Origin: Spongilla lacustris
Lineage: Eukaryota > Porifera > Demospongiae > Spongillida > Spongillidae
Direction of reading: 5' to 3'
DNA: 64,000 bases
Assembly (NCBI GenBank): GCA_949361645.1
Contig: OX442426.1
Coordinates: forward strand, 3,096,673-3,160,672
Every line of letters begins with the position of its first letter. Position 1 is the stretch's first letter. Positions 1 through 64,000 of this stretch are shown piece after piece. The translations under genes and the position numbers were made by a program. The notes under the pieces are model-generated. The model was not told the DNA's origin. It ran no database searches and saw only the letters and a program-made list of their open reading frames with translations.

Positions 1-2526
1 CAATCAAAACCAAAATCAATTCATATACCCTTGAGTTGAACATTGAGTGTTATTATTGATGTCATTTATAGCTGTGTTGCACTACTATCAGCAATGAGGG
101 TGAGGTGCTGTTGAAAGCAGTTGTGTTTTGTACTTGGTTTGCAGAGAGTGTGAACATAACCTGTTGTAGCACTGGAGCATCCTTCACAACAGAATGATGA
201 CTTTTGTAAACAAATTTTGCACTTCAATTGCACTTGCTTTTTATGATCACTATAAGCTTTCAAGGTTGACAATGGAATCGGGATATGTTGTTTCCCAATC
301 TAATGAGAATAAAAAAACATTTTGTGGCAACGTTTCAGTGCATTACAGCAATATTACCTGTTCTTCTGATAACTTGTCTCGTAGAACCATTCCTTGCCCC
401 AATAACACATTATTGATAAGCTCATATGCAAGTTTTCCCATAAAGGTTAGGAAATAATCTGGTGTCCCATATGTACTTTGCACTTCAAATGTGTAAGCCA
501 GGAACGAATCAACAACACACATCCCAAAAACTGTGGTAAATATACGATGCCACCACTTGTGTGTACACCATTCACGTTCTAATTCAAGAGAACCTTGACG
601 GTAATGATCATGTCTATCAATGATACAAAAACAACTGAAGAATTCCTCTATCATTACTGGTCGCTTGACCTCCTTGAAGTATACAACAGTCTCCAACACA
701 TCATTTACTTCCTCCTTCTTGTGCCTTTTACGCTTGCAAGGAGTTCCTGAAAGTGTTGAACCAACATTAGACACAATTGTTTTCATCTTTTTATCAGCCC
801 ATCCAAGAGCATAGAAGGGTATACCATTTTCAGCCTGAGTCTCCAATAAGCAGAAATCCCCCCGAGCTGGTACTGCTTCATCTTCCTGACCTTTTCCCCA
901 AGACTGTAAGTATGCAAGTGGATATTCTTTATGTGCTGTCTTTACCATACCCATGAAGTACAGTCCCCTTTCTTGTACTTCCAAGAGGGTCTTCACTGAG
1001 GTGAAGGCAGAATCAGCATGCACCACACGGCCACTACCATAGTATTCCTTGGTTAGGCGATTAGTTACTGCTGTTCCCTCTCCATACTGTTGGAAATAGT
1101 CCTTTTTTCTGTTGGCTTCTTTCCCTTCCATTATCTCTAACTTCAGAATGATACCTGTGTCACCACAAGCAAGTGATTTGATTTCAGTACCCACTCCTTT
1201 AGGTTTGCGAGGCAGCTTTGTCTTATGAGGCATACCGTCCACAACATATTCACCATCAGCTCCTTTCCAAGAACTCATACATTCATCAACAACTAAGTGA
1301 CATCCAGGAATGATATGCTTTTTTCGTGTAAGGTTGAAATCATCAATGAAGCATCTGATGCTTTTCCATGGATCCTAAAAACATTGCATGCTATCAACAT
1401 TCTATACAACTTTGTATAATTACTTACATCAGTGCAGGTACCTTCAACATGAGGTGGAACAAAACTTAAGCACTTCAGTATATCTTGGAAGCGATGTCTA
1501 GTCATCCAATAATGACCAAAGTCTGCACCTTTGAACACACTTCCAGGTTCACTTCCAGTTTTCCAGTACACATGAATAGGACCCCGTTTAGGTTTACAAG
1601 CCATAGCAAGCCTCAATCCAAGAAATTTAAAAAAACTCACCCTTGTCAAGGTGACTCAATCCATTTGCATTCATGTTGATGTTGGTACACTGCAACATGC
1701 TATCGAGTCCACACATGGGATATAACAAAGTCTTTGGTTGACTCTCTTGTACATGTGACCACCTCACATGAGGAATGGAATTATAACGCCCTCCAGCTGA
1801 GGGATCAATGAGCAAAGATTCTCGCCATTTCCACATGCGACCATGTGGCATCAAAAGGGGGTGGAACTGGGTCTTCAAGAAAATCTTCATCCGTATGCAT
1901 TCTATATGAATTATTAATATTTAAAAATGTTTTCATACAAAACTATCTTTACCTTTGCTCATGTTCAACATCACTATTGCTATCACTTTCTGATGACGAG
2001 GTCGAAACGATGCATTCAATGTCAATGTTTGTGACATCCTCTTCCGCGTTTGCCACAGACGAGCTGTCTAGTTCAAAGCATGAAGCTGGAAGTGTGCTGG
2101 CTTCTTCAGTTTCTTCAAGCGCTCTAGCTCTTTTGCGACGACTGCACTTTGCCTTTGGTTCGAAGCCGCGTGCTAAGCAAATGACGTTAGTAGAGACCGT
2201 TGAAACTTTCCCAGTTTCCCAGCGAACAACATATTTCCTCCTCCTTCCATTAACAATGACTTCTAGCACTGTTGCTTTTTTGCCCATCGTACTTATAAGT
2301 TTGCCAACTACACTATCGCCAACTTTGAATCGCTTCGCCATTTTGACCAAAAACCAGTTGCCTAGATAGAGCACCGATAAAAACCAGTTTACCCTGATAC
2401 AGTTTATCAGATCAAAACTTGACATCGTAAATTTTAAAGGAAATTTTGCGTACTTTAGCTGGAATGAAGAAATCGTCCTTGTTTAATGACAGAGACCCTT
2501 AATTAAGGACGATTGGAGATTAAACA
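1..2526 (-). mobile_element. piggyBac-type DNA transposon, one end inside the window
   Basis: The element encodes the transposase described separately. Its right boundary reads GGAGATTAAACA followed by TTAA at 2527-2530, the target site expected for piggyBac. The same terminal sequence, TGTTTAATCTCC in the other direction, bounds a 703-bp non-autonomous element at 31273-31975, which supports this boundary. The other end lies before base 1. The element sits on the 3' side of the truncated P450 gene and in the same orientation, so it may occupy a P450 intron; this cannot be tested here. Confidence 0.75.
66..2341 (-). pseudogene. piggyBac-like transposase (DDE_Tnp_1_7 family), frameshifted
   Basis: This would be the cut-and-paste transposase of the surrounding element. 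Reading from 2341 (MAKRFKVGDSVV) there is a basic/acidic N-terminal exon, a donor near 1955, and an exon from about 1905. Further exons run to about 1433, from about 1375 to 358, and from 299 to 66. Family signatures are VVDECMSSWKG (first catalytic Asp), GMPHKTKLPRKPKGVGTE, HADSAF (second Asp) and a C-terminal cysteine-rich zinc-binding tail (KCKICLQKSSFCCEGC...HNC). Introns at 1433-1376 and 357-300 are about 58 bp with GT-AG ends. In the exon near 1630 the frame of DKGEFF and that of KFLGLRLAMACKPKRG are joined by a run of seven A/T (1629-1635), one base too long, which breaks the gene. The exons upstream of that point are less certain. Confidence 0.8.
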
Positions 2527-2648
2527 TTAAGCACCTATCATTGTGGATTATGAATGATTAATCATAAATAAGTAGCCACTTGAAAGTCACATGGTCAACC
2601 CCTAGCCTCAAAGAGATACATGTAAGGTTGATACTATATGTATATATA

Positions 2649-3474
2649 TGGGACAGTGTCCAGCAAAATCGGGCTTGTGGGGTTATAATTTTATCACTAT
2701 AAAAATTGCACGTTGTACTAAACAACACATCTTCGCGACGGTACTACGTTTTCCTTTCACATTTCGTACACTTGTTCCCACACCATTTCTCTCTGTGAAA
2801 ATCGATTTTTGTGATCTACACCTTTTCCGTGCCGTGGATACAACAATCGTTAACCCCGCGGGTTAGAATTCCTCATTTCTCTGCGTACGAGTGTTGAAAA
2901 CGCGTCAAATTCGGGTTGCACATAGAGGAGTCCTGTAGCTATTGATTTGTTCTGTTCGTTAATTTCTATTCATCCGTTACGGAGATACAGTTGAACAAAC
3001 TACGGGCACGTTTTCCCGCCTGATTCGCGCCAATGATTTTGGAAAATCGCGTCCCGCGCAGTGAATGGGAAGGCGGTGATTATATCATTGGCGCGAATGA
3101 AGCGGGATAATGTGCCTGTAGTTTGCTCAACTGTATCTCCGTAACGGATGATTCAGAAACTAACGATCAGAACAAATCAATAGCTACAGGACTCCTCTAT
3201 GCACACTCCGAATTTGACACGTTTTTAACACTCATACGTGGAGAAATGTGGATTTCTAACCCGCGGGGTTAACGATTGTTGTATCCACGGCACGGAAAAG
3301 GTGTAGATCACAAAAATCGAGTTTCACACAGAGAAATAGTGTGGGAACAAGTGTATGAAATTTGAAACGAAAATGTAGTACCGTCGCGAAGATGTGTTGT
3401 TTAGTACAACGTGCAATTTTTATAGTGATAAAATTATAACCCCACAAGCCCGATTTTGCTGGACACTGTCCCAT
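2649..3474. mobile_element. Foldback (long inverted repeat) element, copy 1
   Basis: The left arm, starting GGGACAGTGTCCAGC, is the reverse complement of the right arm, ending GCTGGACACTGTCCC. The arms are about 400 bp each and meet near 3060, so the element is almost a complete palindrome. It encodes no recognisable protein; the mirrored 72-codon reading frames are products of the palindrome. Flanks are AT-rich (tatatat / ataatta) and I cannot define a clean target duplication. The central part (GTTGAACAAACTAC, GATTCGCGCCAATG) is shared with the element at 5998-6915. Confidence 0.8.
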
Positions 3475-4058
3475 AATTATATTGTTTTAGTCTCACATAA
3501 ACAGAGCTATGAATGCTAAAATTGACCTACAGTAAAGACTCTGCCCTAAGCGCTGGGGAACAGCCCCAATTAGACTGAGTACCTGAGGGATATCCTCAGT
3601 GACACTCCATCTCACCGAGGATATTCCGACGGTGCCAAATTAGTGATGCAACATACTTTTCAACCTTACCATTTAGTGGAGCCAAGTCCCTGACCATATA
3701 TTGGGGCCTGTGGTGCTTATTTTACTGATGAAGCTGCATGGTTTTATCAGCACAAAGTGAAACGCCACTTATACACTTTGCTAGGAACTGCCTTACAATG
3801 ATTATTCACCTAATGACCTGGGTAGCTATTAATAAGCGTCATCTTTGCGGCATATATGCAAATATATATCCTCCACTAATCATTTGTAACTTAACTTTAA
3901 CGAATACCAAATATAAATCCAGGAGAAATCAGAAACATTTGCTGCACACTTTTCCACTAAAACTCATTAATCCACGAATTGCTACAGTATATGCAATGCC
4001 ACTAACCAAGCATAGATGTAGAATGATAAAACATAAATTATACAACATGTACATGTAC
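3475..4058. other. Non-coding stretch between the foldback element and the last visible P450 exon
   Basis: No exon with P450 I-helix, ExxR or heme-loop motifs could be read here on either strand. It holds a GC-richer patch at 3540-3720 and AT-rich sequence after it. I see nothing assignable. Confidence 0.5.
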
Positions 4059-7000
4059 CTTCACACTCTGTCCTTCTTGGCGCCTGCTTTCAACTAGTGC
4101 CTTTGAAGTTTCGTATAAATACCGAAAGGAGTTCATCAAAGCCTTGGGTGTGAGGTATGGCATAAAACGATTCACAAATGGTAGCTGAGCTGTGCAGGCG
4201 AAATAGGTTTAGGCAGCTTAGCTCTTGACCTTTAATGAATATATTTGTAACTTAATAAAAATATATTTTAAAACATTACAATTAAAATAACACTAATTCA
4301 ACAAAAATATATGTACATGTATATGGTGATGGAATCACTATGGGTTCAAAAAAGTGTAATCCTTATAGGACTGCACATAACAAATGTATCATTTTGCTGT
4401 AAAGATTATTGAACATTATTATAACTGAAAGATGTTATTGATAACTTCACATGAACATAAATGTATGTGATCTGAATTTAGTTTGGGTAAAACAACGTCA
4501 TTTTTGCCATTGCAACACAATATAAAAGGTCTTACATTTTAGTGCCACAACAGTAAATAAGTTAGATGCGGCTCCGCTATTGGGTCGTTGTACATCGAAA
4601 ATTGTCCTTGCAGCTTTGGTCAGTGGATCTTCTTCTTTGTCACTTGTATGCAGCTCCACCTGTCTTCCAAATGCTACAGCAAGGATGCTCTCCATTGTGA
4701 AGAACCCAAGGTGCCTATATAGTCAGAGATGTGTGATTATACAAAACCCACTATAGACAATGCATTAAACTAACTGATAAACATGCAATTTATTTACAAT
4801 CCTATTGCACTTTTTTTTACCAACTGCTGCACACATGTATGTACATGTACAAGTGAGCAAGCAATTGTGTTCAGAGCAGAAATAATGAATGTGTAAGATT
4901 TCTAATAACTTACACAGCCACAATTAACTCCCTCTGTCACTATATGGATCTTGATCTGTCCAAGCATTTCAATGATATCCTAACCTTTGACATCACTATG
5001 TATTTTTTATTATGTGTATATTGTAGTTAATGACATTGCTACACCACAATCAGCAACGTGCATCATTAGGACAATTATGATTGTCGACTGCCATTCATGA
5101 ATTTTAACCTTGTGCTGATACTGATGCTTAAGTATTATTACTGCACTATTTTCAACTACAATGATGTTTTTCAGAAATAGTAATTGAAGCACATTACACC
5201 ATCTAAGCACTAAGACTCAATTATAGTTACTATCAATGAACATACTTGTACCACGAGTGCTGATCATACCTTTTGATGTCAATAGTCTCTCCTCGTTCAG
5301 AGAATTTTCCTAAATTCATCTGCAGCTTATCCATACATTTTTGGACAATAGGAACCATCTGAGAACATCAATGTAGAAATATATGTACAGTGTACATGCA
5401 TGTACAAATCTTGTATGCATATGATCACTTCCATGTATTAGTCAGCTTAATAATCAAAATAAGATTATGATTCATGAAGAATACTCAGAGTTAGGCTGGG
5501 TATTCATTCCCTTTGTGTGTAAATGTATGGTCTAAAGCTATGCAATCCAGTAAATTGGTTGGCAACCAAAATCTTATAATCCCTATGGAAGACTGAGTTT
5601 GGCACTCAGCAGAGCTAATTGTACAACTGTTGTCAAAATCCCCATGTCTATTTGGTATGTTTTCAATGGTACTGGACCTGGCTGCAGAAGAAAGTTTAAC
5701 ATCATGCTAAGGGTACAGGGTTCAGCAGGGTCTGCAATGATGCAGAGGAGCAGAAGCCAAGAAAATGCTGTCCTCTCTAACCTGCAGTATTAACTCCCTA
5801 AGCCCTTGCTGTACTCCATGGTAGACTAAGCATGGGATTAGCTAGAAGCAGTTCGCAGCCATTTCTGTGTAGGTCATATGGGATGTCACTGTAGTTTCAT
5901 AACATAAATAGACGGGTACTATAAACTATCATCAATTTAAGAGGTTCAATGCAAATTTTAAAAATTAATTATATAACATGTACATGTATAAAGGAATGGG
6001 ACAGTTTCCGCGAAAACATTTAAAATGCTACTTGTTTGAATCGCTATATCTCACCAACGGTTAAAGCTATGGACTTTCTATCTTTAACACTACATACTAC
6101 ACTATTTCTCTATGGCAAAATACAGGAATCTTGCACTTGCTCCTTGCCAATATTGCAAAGTTCAACACCCCACCTGGTTCAAACCCGCCATAACTTTAGG
6201 TAGGAGTAATCAAATCGCTTCAAATTTGTTTTGTAGGTAGAAAGGTCCTATACCTATCGATTTGTTTTGTTCGTTAATGAGATACAGTTGAACAAACTAG
6301 GTGGTTTTCCAGCTTGATTCGCGCCAATGTTATAAATCCCCGCCGCGAGTTAGTCTCGAACCCAGACCCACACTCGCAGCTGCTGATGGATTACATCACC
6401 GCTACGCGAGAAACCATTTCTCGCGCAGCGGTGATGTAATCCATTGTGCAACGTGCGATATATGTAATCCATTGTGCAACGTGCGATATATATGTAATCC
6501 ATATCGCACGTTGCACAATAATCCATCCGCAGCTGCGAGTGTGGGTCTGGGTACGAGACTAGCCTCGAGTGGCCAAATCATTGGTGCGAATCGAGCGCGA
6601 AAATGTGCACGTAGTTTGTTCAACTCTATCTTTGTAACGGATGACATAAACAGCAGAACAAATCAATAGCTGCAGGACATGTTTACCCACAAACCGAATT
6701 AGAAACGAGTCGAACATTCCTATCGAAAGTTATGGCGGGTTTGAACCTGGTCAGTTATCGAATGTTGCAATACTGGCAAGGAGCAAGTGCAAGACTCCAA
6801 AATGTATTTTACCATTGATAAACGGTTTTGTATGAACTTTTCAAAATAGGAAGTCCGTTTAGCGTTCGGAAGAAATAGCGATTCAAACAAGAAGCATTTT
6901 TATTACACGATTATTAATTTTTATAAAATTATAACGTAGGTTATAATTAAATGGCCTAATTTCTTACCTGTTTCATTTTTGCTCCAGTAAATGTAGGAGA

Positions 7001-10000
7001 AATGGCATGACGAGAATTCTTCCATTGTTCTCCTTTGCTAACAACTAAAGAAGGTGGCAGGGCAAATTTTTCACTTATACCACGAACAAGGATATCCTAG
7101 AGAGAATATAAGCAGGGGGAAATACCAGCAGTAAAGAGCACATTCTCAAAGATTTGTTCCTATACCCCATTCTACAGACACTTTCAATATCTCGCATGTT
7201 CATGTTACACACATATGCAAAGCTGTCCCCTTGTGAATTGCATACGAGTGGTCGATAATAATATTGTGCTGCAAATCGATATGTGCACAGTCATTTATAT
7301 ATCACCTTTAGCAACCTTAACTTCAGCTGGCTACAACCCTTGATTTCAGATGTACAGATTTGGCATCGTTATGTTGAGTTACCAAGCACAAGCCTTCCCA
7401 TGACAATACATATGCATATAATTGATGCCATTATCGGAATGCCATCGAGGGTATATACGATTTGTTTGCCACTTTAGACTAGCAAAGTCAGAATGTCTTC
7501 ACCGGAACGAAAGAGAAAAGCCAAACGACGAGAGGAATACCTCCAAAATCGAGACGAGTCTGTCTGAGGCAACAATTCAAGTTTAGGGGGAGTTAGCATC
7601 TCCCGAGTTCAGTTCAGTACAAATTATTAGTAGGCCTACATCAAAAAAAGAGAGAGTCTGCTCGCAACAGCTAGCTTGCTAATGTAGAATCTAACGAAGC
7701 TGTAGAAGAGTACATGGAGTCATGGAACATCGTGAAAAGCTTGGCGCCCGAGTTTTTATCTATATGTAGAACAGCTGCAAAGGTGATATTACTGTGTTGC
7801 TATGCAATAATGACATGACATTACAACGGCTGGGTTTTTATGTCATTCAAACCATTATGTTGTTCTTGCATGTATTTTACTACATGGGTTGTGCAATTTA
7901 GTCACTAATACAAAAAGAATGAAACAAGATATTTAAAGAAATAAATAAACATTTTCTCTGGGAAAGTTGGTGATGTATAGGATTTGAAGGCAATAGTGAT
8001 GTAAAAAGAAGGGAACCATGGATTGGAGATACAATGAACACAATATTCCTATATTTAGCAACACAAATGTAATGTAGTTCTACAAATGTGCTAAATGTGT
8101 TTATCATAACTCCAATCCCTTGTTCCCTTCCTTTATACACCATCATTGCCTTCAAATCCTATACATCACAAACTTTATATCTTGTTAGAATATTTTCTTA
8201 GTTCAAAGTGATCAATCTTGAATATAAATACTGATACATGCATACTATAATGTGTTTTTGCATGTGTATATGGATCTCAGTACTTATAGTCAGCATTGCT
8301 TGTATCTTTCTTGCAAATACCTTGGCAAATGGTACACACACAAGTGATATAACATTTGTAGAACTGCTCGTAAGAACAAAACATACCAAATGTTGTTTGC
8401 TGATAAGGTCAGAGTTGAAACTAATAACTTTGAATATGTAGCATTCCTCTATGTACATACCATAGTGATAGCACATAGCTGTAGCCAATAATAAAATTTG
8501 GGGGTTGGGGGTTGTGGCTACTAATTATATTCATGCCAGGAGTTACATATTTGAAGAAATCAACATGGAAAGGGTCCCCAAACTCCCCTGCAAGCAAAGG
8601 AGGACTACTAACATTTAAATTTACATTGTGTTAATGCTCGAATGTATATACTGATACAAGCATTTATATGAATGAAAGTGACAAAAGTTCCAAATACTGT
8701 CTGGCGACTTGAATTATAATTGTGGCTTACAACTCATTTGCAACTGCGGGAAGGTCTATAGCACGTGTAAATGCATGCACCTATTTAACTGAATCTGCTT
8801 TCAAGTCGAAAGAAAATTCCGAGTTGTGATCTTCCAACGCTTTGTAACATACTTCAAAATATAGAACAATACTACAGCACCATCATACAGAACATCTAAA
8901 TTGGACCATGAGATATACATGTACATAAGCCCAAAGGTTTTGGGGGGGAGGGGGGTTGGCTGTCTTAAGCCCCCCTCCTGGCCACGGCCTTGTAGCACAA
9001 TAGGTAGTGGGTAGATACAGTTAATTAAAGCACAAGGCAGCAGACTGGATCGGAACTTAAAACGAGATCAAAGTTTTTTATCTTAATTTATAGCTGAAGT
9101 TTATATAATTAGGAGAGTTTTTTCATCCAAATGTTGAGTTCTATATAGTTCACATGTGTCAAAATGTTTATTTTTCATTCTACAAATTAAGTGTGCAATA
9201 TTGGTATCCACATAATAAATGTGAAAAAAAAACTTACAATGCGATCTGTAAAGGAATCGAATTGCTTCACAAGCACCAACTTCAGAAGTTCCTGATCTGC
9301 AATCACTATGACCGGCATTGCTCCTATGTAGAAACTGGGAAATATTGTAATTTTTAATGTAATAGTATTGTTTAGCTAGGCCTTTGTGACACTTTTGTTG
9401 TAACTGTGCTCATGGTCCAAATAAATTCCATTGCTTTTATTTTATTCTTCGGATGAAAGCATGGCTTCGCTTTTTTATAATCATAGTGGCACTGTGGTTT
9501 GTGTGACAGCTATTTAGGAGGTGTATTAAAGCTATTGCATAATCGTATTTTAATGCTCAATAATTGATAGCAATTCGAACTTAAAACAACATCACTATTA
9601 AAGTTTTACTACTGTAAAGAATGATACAGAAAAATATCATCTAGCCATGACTTAAAGACACTTACCCAGAAACATCACCATAGGTGTCATGTAGCTTTTG
9701 TATCATAGCAAAAGGGTCCTGCATAGATTAAAAGTCTGATCATGTATATGCACTAGTGCAAAACAAAATCACAACCTCTACATTCATTAATATATCTTTC
9801 AAATCGACACTTCATGTCATCAATACTACTAAGGGTGAGAATTGGGTGCATGTCACTCACTGCTTTGTTCAAGGATATTATGTAGCTCATGATAATTCAC
9901 AGGAAATGATGATAAAAGCACAATCACAAAAAACTGCACTCTACCAGTAGTTTGCAACAGTGTACTACATGATGAGTCTAAATTTGCATCCCTTTACATG

Positions 10001-11724
10001 ATGTTAGATTTTAATCTACGCATATCAGTTTATAGTTTCAAATATATTGTAAAGGCACAATATTATACATCACATTTACACAAAATAGGAAAACTATCCT
10101 TTGAAAAGGTACAGCGCAATTACTCTGGCTTAAGCATAGCATTTTAAATTCAGAAACCAGCTGTTATTACATGCACCCCCTTCCCCCCCCCTCCCCCGGC
10201 CCAAAATCCTGGATCCGCCCCTGATGCAGCAACGGTACATGTACTAATCAAGTGCTCAATGTAGGATTACTAAATTTTTCGTACCATCCATTGTTCCCTT
10301 CCTTTATACACCAGCCATTGCAGTCAAATTCTATACACCACTACCTTTCCCAATTCCCAGAGAGAATGCTTGTTATTTAATATTTCACCGGCGTGCACGC
10401 TTCATATCAGTCTCGTACCCAGACGTATTAATATTTTATACGTCTGGAGTCCTCGGTCTGGCGAAAATATAAATAGCTAAATAGGTCGAATTTCGTCGAC
10501 TAGCACCAGAAATGCTACCAATCATACGCAGGCAGTCCTGTGACACTCCCACAGTCATGTGATAGTGTACATATATTTAATTACATTCCAAGTACTTTTA
10601 TTAATAGTTTTGTAAGGTCGGGACGTTTTTGCCTGTCTCCAGTCCTAACTGGCAGCGCATGGGAAGTGGAAGTGTTGTGCTTCGCAATCTTTTGAGTTTC
10701 ATACCAGCTGTTGTGGCTTAGCAGTGCCTGAACGATCGAAAAGGAGTTTCTACCATGCTATAGCCGTATAGGCGTAGGGTACTTTAAATGCGTAGTCTGT
10801 TACCATGCATATGATCATAGATACTGTCTATGCTATGCGGATGTATGCTTTGGCTGATAGGTTCTTTTTGTAAGCCATAGTTTTGCCCTATATAAAGGCA
10901 GCTAGCAATGTCGTCAGGCGTCTAGAAGCAGTTACATGCAGCAGTACTAGTGATTACATGTATTTCATTGCCTGATCCATGAGCCCGCCAGGGCTGCTAG
11001 CGCGAGTAACTTGGTTTGTTAATTGCATTCCCAGCTGCACGTCTGTGTACGGGGCAGTTTCTTGTGCGAGTTAGATAGCATCTATCTATTGCCAGAGGGC
11101 ACCGGGGGTTGGGTAGGCAGGGGGCCCTTTCCAAGCTATGGCCGAGTAGGCCTATGGCGCCTCGGCCATTTCCGGCCCATCCTAAACAATTACAACGATG
11201 CAAACAGATTAATTTACACCACGTGGCTGTAGTTGGTACCACAATTTAGCTTCGATCTTATTCTAGCGTTCGCTTGCATGTGATTATCGGTCACGCCCCA
11301 TTTTAATTTGGGCACCTTCCCTCTGGTGAAACAACTCGCAAACAGCTCGTTACGAATGCATTAAAGAGCAAGCGTGCACATCAATTGCTTTTAACATAAC
11401 TCTGGACGAGTTACGCAGCTGTGCCTGCATCTATGACTAGTCCCCTAAGAAGATTAAACCGCTTCTGCAGTTGCGATATGGATGGTACGGCCGGGGATCA
11501 ACCGTAGCGGACTTACTTTCACGAATTCCTTTGCATTACCCCAGAATGGGCGTGGAGCTGGTCCTTTAACACCCATCTTCTTTAGAACTCCATAGGGCGC
11601 GTATGCAAATCTGTAAATAAACAACTTAACGTCAACCACATACATCTCAATGTATAGATAATTACTTGTAAATCAGAACGGCAACACTAAGAAATGAAGC
11701 GGCGGCAATGACAAGGCTCAACAT
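4059..11724 (-). CDS. Cytochrome P450, N-terminal 277 residues (3' exons not in window)
   Basis: A microsomal-type P450 monooxygenase, most like the CYP3/thromboxane-synthase group; the subfamily is an inference. Coding exons on the minus strand are 11724-11666, 11610-11517, 9718-9666, 9334-9238, 7096-6968, 5358-5270, 4714-4536 and 4189-4059. All have GT-AG borders and matching phases, joining to 831 nt (277 codons). Residues 1-19 (MLSLVIAAASFLSVAVLIY) form the membrane anchor. A proline-rich hinge follows (GPAPRPFWGN), then YGDVSGFYIGAMPVIVIAD. The C-helix WxxxR is W126/R130 in GEQWKNSRHAISPTFTGAK. Helices D-G follow (FFTMESILAVAFGRQV). The family is about 500 residues, so the I-helix, ExxR and heme-cysteine loop are missing. 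The gene either continues beyond base 1, past the piggyBac element, or is truncated. Introns contain foldback and other small elements. Confidence 0.85.
5998..6915. mobile_element. Foldback element, copy 2, with a nested element
   Basis: Left arm from about 5998 (GGGACAGTTTCCGCG; then TTGTTTGAATCGCTAT) mirrors a right arm ending near 6915 (ATAGCGATTCAAACAA). The inner arm segments GTTGAACAAACTA and GATTCGCGCCAATG match the element at 2649-3474, so the two belong to one family with divergent outer ends. It lies in the P450 intron between the exons at 7096-6968 and 5358-5270, and carries the 211-bp Mutator-like MITE at 6351-6561. Confidence 0.65.
6351..6561. mobile_element. Mutator-like MITE (TAGTCTCG family), nested
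   Basis: It starts TAGTCTCGAACCCAGACCC and ends GGGTCTGGGTACGAGACTA. Flanking 9-mers are GCCGCGAGT and GCCTCGAGT, a 9-bp target duplication with one mismatch. The interior holds mirrored GGTGATGTAATCC segments and a short tandem repeat (TTGTGCAACGTGCGATAT). The same termini and 9-bp duplications occur at 17372-17471 and 17846-19308. Confidence 0.75.
7971..8169. mobile_element. Short inverted-repeat MITE in a P450 intron
   Basis: TGATGTATAGGATTTGAAGG at the left is mirrored by CCTTCAAATCCTATACATCA at the right, with the similarity running about 58 bp inward on each arm. A diverged single arm of the same family is at about 10285-10375. No coding capacity. Confidence 0.6.
8936..8995. other. GC-rich transposon terminus fragment
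   Basis: A block of G and C runs ending CCTGGCCACGGCCTTG stands out in AT-rich intron sequence and resembles the subterminal part of the hAT elements elsewhere in the window. No partner end was found, so I treat it as a fragment. Confidence 0.35.
10170..10224. other. hAT-like terminus fragment (CAGGGGCGGATCC end)
   Basis: A poly-C block followed by AATCCTGGATCCGCCCCTGA matches the end seen at 18560-18580 and resembles the TIR of the element at 20807-21082. Only one end is visible. Confidence 0.4.
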
Positions 11725-14700
11725 CTTGACCAGCAGCGTCGAGTTTAAAAATTACTGATTGCACTGACAAATCATGTGTTATTCATGTACATTTATACAA
11801 TGGAATGTACCCTTTGCACTCATGATCAGTTGTATCATAGATCTATCTATGGTTGTATTACACTTGTACACGTTGCAAATTATAATAGAATTAACACATC
11901 CATATTTGGACGTAACTTACATCCAAACGATGAATTTATTTCACCTTGTCAAATTTTAATACATGTAGTACTACAAGTTGTTATTTAATTAAAGTCAGTA
12001 GGGACCACATTCCTAGCCAGTATGGCCCTTGCTATGGCTCTAACCAGGGTGACATTTAGCCTTCTAAACATGTCACTGATCACCCTGGCTTTACGAAATG
12101 AGGAAGAGCCAAAGGCCAAACATGTGGCCAGTAGAGCAAAGGTTCCTCTTGCCTCCTCACCCCAATTGCAGTAAGTTTCTACTGCTAGAGGCACACACCT
12201 CCAGCCTAGTTCAGCACATTTAGGGTCATTGGCTGTGTGCTTTCTGTTTTCTGCAGCTTCAGCAGCAGCACCCACCTTCCTACTTGCCCCAGCTAAAATA
12301 GCAGGGGTAAGAGGAGATGTGACCGTGATGTCAAAGGCAGCCGGCTTGCCTTGTGCCCAGTCCCTCACTAGCACATCAGCTGGGCGAGTGCGATCCAGTC
12401 CTGGAGTGAGGCCACTTCCAGCTTCTAACCTTGCTGCAATGTGAGCTTGGTGGCAAAAGCTCAGGAAGACATCACGCAACCTATTGTGGCGTATAACGAC
12501 ATCACCACCACGCCGGCAGGTAGCTGCGTGATGGCCCAGAGGGTCCAGTGCCACACCAGGGCAAAAAGAGCACATGAAGAGCCTCTGGAAGTGTCCAAGC
12601 CCAACCACCACTTCACTGCTATCTGAAGCTCATTGGGATCTAGATGTAGCCCAAGACCTACAGAAGGCACAACTGAGAGCCAAGAGGCTGCATGGGGTGC
12701 AGATGTAGAAAGAAGACGTGCTTTGTCTGCGTCAGTTGCAGCTGCAATTACAAGCCCAAAAGAGTGGTCATCCAGCCTCTGAGACAGGATTCTCTGTGGG
12801 ATTGTGGAAGCTAAAATAGACTCCACAGAGATGCCATCTGGAGGTGAGACCAAACTATTGTACCTGACAATCGACCGCACCAGGTGAGGGTTGTCAGCAC
12901 TCCCCAGGCCAGAAAAACTCAATGATGCAATGTATGCCACACAGGAATGGTGTGAAATTGAGCGCAGACCAAGGCCACCATAGCTCAAGCCAAGTTGAGC
13001 CTGTTTCCAGGCTACATCAGAAATGTCAGTGGCTACACAGTGTTAAAAACACATCCTGACATCACTGTCAAAGGACTCCAGGGAGCTAAAGGCCAGGTGA
13101 AGGGGTGTTGTTCGAGCCACATGTACCATCTTGCAGAAGCCACCACACAAACGCAAGAGGATGAGAGCTACCTGAGGATCAATACTGGCGACCTCTTCCA
13201 ATTTAGAAAGCAGCTTTGAGGCGATCTTGTGCCTAGAAGCAATGAACTTTGAGCAGAACAAGAAGTCACCTATGGGGGCCCCGAGTAGAGAACTCTTTAT
13301 CATCACTGGGAAGGTGCTGCTCAGCTCATTACGACTATACAGCTCACGCTTGGCAAGGTTGATAAAAATACCAAAGGGAGGACCCAATTCTTGAATCAAG
13401 TGCATCGCTCTAAGTACCGGCTGCAGATTTAGTGCCAGCCAACACCCCATCATCCAGGAACCATGCATTGAAAAGCATCTGAATGCATTCTACATCCATA
13501 TTGACTGCGGAGATGATTTTTTGGAGCACGAGAGCAAAAATTAAAGGGCCTAGAGGGTCCCCCTGCTGAACCCCTGATTCTGAAGACACGCGGCCCATCG
13601 GATGCCATAGTGCTGAATGTGTACCATAGCACCATAATACCCAAGGTAGGAAGGAGTTCAGAGAAGAGAGAAGCACATTCATCCAGGATGGCTTGCCTTG
13701 AGACCAAGTTGAAGGCATTCCTCATGTCTACCTTGAGCACCACGAAATCCTCATCATCCCAGTGGTCTTCAATGCACTTCCTCAGGCCATGGATGATCTT
13801 CTCTGATCCTGCATGCAGTACATGCTACTCCAAACTGAAGTGGATGGAAAAGCTCAGATGCCTTGTCCTTGATGACAGCGCACAGGCATTTCCCCGTCAA
13901 CCTCCTTAATGTCTCCCCAACTGCGATGGGTCTGATGTCTGGTGGACAACCCGGCTTCACCTTATTTAGTGCAGTCAGGGAGCCCCCAGCCAGGTAGGTG
14001 GACATCTCAGTGAGAGGGTACATTCCCTGATGCCATGAGGTTGACAACATCCCGAAGTGCACTGCAAATGGATGTGGGCAAAGGGATAGTGGCAGCATCT
14101 AGCAGGTGTTGGATCCTTAAGCCTGAAGGAACTGCTGCAGTATCCTTAGGGAAGGAATGTAAAATGGCAAACATATTAAAATCAGGGCCAATAGTGGCAG
14201 GAGTGGATGGTATCAACGGAGCTACATGAGGTGGGCAACTGCATGGGGTGTTTGGATAATAATAATTGCCATGTGATATCTGTATTGGGAGCTAGTCCAG
14301 AAGGGAGAAGTAGACGGCTAGCCTTTCCAAATAGACCGGCCCTGGCCATGGAAACTGCTGATTCAATTTGTCTTTTTTCGTTTCCGTGAGATTCATGTGC
14401 CATTGGAATAGCACGTCCTTTGGCAAGGTTCCAAAGTGTGCCAAACTCGTTTTTGGACCACAAGTCACATAAGAAGTTAATCGGTGTCTGTTTGAGGTGT
14501 CTTCCTTTGCTCTTTGTTGAAGGGAGTACACATTTCGGTAGCATCATTAGCTATAGTTTTAGCCATGCGTCTTTTGAGTTGTCATTTACAACTGATATGA
14601 GGGTGCTTGCAAGAATTCTAGCAAAGGCTGGCCTTGATCTGGCCGGGACAAAATGCAGGGTGGGGCAGCGAAGCTGAAAAACCTCTTCAAGAGATGGGAG

Positions 14701-15174
14701 GCTGTGGCTGGTTGTGGAGGTATCTGACAAGTTGGTGGGAGGGAGTACTACATCTGGAGTGCTTGCTCTAAATCTACAGCGACTGCGATGTGAAACTGTC
14801 CTAGTATTGGACACAAGTTGATGGCAAGAAGTGCAGATAGAGAGGTTCTGATCAGTCATCCAAGAGCTAGGGACATCTCCTGGGAAAAGGCCACGTGCAT
14901 GAAGTGACATATGTGAATGCCACATGGTAGGAGCTAAGAGAGCTGTGCACCCTGGAACAAGGCATCTCGTCCGAGTAGAGTGGAAGCTTGTAGGATTAAG
15001 TGTCAGAGGGGAATTGGTACTTGGTGGTCCTGGCAGCATGTTAGATATTGACAGCTGGTATTGGTCAGATGATTGCTGAAGAATAGGAACTGAAGGAGAT
15101 GGAGAGAGCTGAGATTGCGCATCCGAAGATGATGAAGAGGATGCAGGTAAGTATGGAAGAAAGGGAACACTCTG

Positions 15175-15953
15175 CAGGGGCGTCGGAAGGGTCAAAAACT
15201 CGGTACGGCCCGGGGGAGGGGCAACCACACCCATCGTCCCGGGGAGGGTGCGGGAGGGGGGCACCCCTCCCGCCCAGCAAGGGGGTGTGGGGGAGCGCTG
15301 TAAGCTCCCCCACCGGGGTCTGGGGCTCCGCCCCAGAAGCCAACGCTTTTAGTAGAAAAACTCATGCAAAATCTGCTCTGATTGATCAGATTGCTCGTGT
15401 CGTTTGAATTTTACTGTGGCATCTTTCCAGTTCGAATACCCAGAACTAGAGAAAGTAGTGTCATTATGCCCACTCGAAACATTGCCTTCAATACGAGCAT
15501 TCACACAAATGTAGCACAACACTAAGTCACGCGCTTTATCGTAGTGCAGCCAATTCCAGGTTTTAAACCGAAATGATCGCTTTTTCGGGTGTACTTGGGC
15601 AAAACTTCGTTTAGGAAAACCCTGCAATGCAATGATGGTTGATTTGGCGCTATTATTCTCTCCGTAGGCGTAGTAGTGCGCAACCCCGTGGTACTAGAGC
15701 TAGAACTCATTGATTACTGGCTATAAAAAAAGGACAAAAAAAAAATCAAGCAGCTGCAAAGCAATCAGACTTTGCGCGCATGCGTACGGAAGTCATATTA
15801 TATACGTATGTACATACGTATATGTATGTTATCGATTCATTAACTTTTCATATAACCTCAATAGTTAATACATGTAGGGGGTGTGGTTGGGTGCAGTCCT
15901 TAAAATTTGGTACGGCCATGGCCGGACCGGCCCTATAGGGCGCGACGCCCTTG
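15175..15953 (-). mobile_element. hAT element (5-bp target duplication) inside the LINE
   Basis: Left end CAGGGGCGTCGG and right end GCGACGCCCTTG are imperfect inverted repeats. CTCTG flanks both sides (15170-15174 and 15954-15958), a 5-bp duplication as known for the hAT5 subgroup. The ends are GC-rich, with a shared CGGTACGGCC. It carries the N-terminal zinc-finger fragment of a hAT transposase and is probably internally deleted. Confidence 0.8.
15349..15627 (-). pseudogene. hAT transposase N-terminal TTF-type zinc finger fragment
   Basis: The translation contains WLHYDKARDLVLCYICVNA followed by FSSSGYSNWKDATVKFKRHE. This is the TTF-type zinc finger (C-x2-C, then H) found at the start of ZMYM1-like hAT transposases. 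The expected final histidine-containing segment after KRHEQS is lost, and the frame ends about 10 residues later. No catalytic core lies in the element. Confidence 0.75.
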
Positions 15954-16599
15954 CTCTGTGCTGTTGCAACGTGTGAAGTTGAACAGGTATTAGAACATAT
16001 GTCATGTTTTCCTGGGTCACAGCTTGTGCAAGGTCTCTTAAGCCTGACGCATATGCAGGATGTGCATTTGATGCTGGTGCCGCTGCCCTTACATGTACAA
16101 CACGGCACTGTACTAGTAGTAGTAGTAATTGCAGGATGCAATATGTTTAAAGAAACCTGCTGTGTATTGGGTGGGGAAGCTTGCCGTGGTTCATCCACAA
16201 CTAGTTCAATATTATCAACGAGCGAAGACGGAGACTCTGGAGTCACCGGACGACTCGAAGTCTGTGTAGTGTCCAGCTGAGCAGCTGTAATGGCGGATGC
16301 GACAGCTGCTGCGCTGAAGTTTGCGACAAAGCCCGTGGCTGAGAGACGGGTGACGGCAACGAAGGATGAGAGATCGGCTGCGATGATATTGCGACTGGCA
16401 ATGGAAAGTCCAAGTTTACATTGGGACAGCATCCGTTTTTCACGAGGCGACAATTAGTACAGGCACGCTTGGCCTTAACACACGCACAAAACTTGCATCG
16501 CGCATTGGTTCCATTGCAACCGCAGCAAGGACCTCTTGGGAGTGGGCCTTGTAGGTTTAATTGGTGATCATTAGACATATCACTGCGTAGAAACTAGAA

Positions 16600-17371
16600 A
16601 CTAAAGCTAGCCGCACAATCTCTACATCATCCTACATTGATATGAAATGATCAATAGTACTAAAATTTAGTAGAATCTGTGTTCAAAAGTTTTGATATCA
16701 TAAAATATATGAGCCTTCAAAGTTGGGGCGGTGGGCGGGTGGGTGCCCTTGTGCCGGGGGCTAAATATTTTTCACCATATGTGTTTGGAAGGAGAGATTT
16801 ATGTTTCTAATGAAAATATCACGGTTAGGGGTTTAATAGGATGGTTGTGAGTGTTTATTCTAAGCTTGCGTGCATGTGCTGTCCTTGCTGAGTTAAATGC
16901 ATATATGGTTCTCCATTTCTTTCCTAAAACTGAATTGCGAAAATGGTGGTGGATGAGTACGACGATGACGACCTTGCGTAGGATTGTAGAGGCCGAAATA
17001 CAAGCGAAACAGTACAGAAGTAGTATAAGAGGCGTATGTAACGGTAGGTTACTCGTGAGGCCAAAGATGGAATGTTATGATGGGGGTTCAGAGGGGTTCG
17101 ATCGAACCCCCCTCCGGCCCGGCCTCCTCTGAGTTAAAACGGCATCAATTGCTAGTGTACTTGCAGTCCATCTCGTAGGGCAGAGGCCATCGTTTTCAAA
17201 CACCTTATCAGCAAAGGGATGCTTTTATTTAACTGAGTGTTTTTGCTGTGAATAAATTTTCCTCCCCCCTGCCAACTAGTGCCAAGCCCCTGTACGTACA
17301 TGTCATTAAAGCACATGAAATGTGGGGCACAAAAAGTACAACATTATTTTATATCAGTCTGAATTGTACCC
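16600..17371. other. Intergenic stretch with GC-rich element-like ends
   Basis: No gene recognised. A G-rich block at 16723-16765 and a palindromic block at 17093-17135 (GGGGTTCGATCGAACCCC) resemble transposon ends, but I could not show paired inverted repeats or a target duplication. Confidence 0.35.
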
Positions 17372-17471
17372 TAGTCTCGTACCCAGACCCAGATTCCCAC
17401 AGCTGCGGATCCACGTAGCGGTGATGTAATCCATCCGCAGCTGTGGGAATCTGGGTCTGGGTACGAGACTA
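17372..17471. mobile_element. Mutator-like MITE, 100 bp
   Basis: A 100-bp near-perfect palindrome from TAGTCTCGTACCCAGACCC to its reverse complement, with arms of about 39 bp. Flanking 9-mers ATTGTACCC and ATTGTGCCC differ at one base, consistent with a 9-bp target duplication. Confidence 0.8.
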
Positions 17472-17845
17472 ATTGTGCCCAGCCGCAAACAGCAGTGAAA
17501 AGTCGAAAAGGCACTTCCATATTAAAATTAATTAACGTAATTAACAATTTTAATAACACTATACATGTAACAGATTCAAACTTTAACACGAGTTATATTT
17601 CTATTTCTGGACAAGGTGTTGAAAATTGGGCGGAACGAATTAAGAACACTATAGCGGCCAATTATTTGCTTTATAGTCGTAACATACCTTAGTCCTATGA
17701 CGACTAGGAAGTCGAACCATCACCGGTTCTCTAATTAATAAATTCGGTCCATTGTTATATCACACGCGCCAACCTTATCACATGCACGCACTCGTGATCA
17801 TGAACCGATCGCGATGCACGCGTATACGTCAATCAGGCAGCGCTC

Positions 17846-18166
17846 TAGTCTCGTACCCAGACCCAAACGTACGTAAGCATTATCGCTTACAGTCTGGTAA
17901 ACAGCCTACTGTAACAAAAGTCGTTCTGGCATCATCAGTGGCGTAGCGAGGGGGGGGGGGGGGGGGGGGCAATTGCCCCCGGGCGCCGACCTAAGGGGGG
18001 CGCCAAAATGCCTAGATGTTTGCTATAAATAGCATTGCAAAGGCTTATGTTTATGCTCTTATGTTTATTGATTAGAAACAGCAAGTCCGTGCATACTGTT
18101 GATGAAATTGGGATTTTATTTTCGTATAATTGGAGCTGAATTTTGGAGCAAGAAATTAAGCAGCAG

Positions 18167-18206
<40 letters not shown>

Positions 18207-18713
18207 CCCGGCAAAACCTATCGATACTGATCGCTTTAACAGCGCAACGATCCTCCAATACATGTAGTGGTTGTTATAAATGTCCCAACTCACATGATGT
18301 AGTTAGATATTAAACTATTTATATGGATCGTTGAGCGGATATACCGTATATCGGTTCAATAACGTGGCGTGCAAGACTATAGGAAAATCTGGAAGCAAGT
18401 TATTTACTATTCTACCTGGTTTTAGCATGTTTCTACGCAATTATGCTATGTTTTGTGACTTTAAAAGTGCGAAAGTTGCAAAGCGGCTGGGGCTCCGCCC
18501 CAGACCCCGCTTGCAGGGGTAGGCGTGTCCCGCCACGCCATCCCTTTCCCCTCGCACCTAAATCCTGGATCCGCCCCTGACTTGGCCAAACTAAAGGGAA
18601 ACTCGAGTGGGACCCCCCCCCCCCCGCCCCCCCCCCCCCCACCCCCCCCCCCCCCCCACCCCCCCCCCGTATTCGGATTTAGCCAAACGCGAGGGGTGAA
18701 TGATCTTGGGCCT

Positions 18714-18754
<41 letters not shown>

Positions 18755-19308
18755 ATTAGTGCATTTTGCCCCCGGGCGCCCAACACCCTCGCTACGCCAC
18801 TGGGCATCATGATCTGCAAAAATAAGCGTACAATCAGAATGCAGAGCACCCGTGACGTCACAATCAGGGTGCAATATGTTAATAAATTGCATGGTTATCG
18901 AAACAGTAGAGACAATGGTACTGTGTATTTCGCTTACCAAAGGTCCTAACTCGACCTAAGCGAAACGAACCAAAGGGAGGGAGTAAAAAAGGCTGAGCTA
19001 CGCCTCCATACATGTACTTTCAACAAACTACAAACTGTTTTTAAGGGCGCGCATGACCCACGTTAACTGAAGTTAAACGACGGTCGTTACGTGCTGCTGC
19101 CTGGTTGTTGGCTTCCCTTACTGCCACGTTGTGTTTGACAGTATGGCGGCGAAGCTCCGCCCTTTTACTCCCTTGTTGCTATTAACTAACACCATTAATG
19201 AGACTTACACCCATTACGTCACTATTGGCGCGAAAGTGCCTAGAACGAGGCTGTTTACCAGACCCATTTCTATCCGCTACTGCGAGTGTGGGTCTGTGTA
19301 CGAGACTA
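17846..19308. mobile_element. Mutator-like element with a hAT element nested in it
   Basis: It starts TAGTCTCGTACCCAGACCC and ends TGTGTACGAGACTA, with exact 9-bp duplications GCAGCGCTC at 17837-17845 and 19309-19317. An inner pair GTCTGGTAAACAGCCT (17892-17907) and AGGCTGTTTACCAGAC (19246-19261) extends the inverted repeats. Without the hAT insertion at 17936-18802 it would be about 590 bp and non-coding. Confidence 0.8.
17936..18802. mobile_element. Non-autonomous hAT element with exact 8-bp target duplication
   Basis: Terminal inverted repeats CAGTGGCGTAGCGAGGG are perfect over 17 bp. GGCATCAT flanks both ends (17928-17935 and 18803-18810). The interior has extreme homopolymers: a run of about 34 C from 18171 and 37 G at 18714-18750. 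It also holds part of a second element ending GGATCCGCCCCTGA near 18579. The proline- and glycine-rich reading frames here come from the homopolymers and are not genes. Confidence 0.85.
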
Positions 19309-19474
19309 GCAGCGCTCAGCAGAAACCTGTAATGTATTTTCCAACACGACTATTCATCGTAACGAACTATGAACCTAACCTTTACTAAGTAACGCATTGT
19401 TAGTAAAGTGCATGTCGTATTCATCATTATCGTCGTGTATCAATATAGAAAAACCCCGCTGTGACCAGCGTGTG

Positions 19475-19481
19475 TATAAAA
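19475..19481 (+). promoter_or_regulatory. TATA box of the beta-trefoil-like gene
   Basis: TATAAAA lies 66 bp upstream of the start codon at 19547, which leaves room for a short 5' UTR of about 40 nt. Assignment is by position and consensus only. Confidence 0.5.
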
Positions 19482-19546
19482 CAGTAAGCCGTGCTGTATG
19501 ATTTTAGTACTACTCGGTATAATCTCACTATTACTTCGCTGAAACA

Positions 19547-19990
19547 ATGTCTGGAAACAATTACGCCTTGCGCAGCGTCTCTAGTGGACAGTACCTAGAT
19601 GGCAGGGATCCTGGTATGTCGGAACCTCTACTTAGCAATGGAACAAGAGATCCACACACCGATAAGTATTTGCAGTTCACGATCTCTTCCGTCGGCTGTT
19701 CGTTGCACTCAATTCGCAGTGTGTCCAGTGGGCAATTTCTTGATGGTCGTGATAAAGGGATGTCCGATCCGTTACTCAATGGAACTCAAAATGCTACAAC
19801 TAATAAATACTTGCAGTGGCGCATTACTCCTGCTGGCCACCATCATTTTTCTATTCGCAGCCATTCAAGTGAGCAGTATTTGGATGGAAGGGACGCTGGC
19901 TTGGAAAATCCCCTTCTAAGCAGCGGGTCAAGGGACCCGAAAACGGATCCTTACTTACAGTGGATTCTCGTCCCACTACACTTCTGCTAA
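19547..19990 (+). CDS. Three-repeat beta-trefoil-like protein, 147 aa, intronless
   Basis: The protein consists of three repeats of about 48 residues. Each has R-S-x-S-S-x-Q-(Y/F)-L-D-G-R-D (residues 9-21, 57-69 and 104-116), then PLL, then YLQ(F/W) (41-44, 88-91, 136-139). Threefold symmetry at this length with a Q-x-W-like ending (LQW) is typical of beta-trefoil folds such as ricin-B-type lectins and actin-binding trefoils. Ligand and function are unknown. There is no signal peptide or membrane segment, so it is probably cytosolic. The start (ACAATGTC) lies 66 bp downstream of a TATA box and the stop is at 19988-19990. The frame is intact although transposons lie on both sides. I do not recognise a named gene. 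Confidence 0.75.
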   Translation: MSGNNYALRSVSSGQYLDGRDPGMSEPLLSNGTRDPHTDKYLQFTISSVGCSLHSIRSVSSGQFLDGRDKGMSDPLLNGTQNATTNKYLQWRITPAGHHHFSIRSHSSEQYLDGRDAGLENPLLSSGSRDPKTDPYLQWILVPLHFC

Positions 19991-20585
19991 TAATCTGATA
20001 CTACCGGGTATACTAAACTGATCGGCTGAATCATGTTATTGTAGCTTAATTGTGACGTCAATCGGATCATGCATGCATGGTGTACCAATTAGAAATATTT
20101 TTAAAAGGGTGTGGCGTTAGCAATGCCAACGTTTTTGTTCTATGTCGGCGAGGTGGATACGATTCATACGAACATTGCGTTCGCCCTCTGTCGTCATTGC
20201 GATTTTGTTCGACTTGCTTCTTCCTTGCGGCATAAATCAATAAGTATTCTTAATTAGTAATAACATCAGTGGCGTCCGCATAGGGGGGGCATTTGGGGCA
20301 GATGCCCCCCCCCCCTCCCCGCTTAATGGAGCCCCCCCCCCCCCCCCCCCCCCTGCTTTATGGCGCCCACCCCCCCCCCCCCCCCACACACACACACAGT
20401 GACACGCGCAAACGCATGCACGCGTACGCCTCGTCAATAAATTTAGCACCTTTGTTTCGTGTGAAGTTCCCGCCCGTATGACATCATTGACAAATTGATA
20501 CATGCATGTAAGCTTACCGTATTACGTTGGTTTCGAATGTAATGTCGAACACGAAGCGAAAACCGAGTGGGGCTGAGAATCGAAA

Positions 20586-21012
20586 ATGCAAGTTGCAACG
20601 TCAACTGCATTCAAGCGCAAATGGTCTGTATGTTCACCTATTGATCGTCCGGATACTCTTGCATCGGCACTAATCAGTTGTGATGAAGAGCGGTTTCCTA
20701 ATATTTTTCACTTGATGAAAATTGGTTGCACACTTCCAATCACTAGTTGCACCTGCGAGAGTAGCTTTTCTACCTTACGTCGTCTGAGAAACTGGCTAAG
20801 GTCCTCCAGGGGCGGATGCAGGAATTTGGCGAGGGGGGGGTCCGACATGAATAATTGATGAGGGGGAGGGGTGCGCGCGAAGCGCGCGAAAATTTTTGTG
20901 GTGTGCATTCCTATTTTTCCACAGATTGTATATACAGGGGGATTGTATGTACGCTACGTGTATTGACACGTGTAGTACGCTAATATACATTAATTATATT
21001 CATATACAGGTT

Positions 21013-21044
<32 letters not shown>

Positions 21045-21226
21045 CCGGACCCCCCGGACCCCCCCCCCTGCGTCCGCCCTTGTCCTCTATGACCTGTAGA
21101 CGGCTTTCTTCGTTAGCACTTATGAATATTCATTACTCACATCCAGTAAACTATGACACAGCTGTGGAGATATTTCTTGAGATCCACCCAAGAAGAATAG
21201 AATTATCCAATCTACTTATGGAGTAG
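20586..21226 (+). pseudogene. hAT transposase C-terminal dimerisation domain, split by an insertion
   Basis: The first part reads FPNIFHLMKIGCTLPITSCTC and then ESSFSTLRRLRNWLRSS, the conserved hAT C-terminal core (TLP.TSC..E.SFS.LRRLK.WLRSS). After the 276-bp insertion the same frame resumes with MTCRRLSSLALMNIH and HPRRIELSNLLME, then a stop at 21224-21226. Taking out 20807-21082 and one TCCTC copy restores the family consensus without a frame change. The catalytic DDE part of the protein is absent, so the element could not move on its own. Confidence 0.85.
20807..21082. mobile_element. 276-bp hAT-like MITE inside the hAT transposase
   Basis: It begins CAGGGGCGGATGCAGG and ends CCTGCGTCCGCCCTTG (inverted repeats with two mismatches). 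The 5-bp duplication TCCTC is at 20802-20806 and 21083-21087. The interior has a run of 30 G (21014-21043) next to GGTCCGGACCCCCC. Confidence 0.85.
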
Positions 21227-21530
21227 GGATAGTTCATGCACAATCTAACCATTCAGTTTTTGTAATTAATTTATTTGCTCAATAAATTGTTATATGAATT
21301 TCTGCATGCCTAATTGATTAGTCAGAGCCACGCCCCCATGGCGCCCCTCTGTTTGATTAGCCCCCCCCCCCCCCCCCCCCCTTAGGGACGCCACTGAACA
21401 TATACAAGGCCATAATGTGATCGTCTCCGCTCTCATCATTATAGACCACCCGCGTAATGTCCATTATTCTAATTATCGGAATGCATTTTCAATTTTTTTT
21501 GTTTGAGATGGTATCACATGCAAATGCAAC

Positions 21531-21594
21531 GTTTCTCGCGTAGCGGTGATGTAATCCATCCGCTACTGCGAGTGTGGGTCTGGGTACGAGGCTA
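21531..21594. mobile_element. Truncated Mutator-like MITE end
   Basis: GGTGATGTAATCCATCCGC followed by GAGTGTGGGTCTGGGTACGA and GGCTA matches the right half of the TAGTCTCG family; no left end was found. Confidence 0.6.
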
Positions 21595-21599
21595 GTTTT

Positions 21600-22912
21600 G
21601 TGTACTGTGCAATTCTTAAATTTTTTACACGCCATATAATCACGAGTTTCAACCGATTAATCTTTCGCCGAATCTATGATGTACTAATGATAAAAAAGCC
21701 ACATTGTCGGTGATAGTAGCTATCTATTTGTTTTGAGTTCTATCATCGTCAATGATGTTTGTGTTACTAGTATCCATTACCATAGATAGTTTATTTAGCT
21801 GTGCAAAGTAATTCAGGCTCTTTGTAATGTATGCTAGTATGATTGCTATCACAATGACATGACCATAACACTTTCTTTCAGTGCAATCATGATGGACTCT
21901 GCAATTGCGCATGCAGACGACAGCAAAGTTAATCTCTAAGGTCAGCTTGTAAAAGTCTTTGTATGTATGTGCGACCATTACGGTTGTACAAGTACTGAAG
22001 AACAGGAGCTTGTAGTAAGTACAACAGCCTTAACGCGGGTCTAGATCTACCCCGACCTTATGTTGATCGCTCAAAACATAGACTAGACTGTGAGTGGCGC
22101 AAAAATTATCCATTCCTCGTTCGTTATTCATTTGTAGTGCGCACGTGATAATGTTTCTAGAAAACGCACATCCATCATTGCATGCTATTATATTCCAAAC
22201 GCATGCTCCCAATAGCTCGATCACGAGGTAAGGTTCTTACTAAGCGGTCGGATTGGTTTATTTGCGTTCCGATTTCTCCTCTTCCGTTACCTTTCTTAGA
22301 TGCTGCGTATCCTTTGTTCACTGCCCAGACCGATACTTTTCGTATGCAGTGACCTGGACTAAAATACGCATCTGGCCGGCAAAAAACTGTGGTCATCGCA
22401 AGCATCGTTTAATATAGTGAGTAGTAAGTATTCGACTTCCACTTGATGACGATGCATGGGCGATGATTGATATCGTAGAAAACGTATAGGTGGTTTTGGT
22501 GTGTGGTGTCGGCGAAACGGTGCACGATATGATGTGTTGTCGGCTACGTGTTATTAATTTATAGGGTAGAATACATATTGGTGCATATGCATATGAGTAC
22601 ATTACAATACATGGTATTGGCATAGTTGCTACCCTTGAATTCCTTTAAGATTCAGCAATGGCACCATAAAATTATTAAAATGAGATGTACATGTAACAGT
22701 TCTGTAACAAATTTTGACCAATCAAGTTGATAAATACACACAATGAAATGTTTATATGTTGAGCCATGTCCCTCATAACATGAAGTATGGTTGTTTTTAT
22801 AATGATTTCTTTGTGTGAAGGTACAGCAAATTACTAAATATTTGTATTTTAATTTATTTTTTGTACTCTCAGTAATGGTCGCGTTTGTCTTAAGCAAATC
22901 AATTAAATTTTG
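21600..22912. other. Intergenic stretch before the snoRNA locus
   Basis: No gene, RNA or complete repeat recognised. Short reading frames here have no family resemblance. Confidence 0.4.
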
Positions 22913-23067
22913 TTGCCATGGCATTGATGGTATCTTCACCACCATGTTCTCTGTATGGATGGTGTTCTTTTTACAATGCCACAACAGACCTAGTCCATCC
23001 TCCAGCATAGTTGGTCTCTGGTGAGGGTATCCTACCTCCTCTGACCTGGAGTATGGGTGGCACAAAC
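22913..23067 (+). ncRNA. H/ACA-box snoRNA-like gene, copy 1
   Basis: A 155-nt unit with the two-hairpin H/ACA layout. The 5' hairpin lower stem is GGCATTG (22920-22926) with CAATGCC (22974-22980). Its upper stem is CACCACCAT (22937-22945) with ATGGATGGTG (22955-22964, one bulged A). Between them is an internal loop with ATGGTATCTT on one side and TTCTTTTTA on the other, a candidate pseudouridylation pocket. The H box ACAACA (consensus ANANNA) follows at once at 22981-22986, 16 nt below the upper stem as in known guides. The 3' hairpin has CCAT/ATGG and CTCCAG/CTGGAG, then GGT/ACC and AGG/CCT around the loop. ACA is at 23062-23064, three nt before the end of conservation. The family role, guiding rRNA or snRNA pseudouridylation with dyskerin, is inferred. 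The target is not known. Confidence 0.75.
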
Positions 23068-23314
23068 AGATATTTAGCATATGAAGAAAATGTTCAACAT
23101 ATAAAAAGTACCTATTTTTGAATGTGTGAAGGTAACTAGACGAGGAAAATACGATCTTTTGTATCAATTGCTATGTAATTAACGAGCCTTAGAAGTCATG
23201 TGACCTATTTCTTTTTCAAGCTTATATAGCCAAGTGGCATAGACAGATATGTGCAATTAGATTTTAATAAAGATGTAAGGCTGCTGAGATGCTCCATTTG
23301 AAAGTAAAAGTTAA

Positions 23315-23993
23315 AGTCCGCGACACCATCGAGGAAGTAAACGTTTATGGCTTCTTAATGAATAACATTAAATTCATGCCCACAATACCGCTATGTTGTA
23401 AAACCTATCAGCTATTAACAGTATCAAAACGGACACCTTGTGCCGCGCAAAACCTTGTCAATATTTTCAAGTATATTGGGGGTACTTTTATTTTTTAATT
23501 CCAATTTGAGTATTATTTAGTACCGCATCCAAAAACCAAAATCATATTTTGATTCTACGTGTAATTGTACCTCTAATTGCAAAAAATCTCGTATATTACT
23601 TACATACTATCGGTTTGGTTTTCAAGAACAGAATCTTAACGTTTTTGCCTCATTACTGGCGCCATCTTTAGACACCTCATACCTTGTGTCAACAAAAACA
23701 ACTCGCTAAAGTAACAGTGAACCAGTTTGCTCAGCGTTTCATTGTACATCCTCCGCATCCATGAGCCGTTCCTTTGTACCTTCATTCATGAATTTAATTA
23801 CTAGCCACACGTGCTTAGCGTTAACGATCGTGAATAATTATGCCGTCGTTATTATTCAACTCACTGAATTTTTTGGTTAAACGAATTGGGGTACTGAAAA
23901 TAATGTATCGCGCCCATTATTCGGACCCCAAACACACCAAAAATGTAAAAAAAATGGCATGTTAATTTTACTTCCTCGATGCTGTCGCGGACT
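23315..23993. mobile_element. TTAA-flanked MITE with a paralogous empty site
   Basis: The termini are AGTCCGCGACACCATCGAGG and a reverse complement differing at one base. TTAA is present on both sides (23311-23314 and 23994-23997). The duplicated segment at about 27077-27100 reads AAGTAAAAGTTAATACATAA without the element, i.e. one TTAA only. This defines the insertion exactly and shows it came after the segmental duplication. No coding capacity. Confidence 0.85.
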
Positions 23994-24085
23994 TTAATAC
24001 ATAAATTTGGCCAACTATCATGTTCTCCACTGTTGACACAAGACAAGAGCCATTTGATTTATTGGTCTACTTTTCATGTTAGCAG

Positions 24086-24176
24086 TCTCTATGTCAAGAA
24101 TGGGCTGTACTCAGCACTTCACTTGCTGCCATTCTGTGCAGCACAGCGCATCCAAATCCTGCCCCTCATGTCTCTG
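24086..24176 (+). other. Exon-like segment alpha, copy 1 (snoRNA host)
   Basis: Bounded by an acceptor (CATGTTAGCAG) and a donor (CTG|GTAAGC); snoRNA copy 2 starts 62 nt downstream in the intron. Related segments are at 27176-27267, 30455-30540 and 32198-32309. Lengths of 91, 92, 86 and 112 nt argue against a conserved reading frame. Confidence 0.5.
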
Positions 24177-24238
24177 GTAAGCAAGTATGCATACATGTAC
24201 ATGTACATGTACATATAGATAAAACATTGTAAGAATTG

Positions 24239-24393
24239 TTACCATGGCATTGATGGTATCTTCACCACCATGTTCTCTGTATGGATGGTGTTCTTTTTAC
24301 AATGCCACAACAGACCTAGTCCATTCTCCAGCATAGTTGGTCTCTGGTGAGGGTATCCTACCTCCTCTGACCTGGAGTATGGGTGGCACAAAT
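24239..24393 (+). ncRNA. H/ACA-box snoRNA-like gene, copy 2
   Basis: Same 155-nt length and architecture as the copy at 22913. It differs at nt 3 (5' tail, G to A) and at nt 87 (C to T between the two lower helices of the 3' hairpin), both unpaired in the fold. ACA is at 24388-24390. Confidence 0.75.
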
Positions 24394-24607
24394 ACATTGT
24401 CCACTGTTTACCTTACCTGGTTCAATGTACATGTACATGTAATCTCTGCTGCAGTAACACTGTAAACTGATAAGTTGACCCTCCACTGTTATGTTTTTTT
24501 TTTTTTCTTCACCACTCTTTCATGAGTTCACTTAATATTGCCTCAGGGATAAAATAAGGTTTCATTTCAATTCCATTTACACCTGGTAACGTGTTTGTCT
24601 CTTTCAG

Positions 24608-24688
24608 TGTATCTGTGTTTGTGGGCGGATCTGCCATGAATATATTGTACCTCCTTACCCTTGAGCTGCTCATTCCCTTGATAAGCAG
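24608..24688 (+). other. Exon-like segment gamma, copy 1 (snoRNA host)
   Basis: An 81-nt segment between a good acceptor (GTCTCTTTCAG) and donor (AGCAG|GTATGTG). An open frame (SVSVFVGGSAMNILYLLTLE) exists but matches no family I know. The second copy at 27669-27749 is also 81 nt. A further open segment follows the acceptor GGTTTTGTTTTCAG at about 24843. Confidence 0.45.
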
Positions 24689-25124
24689 GTATGTGTACGT
24701 GTACAAAGGAACTTCCCTTAAAAATGATGATTTGCTTGAATGTTTAGCATTAATAGTACTTATACAGTCTAACAAAATGGTCATTTGGACACATGTTTGT
24801 CAACAAATTTATAACGACACCTATCTCTTGGTTTTGTTTTCAGTTTCCAGTTAGAGCAAATTGACTTAGTCCCCAAACCTCACAAATCATTTAATCATTT
24901 CTATATTGGTCAAAATGTGGGTTTCCCTGTGAGCAAGCCAAACCAGGGGTATTTGACCTACAGTTGGACTCCTTGCTTTGATTTTGTTGGAACCTCATTT
25001 TATTTTTTTCTTCCTGATATTTAAGTAACTCTGCTTAAATTTTTTTTTTTTAATGGCGAAATACACCCTTGCATAGTTATATTGATGCTCTTTTTATGTA
25101 CAACCAAATCATAATATGTTACAG

Positions 25125-25297
25125 GTTAAATGGTTAAAATGGTTGTTTAACCCTTTAACCACTAACAAAAACACATTATACAATTATATCATCACCAACA
25201 GCCGGAAGCTAAATACGTGTGTGGACTTATTCCCTCCATTGGTGGGAAACTGTAATGTCACTGACACCTGCACTGCCATCCCCGTGAAACTCAACAG
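25125..25297 (+). other. Exon-like segment beta, copy 1 (snoRNA host)
   Basis: From an acceptor ending ATGTTACAG to a donor CAACAG|GTATGTG; snoRNA copy 3 begins 46 nt later. The paralogue at 28207-28389 is 183 nt instead of 173 nt, a frame-changing difference. Confidence 0.45.
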
Positions 25298-25343
25298 GTA
25301 TGTGTACATGTATATGTAGGTGCTACATTTTATAATTACCATG

Positions 25344-25498
25344 TTGCCATGGCATTGATGGTATCTTCACCGCCATGTTCTCTGTATGGATGGTGTTCTT
25401 TTTACAATGCCACAACAGACCTAGTCCATCCTCCAGCATAGTTGGTCTCTGATGAGGGTATCCTACCTCCTCTGACCTGGAGTATGGGTGGCACAAAT
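25344..25498 (+). ncRNA. H/ACA-box snoRNA-like gene, copy 3
   Basis: 155 nt. One change is A to G at nt 29 in the upper stem of the 5' hairpin, turning an A-U pair into a G-U pair so the helix is kept. The other is G to A in the apical part of the 3' hairpin (GGTG to GATG). ACA is at 25493-25495. Confidence 0.75.
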
Positions 25499-26690
25499 AG
25501 ATATTTAACATCGCTGATATGTCCACTAATACGATGTCATCAACCACACCTGTTGAACTTATCCTTTGATTAGTTATGTCTGCTGATCACTACAGTGGGA
25601 ATACAATGTAGTGATAGTTGGACGAAATAAGATTGATGTTTACTTGAATTTAAAACAATAACCACATGTAATATTGAAAATCTAACTGCACAGATGCATG
25701 GGCTATACAATTGTCATCAAGCAGACAAAAACATGGTGTATCTTGTGACTATCATGTTCTACAACTTTCGTTTTCATTGACCCCGGTCTTATCAACTACG
25801 TTTTCCTATATATATCTTCACTCAGGGTTAACAGATCAGGATCTGTAATATAAACTAAAGGCAACACATTGAAATGTATATGTTTAGTTAATGATTTTAA
25901 TTCTTCAATGAATAATCAGTTGATAATATGTAAAGACCATTCTGTACAGCACATATTGCATGTCTATTTATTAACAGAGCTTAACTATAGCCAGGGTTTG
26001 TCAGATAATTGCCTAGTTTTGCTTTTCACCTCTCTTTTGAGTTTTGGATGAGAATGACTTTGTTGGATGTATAGTACTGTCCATACAGAAGTTCACACGA
26101 GTGACTTGCACTTACTAGATCAAGTTGAAGTACTAAAATGACTTGCATACCTTAACTCGAGCGAGTGGGATGCACTTTTCAGTAGACCTAGAAAATAGAT
26201 TTCTGATGTGGTTCTACTGTTTACATACATGTAAGTTGCATGTAGATGTAGGTATATAAATAATAATAACTAGCCCACACCATGATAAATAAAACATCTT
26301 CCACACGTGTACTTTCAGTGACGATTACCTTTTACAGCAACAATATATTATGCTACAAATCAATTGTTGAGTGTTTCAATACACTTATTACTTTCACTCA
26401 CTTATTCCCCCCTATACTCGTGCAAGTGTGAACTTGTTAGTGGACAGCTCTGCAGCTTGATTGGGTAGGATAAGGTTTCTTACAACTTGTAACATGTTTG
26501 CCTTCATTGTCAAATTTCATAAATTGTACCTTCCCTATACACAATGAGATGGAAGAGCCATTTGATTTATTGGTCTGTGTTTCTGGTTTACAGGCACATC
26601 CTCATCGTACCCAACATTCATTTGATAAGCAGGTATGTGCACATGTACATGTATATGTATATGTAGGTGCTACATTTTATAATTACCATG
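25499..26690. other. Spacer between duplicated snoRNA units
   Basis: Mostly AT-rich sequence without recognisable genes. Near its end a 39-nt segment at 26594-26632, between an acceptor (GGTTTACAG) and a donor (AGCAG|GTATGTG), precedes snoRNA copy 4. Confidence 0.4.
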
Positions 26691-26845
26691 TTGCCATGGC
26701 ATTGATGGTATCTTCACCACCATGTTCTCTGTATGGATGGTGTTCTTTTTACAATGCCACAACAGACCTAGTCCATCCTCCAGCATAGTTGGTCTCTGGT
26801 GAGGGTATCCTACCTCCTCTGACCTGGAGTATGGGTGGCACAAAC
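26691..26845 (+). ncRNA. H/ACA-box snoRNA-like gene, copy 4
   Basis: 155 nt and, by eye, identical to the copy at 22913 including the terminal ACAAAC. The following 250 bp also match the sequence downstream of copy 1, so copies 1 and 4 head equivalent units of a tandem duplication. Confidence 0.75.
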
Positions 26846-27175
26846 AGATATTTAGCATATGAAGAAAATGTTCAACATATAAAAAGTACCTATTTTTGAA
26901 TGTGTGATGGTAACTAGACGAGGAAAATACGATCTTTTGTATCAATTAGTATGTAATTAACGAGCCTTAGAAGTCATGTGACCTATTTCTTTTTCAGCTT
27001 ATATAGCCAAGTGGTATAGATATGTGCAATTAGATTTTAATAAAGATGTAAGGCTACTGAGATGCTCCATTCGAAAGTAAAAGTTAATACATAAATTTGG
27101 CCAACTATCATGTTCTAGACTGTTGACACAAGACAAGAGCCATTTGATTTATTGGTCTACTTTTCATGTTTGCAG

Positions 27176-27267
27176 TCTCTATGTCAAGCATGGGCTGTAC
27201 GGCACTTCACCTGCTGCCATTCTGTGCAGCACAGCACATCCAAATCCTGCTGCCCCTCATATCTTTG
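27176..27267 (+). other. Exon-like segment alpha, copy 2 (snoRNA host)
   Basis: Acceptor CATGTTTGCAG and donor TTTG|GTAAGC; paralogue of 24086-24176 with frame-changing indels. snoRNA copy 5 begins 41 nt downstream. Confidence 0.5.
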
Positions 27268-27307
27268 GTAAGCAAATGTACATCTAGATATTACGTTGTA
27301 AGAATTG

Positions 27308-27462
27308 TTGCCATGGCATTGATGGTATCTTCACCACCATGTTCTCTGTATGGATGGTGTTCTTTTTACAATGCCACAACAGACCTAGTCCATCCTCCAG
27401 CATAGTTGGTCTCTGGTGAGGGTATCCTACCTCCTCTGACCTGGAGTATGGGTGGCACAAAT
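27308..27462 (+). ncRNA. H/ACA-box snoRNA-like gene, copy 5
   Basis: 155 nt, same core sequence and fold as copy 1 apart from the last base (ACAAAT). ACA is at 27457-27459. It is in the unit equivalent to that of copy 2. Confidence 0.75.
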
Positions 27463-27668
27463 AGATTGTCCACCTGTTTACCTTCCCTGGTTAAATTAGT
27501 TACAATATATATGTACATGTAATCTCTGCTGCAGTAACACTGTAAACTGATAAGTTGAACCTCCACTGTTATGTTTTTTTTTTTTTCTTCACCACTCTTT
27601 CATGAGTTCATTTAATAAGGTTTCAATTCAATTCCATTTACACCTTGTAACGTGTTTGTCTCTTTCAG

Positions 27669-27749
27669 TGTATCTGTGTTTATGGGCGGATCTACCATGA
27701 ATATATTGTACCTCCCTACCCTGGAGCTCCTCATTCCCTTGATAAGCAG
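27669..27749 (+). other. Exon-like segment gamma, copy 2 (snoRNA host)
   Basis: 81 nt, with the same splice signals as 24608-24688 (TCTCTTTCAG / AGCAG|GTATGTG) and a few substitutions. Confidence 0.45.
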
Positions 27750-28206
27750 GTATGTGTACGTGTACAAAAGAACGTCCCTTAAAAATGATAATTTGCTTGA
27801 GTGTTTAGCATTAATAGTACTTATACAGTCTAACAAAATGGTCATTTGGACACAACAAATTTATAACGACACCTATCTCTTGGTTTTGTTTTCAGTTTCC
27901 AGTTAGAGCAAATTGACTTAGTCCCCAAACCTCACAAATCATTTAATCATTTCTATATTGGTCAAAATGTGGGTTTCCCTGTGAGCAAGCCAAACCAGGG
28001 GTATTTGACCTACAGTTGGACTCCTTGCTTTGATTTTGTTGGAACCTCATTTTATTTTTCTGTCCTGATATGTAACTCTGCTAAAAAAAAATTTAAAAAA
28101 TGGTTTACGAACTCTGCTTAAATTTTTTTTTTTAATGGCGAAATACACCCTTGCATAGTTATATTGATGCTCTTTTTATGTACAACCAAATCATAATATG
28201 TTACAG

Positions 28207-28389
28207 GTTAAATGGTTAAAATGGTTGTTTAACCCTTTAACCACTAACAAAAACACATTATACAATTATATCATTAACAACAGCTGGAAGCTAAGTACGT
28301 GGGTGGACTTATTCCTCCATTGGTGGGAAACTGTGTAATGTCACTGACACTTGCACTGCCATCCCCGTGGAACTCATCATACCCAACAG
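28207..28389 (+). other. Exon-like segment beta, copy 2 (snoRNA host)
   Basis: Paralogue of 25125-25297, with insertions near 28350-28385 and a one-base loss, so the frame is not kept. The donor CAACAG|GTATGTG precedes snoRNA copy 6. Confidence 0.45.
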
Positions 28390-28435
28390 GTATGTGTACA
28401 TGTATATGTAGGTGCTACATTTTATAATTACCATG

Positions 28436-28590
28436 TTGCCATGGCATTGATGGTATCTTCACCACCATGTTCTCTGTATGGATGGTGTTCTTTTTACAAT
28501 GCCACAACAGACCTAGTCCATCCTCCAGCATAGTTGGTCTCTGGTGAGGGTATCCTACCTCCTCTGACCTGGAGTATGGATGGCACAAAT
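28436..28590 (+). ncRNA. H/ACA-box snoRNA-like gene, copy 6
   Basis: 155 nt. The one internal change, G to A at nt 145 (ATGGATGGC), lies between the CCAT/ATGG helix and the ACA box and is unpaired in the fold. ACA is at 28585-28587. Confidence 0.75.
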
Positions 28591-29573
28591 ACTGATACGC
28601 CCAATGATACATTTACCTCACCTACATTGTATTTAGCTTTAGTTGCCACTGCTGGCACATACATGTAGATGCATTCATCCACATGTACATGTACGTGCTG
28701 TTCAACTAGGCAATTAGTTTTGAAGACAACTGGATTGAGTCAGTTTAGGTTTCACAATAGTAGGGTACTTTTGTTGCCGGGGAAAAATGAAATAAAAACT
28801 AAACAGAAGTGTAAACAAGCACATAAATTCAAAGATTGATAAAATGCAAGTAGCTGAGCATTTTGTGTTAAAAGTGGCTAAGAGAAGTAGCGTTTAGAAA
28901 TGTACTATTAACTTTGTCTTGTAGGGATAGGAGTAAGTTTCATGTGATTAGATGATTGAGATAACTAAACTTGACTTACATGATGCTTAGGGCTGCCAAC
29001 TCCTTGATCGAGTGGCTTTCTAAGGGGCATGAGGCTGAAGGAAGAATTAATATTGGTTGTATCAATGATGAGTGAGAAGTATAACTTTCATTCCTAGAAT
29101 TGTTTTATAACTAAATAAAATTACGCCATTAATGTGACACCTGGCAAGTTATTTGCAGTCAAATGTCGCGCTTTGAGTGTGCAGTGGAGAACATGATAGT
29201 TTGCCAAATAATTTTTCAAATTTCAAATGGAGTATCTATCTCAGTAGCCTTACATCTTTATTAAAATCTAAATGCCTATATACATGTAAAATGAAATAGG
29301 TCACATGACTTCTAATACTCGTAGTTTTCGCCTGGTTCTGAAAAGAACCATTTCCATCAACACAGGCAACACCCTCAGCCAATCGAATAACCAGAAATAA
29401 CCGACCAATGCAGTGTTTTAAAATTATGGTCATAGTATAATTAATCAAAATTATTTGAAATGGCAACACTACCAAGCCACTGATGTTATATTTTAAGATC
29501 ATGTTTTGTATGGTTTTGTATCACAATAAGCTCATAATGTAGTCATATGATTACCTGCAATTCCTGCAAGGTA
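28591..29573. other. Spacer with an inverted copy of host flanking sequence
   Basis: No gene recognised. At about 29190-29320 there is an inverted, diverged copy of the segment at 23190-23300 (TTACATCTTTATTAAAATCT; AATAGGTCACATGACTTCTA), so the duplication history includes an inversion. Confidence 0.45.
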
Positions 29574-29904
29574 TCAAAAGTGCATGGGAAATGTCGATCC
29601 TAGCACTTTAGACCCTAAAACGGCGCTTTTCTGTGAATAACGGCACAATTCTGGCAAGCCATTGCTGTAGGATGGGGCATCTGTATCAATAACATTGAAG
29701 TCAACGTACTTCCAAATCCAGCCTCGATCCTGAGTCACCAACTTGTGTTTCTGCCGCTCTAACAATTGGATCTCTGACAACCTGTGCGGCAATATCTCCA
29801 ATGCAATCTCTGATCTCATTATGTCTCTGGATAACTAGGCCACCAACCTTACAGTCAAGAGCAAAGGCAGCTAGATTATGACCCTTCCTAAGTGTTGAAA
29901 ACAT
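29574..29904 (-). pseudogene. LINE family 2 C-terminal remnant
   Basis: Fragments read ALDCKVGGLVIQRHNEIRDC and IGDIAAQV in one frame, and RGWIWKYVDFNVIDTDAPSY in another. They match the better-preserved copy at 60919-61652 (ALDCKKGGLVILRYNEIRDC and FDVRVIDTDAPSH). This is the zinc-knuckle plus restriction-like endonuclease end of a second LINE family. Frameshifted and short. Confidence 0.65.
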
Positions 29905-30454
29905 TTTCCCCTGCCGTTTAACATAAAATGTTCAACATATAAAAAGTACCTATTTTTCAATATGCGAAGGTAACTAAAATATGATCTGTTTAAAAAGTAT
30001 CAATTCATTCAACTACTATAGGAACACAGCTGAGTTCAAAATTGCAGATAAACAAAACAAACGAGCTTCCTTTTTCGCTTTCAAAGGACAATTCCAGTCA
30101 CAATTTTCATCGCATTATTAGATCATCATTTTTTTGGTACACGTGTACATTAAATGTTCAAGTACCTAGTAAGGCTGAAAGGTTGCTTACGTACATGTAG
30201 GTCCTTTAGTTACAAACCCAGTTTCCTTGAGATCCAAACTCGACAAGCAAATTTGTTTTGGAGAGGGGTCATAATCTACGAGCCTTAGAAGTCATGTGAC
30301 CTATTTCTTTCTCAAGCTTATTAGCCGAGTGGTATAGGCACAGATATGTGCAATTAGATTTTAATAAAGATGTAAGGCTACTCGAAAGTAAAAGTTCATT
30401 AAAAAAAATATTTGTCTACCATTTGATTTGTTGGCCTACTTTTCATGTTTGCAG

Positions 30455-30540
30455 TCTCTATGTTGTACTCATCAAAGACACTTCACCTACTGCCATTCTG
30501 TGGAGCACAGCATATCCAAATCCTGCCCCTCATGTCTTTG
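30455..30540 (+). other. Exon-like segment alpha, copy 3 (snoRNA host)
   Basis: Acceptor CATGTTTGCAG and donor TTTG|GTAAGC, 86 nt, with snoRNA copy 7 starting 59 nt downstream. The preceding sequence (30280-30400) matches that before copies 1 and 2 of the segment. Confidence 0.5.
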
Positions 30541-30598
30541 GTAAGCAAGTACATGTATGCATAGATGTACATTACATGATATTTTATTATAAGAATTG

Positions 30599-30753
30599 TT
30601 GCCATGGCATTGATGGTATCTTCACCACCATGTTCTCTGTATGGATGGTGTTCTTTTTACAATGCCACAACAGACCTAGTCCATCCTCCAGCATAGTTGG
30701 TCTCTGGTGAGGGTATCCTACCTCCTCTGACCTGGAGTATGGGTGGCACAAAT
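30599..30753 (+). ncRNA. H/ACA-box snoRNA-like gene, copy 7
   Basis: 155 nt, matching copy 5 by eye over its whole length. The sequence after the ACAAAT end (agattgtgtaaaaacc) is unrelated to that after most other copies, which fixes the 3' boundary. ACA is at 30748-30750. Confidence 0.75.
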
Positions 30754-31272
30754 AGATTGTGTAAAAACCTCACAGGGGTGAGGGGGCAAGTAGGATGGCT
30801 ATGTATTTTTAGTCTGGGCTGACTTAATGATAAGAAGTAGCCTGTAGGATTGGATCCAGGAATCATGTAAGAAAGTGGAGTGGCAGTTGTTTTGAGCTTT
30901 ATTTGATATGAGCAAAATGTCGATGCCTAGTACATGTAACGCAGCATGTGAGTATACATGTACATGTATATCTATGTGATATAATGAACAAAATGGGGGT
31001 GGCCTATCCCATTGAGGCCTAGAGAAATTTTTACCCAAACCATCTAAAACAAAGAATGCAACAATTTTAAAAGTGCAGATAGTTAGTTAAGAAAAAGTAA
31101 AGCATTTCAATGAGATCTGCTGGATGTAACTCTCATATATAAGATTGGCTGTCATGTTTCTTCAGTCTGCAGTAGCACACAAATCTATAGAGTTATATGC
31201 TCTGCAGCAATGATGACATCTGTAATGTAATGTACATGTAACATATTCAGTACAAGCTGTCTAAGATATTAA

Positions 31273-31975
31273 TGTTTAATCTCCCGCAATCCTTATTTAA
31301 GAATGCCAATCCTTAAATAAGGATGATGACCACTTACTAAAGAATGTTGCACACTAGTTGCTTTATTTTAGATTAGTGATTAACTAGATTCAAGATCATG
31401 CAGATCAGTGTTACTGCCACAGGTTTGGCTTACTTTTTAAAAAACAGTATTATGGTCTCAATACAGCGAAACTTCCATTTGCCATTAGCGATATACATGT
31501 AGTAGTGAGCAAATTATATAGAACTAGAAAGCACACTGTTCGATGGAGCCGCGGCAGAACAACCACATGTACGTCCATGCTGGCGTTTGAGCAGAAGCGA
31601 GCATCTACATCAGTACACGTCATTATACAAATGCATATTCCAAACTTGATATGAAGTGTTATGATGTAAGAATGCATAACCTATTAACCACAAGTTATTT
31701 CTTCAATGAATCAAGGTTGTGAGTATAGCTGGAGCGAATAACTATCAGAGAAATCAAGAGTTTTAATACCATTATGGTGTCAATTCTTACATAAGGATAT
31801 GCCAGTGCCTCCCTGTTCTAACACATAGACATTGATCATATTGACATCATTTAAAGTTTGTTGAGGAGGCTTTTTTATCTACATGCAATTTGTTTGGATG
31901 GCAAAAACATGCAATGTTAAAGACTATCCTGATAATGACATTCGTAAATAAGGTATTTTCCCTGGAGATTAAACA
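31273..31975. mobile_element. Non-autonomous piggyBac MITE, 703 bp
   Basis: It begins TGTTTAATCTCCCGCAATCC and ends GGAGATTAAACA, with TTAA at 31269-31272 and 31976-31979. The termini equal those of the piggyBac element at 1-2526. No coding sequence recognised inside. Confidence 0.8.
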
Positions 31976-32197
31976 TTAAAGTGTGTAAGTTAGTCTACAT
32001 GTACATTGAATTTTAATTGTCTCTAGATATGGAGCAGAAATACAAGGATTGGTGTATGAGTACTTGCTAGTTGTATTTCTATTTGTACTTTTGTCCTGAA
32101 TATTGGGTGTTGCCTCAGTGTCAAATCCTTTTCACACCTTGCATCATGAAGACAAATATCACCCCTTGAGTTGATCAAATACTCCTCTTCGTTTCAG

Positions 32198-32309
32198 CAC
32201 ATCCACCATGAATGGGCTGGACCACTCCACCTACTCCCATCTCTGTGAGGACATCTGCCAGGTGTGTGGAGCACAGCACATCCAAATCCTGCTGCCCCTC
32301 ATGTCTTTG
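32198..32309 (+). other. Exon-like segment alpha, copy 4 (snoRNA host)
   Basis: Acceptor CTTCGTTTCAG and donor TTTG|GTAAGC. The 3' part matches the other alpha segments, while the 5' part is different. One frame is open through it (HSTYSHLCEDICQVCGAQHI) but I recognise no family. Confidence 0.45.
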
Positions 32310-32356
32310 GTAAGCAAATGTACATCTACACTGTAGATATTACGTTGTAAGAATTG

Positions 32357-32511
32357 TTGCCATGGCATTGATGGTATCTTCACCACCATGTTCTCTGTAT
32401 GGATGGTGTTCTTTTTACAATGCCACAACAGACCTAGTCCATCCTCCAGCATAGTTGGTCTCTGGTGAGGGTATCCTACCTCCTCTGACCTGGAGTATGG
32501 GTGGCACAAAT
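32357..32511 (+). ncRNA. H/ACA-box snoRNA-like gene, copy 8
   Basis: 155 nt, matching copy 5 by eye, 47 nt downstream of the host donor site. ACA is at 32506-32508. This is the last copy in the window. Confidence 0.75.
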
Positions 32512-32901
32512 AGATATTTTACACCAATCTATTGATGTCATCGCCCACACCTGTTTAACGTACAGTGCCATTCACCCACAAGTTCACACGTGCACGCGAG
32601 TGCAATTTGTGAGCACAGGGTCTTCTACATGAGTGCTGTCACTCAAATACAGATTTACGGTATAGCTACATGTACAGATGATTACGTTAGTTTCAAGCTA
32701 TTGATTGTAAATGTTTTTGGACCAGCTGTTTTGCTTTGAGTTAAGGCAATTGAGTCATTGTAGCACTCAATCAAGCCACGTGTGGGTGGATGGCACTATA
32801 CCCTTTGATTAGTTCTGATGGCTGAACAGTATACTGCATGCGAACTCATGCATGTCTCGCACATTGAAATAATTGTGCGCAAGCTGAGCAAAAAAAAAAT
32901 C

Positions 32902-32960
32902 CATGGGAAAGTGTCCGGCAGAATTACCCTTGTGGGGGTTATAATTTTATCGTGAATTAT
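32902..32960. other. Diverged end of the first foldback family
   Basis: GGGAAAGTGTCCGGCAGAAT followed by TTATAATTTTATC resembles the terminus of the element at 2649. No mirrored end was found nearby. Confidence 0.4.
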
Positions 32961-33239
32961 ATGAAACCACATTCCTTTGAATTAATTTTTCAAACACTCG
33001 TTTTTACGCCATTTCTTTCTGCAATTAGATTGTGGAACCGTTACTTTTTTTTGCTGCAGTGAATATGGAGTGGGTTAGAATTCTAATATGTTAAAAGTGC
33101 AGGTACATACACAACTTTAGCTAAGAAAATGTGTATCTCACAAAAGTCTCTTGCATGACTTGCGTGTAAAATTAGCCTGTTTTATTTATTCAATTTTTTG
33201 ACGTATCATAACCATTTTATAGAGGTACCACAGTCATGT

Positions 33240-33590
33240 TTGTACATTGTGGGGTATGTGAAATAAAGTTGTTTTGCGTTCTGCCATTTACAAATGTAAG
33301 TATTCTACATGTACCTACAAATGTATGTTTGGCTGTTTTGCCACGTATACATGTACATGTAAGTCCTTCCCTGTTTGGGCTGAAGCTTTGAAAGTGTATG
33401 CTTTGGCTCTGGTTATTTGGTACGTTCTCAATCTATGACACATGTTACGTACTGTGGGTACAGCTGACGGTCTTAGGTTTCAGGAACATAGCAAAACAGC
33501 CAAACTGCTGAAACAACAGAATGCAACCGAATAGAAAAAAAACTTTGTTTTGTGTACCCCGTGATGTACATATTACCTTTCATTACTTAG
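33240..33590. repeat. Inverted repeat, probable small MITE
   Basis: TTTGGCTGTTTTGC near 33327 is mirrored by GCAAAACAGCCAAA near 33491, and weaker mirrored similarity continues outward. Ends and target duplication are not resolved. Confidence 0.35.
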
Positions 33591-33599
33591 CCTAGGACA

Positions 33600-35172
33600 T
33601 TAATTTAGACATTAAACATAAAAGAAAAAGAAAGAAATGTACATGTACAACTATTGTCTCATTATTCATTACCACTCTTTAGAATAAGATTACTAAATGT
33701 CACCTTATTGTATAAATAAAATAAGGTTTCAGTGGCATTATTAACATCTTTTCCTTGCAGTCAAATGTCATGCCTTGAGTTCAGACCTTCCTAAAACATG
33801 CACAGAATAATAATCTTAAACTTATTTGTGTTCAAGATTATTGCATACAATTTAGGTGGCTACTTTGTGCACATTTTCTTCTAATATTCTAAATATAGAA
33901 TATAAAAAAACATCTGGGCTGGACAATTCTATAGAGGGTTTTGTGTCTCGGCTTTCAAAGGAAAATGCATTACAGTTATGAAGTAGTGGCTTCTTAATGC
34001 ACACTTGAGTTACAATAGAGAATTATGTTACATAGCCTACTAATTGTACATAAGGTTTGAAAAATATTTTGGAGTTTGTGCGCTCTTGCGAATTGATAAT
34101 TACCTAGTCTAGCGTTCAAACACACCATACAGAATAATTAGCTGATATATAGTTGCTACGCATACTTTGTCCTGTTTTGATAGTCACAGTTAGATATTGT
34201 TTTGGCCTTTTTATATACACAGTGATATGGAGCTAAGGACATGCAGAATGGGCGCAGAGCAATTGAAGGAGAGGATGAGGAAGGAGGGAGAAGGTCAATC
34301 ACAACACAACGAGGTCAAAGAGATGCTGGCCACATGTACTTCTGTACAACTATTATTAATATTCTTACATGTATTATCAGTCATGTATTTTATTTGCATC
34401 ACAACACATTGTTACTAGGGCCAGGGAGAGGTTAATGGAAATGTCAATCTATAAAAATCGATACTGGAGGAGTTTGTTTCTCTTTCATTATACCATGCTA
34501 AGTAGATTTTTTACATATGCTTATATGACTTGGGGAAGCGAACTGATTATTTCAGTGCGTTTTTTAAATTTTACGTTGTTCCTCATGTTCTTTGGAAGAG
34601 TGAACCATTGCAGCAATATGAACCAACCTTTTAATATAACCAAAAAAATTGGATACCCATCCATCCTTTCATGTCAGATGTAAAGGAAGACCCACTAATA
34701 TTGATGACTTACCTTTTATGCTTCAATCATATACTACAATACTAGGATTCCAGGAAGCTGACTGCATGAGCCCTGTCTTTGCGGCTTCATTTAGCAGCTA
34801 CTTCGCATCACCCAAATGTTTTTTCCCATTCCAAACAGCCCTCTTTACGTGTGCAGAAATGCCGTTGAAAGCTCCTTTGCTGCAATTTTCTCTTCTGCAT
34901 GGCTCACCTATGAGGACAAGTAGTAAAATTACATATTAAGAACGACCTTCAATAAAAAGAAAGGGCTTCGTGTAGATTACTTTAGAAAAGTACGTTAAAA
35001 AACCGTTTGTGTACCCGGATGTGACATCCGGCCGTTGTGATTATATTTGCGGCCGCGGGGGCGTTTGTACATGTGCGTCGTGCACCGCATGTTCAACGTT
35101 AAACATACATGTATACGTATAGGATCGGATGACGGATTTATTTATTGATTGCAATTTCCGCGCTGCGCAAAT
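33600..35172. other. Intergenic stretch before the Eph-like gene
   Basis: A lysine/glutamate-rich exon-like stretch (34217-34330, after the acceptor ATACACAG) and an open frame at 34649-34939 are present, but neither resembles a known family. A GC-rich, CpG-containing patch at about 35010-35095 may be promoter sequence for the downstream gene. Confidence 0.35.
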
Positions 35173-35180
35173 TATATAAG
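35173..35180 (+). promoter_or_regulatory. TATA box of the Eph-like gene
   Basis: TATATAAG is 50 bp upstream of the start codon at 35230. Assigned by consensus and position only. Confidence 0.45.
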
Positions 35181-35229
35181 CTCGCTGCTGTGATTTGTTC
35201 CTGCATTATAATATATCAGTAGCTTTGAA

Positions 35230-38113
35230 ATGCTGGACCTAATATGCAGGGTAAGCTACTTCTTCGCGGGTAATGTTAAACATGTAGAAGAGTTTGTGCG
35301 CGAAGCTAAATTTGCCGCACAGCAGCCACCTGCATGCCATTGCTTGCTAACATCCCATAGTAAGCTTATTGCTGTTGAGCTGAGTGCGATCCGTATGCAT
35401 GTCCATTTGCGATCCGCAGTAGACGTGGCTAAGAATTGCACGGGTACGAGTTGGGGGGGGGGGGGGGGGAGTGTAGTTTCTCGTGTGTCAGGGGCAACAC
35501 GATGATCGATTTATCACCTTTCGCTCGGGGGGAGGAGGGTTACACTGAATCGTGTAATGGAAATGATACTTGTCGTCACTCGTGCAGGCTTTGCTGGTGC
35601 TTCTGTCAGCTGCTCAAGTCATGTGCCAGGCGCCGGCAGACACTAACTGCAAAGTTGATTCCAAAATTCCAAACATATTGACACTGATGGATTCGAATGG
35701 TTACAACAATCTGCTTGGAGAGGTTTGGACAGCTACTAATGGCGACAGCAGCAGTACAACGGTATGTTAGATGATGTACCTCAAAATTATTGTTAATTCT
35801 TAATATTTTAATAGTGGGCGCCGGGGACTGGTGGTAACTGCCAGAGGACTTTGCAAGTGTGCGAGGCGAGGACTATGTTTTTTAAGGCCAACAACTGGCT
35901 CTTCACACAATACATTCCAAGACCACAACTGGAGTACGATATAACAATTTACATCAATGTTACACTGCGAATGACGACCTCGTGTTCGTCACAACCCATG
36001 GCCAACTGCCCAAGGTTCTTACTTGTGTACAATTACATTTCTAATCAGCAACAAGATGTCAGTGTGTATACAAATTCTTCAAAGTACACGCTGCTAGGGA
36101 ACATCACAAGCAGTAGCTCAAATTCTCCTCCCATTACCACCACTCTCAACTTCACACTAAAAGCTGGTGACAGTGGTTTATATCTGGGCTTTAGGGACCA
36201 GGGCAGTTGCACAATGCTGAACAGAGTATATGTATACAACTACCAGTGCCCCCAAAAACAAATTGGACTTGTGGATTTACCTTTGACAGCTGCTCCTATT
36301 GTGAAGAACTCTCCAATGGCCATTCTTGCGTCGTGTGTGGCAGGAGGCATCAACACAACATCCCTCAGCCTTCAGTGCAGCAGTGGTGGAGTCTGGAGCG
36401 GAAGCTCCACTTGCATTTGCAGAGCAGCGGACGGTTACAGAAACGTTGCAAATAGGTGTGAAGGCTGTGGTGCTGGATTGTGGCTGGACTCCACCAGCAT
36501 CACATGTAGTGCTTGTCCTGCCAACACTATGAGCAGCATGCCTGTAACATCTGTGTGCCCCTGCAATCAAGGGTTTTTTAGAGCATTCGACAACCTCCCA
36601 AGTGACAACTGTGCTGGTGAGTCTGAATGTGGTACCAATGATAGCAGCATGCTGTTTTATTGGTAGTACTTTATTCACCCTCCTACAGCTCCACCTCATG
36701 CTGCCAGCAACGTTCAGGTCACTCAAATCACTGTTGACTCCATAACTGTTCAGTGGGACTACATTCCTGACCTCAGTGAGAGATCGGACTACTACTTTGC
36801 ACTGCAGTACAAAGATGGAGATATGACACAGTACATCAAGGCTGCAAATATCACAGCTTTGACATACACAATTCATAATCTTAGTCCCTACACTATTTAC
36901 GAGATGCAACTTATCACTAGTAACGGAGTTAGTGATCAGGACACAGCAAATGTATTTTTTAGGACAGTGACATTTTCATGCAAAACTGCCGAAGGAGGTA
37001 ACCTGTTAGTGTGTATTCCTAGTAACGATAAACATTTCATCTCGTTCTTGCTCATATTTTAGTTCCTGGCATAATAGATGACATCACTATCAGTAGTCGA
37101 AATGTAATATGGCAGCCACCTGCACAGTCTGGTGGTGATATCACTGGGTACGAACTTCTGGTGCTTAGGGGCTCACAAATGACAAACAAAAGTGTGGAAG
37201 GAAATTTTTATTATGTGCGGGATGCTGATATACCGAATGGAAATGGAACCATTTTTGTTCAAGTAAGCCCTGTTGCATTTAATAAATACTAAAGGAAAAT
37301 AGCAGTGTGACACTAATTTTTTTTTCATAATTTGTAGGTGCGTGCAATAAATCTTGCTGGCTCTGGTGAGTGGAGTGCAAAGCACATTCTTGGGAGCTGT
37401 AAGTTACATGTACATGTATATCAGAAAGGATAAATTCATACCCCTCGTTTTTAGCCTGTATTGAGGCCCCACCTGTGACTCTACCAAGCCATCTAGCACT
37501 CCAATCATCAGAGTCATGTGTCATGTGGCCTATACCAGAAGGGGAGGTTACCCAGTACAATATCCTGTACAACAATACAATCATAACACTGAACTACACC
37601 ACAAACTGGCATTGCTTTGTATTGAACCAAATTCAAGACACAATCACCGTGCAGGTATGTGCGTCCAGCCTTAATGATCAGCCTCCATTGCATGACTCAC
37701 TAGTGGGCAAGGATTTGTTACTACAAAATTCCATGCAAGGACTTGCTTGACATGCAACTCCATTGATCTGTGTTGTATTTTTGCCTACTCCCCATTGCAG
37801 GTCAGAGCAGTCAATTCTGCAGGAACTGGACCTTATTCGTCAGTGGACCTAAAAGTAAAGAATGGATTGCTTAATTTTAATCAATCGCTTTAACTATATT
37901 TTTTGTACTTAGAACGTACTATTTCATTGTCAAAAGCCCCATGTATCCAGCAAACGAACCAGTGAGCCAACTCTAGCATCCCCACATGCAGGTAGGTGTC
38001 AGCTAGGTGATACTCATGATGCATAATTATCGTGTTATCTACTATTTGGAATGTTATTCCTTGCCCTCCACAGTACGCATTTACAATTTTTCACTTTTAC
38101 CATTGCAGGATGA
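35230..38113 (+). CDS. Eph-receptor-like ectodomain protein without membrane span or kinase
   Basis: In-frame exons are 35230-35250, 35588-35761, 35815-36616, 36689-36997, 37063-37262, 37338-37398, 37455-37654, 37801-37854, 37913-37991 and 38109-38113. All introns are GT-AG and the product is 634 codons. Residues 1-20 form a signal peptide (MLDLICRALLVLLSAAQVMC). Residues 25-205 are an ephrin-binding domain: RTLQVCEARTMFFKANNWLF matches the VCN...NNWL core and LYLGFRDQGSCTMLNRVYVY the domain end. Residues 205-332 are a cysteine-rich GCC2/EGF-like region (CEGCGAGLWLD, CSACPANTMSS). Three fibronectin III domains follow (about 333-435, 436-522, 523-607). The last joined exon meets TGA after a short polar tail. 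No hydrophobic span or tyrosine kinase is found before the next gene at 38375. It may be a secreted Eph-like protein or a truncated receptor; the exon structure after 37854 is less certain. Confidence 0.8.
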
Positions 38114-38374
38114 TGTGAACTGTGGGACAGCTTATGTATTGTGCATCTATATGTTTTGTAGCAAATCTACTGTATATGTGCTTATTGTTCATGTATTTGA
38201 AAAGTATTACATGGTTTTTGTTTTAAATTGATCATTATATATTTCGAGGCTTGGGTCAACAGTACAGTAAAGTCTTTGCACTGGGTTTATAAGAAACATA
38301 CTTTTGTACATTGAGCAGTGTCAAACATTCATATAAAACATACAATCATATTTTAATAATTAAATTTATTGGCT

Positions 38375-48992
<10,618 letters not shown>

Positions 48993-51265
48993 GTATTACA
49001 ACTCACATGCTTGTGGCAAAAAAAAGGAAACACATTGCACGTCAGGGGGCGGGGTGGGGGTTGTGCATGTAATATTGGTTTTGTTTTAATTTTAGCTTGG
49101 CTAGATGATTCCTGACATGATTTTAGTGGTTCCGTCGGCGATATGACCACTGCACGCATACAGTGTACATGTACAGGTACAAGTATACATGTATCACCTG
49201 CCTAATTTGTATCAGCCTAGAGTCCTCATGATATTGAGTTTTATGCTTCAAATGATGCTGTGTTGTTTAAAACTATACACTGTACATGTATTTAGCATTG
49301 TCAGCTTACTGTTCAAAAGTATTATATATAATGTGCAGAATGCTGCAGTGTCTATATACATGTAGCAGTGCCACTGTATAATTAGTTAAATAGTTTATTG
49401 CTTTTTGCACATTTAGTAAATAGAATTGGATTAATAATCTGTTGTAAAACATGACAAAGTGTGGGTATAGAGAGGAAAAAACGTCTGTTTCACAGGTTTT
49501 TTTAAAACCAATATGTATGCTGGATAACATCATCATGTACATTATAGATGGGCTATAAAGCTTTTCAGTAAAATTTCAGATTCATTTCAACTGCAAGCTA
49601 CACAATGTACCTGTACATGTATGATACAATCCATTGGAGTAACTATTGCACTTTGTTTATGAAGCAAACTCATATCTCATGAAGTAGAATAATTATGCTT
49701 ACATGTATTTGGCTGATGAACATATCACCACCAAAGTGACGTGATGATATCATGCTATTTCAGTATATACATGTACATGTACATATGTTATGTAAGAATT
49801 CTATTTAGATCAATGCCCCAGATGTAGTGATGCTGCCAGCAAAAACATGTATGCATTTGTTTTGCTATTGCTTGATGTCTTCTTCACCAAAGAAGAACTC
49901 CTCTTCTCCACTGCTTCCAGAACCAAACCAAATCAAAATTTGACCCTGTGAAGGTCAAGCAAATAGTTAGTGAGCTAGGCTTATATGTTGTTGAGTTCTA
50001 AAAACATACATTACTTCAAACATGAAGCTTTTTTTTTTCCCTTTCTCAATCGAAACAAATCAGAAGTGTAGAGATTCTTATAACTTGTCAGTGCTGCCCA
50101 AACATAAAAATTTCTAAGTAACGGCACATCATAGTAAATCATGCAGGGCAAATCATAATGATAATTCATGTTTGCAAGACTTGCAACCTCATGGCATGAC
50201 TTGTCCAAAATGTATGTCAATTCCAGTGTTCCTACCTTTTGTTTTTCACGAGAATTTTGTTTCATAAGTGTGCATAAGGCATTTGTTGGTTAGTCTTCTA
50301 CTCACAGCAGCATCTCAGAATTTTCTGCCTTTGATATACCGGAATAAATGGCAACCTCTGATGGTACATGTAGTATAGAGCCTGCAAAAAAATTAATTAA
50401 AGCACATGTTTCAATACCTTGGCGAGGGATTTTGGTAATGTGACATCAATCTGAGGCATTGAGGACTTACATGTAAGCCTGAGCGGGCCGCATGTCATTT
50501 CCCTAAGGAAGTACATGCACATTGGATCGAGTTGTCAAGAGGTTGATGGGTACTTGGACTGACAATGCCAAAAAGGTTTACAGGATGCCATTAGAACACA
50601 AGATTCTACATGCCTTTACAAAGATGTAATTTTGTGCCAGAGAGATGAAATCTGCTATTGGCTATTTATCACTTGGACTTTAGAATAGACCACTTAACTT
50701 GGGCCTCTCGTTTGTGACTTTTTGTCCTGCACCAAAGATGCAGCTCATTAGTGATTTATAAACCTGAAAGCACTTTTTATGATCGATTTATTAATTCATT
50801 GAACGTTGCTCCCTGTACATGTACATGTATATTTCTCTAAACATGCTAGATTTGTCATTTGAGGAGCAAATTATTTTATGCTTCTATTGGAATGCACTTT
50901 GAATGCAGCCAACAGTATGTACTTGTACATGTTGTTGGAATGAGGAACAGTGGAGGAGGTCCCCACATATACATGTAGTGTAAAAGACAAGTTCTGCAGA
51001 CATGTGAACATTCTATAGACGTGTACATATCACGGCTGTTCTCCATACTAGTCTCATAACAGTTTCACCTAACATATATTGGTCTCACATCCATTGTTTT
51101 TCAAGGCAGTCAAACTGCCCCCCGCTAGATATATAGCATCCTATTGAGGTGCTTTCCCTGCTGCTAGCACATGTACATGTACCTAGGAACAATGAACTGA
51201 GGCTAATATACAATTATACAGCTAAATTTCACTTGTTATGAGGACCCCTAACTACGCGTAAGCAG
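48993..51265. other. Non-coding stretch after the last PI3K exon found
   Basis: I searched for the PI3K activation and catalytic-loop sequences (GDRHxxN, DFGH) on the plus strand and found none. The sequence is AT-rich with ACATGT clusters; no other gene is recognised. Confidence 0.55.
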
Positions 51266-51269
51266 TGGA

Positions 51270-52230
51270 CCTTGTCAAGGTTCGGTTCATCTTGCTGTAA
51301 GGGGTCATTGAGTGACTGTGCTCCTTGCATATCCTGAATCAATGGCTATTCAGTGGGCGAGCCTTGTCAGCGATGGAGGACATCCAGAAGAACCTTGAAG
51401 AGGTGGTCATCCAGCTTGGAGGAAGGGCTCTTTTGGGTGACTGGAGTCAACAGAAGTGCCTCTGGGTTAATAGCCTCTGATGGTGGTACAAAAGAATTTG
51501 AATTGCTGAGACAATTTGGTGTTGAGACTGGGAGACAAATCCCGAGGTACATGTACAAAGTGAGGCAATGTAAGCTGCAGGGGAGTGTTGTGCGAGGGAA
51601 CGCAGACCCAGACCACTTCCTCTACTCAGACTCAGCCTAGCCTAGTGCCAGATCAGAAGTATCCACAGCAGTACATTGTGCAAAGCACTTACGTACATCC
51701 TCATCAAATAATTGAAAGGCCTTTGTGGTATGCAAAGGAGGTGTAGTGCGAGCCAGATGGATAAGTTTACAGAAACCTCCACAGATATGAAGGAGTGTAA
51801 AGGCCACATGAGGGTCAACTGCTCCAATCTCTTCCAGACTGGACAGGAGTTGCTTAACAGCATGTTTTTTTTTTAAAGATGAAGGACTCCCTAAATTAGG
51901 CTCAATTGTCTGTTTCATCTTAGGGGGAAAGGAGCTTAAACCCATGCAGCTGAATACCTCACACTTAGAGATGTTAATATGGAGGCCTAAGGGAGGACCC
52001 AGCTCTTGGATCAATTTCAGGACTGAACACAAAGATGACCTTGGACAGACAAGTGCATTGTCATCCAGATACCAGGCATGGAACAGTAGAGGACAACTGC
52101 TAGCTTTGGCAATTGCTATAATCAGGACAATCAGCACAAGGGAAAAAACAGAGGACCGAGACGATCACCTTGCTGCACCCTGAACTTAGATCTCAGTCGC
52201 CCTAGGGGATGCAGCTTGTCCAGGGTAGCA
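51270..52230 (-). pseudogene. LINE family 1 fragment A (RT to linker)
   Basis: From 52230 down: a VQQGDRLGPLFF-like RT block, then ASSCPLLFHAWYLDDNALV (active-site YLDD), LGPPLGLHINISKCEVF and CGGFCKLIHLARTTPP. A linker segment is in another frame (SSKLDDHLFKVLLDVLH). These align with the fragments at 13.0-13.6 kb and 61.7-63.4 kb. Frames are broken and the endonuclease end is missing. Confidence 0.75.
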
Positions 52231-52319
52231 GTTCTGAGAAATGTATACATAAGATATAATATGCCCTCAAAATGAATACACATGAAAAAGTTAACCTACA
52301 GCCTAACTATTAAAATTGG

Positions 52320-53017
52320 GCTAAGGCCTCTTCCCAGGATGGCCTCCTTCCCCCAGTTACCATACATTTCAACTGCCATTCCATCCCAATTCTCCACACT
52401 TTGGGTCATTGGCAGCATGTTCTCTCGTTTCTGCAGACTGGGCTGCCACACCTGCAATTCTAATTGACTCTTTCAAGGAGACTGGAGTGAGGGGAGAAGT
52501 GACTGTGATGTTTAGATCACCAGGTTGGCCTTCTCCCAACCCTCCACAAGAATGTCAGCTGGACGAGAGTGATTGTTATCATGATACATACCATGTCCTG
52601 CTATTTTTATTTTTATTTATATGTAAACAAATCAGATTCACGTGCTTTAACAACCACACACTATATAAACAATTACATACAAAGTTCATCCACCTGCTGC
52701 ACAAGGTGGGAGTAGCAACGACTCAGTATGGCACGAGCATTAGCTCTGATTAGTGAATGACTGAGGCGACCAAATAAGTCAGCCAATGCCATAGATTTAG
52801 GGGAATTCCCACAAATGGCTAAACGAGTGGCTACTTGTGAGAAAGCCTGTAAAGCCTCTGGACCCCATGCACCATAACACTGTACCACCAGTGGAATACA
52901 TTTCCAACTTAGTTCACATTTTGAGTCATTTTGAGTGTGTTTTCTGAGCTTAGCTGCTCTTGCTGCTAAAATTGATGTACATTCTTCTGTTTTATAATAT
53001 ATATAGAGTATGTACAC
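52320..53017 (-). pseudogene. LINE family 1 endonuclease-end fragments
   Basis: One piece (about 52575-52320) holds RPADILVEGWEKA and the following region with frameshifts. A second (53017-52673) reads KLRKHTQNDSKCELSWKCIP through LIRANARAILSRC, the C-terminus typical of this family. The two pieces overlap in content and therefore come from different copies. Confidence 0.65.
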
Positions 53018-53269
53018 AGATAAGTAATTATACCCTTACCACACTCACATACTGCAAACTTAAACAACTGACGGCCTTTGACTTGCGGCACGGCAACGTC
53101 AACGCGTGACGGGCAGCCAGCTGAGAAATGGAACACTGAGCTTCTGCACCCCAACAACCTTACGTCTCTACTGCCAAGCACTTGGGATCATCGGCATTGC
53201 AATACAAGTACACATACATGTATACACAACTTGAAAAGCATGCAAAAAAAAAGTTAACTCCACCCCCAG

Positions 53270-54720
53270 ACCTGAAAAGGTCTGTATGTGAAAGCAAAGC
53301 TGTGGCATTTGCTCTAATTAGGGTTACATTGGGGTTGGATTTGCTACATTGCAACTGGATGGCCAGATTGGATGCTAGACGTGAAATTGTGGACTGGGTT
53401 TCTACACCAGCAACCATACGTCTCAACTGCTAAGAGTATAGAAACCCATCCACACTTAAGATCATTAACACTATGCTTCCGACGTCAGCTGCCATACATG
53501 TAGCTGCTGACCCCCTTGTATTCAGTTACAGTTAAGTCAAAAGCTGCTGGTGTGCCAATTATCCAGATCTGTACAAGAATATTTGCTGAATGGCTATGTC
53601 TTTAGTCTGCCCCTAAGCCACAACCCAGACACACTCGATGGCAGAACTGTGAAAAGGCATCCGTCATGCTGTAGTGGCGCAGCATGACATCCCTCCACCT
53701 TTAACGTCACTGCATGGGTCTAACTGGTGATCAGGACAATGTGAACAGCAAGATGTGTCAATTCCAAGCCACCACTTCAATGCAATCTGGAACTCATCAA
53801 GCTCAAGGTGAAGAATAAGGCTTACTGAAGACAACCAGGATGCAGCATGGCATGAGGGCAAAGACAGAAAACGTGCACAGTTGGCAGGGGAAGACTGAAA
53901 TAGCAGCTTTTCTTCTCCAACCTAGCAGAGATACATTGTATCTGTTTGGCTTAAACTAGAATGAAGCAAAAGATCTCCAGAAATTGCATACAGTGGTGGG
54001 ACGGTATCGTTAAAAATATTGATTGACTCCAAGGCAGAATTATCCGATGGTACATGTATTAGGGACTCAGCCTTAATCAGTGATGCCAAATAAGCAGCTG
54101 GAGAAGGGAAAGTAAGACTGTGAAGGCCAAGACCACCCATTATCAAGGCTCGGTTGAACTTGCAATCTGTCATTGTCAGCTGTATCAATTCCAGTGCATT
54201 CTGAAAAACAGCGTCGAACATCAGCATCAAACAAGGGAGGGTGGAGTTGAACGAATGAGCAAGATGAACTAATTTACAATACCTTGCACCCTGATGCAGG
54301 AGGAGGAGACCAATTTGGGGGTCCAATGAGCCCACAGTAACTTGGCAGCCTTAGGATGCCTTTGAGCTAAAAGCACTTTGCACAAAAGATGGGATCACCT
54401 ATTGGAGCTCCGAGGACTTCAAAGTTTGGCTCATGTGACAATTTCATTTCTTGGGGAATGCGAGAGAGAAATTCAGTTCTTATTTGGTAGGGTTAATCCA
54501 GAGACCAAGAACAGGACCCAGCGTCTGAATAGGAGTACTAACCAGACATATTACAGGCTTAGTACCTGAAAGAACTCTGTCATCTAGATACCACAAATTA
54601 ATCAGATGTTGAGAGCATTCCTTATCCTCAATGATCATGCGTATGAGCTTGTGTAACAACAGTGGGCTCAAGGAATCTCCTTGTTGAACCCCAAGTTCAG
54701 AACTTAACACTCCCATACAG
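53270..54720 (-). pseudogene. LINE family 1 fragment B (RT to endonuclease end)
   Basis: From 54720: SSELGVQQGDSLSPLLL, then WYLDDRVLSG, LGPVLGLWINPTK, LIMGGLGLHSL, HAASWLS...IALKWWLGIDTS and NILVQIW...TPAAFDLTV. It ends with VTLIRANATALLSH near 53300. Order matches the family, but there are several frameshifts and stops. Confidence 0.7.
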
Positions 54721-55960
54721 TGGAAATCGTGTTACTTGATCCTAAAATTTTTCTTGATGTGAATTTGGTTCACTTGAATGTTTTTTGATTGATATACACT
54801 GAAATAAAAATCTGACAACACACATTTGTTACATAATTGTTTGCCAATTAGCATTCATAAACACTACAAATCATGTGACTTTTTGGTTTCACTATGACCT
54901 TGGATAGTCAACAAATTACCATTTATAGTTTTAGGTGAATTTCTCTCTCATTTGGTTAAGAATTATTATGAATCATGGTATACATGTGTATATAAAGAGT
55001 GGCCATTTCCCCATTGTCTGCTAGAGTTGGATTTTTAGTCCAGTAAAAGGAAATGGTGTTTTCGATACAGACGTCATATTTTATATTGTTTTGTGTTAGG
55101 TCAACCATTTCGCTTTGCACGATTTCTATGTCCCAGAAATTTACAAGGGAGTAGTGTGATCAGTATTTTACCATAGGAGATCTTTCTTGCTGTGCCAATG
55201 CGCAGTGTATTGCTAACAAAATGCCTTCAAAGAAATCTGGCTTAAAAACGTAGCCATTTGCAATGAATGACATTAAAATAGTTACGTTATTTAAGTTATC
55301 TTCTAGTTATTTGATTATGGCTGAGGGCGTTGGTTGTGTTGTTGACAGCCAAAACAGTTTTTTTTCATAGCCAAATCACTCGGCGCTTGTCAAGAAAGGC
55401 TAGTCAAGCAGAAATATCTGCATGAAAACCTCTTTGTGCAAGGAAATCTCCAAGGTGAAACCCATGAGCTGGGGTAGCAAAATGATCCATACAGTGAGCC
55501 AGCTAGTTTATGTGAATGAGCATGACGAAGAGAAGGACTGCAGCTTCTATCGCGGAAAGTGCTACGAAAGAGTTAAAGTCCCTAGCTGATTTTACGCCTA
55601 ATCTTACTGCTACGGATGTAAGAACACTTGCCTTACGTTTCTACTGTATAGAATTGGCGGATAGTATATCTCCCGTTTGTGCTCGGAACAAAGTTAGCCA
55701 AATGTTCTTGATGAGTGCAGCTACAGTGAAGAGATGGTCTGCAGTGCGCGAAGCTAACGGCAGACATACTCTATTTGATCATACGACATGAAGAATACAA
55801 GTTGTAAATATAAATACAATGTACTTGTATCCATTTTCAATACAGAGATGAATGTCGATGATGAACTTGAAAAAGTGTTGTTATTGGCTTGATGGTAAAG
55901 GGATAGTTGTATATATTCCCTTGCGGTGATACCTATGTGTTTTTGAGAGCTTTCATTGTT
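54721..55960. other. Spacer with one unassigned open frame
   Basis: AT-rich sequence. A plus-strand frame of 91 codons at 55516-55791 (start MSMTKRRTAASIAESATKEL) has an acidic/hydrophilic helical look but no family resemblance that I can name. It might be part of a transposon. Confidence 0.35.
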
Positions 55961-55967
55961 TCATACA

Positions 55968-56680
55968 CTATGACACCATCTGCTTCATTTGATTAAGCCT
56001 CAATATCCACTTCCAAGCATGTTGGGAGAATGCAGTATGTTGCTTCACAGTCCGGTGGCATTCTGACAAAGCACGTTGAAGGGTGGTTCGCAGAGTAGTT
56101 ATACTTTGTCCATAATGCTGACAGCAATATTGTTTGACATATGCCCAGCACATTTCTACATGCATACATTCAGGGTGGCACCATAATCTATGTTGGCACT
56201 TAGGGCCAAACAGCAGAATGTGTCCACGACGCTCTGCTTCTTCTTGAATCTCTGGCTTCACACTTGCAAAATCAGGTTGGGATGCTAGCAGTGCCCTGAG
56301 TCCCCATCAAGCCTCATTTTGTCAATCCATTTTAAGCCTCTCTCTTTACGTATTTTTAATGCATCCTTGGCAGTGGGTGTTCCATCTTCCCCTGGATACC
56401 GCAAAACTTTCGTTATTGAGTTAGTGGCCAAATTAAATGTTTCAAACCATCCCATTTGTGTAAGTATGGGTTGTTGGCCTCCATCAGCAGTAGATAGTGA
56501 CCTTTTTTGTACAGCAGTGCAAGAGGGAGCATTATCATAAGTTAGCAGTAACTGGCAGTTTCTGCCCTCAAAAGTTCCACAACTGCCACTAGCTCCTGCT
56601 CCATGTCCGTGTTTGTCTGTCTCTAGATCATTCCGTCCGCTGGATATAGTGTACTTGACCAAAATGTTTGGTCATCCGTT
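55968..56680 (-). pseudogene. DDE-superfamily transposase remnant
   Basis: Two frames read in order. The first contains LLLTYDNAPSC, GQQPILTQMGWFE and DGTPTAKDALKIRKERGLKW. The second, after a shift near 56280, reads GHILLFGPKCQHRLWCHPEC then MHVEMCWAYVKQYC. The H-P-E-x-x-x-x-E-x-x-W-x-x-x-K pattern is the third catalytic region of DDE endonucleases widespread in invertebrate genomes. Frameshifted, so inactive. No terminal repeats identified. Confidence 0.65.
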
Positions 56681-56744
56681 TCAATGTATGAGTCCTCTCA
56701 GCTTCTGACTGATGACTACACAGATAGGGGCACAGCCCTTTAAT

Positions 56745-58020
56745 ATCACTTCTCGCCTGCATACATGTATATACTCAGTAAAACACCGTATATATAGTGG
56801 AACACGATACACAAAAGGAATTGTGCTGCACGCAAAGCACCTCCTATAGTGCAGAGGCCAGGTACCCCACAGGATGTTGTGGCCCATATGAGGAAATCCC
56901 CCTGTGTGTGCATAAACATACACAAAGTAGTCAGTCCGCCACGTAGAGCCACTCCAAGGCGAAGAGCAACTGCCACCCTAATTGTCTCATTGTCCATTCT
57001 AAGGCCCAGCGAAGAGTTAGGGACAGCTTGAAGTCAGGTACATGTACTAGGCTCCTTCTTTAGGCAGCCAGTAGACAAGCCCTAGTGATGGCATCAGGGG
57101 CTTGGTCTAACATGGCCTCAGAGATTGCCTCTACCCTTGGAGGGTCCCATGCAAAATGATGCTCTGTCCTGAGGAGGTGATTGATGATGGCCCTGTGACC
57201 ACAAAGAGATAGCTGTATCCTTGTGGAGCCTGCAGGTCTGTGGAATGGAGATGCGATGGTAGGATCTTGTGGACAAGGTCCTGAGAGCTACATGTATTCA
57301 CAGATGCAAGGAGCGTTGATGGTGCTTGCTGTACAACACTTCAAATGCCAAGGCCTCAGTTGAACTGGAAGTGTGGGCTAGGGTTCAGGCAGCTTCATCA
57401 AGACAGATGTTAGTGATGGAGCAAATAAGTTTCCGCAGCTCATCATAATAACATTGAAATATGGGTAAGAGAAAGCAATCTGCAGTAAGTACAATAGATT
57501 TTGGATGGCAAAAGCATTGCGGAGTAGGAGGATTGCATCATGTGAGAAGATGTGCTGCAGTCTCTCACCCATCAAACTTAGTTGCCATGTCTTCTTAGAG
57601 ATTGAGGTAGTTATTCAACTGACAGCATGCACCATTTGGGGATCCGAGTAAGGTGGCATCATGAGGGTCTATGAACTGGCCATTGGGAAAGTGCAACAGC
57701 ATTGCATGGTTCAGCTTTAGGCCAATTGCTCTGCTGCCTGCTGAAAATGCTTGACATCACGGGAGACATCAGCGAGGCTACCTCCTAAAGTGACATAATC
57801 CTAGTAGCCTAGTATGAGTTCAGAGGGCAGCTCAGAGATCAGGTTATGGCAGAAGAGGAGAGGGCCCAGAAGATCCCCCTGCTGTACACCTTCTGCCTGC
57901 TGAAATAATGATCTTTTCTCAACAAAATAGGGAAGATGGAGAGGAGTACTGTAGGCTGAGTGCACTAGGGGATAGAGCTCAGGGACTAGCTTTTTCACAG
58001 CCAGCAACATTTTGTAATCA
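56745..58020 (-). pseudogene. LINE family 3 remnant (RT and C-terminal region)
   Basis: The upstream part (58020-57770) reads YPLVHSAYS, QQAEGVQQGDLLGPLLFCHN and a degenerate active site followed by YVTLGGSL. The part near 57030-56850 reads LDQAPDAITRACLLAA and MDNETIRVAVALRLGVALR. Both are hallmarks of a LINE family distinct from families 1 and 2. Multiple stops. The 5' border at about 58020 coincides with an (ATA)n tract. Confidence 0.6.
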
Positions 58021-58047
58021 TAATAATAATAGAAAATGTTATTCACG

Positions 58048-59300
58048 TTACAGGAAACTAAATAATAAACTAATATCTACTTCACATGATGTGCTAGCAT
58101 ACTGGTGCATCCGCGTAATGCCCAGACAGCAGTATATTGAGGCTGACACCTCAGGCCAGAAACGACGTATCCTGATGGCTAGCTTCTTGGCAACCCTTGA
58201 GAGAGCTTCTTGTGCTGAGCTCAACCACCAAATACCTCCACAACCACCAAATACCTCCACAACCAATGGGACACATACCCAATGTTTGTCCTGCTCTCCC
58301 AGCTCAGTAGTATAACCTGAGGTCATACTTGTTCCCAATAAAAAGTTTGAATTGAGCGGATTGATGTCCTTCAGGTCAAATGCTGCATAACATGAGAGAG
58401 ACCAGTTAGGCACCAACACATCAGCTGGACGTGTTCTGTCCTTTGTTGAGGTGAGCCCACAACCACTTTGTGAAAAGTGGAAGCCCGAGCCACCACTTCA
58501 CTAAGGATTGGACTTCATTGGGCACCAGGTCTAAACCAAATTTTAGAGACCTCAGCCATGCATGTGCTTGGGGAGCAGAGATGGCTGGTAGTCTGGCCTT
58601 GTCTACTGTGGATGCTTCATCAAGCAAATAATAATTATTATTATTTTATGTTATTAATTATTATATGTACTTGTATATAAAGATTATTCAAACGCGACTA
58701 CACAAGTCACAAAACAACATACAAACTCAAATGTATTCCTGATGAGGGCATGAAAGTCTGCACAAAATAGCCCTCACATTTGCCCTAACCAAATGGAGAT
58801 TGAGCCGGCCATACAGCTTGGATAATACCACGGATTTGGGCCGGGATGAAGAAGTGGCTAGGCGAGAGGCCCTTATTTTATTTTATTCAATTTAGACAAC
58901 ACATGAATAATCGTCTGCAATTATATTTACGATACACGAATAAATAAAACACATTAACTACAAAGTTATGTTTAGGAACTAGATGTATCACCCTCCTGGA
59001 TGATATATCCACCCTTTAAGAGGAGGGACCAGTCATTGGCCCGCACTAGTGTTAGGTTCAGGCGGCCATACAGGGGCAACGTGTGAAGCAAGTCTTGAGA
59101 AAGCTTGGACAGCTTCTCTGCCCCATATGATTCCACCACAAGGGGAATGCAAGTCCATCCCAGCTCAGAGCACTTAGCATCATTAGCCGAGTGCTTTCTT
59201 AGCTCTGCGGCAATTGCTGCTGACCCTGCTGTGAGACCTGCTTCAGAGAGAAGGGATGGGTTTAGCGTAGAAGTCACAGAAAGGTCAAAGGCAGCAGGCT
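58048..59300 (-). pseudogene. LINE family 1 fragments C (3' portions, at least two copies)
   Basis: 58627-58048 covers the linker and zinc-knuckle part (DKARLPAISAPQAHAWLRSL, SLVKWWLGLP). 58880-58740 matches the C-terminus in shifted frames (KLYGRLNLHLVRANVRAILC). 59300-58972 repeats the endonuclease end (AELRKHSANDAKCSELGWTC, YGRLNLTLVRAND). Two C-termini show more than one insertion. AT-rich tracts separate the pieces. Confidence 0.65.
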
Positions 59301-59301
59301 T

Positions 59302-59934
59302 GCAAAGAAAACCAAGTTCATAAATTAATTCAGTGTCCTATCTATCACTATGTTTAATACAAAGATTCGAGAAATGGATCACTATCAATTTATTAAGGCC
59401 ACAGATAACTGTGGCTGCCCCTCCCCCCCACACACACCATGTGTAGGGAAGTTATATGACTCATATGTAATGTGGCACACCTGTATGTAACATAAGAGGC
59501 CAACTTTTTTGATACAACTTTTATCGAAACTTTCATTATAAGTCCAGCAAGATTAAATGCTCACAGAACAAAGAACACAAAACCAGCAATTCAAAACGAT
59601 CATAGCAAAAAAACCGATAAACAAAACTCGACAACAAATAAGAGGAATTCTGTCAGCTAAATGCAAAGCCGTCGTTACCATTTATAGCAACTACCATGCA
59701 TTCCTTGAACTTAGAATAACTGGATCCATGTGATGTAGGAACACGCAACCATAATCCGCATGTGGATGCTGTTGGGAACTTTGATTGCGTCTCGTGAAGG
59801 AATGAAGCCTTTGGAGATTTTTCAAACCCCTGAGGAGGCACCACAGATGTTCCTGTAAAAAACATCAATACGTCTCTGAGTGTGCATTTGCCGCATCCAC
59901 TTTACCCTCTGGAAACCACACAATTATTATTATT
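59302..59934 (-). repeat. Direct repeat copy 1 with HECT C-lobe exon
   Basis: About 630 bp, repeated at 60192-60804 with only a few substitutions and one indel near 59425 (a C/CA-rich insert). It contains the HECT reading frame at 59653-59868. Confidence 0.85.
59653..59868 (-). pseudogene. HECT E3 ligase C-lobe exon, copy 1 (fragment)
   Basis: The frame reads VLMFFTGTSVVPPQGFE, then QSKFPTASTCGLWLRVP, then FKECMVVAINGNDGFAFS and a stop. This is the end of a HECT domain; the cysteine in PTASTC occupies the position of the ubiquitin-thioester cysteine. The N-lobe and earlier exons are not next to it, so this is one terminal exon or a transposed fragment. Confidence 0.7.
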
Positions 59935-60191
59935 ATAAGATACACGCTAAGCCCATCCCTTCTCTCTGCCTTGGCACTGATGCAGGCACAATGGCAGGTT
60001 TGGAGCACTAAATCCTTGAGCTTGTGGTGCTAATTTTAAAAACATCAAGAAATTTTATAATTAAAAAGCAGCAGTGAATTTCAAACGTGTCAGAACGAAA
60101 GTACAGCTCCAATAACCAGCTTTCAGAAATCTCCACTGTACGCGATTTAAGGTGCAATAAATAAGTAAGTAGAATGCAAAACCAGTGTAAG

Positions 60192-60804
60192 GCAAAGAAA
60201 ACCAAGTTCATAAATTAATTCAGTGTCCTATCTATCACTATGTTTAATACAAAGATTCGAGAAATGGATCACTATCAATTTATTAAGGCCACAGATAACT
60301 GTGGCTGCCCCTCACACCATGTGTAGGGAAGTATTATAACTCATATGTAATGTGGCACACCTGTATGTAACATAAGAGGCCAACTTTTTTGATACAACTT
60401 TTATCAAAACTTTCATTATAAGTCCAGCAAGATTAAATGCTCACAGAGCAAAGAACACAAAACCAGCAAATCAAAACGATCATAGCAAAAAAACCGATAA
60501 ACAAAACTCGACAACAAATAAGAGGAATTCTGTCAGCTAAATGCAAAGCCATTGTTGCCTTTTATAGCAACTACCATGCATTCCTTGAACTTAGAATAAC
60601 TGGATCCATGTGATGTGGGAACACGCAACCATAATCCGCATGTGGATGCTGTTGGGAACTTTGATTGCGTTTCGTGAAGGAATGAAGCCTTTGGAGAGTT
60701 TTCAAACCCCTGAGGAGGCACCACAGATGTTCCTGTAACAAACATCAATACGTCTCTGAGTGTGCATTTGCCGCATCCACTTTACCCTCTGGAAACCACA
60801 CAAT
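60192..60804 (-). repeat. Direct repeat copy 2 with HECT C-lobe exon
   Basis: Second copy of 59302-59934, 257 bp downstream in the same orientation. Both copies end just before ATT/TAA-rich sequence. Confidence 0.85.
60533..60748 (-). pseudogene. HECT E3 ligase C-lobe exon, copy 2 (fragment)
   Basis: As in the copy at 59653, with a few substitutions (VTGTSVVPPQGFEN; VAIKGNNGFAFS). The catalytic-type cysteine and reading frame are kept in both copies. Confidence 0.7.
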
Positions 60805-60918
60805 ATAAACAATATTATTATTATTATTAACATTGACATCTTATTACTAATATAAAAACATGAAATACATACAATTAGATGATAAGTAATTAAAAAGAGA
60901 AATAATAAGTCAATAAAT

Positions 60919-61652
60919 TTACTCCATGAATGAGGCCAGAGGAGCACCATCTTCAAACCCCAGCCCACTTCTCCATTTGGTGCGGGATCCTCTAAGACAG
61001 AGGCTCACTGCTCGAACCCCTGCAAAAGCAAGCCGTGATCTGACATAGCTGCTGGTAATGGAATAAGCTTTGTCCCACTTGGAAGACAGAGCAGTGGCCA
61101 TGTGCTTTAGGAAGTGACTAGCCTCTTTGTGTAGTAGTCCGTCCACGGAAAGGACAAATGGGGTGAAGGTGCCTCTTCTGTCTTCAACTGCCTTTTTGTA
61201 CATTCTCTTCTTCTCCAGTGAGCTTGACTCAAGAATGGCATTAGGTGCCCGATGGCAGTGTGATGGGGCGTCAGTGTCTATGACACGGACATCAAACAAA
61301 CACCTCTGATTCCCAGGTCAAGCCTTAGTCCTGGATCACTTGAGGTGGCAGTAGCCTCATTGACAATAGGCTCCTTTATAACTTGGGGCTACACCTGACT
61401 GGCAAGGTCACCAAGGCAGTCACGGATCTCATTGTAGCGCAGTATAACAAGTCCCCCCTTCTTACAGTCTAGGGCATGTTGGAGGGTGAAATCAGCTCCA
61501 CAACCATCACATTTGGCTGGCAGATTAGATGGATGTCGCAAATAGCGCAGAGCTAGGCCATCTCTGAACTGTACAGGAGCCAAATCAAAGTGGCAACTTT
61601 GGAGTGGCAGAGTCGTCAACCAGCTGGACGTTTTGCCCTCAACCACCCTCAT
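60919..61652 (-). pseudogene. LINE family 2 C-terminal part
   Basis: The first frame (61652-61389) reads LALRYLRHPSNLPAKCDGCG, then FTLQHALDCKKGGLVILRYN and EIRDCLGDLASQV, a CCHC-type knuckle. The second (61299-60919) reads FDVRVIDTDAPSHCHRAPNA through FTPFVLSVDGLLHKEASHFL and ends LCLRGSRTKWRSGLGFEDG. Together this is the knuckle and restriction-like endonuclease end of a second LINE family, broken near 61340. Confidence 0.7.
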
Positions 61653-61754
61653 GATTGCACGTTATTATTAACATTCATGACACAATAATGTTACAATAAT
61701 AATATTACACTATGCAGAATACAGCTATAACATAACACTAAAAATAAACATAAT

Positions 61755-63354
61755 CTAGGACCTAGACAACATCGCCCTAGAGTTTGCCCTCACCAGGGAG
61801 ATGTTTAGCCGTGCATAAAGTTCAAAGGTTGCCATGGACTTTGGCACACAGCCATGGACAGCAAGGCGAGATGCCAGGTTAGAAAAAGATTGCTGAGCCT
61901 CCTTGCCCCATGCCCCATAAGACTCCACCACAAGAGGGATGGACACCCACCCCAACTCTGCACACTTTGCATCATTGGCAGTGTGCTTCCTAAGCTCAGC
62001 CGCCTCTGATGCTGCACCTGCTCTTGCTCCCGCTGCAGACAAAACATTGGAGTTTAGCGGTGAGACAACAGAGATGTCAAAGGCGGCTGGCTTTCCTCGA
62101 TCCCAGTCCTGTACAAGAATATCTGCTGGTCTTGACTGGGAGAGATCTGTGCTGAGCCCTGCACCTGCTTCAACCTGGACAGACAAATGTGCAGTATGGA
62201 AGGATTCTGCCAAAATATCCCGAAGATTGTTATGGCGAAATATAGCATCACCCCCTCTTTTGCAAGTAGTTGCATGGTGGCTTAGGGGGTCAAGAGAACT
62301 ACCAGGGCATAGTGCACACTGGGACCCATACGAGATATCTAAGCCCAACCACCACTTTACTGCAGTATGGAACTCCTCTGGATCAAGATGGAAGCCTAGC
62401 CCTATGGCAGGTGCTACAGAAAGCCATGATGCAGCATGCTTGGCTGAAACTGAATATAGACGTGCTTTATCAGCAGGTGAGGATTTTTCCATAAGTTGCT
62501 GGAATTGAAAGCTATCCAGTTTCAAAGATAAACCTTTCTGACTGCAAGGTACAGACGTGATGGAGCTAAGAGATATCTTCTCAGTTAATGCAACTTGCTC
62601 ATTGAACATATCAATAGCACGATTCAAATGTGCATCCTCATTATTACACCATCCAGATGAAGAATAGGAAGCAATGAATGCTGCACTGGCATGATGGGAG
62701 AGGGAGCGAAGTCCCAAACCCCCAAAATGTAGAGGGAGCTGTGCTTGACAACATGAAGCATCAGTTATGGTGACTGCCATACAGTTAAGGAAACACTGGC
62801 GCACATCAACATCAAACATATGCAGAGCATCAAAGGCTAATGGAGTTGGAATAGCTCGAGCCAAGTGATTGAACCGACAAAAACTACCACACATACGGAT
62901 GAGTGTTAGGGCTACTTGTGGGTCCCTACTTGCAATATCTTCAAGTTTGGATAATAACTTCTTAGCTTCATGGCACTTGGACGCAATGAAATTGGCACAA
63001 AAGAGATAGTCTCCAATGGGGACACCTAGTATATCAAAATGTGGCATGTTTGATATCCTTAATTCTGAGGGGAATGTAGTGGCATTACTTTTGCAGAAAA
63101 GTTCACATTTTGTAATGTTCACATGAAGCCCAAGCTTGGGGCCCATTTCTTGTATTAGCATCAGTGCACGAAGCACAGATGATTTCTTACCTGCCAAGAC
63201 CCCATCGTCTAAATACCATGCCTGAAATAAGATATTGAGACAGCCGGTATCTGCATCGATGGATTGCACAATTCTGTGCAAAACTAGAGCAAAAAACAAG
63301 GGACCCAAGGGGTCTCCCTGCTGCACACCTAATTCAGAGGTCAGACAGCCCAAT
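61755..63354 (-). mobile_element. LINE family 1 fragment D, longest intact frame (533 codons)
   Basis: An uninterrupted frame from SELGVQQGDPLGPLFFALVL to the stop at 61755. RT motif YLDDG lies about 40 residues after QQGDP, and a helix-rich thumb/linker region follows (CGSFCRFNHLARAIPTPLAF, HFGGLGLRSLSHHASAAF). Next is a CCHC knuckle near 62310 (CALCPGSSLDPLSHHATTC), then the endonuclease-like segment RPADILVQDWDRGKPAAFD near 62130-62090. The C-terminus is ELYARLNISLVRANSRAML. The N-terminal half (cysteine clusters, zinc fingers, first RT blocks) is absent. The lack of stops suggests a young, 5'-truncated insertion. A non-coding AT-rich spacer with ATT runs follows at 61660-61750. Confidence 0.8.
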
Positions 63355-63529
63355 GTTATAATAAGATACACAATACAACACAAGGATTATTTCATACACA
63401 GGTACACTTTTATATAAATGTAGAGCTACAATGTATAACAGGCTACATTGTTATTCTTATGACTAATATACTATATACATATATAGAGTAACTAAACCAA
63501 ATTGCATGCTCTGCTTAGGAGAGCTCTGG

Positions 63530-64000
63530 CATTGCACCTCACCATGGTTACCTTTAGCCTCCCATACATGTAGATGTCTACCAAGAGCTCAAATGGGAAA
63601 AAGCCTGCCTGGCTTCAAGACCCCACTTCCCATAGCTCTCCACAGCAAGAGAGATGCATTTCCATCCAAGGGTATCACACTTGGGGTCATTTGCCTGGTG
63701 CTTCCTCTGCTCTGCCAGTAGTGCAGCTGTTCCTGCAGTTACGCTTGATTCATGAAGTGACACAGGTGTAAGAGGAGACGTCACTGTTACATCAAAAGCG
63801 GCAGGGATTCTACCTATCCAATTGTTCACTAGGGCATCCACCGGACGAGTCCTACAAAGGTCAGGGGTAAGTGCACTACCCGCCTCGATCCTCATTCCTC
63901 CAAGGTTTCCCTTGTGGCAAATATCTACAAAGACATCTCGCAGCTGGTTATGTCAAAGAACCACATCACCACCTCGTCTGCATGACAATGCATGATGCCC
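63530..64000 (-). pseudogene. LINE family 1 fragment E, running off the window
   Basis: Reads RIEAGSALTPDLCRTRPVDA and LVNNWIGRIPAAFDVTVTSP, then AEQRKHQANDPKCDTLGWKC, matching the endonuclease end of family 1. The upstream part near 63990-63900 (GHHALSCRRGGDVVL-like) has a frame break. It continues beyond base 64000. Confidence 0.7.

Follow-up and report, generated by a model that had tools for sequence, protein, structure and literature searches.

Box H/ACA snoRNAs duplicated in cis are known from Suberites sponges (PMC3412847): an intronic RNA of the ribosomal-protein gene RPL13A has been copied into the following intron of its host, giving a pair in neighboring introns whose members are 94% alike in S. 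domuncula. Local duplication is also described, in PMC1821038, for DmSnR60 a–d of Drosophila, where several isoforms lie one per intron of mfl, although these four copies are box C/D RNAs and their host is a pseudouridine synthase gene. The locus described below resembles the first case in its probable RNA type and the second in having several locally duplicated copies of one snoRNA, apparently one per intron.

We analyzed a 64-kb stretch of Spongilla lacustris DNA (the window) and found a block repeated eight times; Eph-receptor and PI3K domains are in keeping with the animal source. Considering its boxes and predicted fold, the donor-like sites ahead of it, and the surrounding exon-like repeats lacking a preserved reading frame, the copies are most likely box H/ACA snoRNA genes that were amplified in the introns of one multi-exon, probably noncoding, plus-strand host; on the sequence evidence, we hold this reading with good confidence.

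A constant block and its drifting flanks

The block is 158 nt long, and all eight copies lie on the plus strand within one 10-kb stretch. An earlier note on this DNA had reported a 155-nt sequence at eight plus-strand positions; every start was exact, and the constant core begins two bases farther upstream (22911 in copy 1). Substitutions below are given as core positions with copy 1 as the reference, and the assignment to snoRNA type is putative throughout.

22911..23068, plus strand, H/ACA-type snoRNA copy 1
24237..24394, plus strand, H/ACA-type snoRNA copy 2; substitutions at 3 and 87; donor-like GTAAGC at 24177
25342..25499, plus strand, H/ACA-type snoRNA copy 3; substitutions at 29 and 109; donor-like GTATGT at 25298
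26689..26846, plus strand, H/ACA-type snoRNA copy 4; core as in copy 1; donor-like GTATGT at 26633
27306..27463, plus strand, H/ACA-type snoRNA copy 5; donor-like GTAAGC at 27268
28434..28591, plus strand, H/ACA-type snoRNA copy 6; substitution at 145; donor-like GTATGT at 28390
30597..30754, plus strand, H/ACA-type snoRNA copy 7; donor-like GTAAGC at 30541
32355..32512, plus strand, H/ACA-type snoRNA copy 8; donor-like GTAAGC at 32310 and a second donor-like site at 32262

In pairwise comparisons of the 155-nt block, the copies agree at 151 to 155 positions (97–100%), with five internal substitutions in total across the eight and a C/T difference at core position 155. Constancy begins and stops at the same two points in every copy, the 3′ limit falling just after an ACA: the constant run closes with ACA and two bases, position 155 varies, position 156 is constant, and similarity then drops, so the earlier claim of a drop three nucleotides after an ACA was right to about a base. 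The ACA sits 2–4 nt ahead of the end of conservation, which would fit the three nucleotides expected between this box and the 3′ end of an H/ACA RNA.

The repetition is not due to chance, as BLAST E-values between copies within the window range from 2.6e-78 to 4.7e-75. A model built from the copies gave exactly eight matches in the window at E up to 1, and a DNA search of the whole genome (248.6 Mb) gave at least eight, those returned being the eight copies. Two contrary readings raised in the earlier note, a dispersed transposon and part of a spliced exon, were considered against these data. A dispersed transposon or SINE was rejected because the whole-genome matches, at least eight, were all in this locus. 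A protein-coding exon was rejected as well: no copy has an AG directly before the block or a GT directly after it, and all three plus-strand frames contain stops in all eight. On the minus strand, one frame is open in seven of the eight copies, which can happen by chance in a block of 158 nt.

Outside the block, the sequence has drifted. Among the 28 copy pairs, the 300-nt flanks gave no alignment in 14 upstream and in 23 downstream. Copies 5 and 7 are identical at 155/155 core positions, with an upstream flank only 71% identical over 290 nt; copies 5 and 8 share the same core identity against 88% in the flank over 100 nt. Donor-like GTAAG or GTATG motifs, recognized by sequence, occur 40–62 nt upstream of seven of the eight copies; for copy 1, none was found at the threshold used within the 200 nt scanned upstream. 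Upstream flanks including the donor-like site are related within copies 2, 5, 7 and 8 and within copies 3, 4 and 6. Four copies are preceded by related exon-like repeats without a preserved reading frame, and further exon-like pieces occur elsewhere in the locus; where marked, boundaries were read from the sequence.

24086..24176, plus strand, exon-like repeat ahead of copy 2 (read from sequence)
27176..27267, plus strand, exon-like repeat ahead of copy 5
30455..30540, plus strand, exon-like repeat ahead of copy 7
32198..32309, plus strand, exon-like repeat ahead of copy 8 (read from sequence)
24608..24688, plus strand, second exon-like repeat, downstream of copy 2 (read from sequence)
27669..27749, plus strand, second exon-like repeat, downstream of copy 5 (read from sequence)
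26594..26632, plus strand, short exon-like piece ahead of copy 4

The piece ahead of copy 8 matches four places only, all in this locus. Its 34-aa frame had no match among solved structures and a single subthreshold match in Pfam (ADD_DNMT3, 14.8 bits against a cut-off of 26), and a known protein as host was rejected on these grounds. Two units share an identical 207-nt stretch (24801–25007 and 27853–28059); another RNA gene there is unsupported, the fold of 163 nt inside the stretch having a z of –0.03.

Boxes, predicted fold and putative guide pockets

The H box, the ACA box and the guide strands are unchanged in all eight copies; their positions in copy 1 are as follows, the pocket strands being putative guides.

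22927..22936, plus strand, left strand of the 5′-hairpin pocket, AUGGUAUCUU
22965..22973, plus strand, right strand of the 5′-hairpin pocket, UUCUUUUUA
22981..22986, plus strand, H box ACAACA
23001..23012, plus strand, left strand of the 3′-hairpin pocket in the canonical fold, UCCAGCAUAGUU, candidate guide for an 18S segment
23047..23054, plus strand, right strand of the 3′-hairpin pocket in the canonical fold, UGGAGUAU
23062..23064, plus strand, ACA box

The minimum-energy fold of the 5′ hairpin has a two-sided pocket between lower and upper stems of 10 bp each. As the earlier note had described, a 7-bp stem (GGCAUUG/CAAUGCC) closes directly onto ACAACA, which fits ANANNA, identically in all eight copies, and 16 nt separate the upper stem from the H box (measured on copy 1, the bases being the same in all), 14–16 nt being the distance expected between pocket and box in either hairpin. 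Seven pairs of the lower stem have pairing probabilities of 0.99–1.00, and the H box bases are paired with probabilities of 0.00–0.37 each. The constant 5′ tail, 9 nt ahead of the first stem, seems long for an H/ACA RNA. The sequence passes the 5′-hairpin rule, but so do 9 of 400 dinucleotide shuffles, to which the ACA was supplied, and as a test of H/ACA architecture the rule is moderately discriminating. The sequence supports the H/ACA identity, the intronic setting and the local amplification proposed earlier; that spacing and box layout define such guides was too strong a wording, since those shuffles also conform.

The expected two-hairpin fold of the block is present at –46.2 kcal/mol. 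Its predicted stability is no more than moderate (z –1.91), with 7 of 200 shuffles equalling or exceeding it. The 3′ hairpin is less regular: its minimum (–24.4 kcal/mol) is without a canonical pocket, and the canonical form, with a pocket 15 nt from the ACA, has –18.9 kcal/mol, 5.5 above the minimum. In the lowest-energy fold of the full-length RNA, an extra stem closes the molecule; the first A of the ACA has a pairing probability of 0.78, the boxes of an H/ACA RNA being expected to be single-stranded. In the canonical 3′ lower stem (CCAUCC/GGGUGG), pairing survives the two substitutions present (C–G to U–G in copy 2; U–G to U–A in copy 6). The change at position 109 in copy 3 breaks one pair.

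For the 5′ pocket, no target scored better than shuffled guides in 1736 bases of the genome's own snRNA and partial rRNA: the best site scored 16, equalled by 1769 of 2000 shuffled guides, and the target AAGAA-UN-AAGAU predicted earlier was not found there. A resemblance of the left strand to human U1 was set aside, since the U1 of this genome has a different sequence at that place. The 3′ pocket reached a score of 28 in an 18S fragment, matched by 14 of 2000 shuffled guides and equalled in 39 of 1000 random 5.4-kb targets, which makes the U of CCA-U-A-AACUAUGCC in 18S rRNA a weak candidate target. The segment presumably lies near human U1112, and to our knowledge this U is not on the human pseudouridine list. 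Should the match be real, it predicts one testable pseudouridine.

Origin and function of the copies

H/ACA RNAs, usually intronic in animals, are released with their introns; trimming then stops at the part shielded by dyskerin, NOP10, NHP2 and GAR1, and the mature RNA guides pseudouridylation. If the host here is transcribed, splicing would release the introns carrying each copy, the intron ends would be trimmed back to the RNA bound by the same four proteins, and a mature RNA of ~155 nt would be left, its pockets positioning an rRNA uridine for conversion to pseudouridine. The array probably grew by tandem duplication and recombination of exon–intron units, with exon and intron sequence drifting and the RNA staying constant.

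Within the H/ACA reading, there is a fair chance, though we do not favor it, that the copies are kept alike largely by gene conversion and duplication and that only one or a few of them are still functional. Left and right flanks are differently combined among copies, a pattern expected from recombination inside the core: upstream, copy 4 matches copies 3 and 6 (48 nt, 92%), but downstream it matches copy 1 (243 nt, 95%). The recent pair of copies 3 and 6 differs at 3 of 155 core positions with a flank 94% identical over 302 nt, and the pair broken in copy 3, as read from the folds, also agrees with this reading. Conversion alone, however, leaves the identical ends of the constant region unexplained, and the boxes and guide strands are intact in every copy. 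The RNA could also be a lineage-specific guide with eight active copies serving dosage and a 3′ pocket aimed at CCA-U-A-AACUAUGCC in 18S; we think this unlikely, but if true, it would add a new site of rRNA modification, with a guide cluster of unusual size serving it.

Outside the H/ACA reading, the block could be a conserved, structured cis-acting element, for splicing control or as an alternative exon, and not a free RNA. Its position close behind donor-like sites and the long-range stem closing the whole-molecule fold agree with this, but the lack of adjoining AG and GT and the stops in the three plus-strand frames, common to all copies, do not, and the H/ACA layout, seen in 9 of 400 shuffles, would have to be accidental; we consider the element improbable. 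Least probable of all is retroposition of the snoRNA (snoRT) into successive introns in place of duplication of exon–intron units: the block begins and stops where an RNA plausibly could, and such retroposition is described in PMC4515611, but the related upstream flanks and donor-like sites within the two groups of copies, the restriction of the copies returned (at least eight) to one strand of a 10-kb stretch, and the lack of an A run after the block in all eight argue against it.

Relation to known families and hosts

Rfam at its cut-offs matched no family in the window. A permissive search with copy 1 gave four matches, none near its own cut-off. The top bit score was for SNORA8 (RF00393), at 17.7 bits with an E of 0.47; the alignment covers the 5′ hairpin and H box, while the second hairpin aligns poorly, and membership in the family was rejected against its gathering score of 38. 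The others were mir-4657 (17.4 bits against 73), PYLIS_6 (14.7 against 80) and the C/D family sn1502 (13.6 against 60). A minus-strand microRNA model reached a marginally lower E (0.38), so the SNORA8 match is near chance. Searched in the same permissive way, the 11-kb locus yielded three matches, all below cut-off and none inside a copy. Rfam silence is nevertheless poor evidence, because SNORA8 and SNORA62 also went undetected genome-wide at E up to 10, with few candidates scored (45 and 38). Exact core pieces had no matches in viral_contigs and genome_contigs, which says little as these collections hold viral, bacterial and archaeal sequence.

Automatic annotation is likely to overlook the cluster, since nothing in the window reaches an Rfam cut-off; it was revealed by conservation against drifting flanks inside one genome. 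If expressed, it would illustrate the extent to which an animal can duplicate an H/ACA guide in cis, and the natural marks in copies 2, 3 and 6 would allow copy usage to be asked.

The setting resembles that of noncoding snoRNA hosts such as GAS5 and UHG, in which exons drift and the intronic RNAs are conserved; those genes carry different snoRNAs, largely C/D, whereas here one RNA is repeated. In comparison with the Suberites pair, the copies number eight, their likeness is 97–100%, and the host is probably noncoding. The predicted genes are of a well-known kind, amplified beyond the usual.

Extent of the repeated block and divergence of its flanks

Sequence comparison bore out eight near-identical plus-strand repeats at the starts proposed in the earlier note, and a covariance model built from the copies had exactly eight matches in the 64-kb window, the same eight.

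Copies of the block (start, strand), with the distance from donor-like site to copy, marked as above or below the threshold of a simple donor score, and the length of the upstream exon-like piece
Copy 1: 22913, plus; no donor-like site at the threshold
Copy 2: 24239, plus; 62 nt, above; exon-like piece of 91 nt
Copy 3: 25344, plus; 46 nt, above
Copy 4: 26691, plus; 58 nt, above
Copy 5: 27308, plus; 40 nt, below; exon-like piece of 92 nt
Copy 6: 28436, plus; 46 nt, above
Copy 7: 30599, plus; 58 nt, below; exon-like piece of 86 nt
Copy 8: 32357, plus; 47 nt, below (the simple score picks another site, 95 nt upstream); exon-like piece of 112 nt

Within the 155-position core originally proposed, 151 to 155 positions match in each of the 28 pairs, and four pairs are fully identical. 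The fall in similarity at the 3' edge lies close to where it had been placed (position 155 is variable, 156 constant, and similarity drops beyond), but the true start is two bases upstream and the block between constant ends is 158 nt long, not 155. At the DNA level, a search across all 248.6 Mb of the assembly, whose counts are lower bounds, returned the eight copies and no further match, and the dispersed transposon considered as an alternative was not seen.

Near-identical cores stand beside diverged flanks. Alignment of 300 nt of flanking sequence gave no match upstream in 14 of the 28 pairs and none downstream in 23; copies 5 and 7, with cores matching at 155/155, share 71% of the upstream flank over 290 nt, and copies 5 and 8, also 155/155, share 88% over 100 nt. 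The contrast is strong mainly in older pairs, however, because the recent unit duplication offers counter-evidence in copies 3 and 6 (core differing at 3/155, flank 94% identical over 302 nt) and copies 2 and 5 (2/155, flanks 92% and 86%). Upstream flanks group copies 2, 5, 7 and 8 and copies 3, 4 and 6, with weaker cross-matches and copy 1 separate, while downstream flanks group differently (1 with 4; 2 with 5; short matches from 3 to 8 and 4 and from 2 to 7). This mosaic agrees with tandem duplication and recombination inside the cores. Separately, 207 nt at 24801-25007 and 27853-28059 are 100% identical between two units differing elsewhere by a few percent; no RNA structure beyond shuffles was found in this stretch (z -0.03).

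Predicted fold and RNA family searches

In the 5' hairpin, a GGCAUUG/CAAUGCC stem adjoins the ACAACA H box directly (pair probabilities 0.99-1.00), with a two-sided pocket and 16 nt from upper stem to H box. The layout described earlier for this hairpin is present; 9 of 400 shuffles, supplied with the ACA, also pass the fixed 5'-hairpin rule. The lowest-energy 3' hairpin has a CUCCAG/CUGGAG stem and lacks a pocket at the correct distance; the canonical form, whose CCAUCC/GGGUGG stem ends one base before the ACA with the upper stem 15 nt off, costs 5.5 kcal/mol more. Folding the whole RNA gave a two-hairpin form at -46.2 kcal/mol, but the minimum, at -51.0 kcal/mol, contains an extra long-range stem; for whole-fold stability z was -1.91, with 7/200 shuffles equally stable. 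Boxes and guide strands are unchanged in all eight copies. With pairs assigned by reading the folds, C87U in copy 2 and G145A in copy 6 retain pairing in the canonical 3' lower stem and A29G in copy 3 in the 5' upper stem, while G109A in copy 3 loses one pair; substitutions are too few for covariation testing.

No Rfam family matched the 64-kb window at gathering scores. A permissive search with copy 1 alone produced four matches, all far below their own cut-offs. The top bit score belonged to the H/ACA family SNORA8 (17.7 bits against a cut-off of 38), aligned from the 5' hairpin to the H box inclusive, with an E-value of 0.47 against 0.38 for a microRNA model on the opposite strand. SNORA8 was absent from a larger permissive Rfam search, and neither it nor SNORA62 was detected in a search of the genome at E up to 10, in which 45 and 38 candidates, respectively, were scored. 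SNORA62 is reported from Suberites sponges (PMC4515611); Rfam sensitivity may therefore be low in this genome, which is not separable from true absence of the two families.

Splice-like signals and the putative host gene

Donor-like sites lie upstream of seven of the eight copies. The exon-like pieces before copies 2, 5, 7 and 8 are related, flanked by acceptor AG and donor GT, and do not keep a single reading frame; a second pair, 81 nt each, lies downstream of copies 2 and 5. The piece before copy 8 has four genomic matches only, all within the locus. We read the putative host gene as non-coding. The block itself is not exon-like: none of the eight copies has AG directly 5' or GT directly 3', and all three plus-strand frames contain stops in 8/8; one minus-strand frame is open in seven copies. 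The spliced exon raised as an alternative is unlikely.

Boxes, spacing, common block ends, apparent intronic setting and flank contrast are explained by a box H/ACA snoRNA amplified within introns of one putative host gene, and the block probably is one. Sequence evidence supports what was proposed earlier on H/ACA type, intronic position and local amplification, with copy 1, which lacks a donor-like site at the threshold, as a point against.

Other features in the window
346-1374, minus, and 61758-63386, minus: transposon remnants, DDE_Tnp_1_7 transposase and reverse transcriptase frame
19523-19987, plus: 155-aa open frame with a ricin-type beta-trefoil lectin-like domain, in three alike repeats as judged by eye
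35815-39106, plus, downstream of the cluster: frames whose domains are Ephrin receptor ligand-binding and fn3, followed by PI3K p85-binding

Candidate targets and known parallels

Complete rDNA was not found in the assembly, only pieces: an isolated one with the 18S 3' end, 5.8S and 28S 5' end, stopping abruptly (L013, G000:C2:3516000-3519700); a decayed 18S middle piece (L021, G000:C24 about 714000); and a second 5.8S-like piece and a partial 18S 3' match. L013 and L021 are embedded in ordinary sequence. U2 had 28 matches (26 above cut-off) of widely varying score, on contigs C1, C11, C17 and C18.

The target set comprised 1736 bases: the rRNA parts of L013, 200 bases of the 18S middle piece, and U1, U2, U4, U5 and U6. 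Within it, the 5' pocket, for which a target had been anticipated, had none above shuffled guides (best score 16, matched by 1769/2000). The 3' pocket has a candidate site, CCCAACCA[UA]AACUAUGCCGA, in the decayed 18S middle piece, with nine pairs and one mismatch on one side and three pairs on the other. Its score of 28 was attained by 14/2000 shuffled guides and in 39/1000 random 5.4-kb targets, with two pockets tried, and selection is inherent in the match because the piece was sought on account of the motif. We regard this candidate 18S target as a lead; that the guide was amplified for dosage and directs a pseudouridine specific to this lineage in 18S rRNA is unlikely.

Two papers offer parallels. 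In Suberites, an H/ACA RNA was duplicated to an adjacent RPL13A intron (PMC3412847). Drosophila mfl has four copies (PMC1821038), of box C/D, whereas those here are H/ACA-type. What differs from both is the degree of amplification, to eight copies of 97-100% identity.
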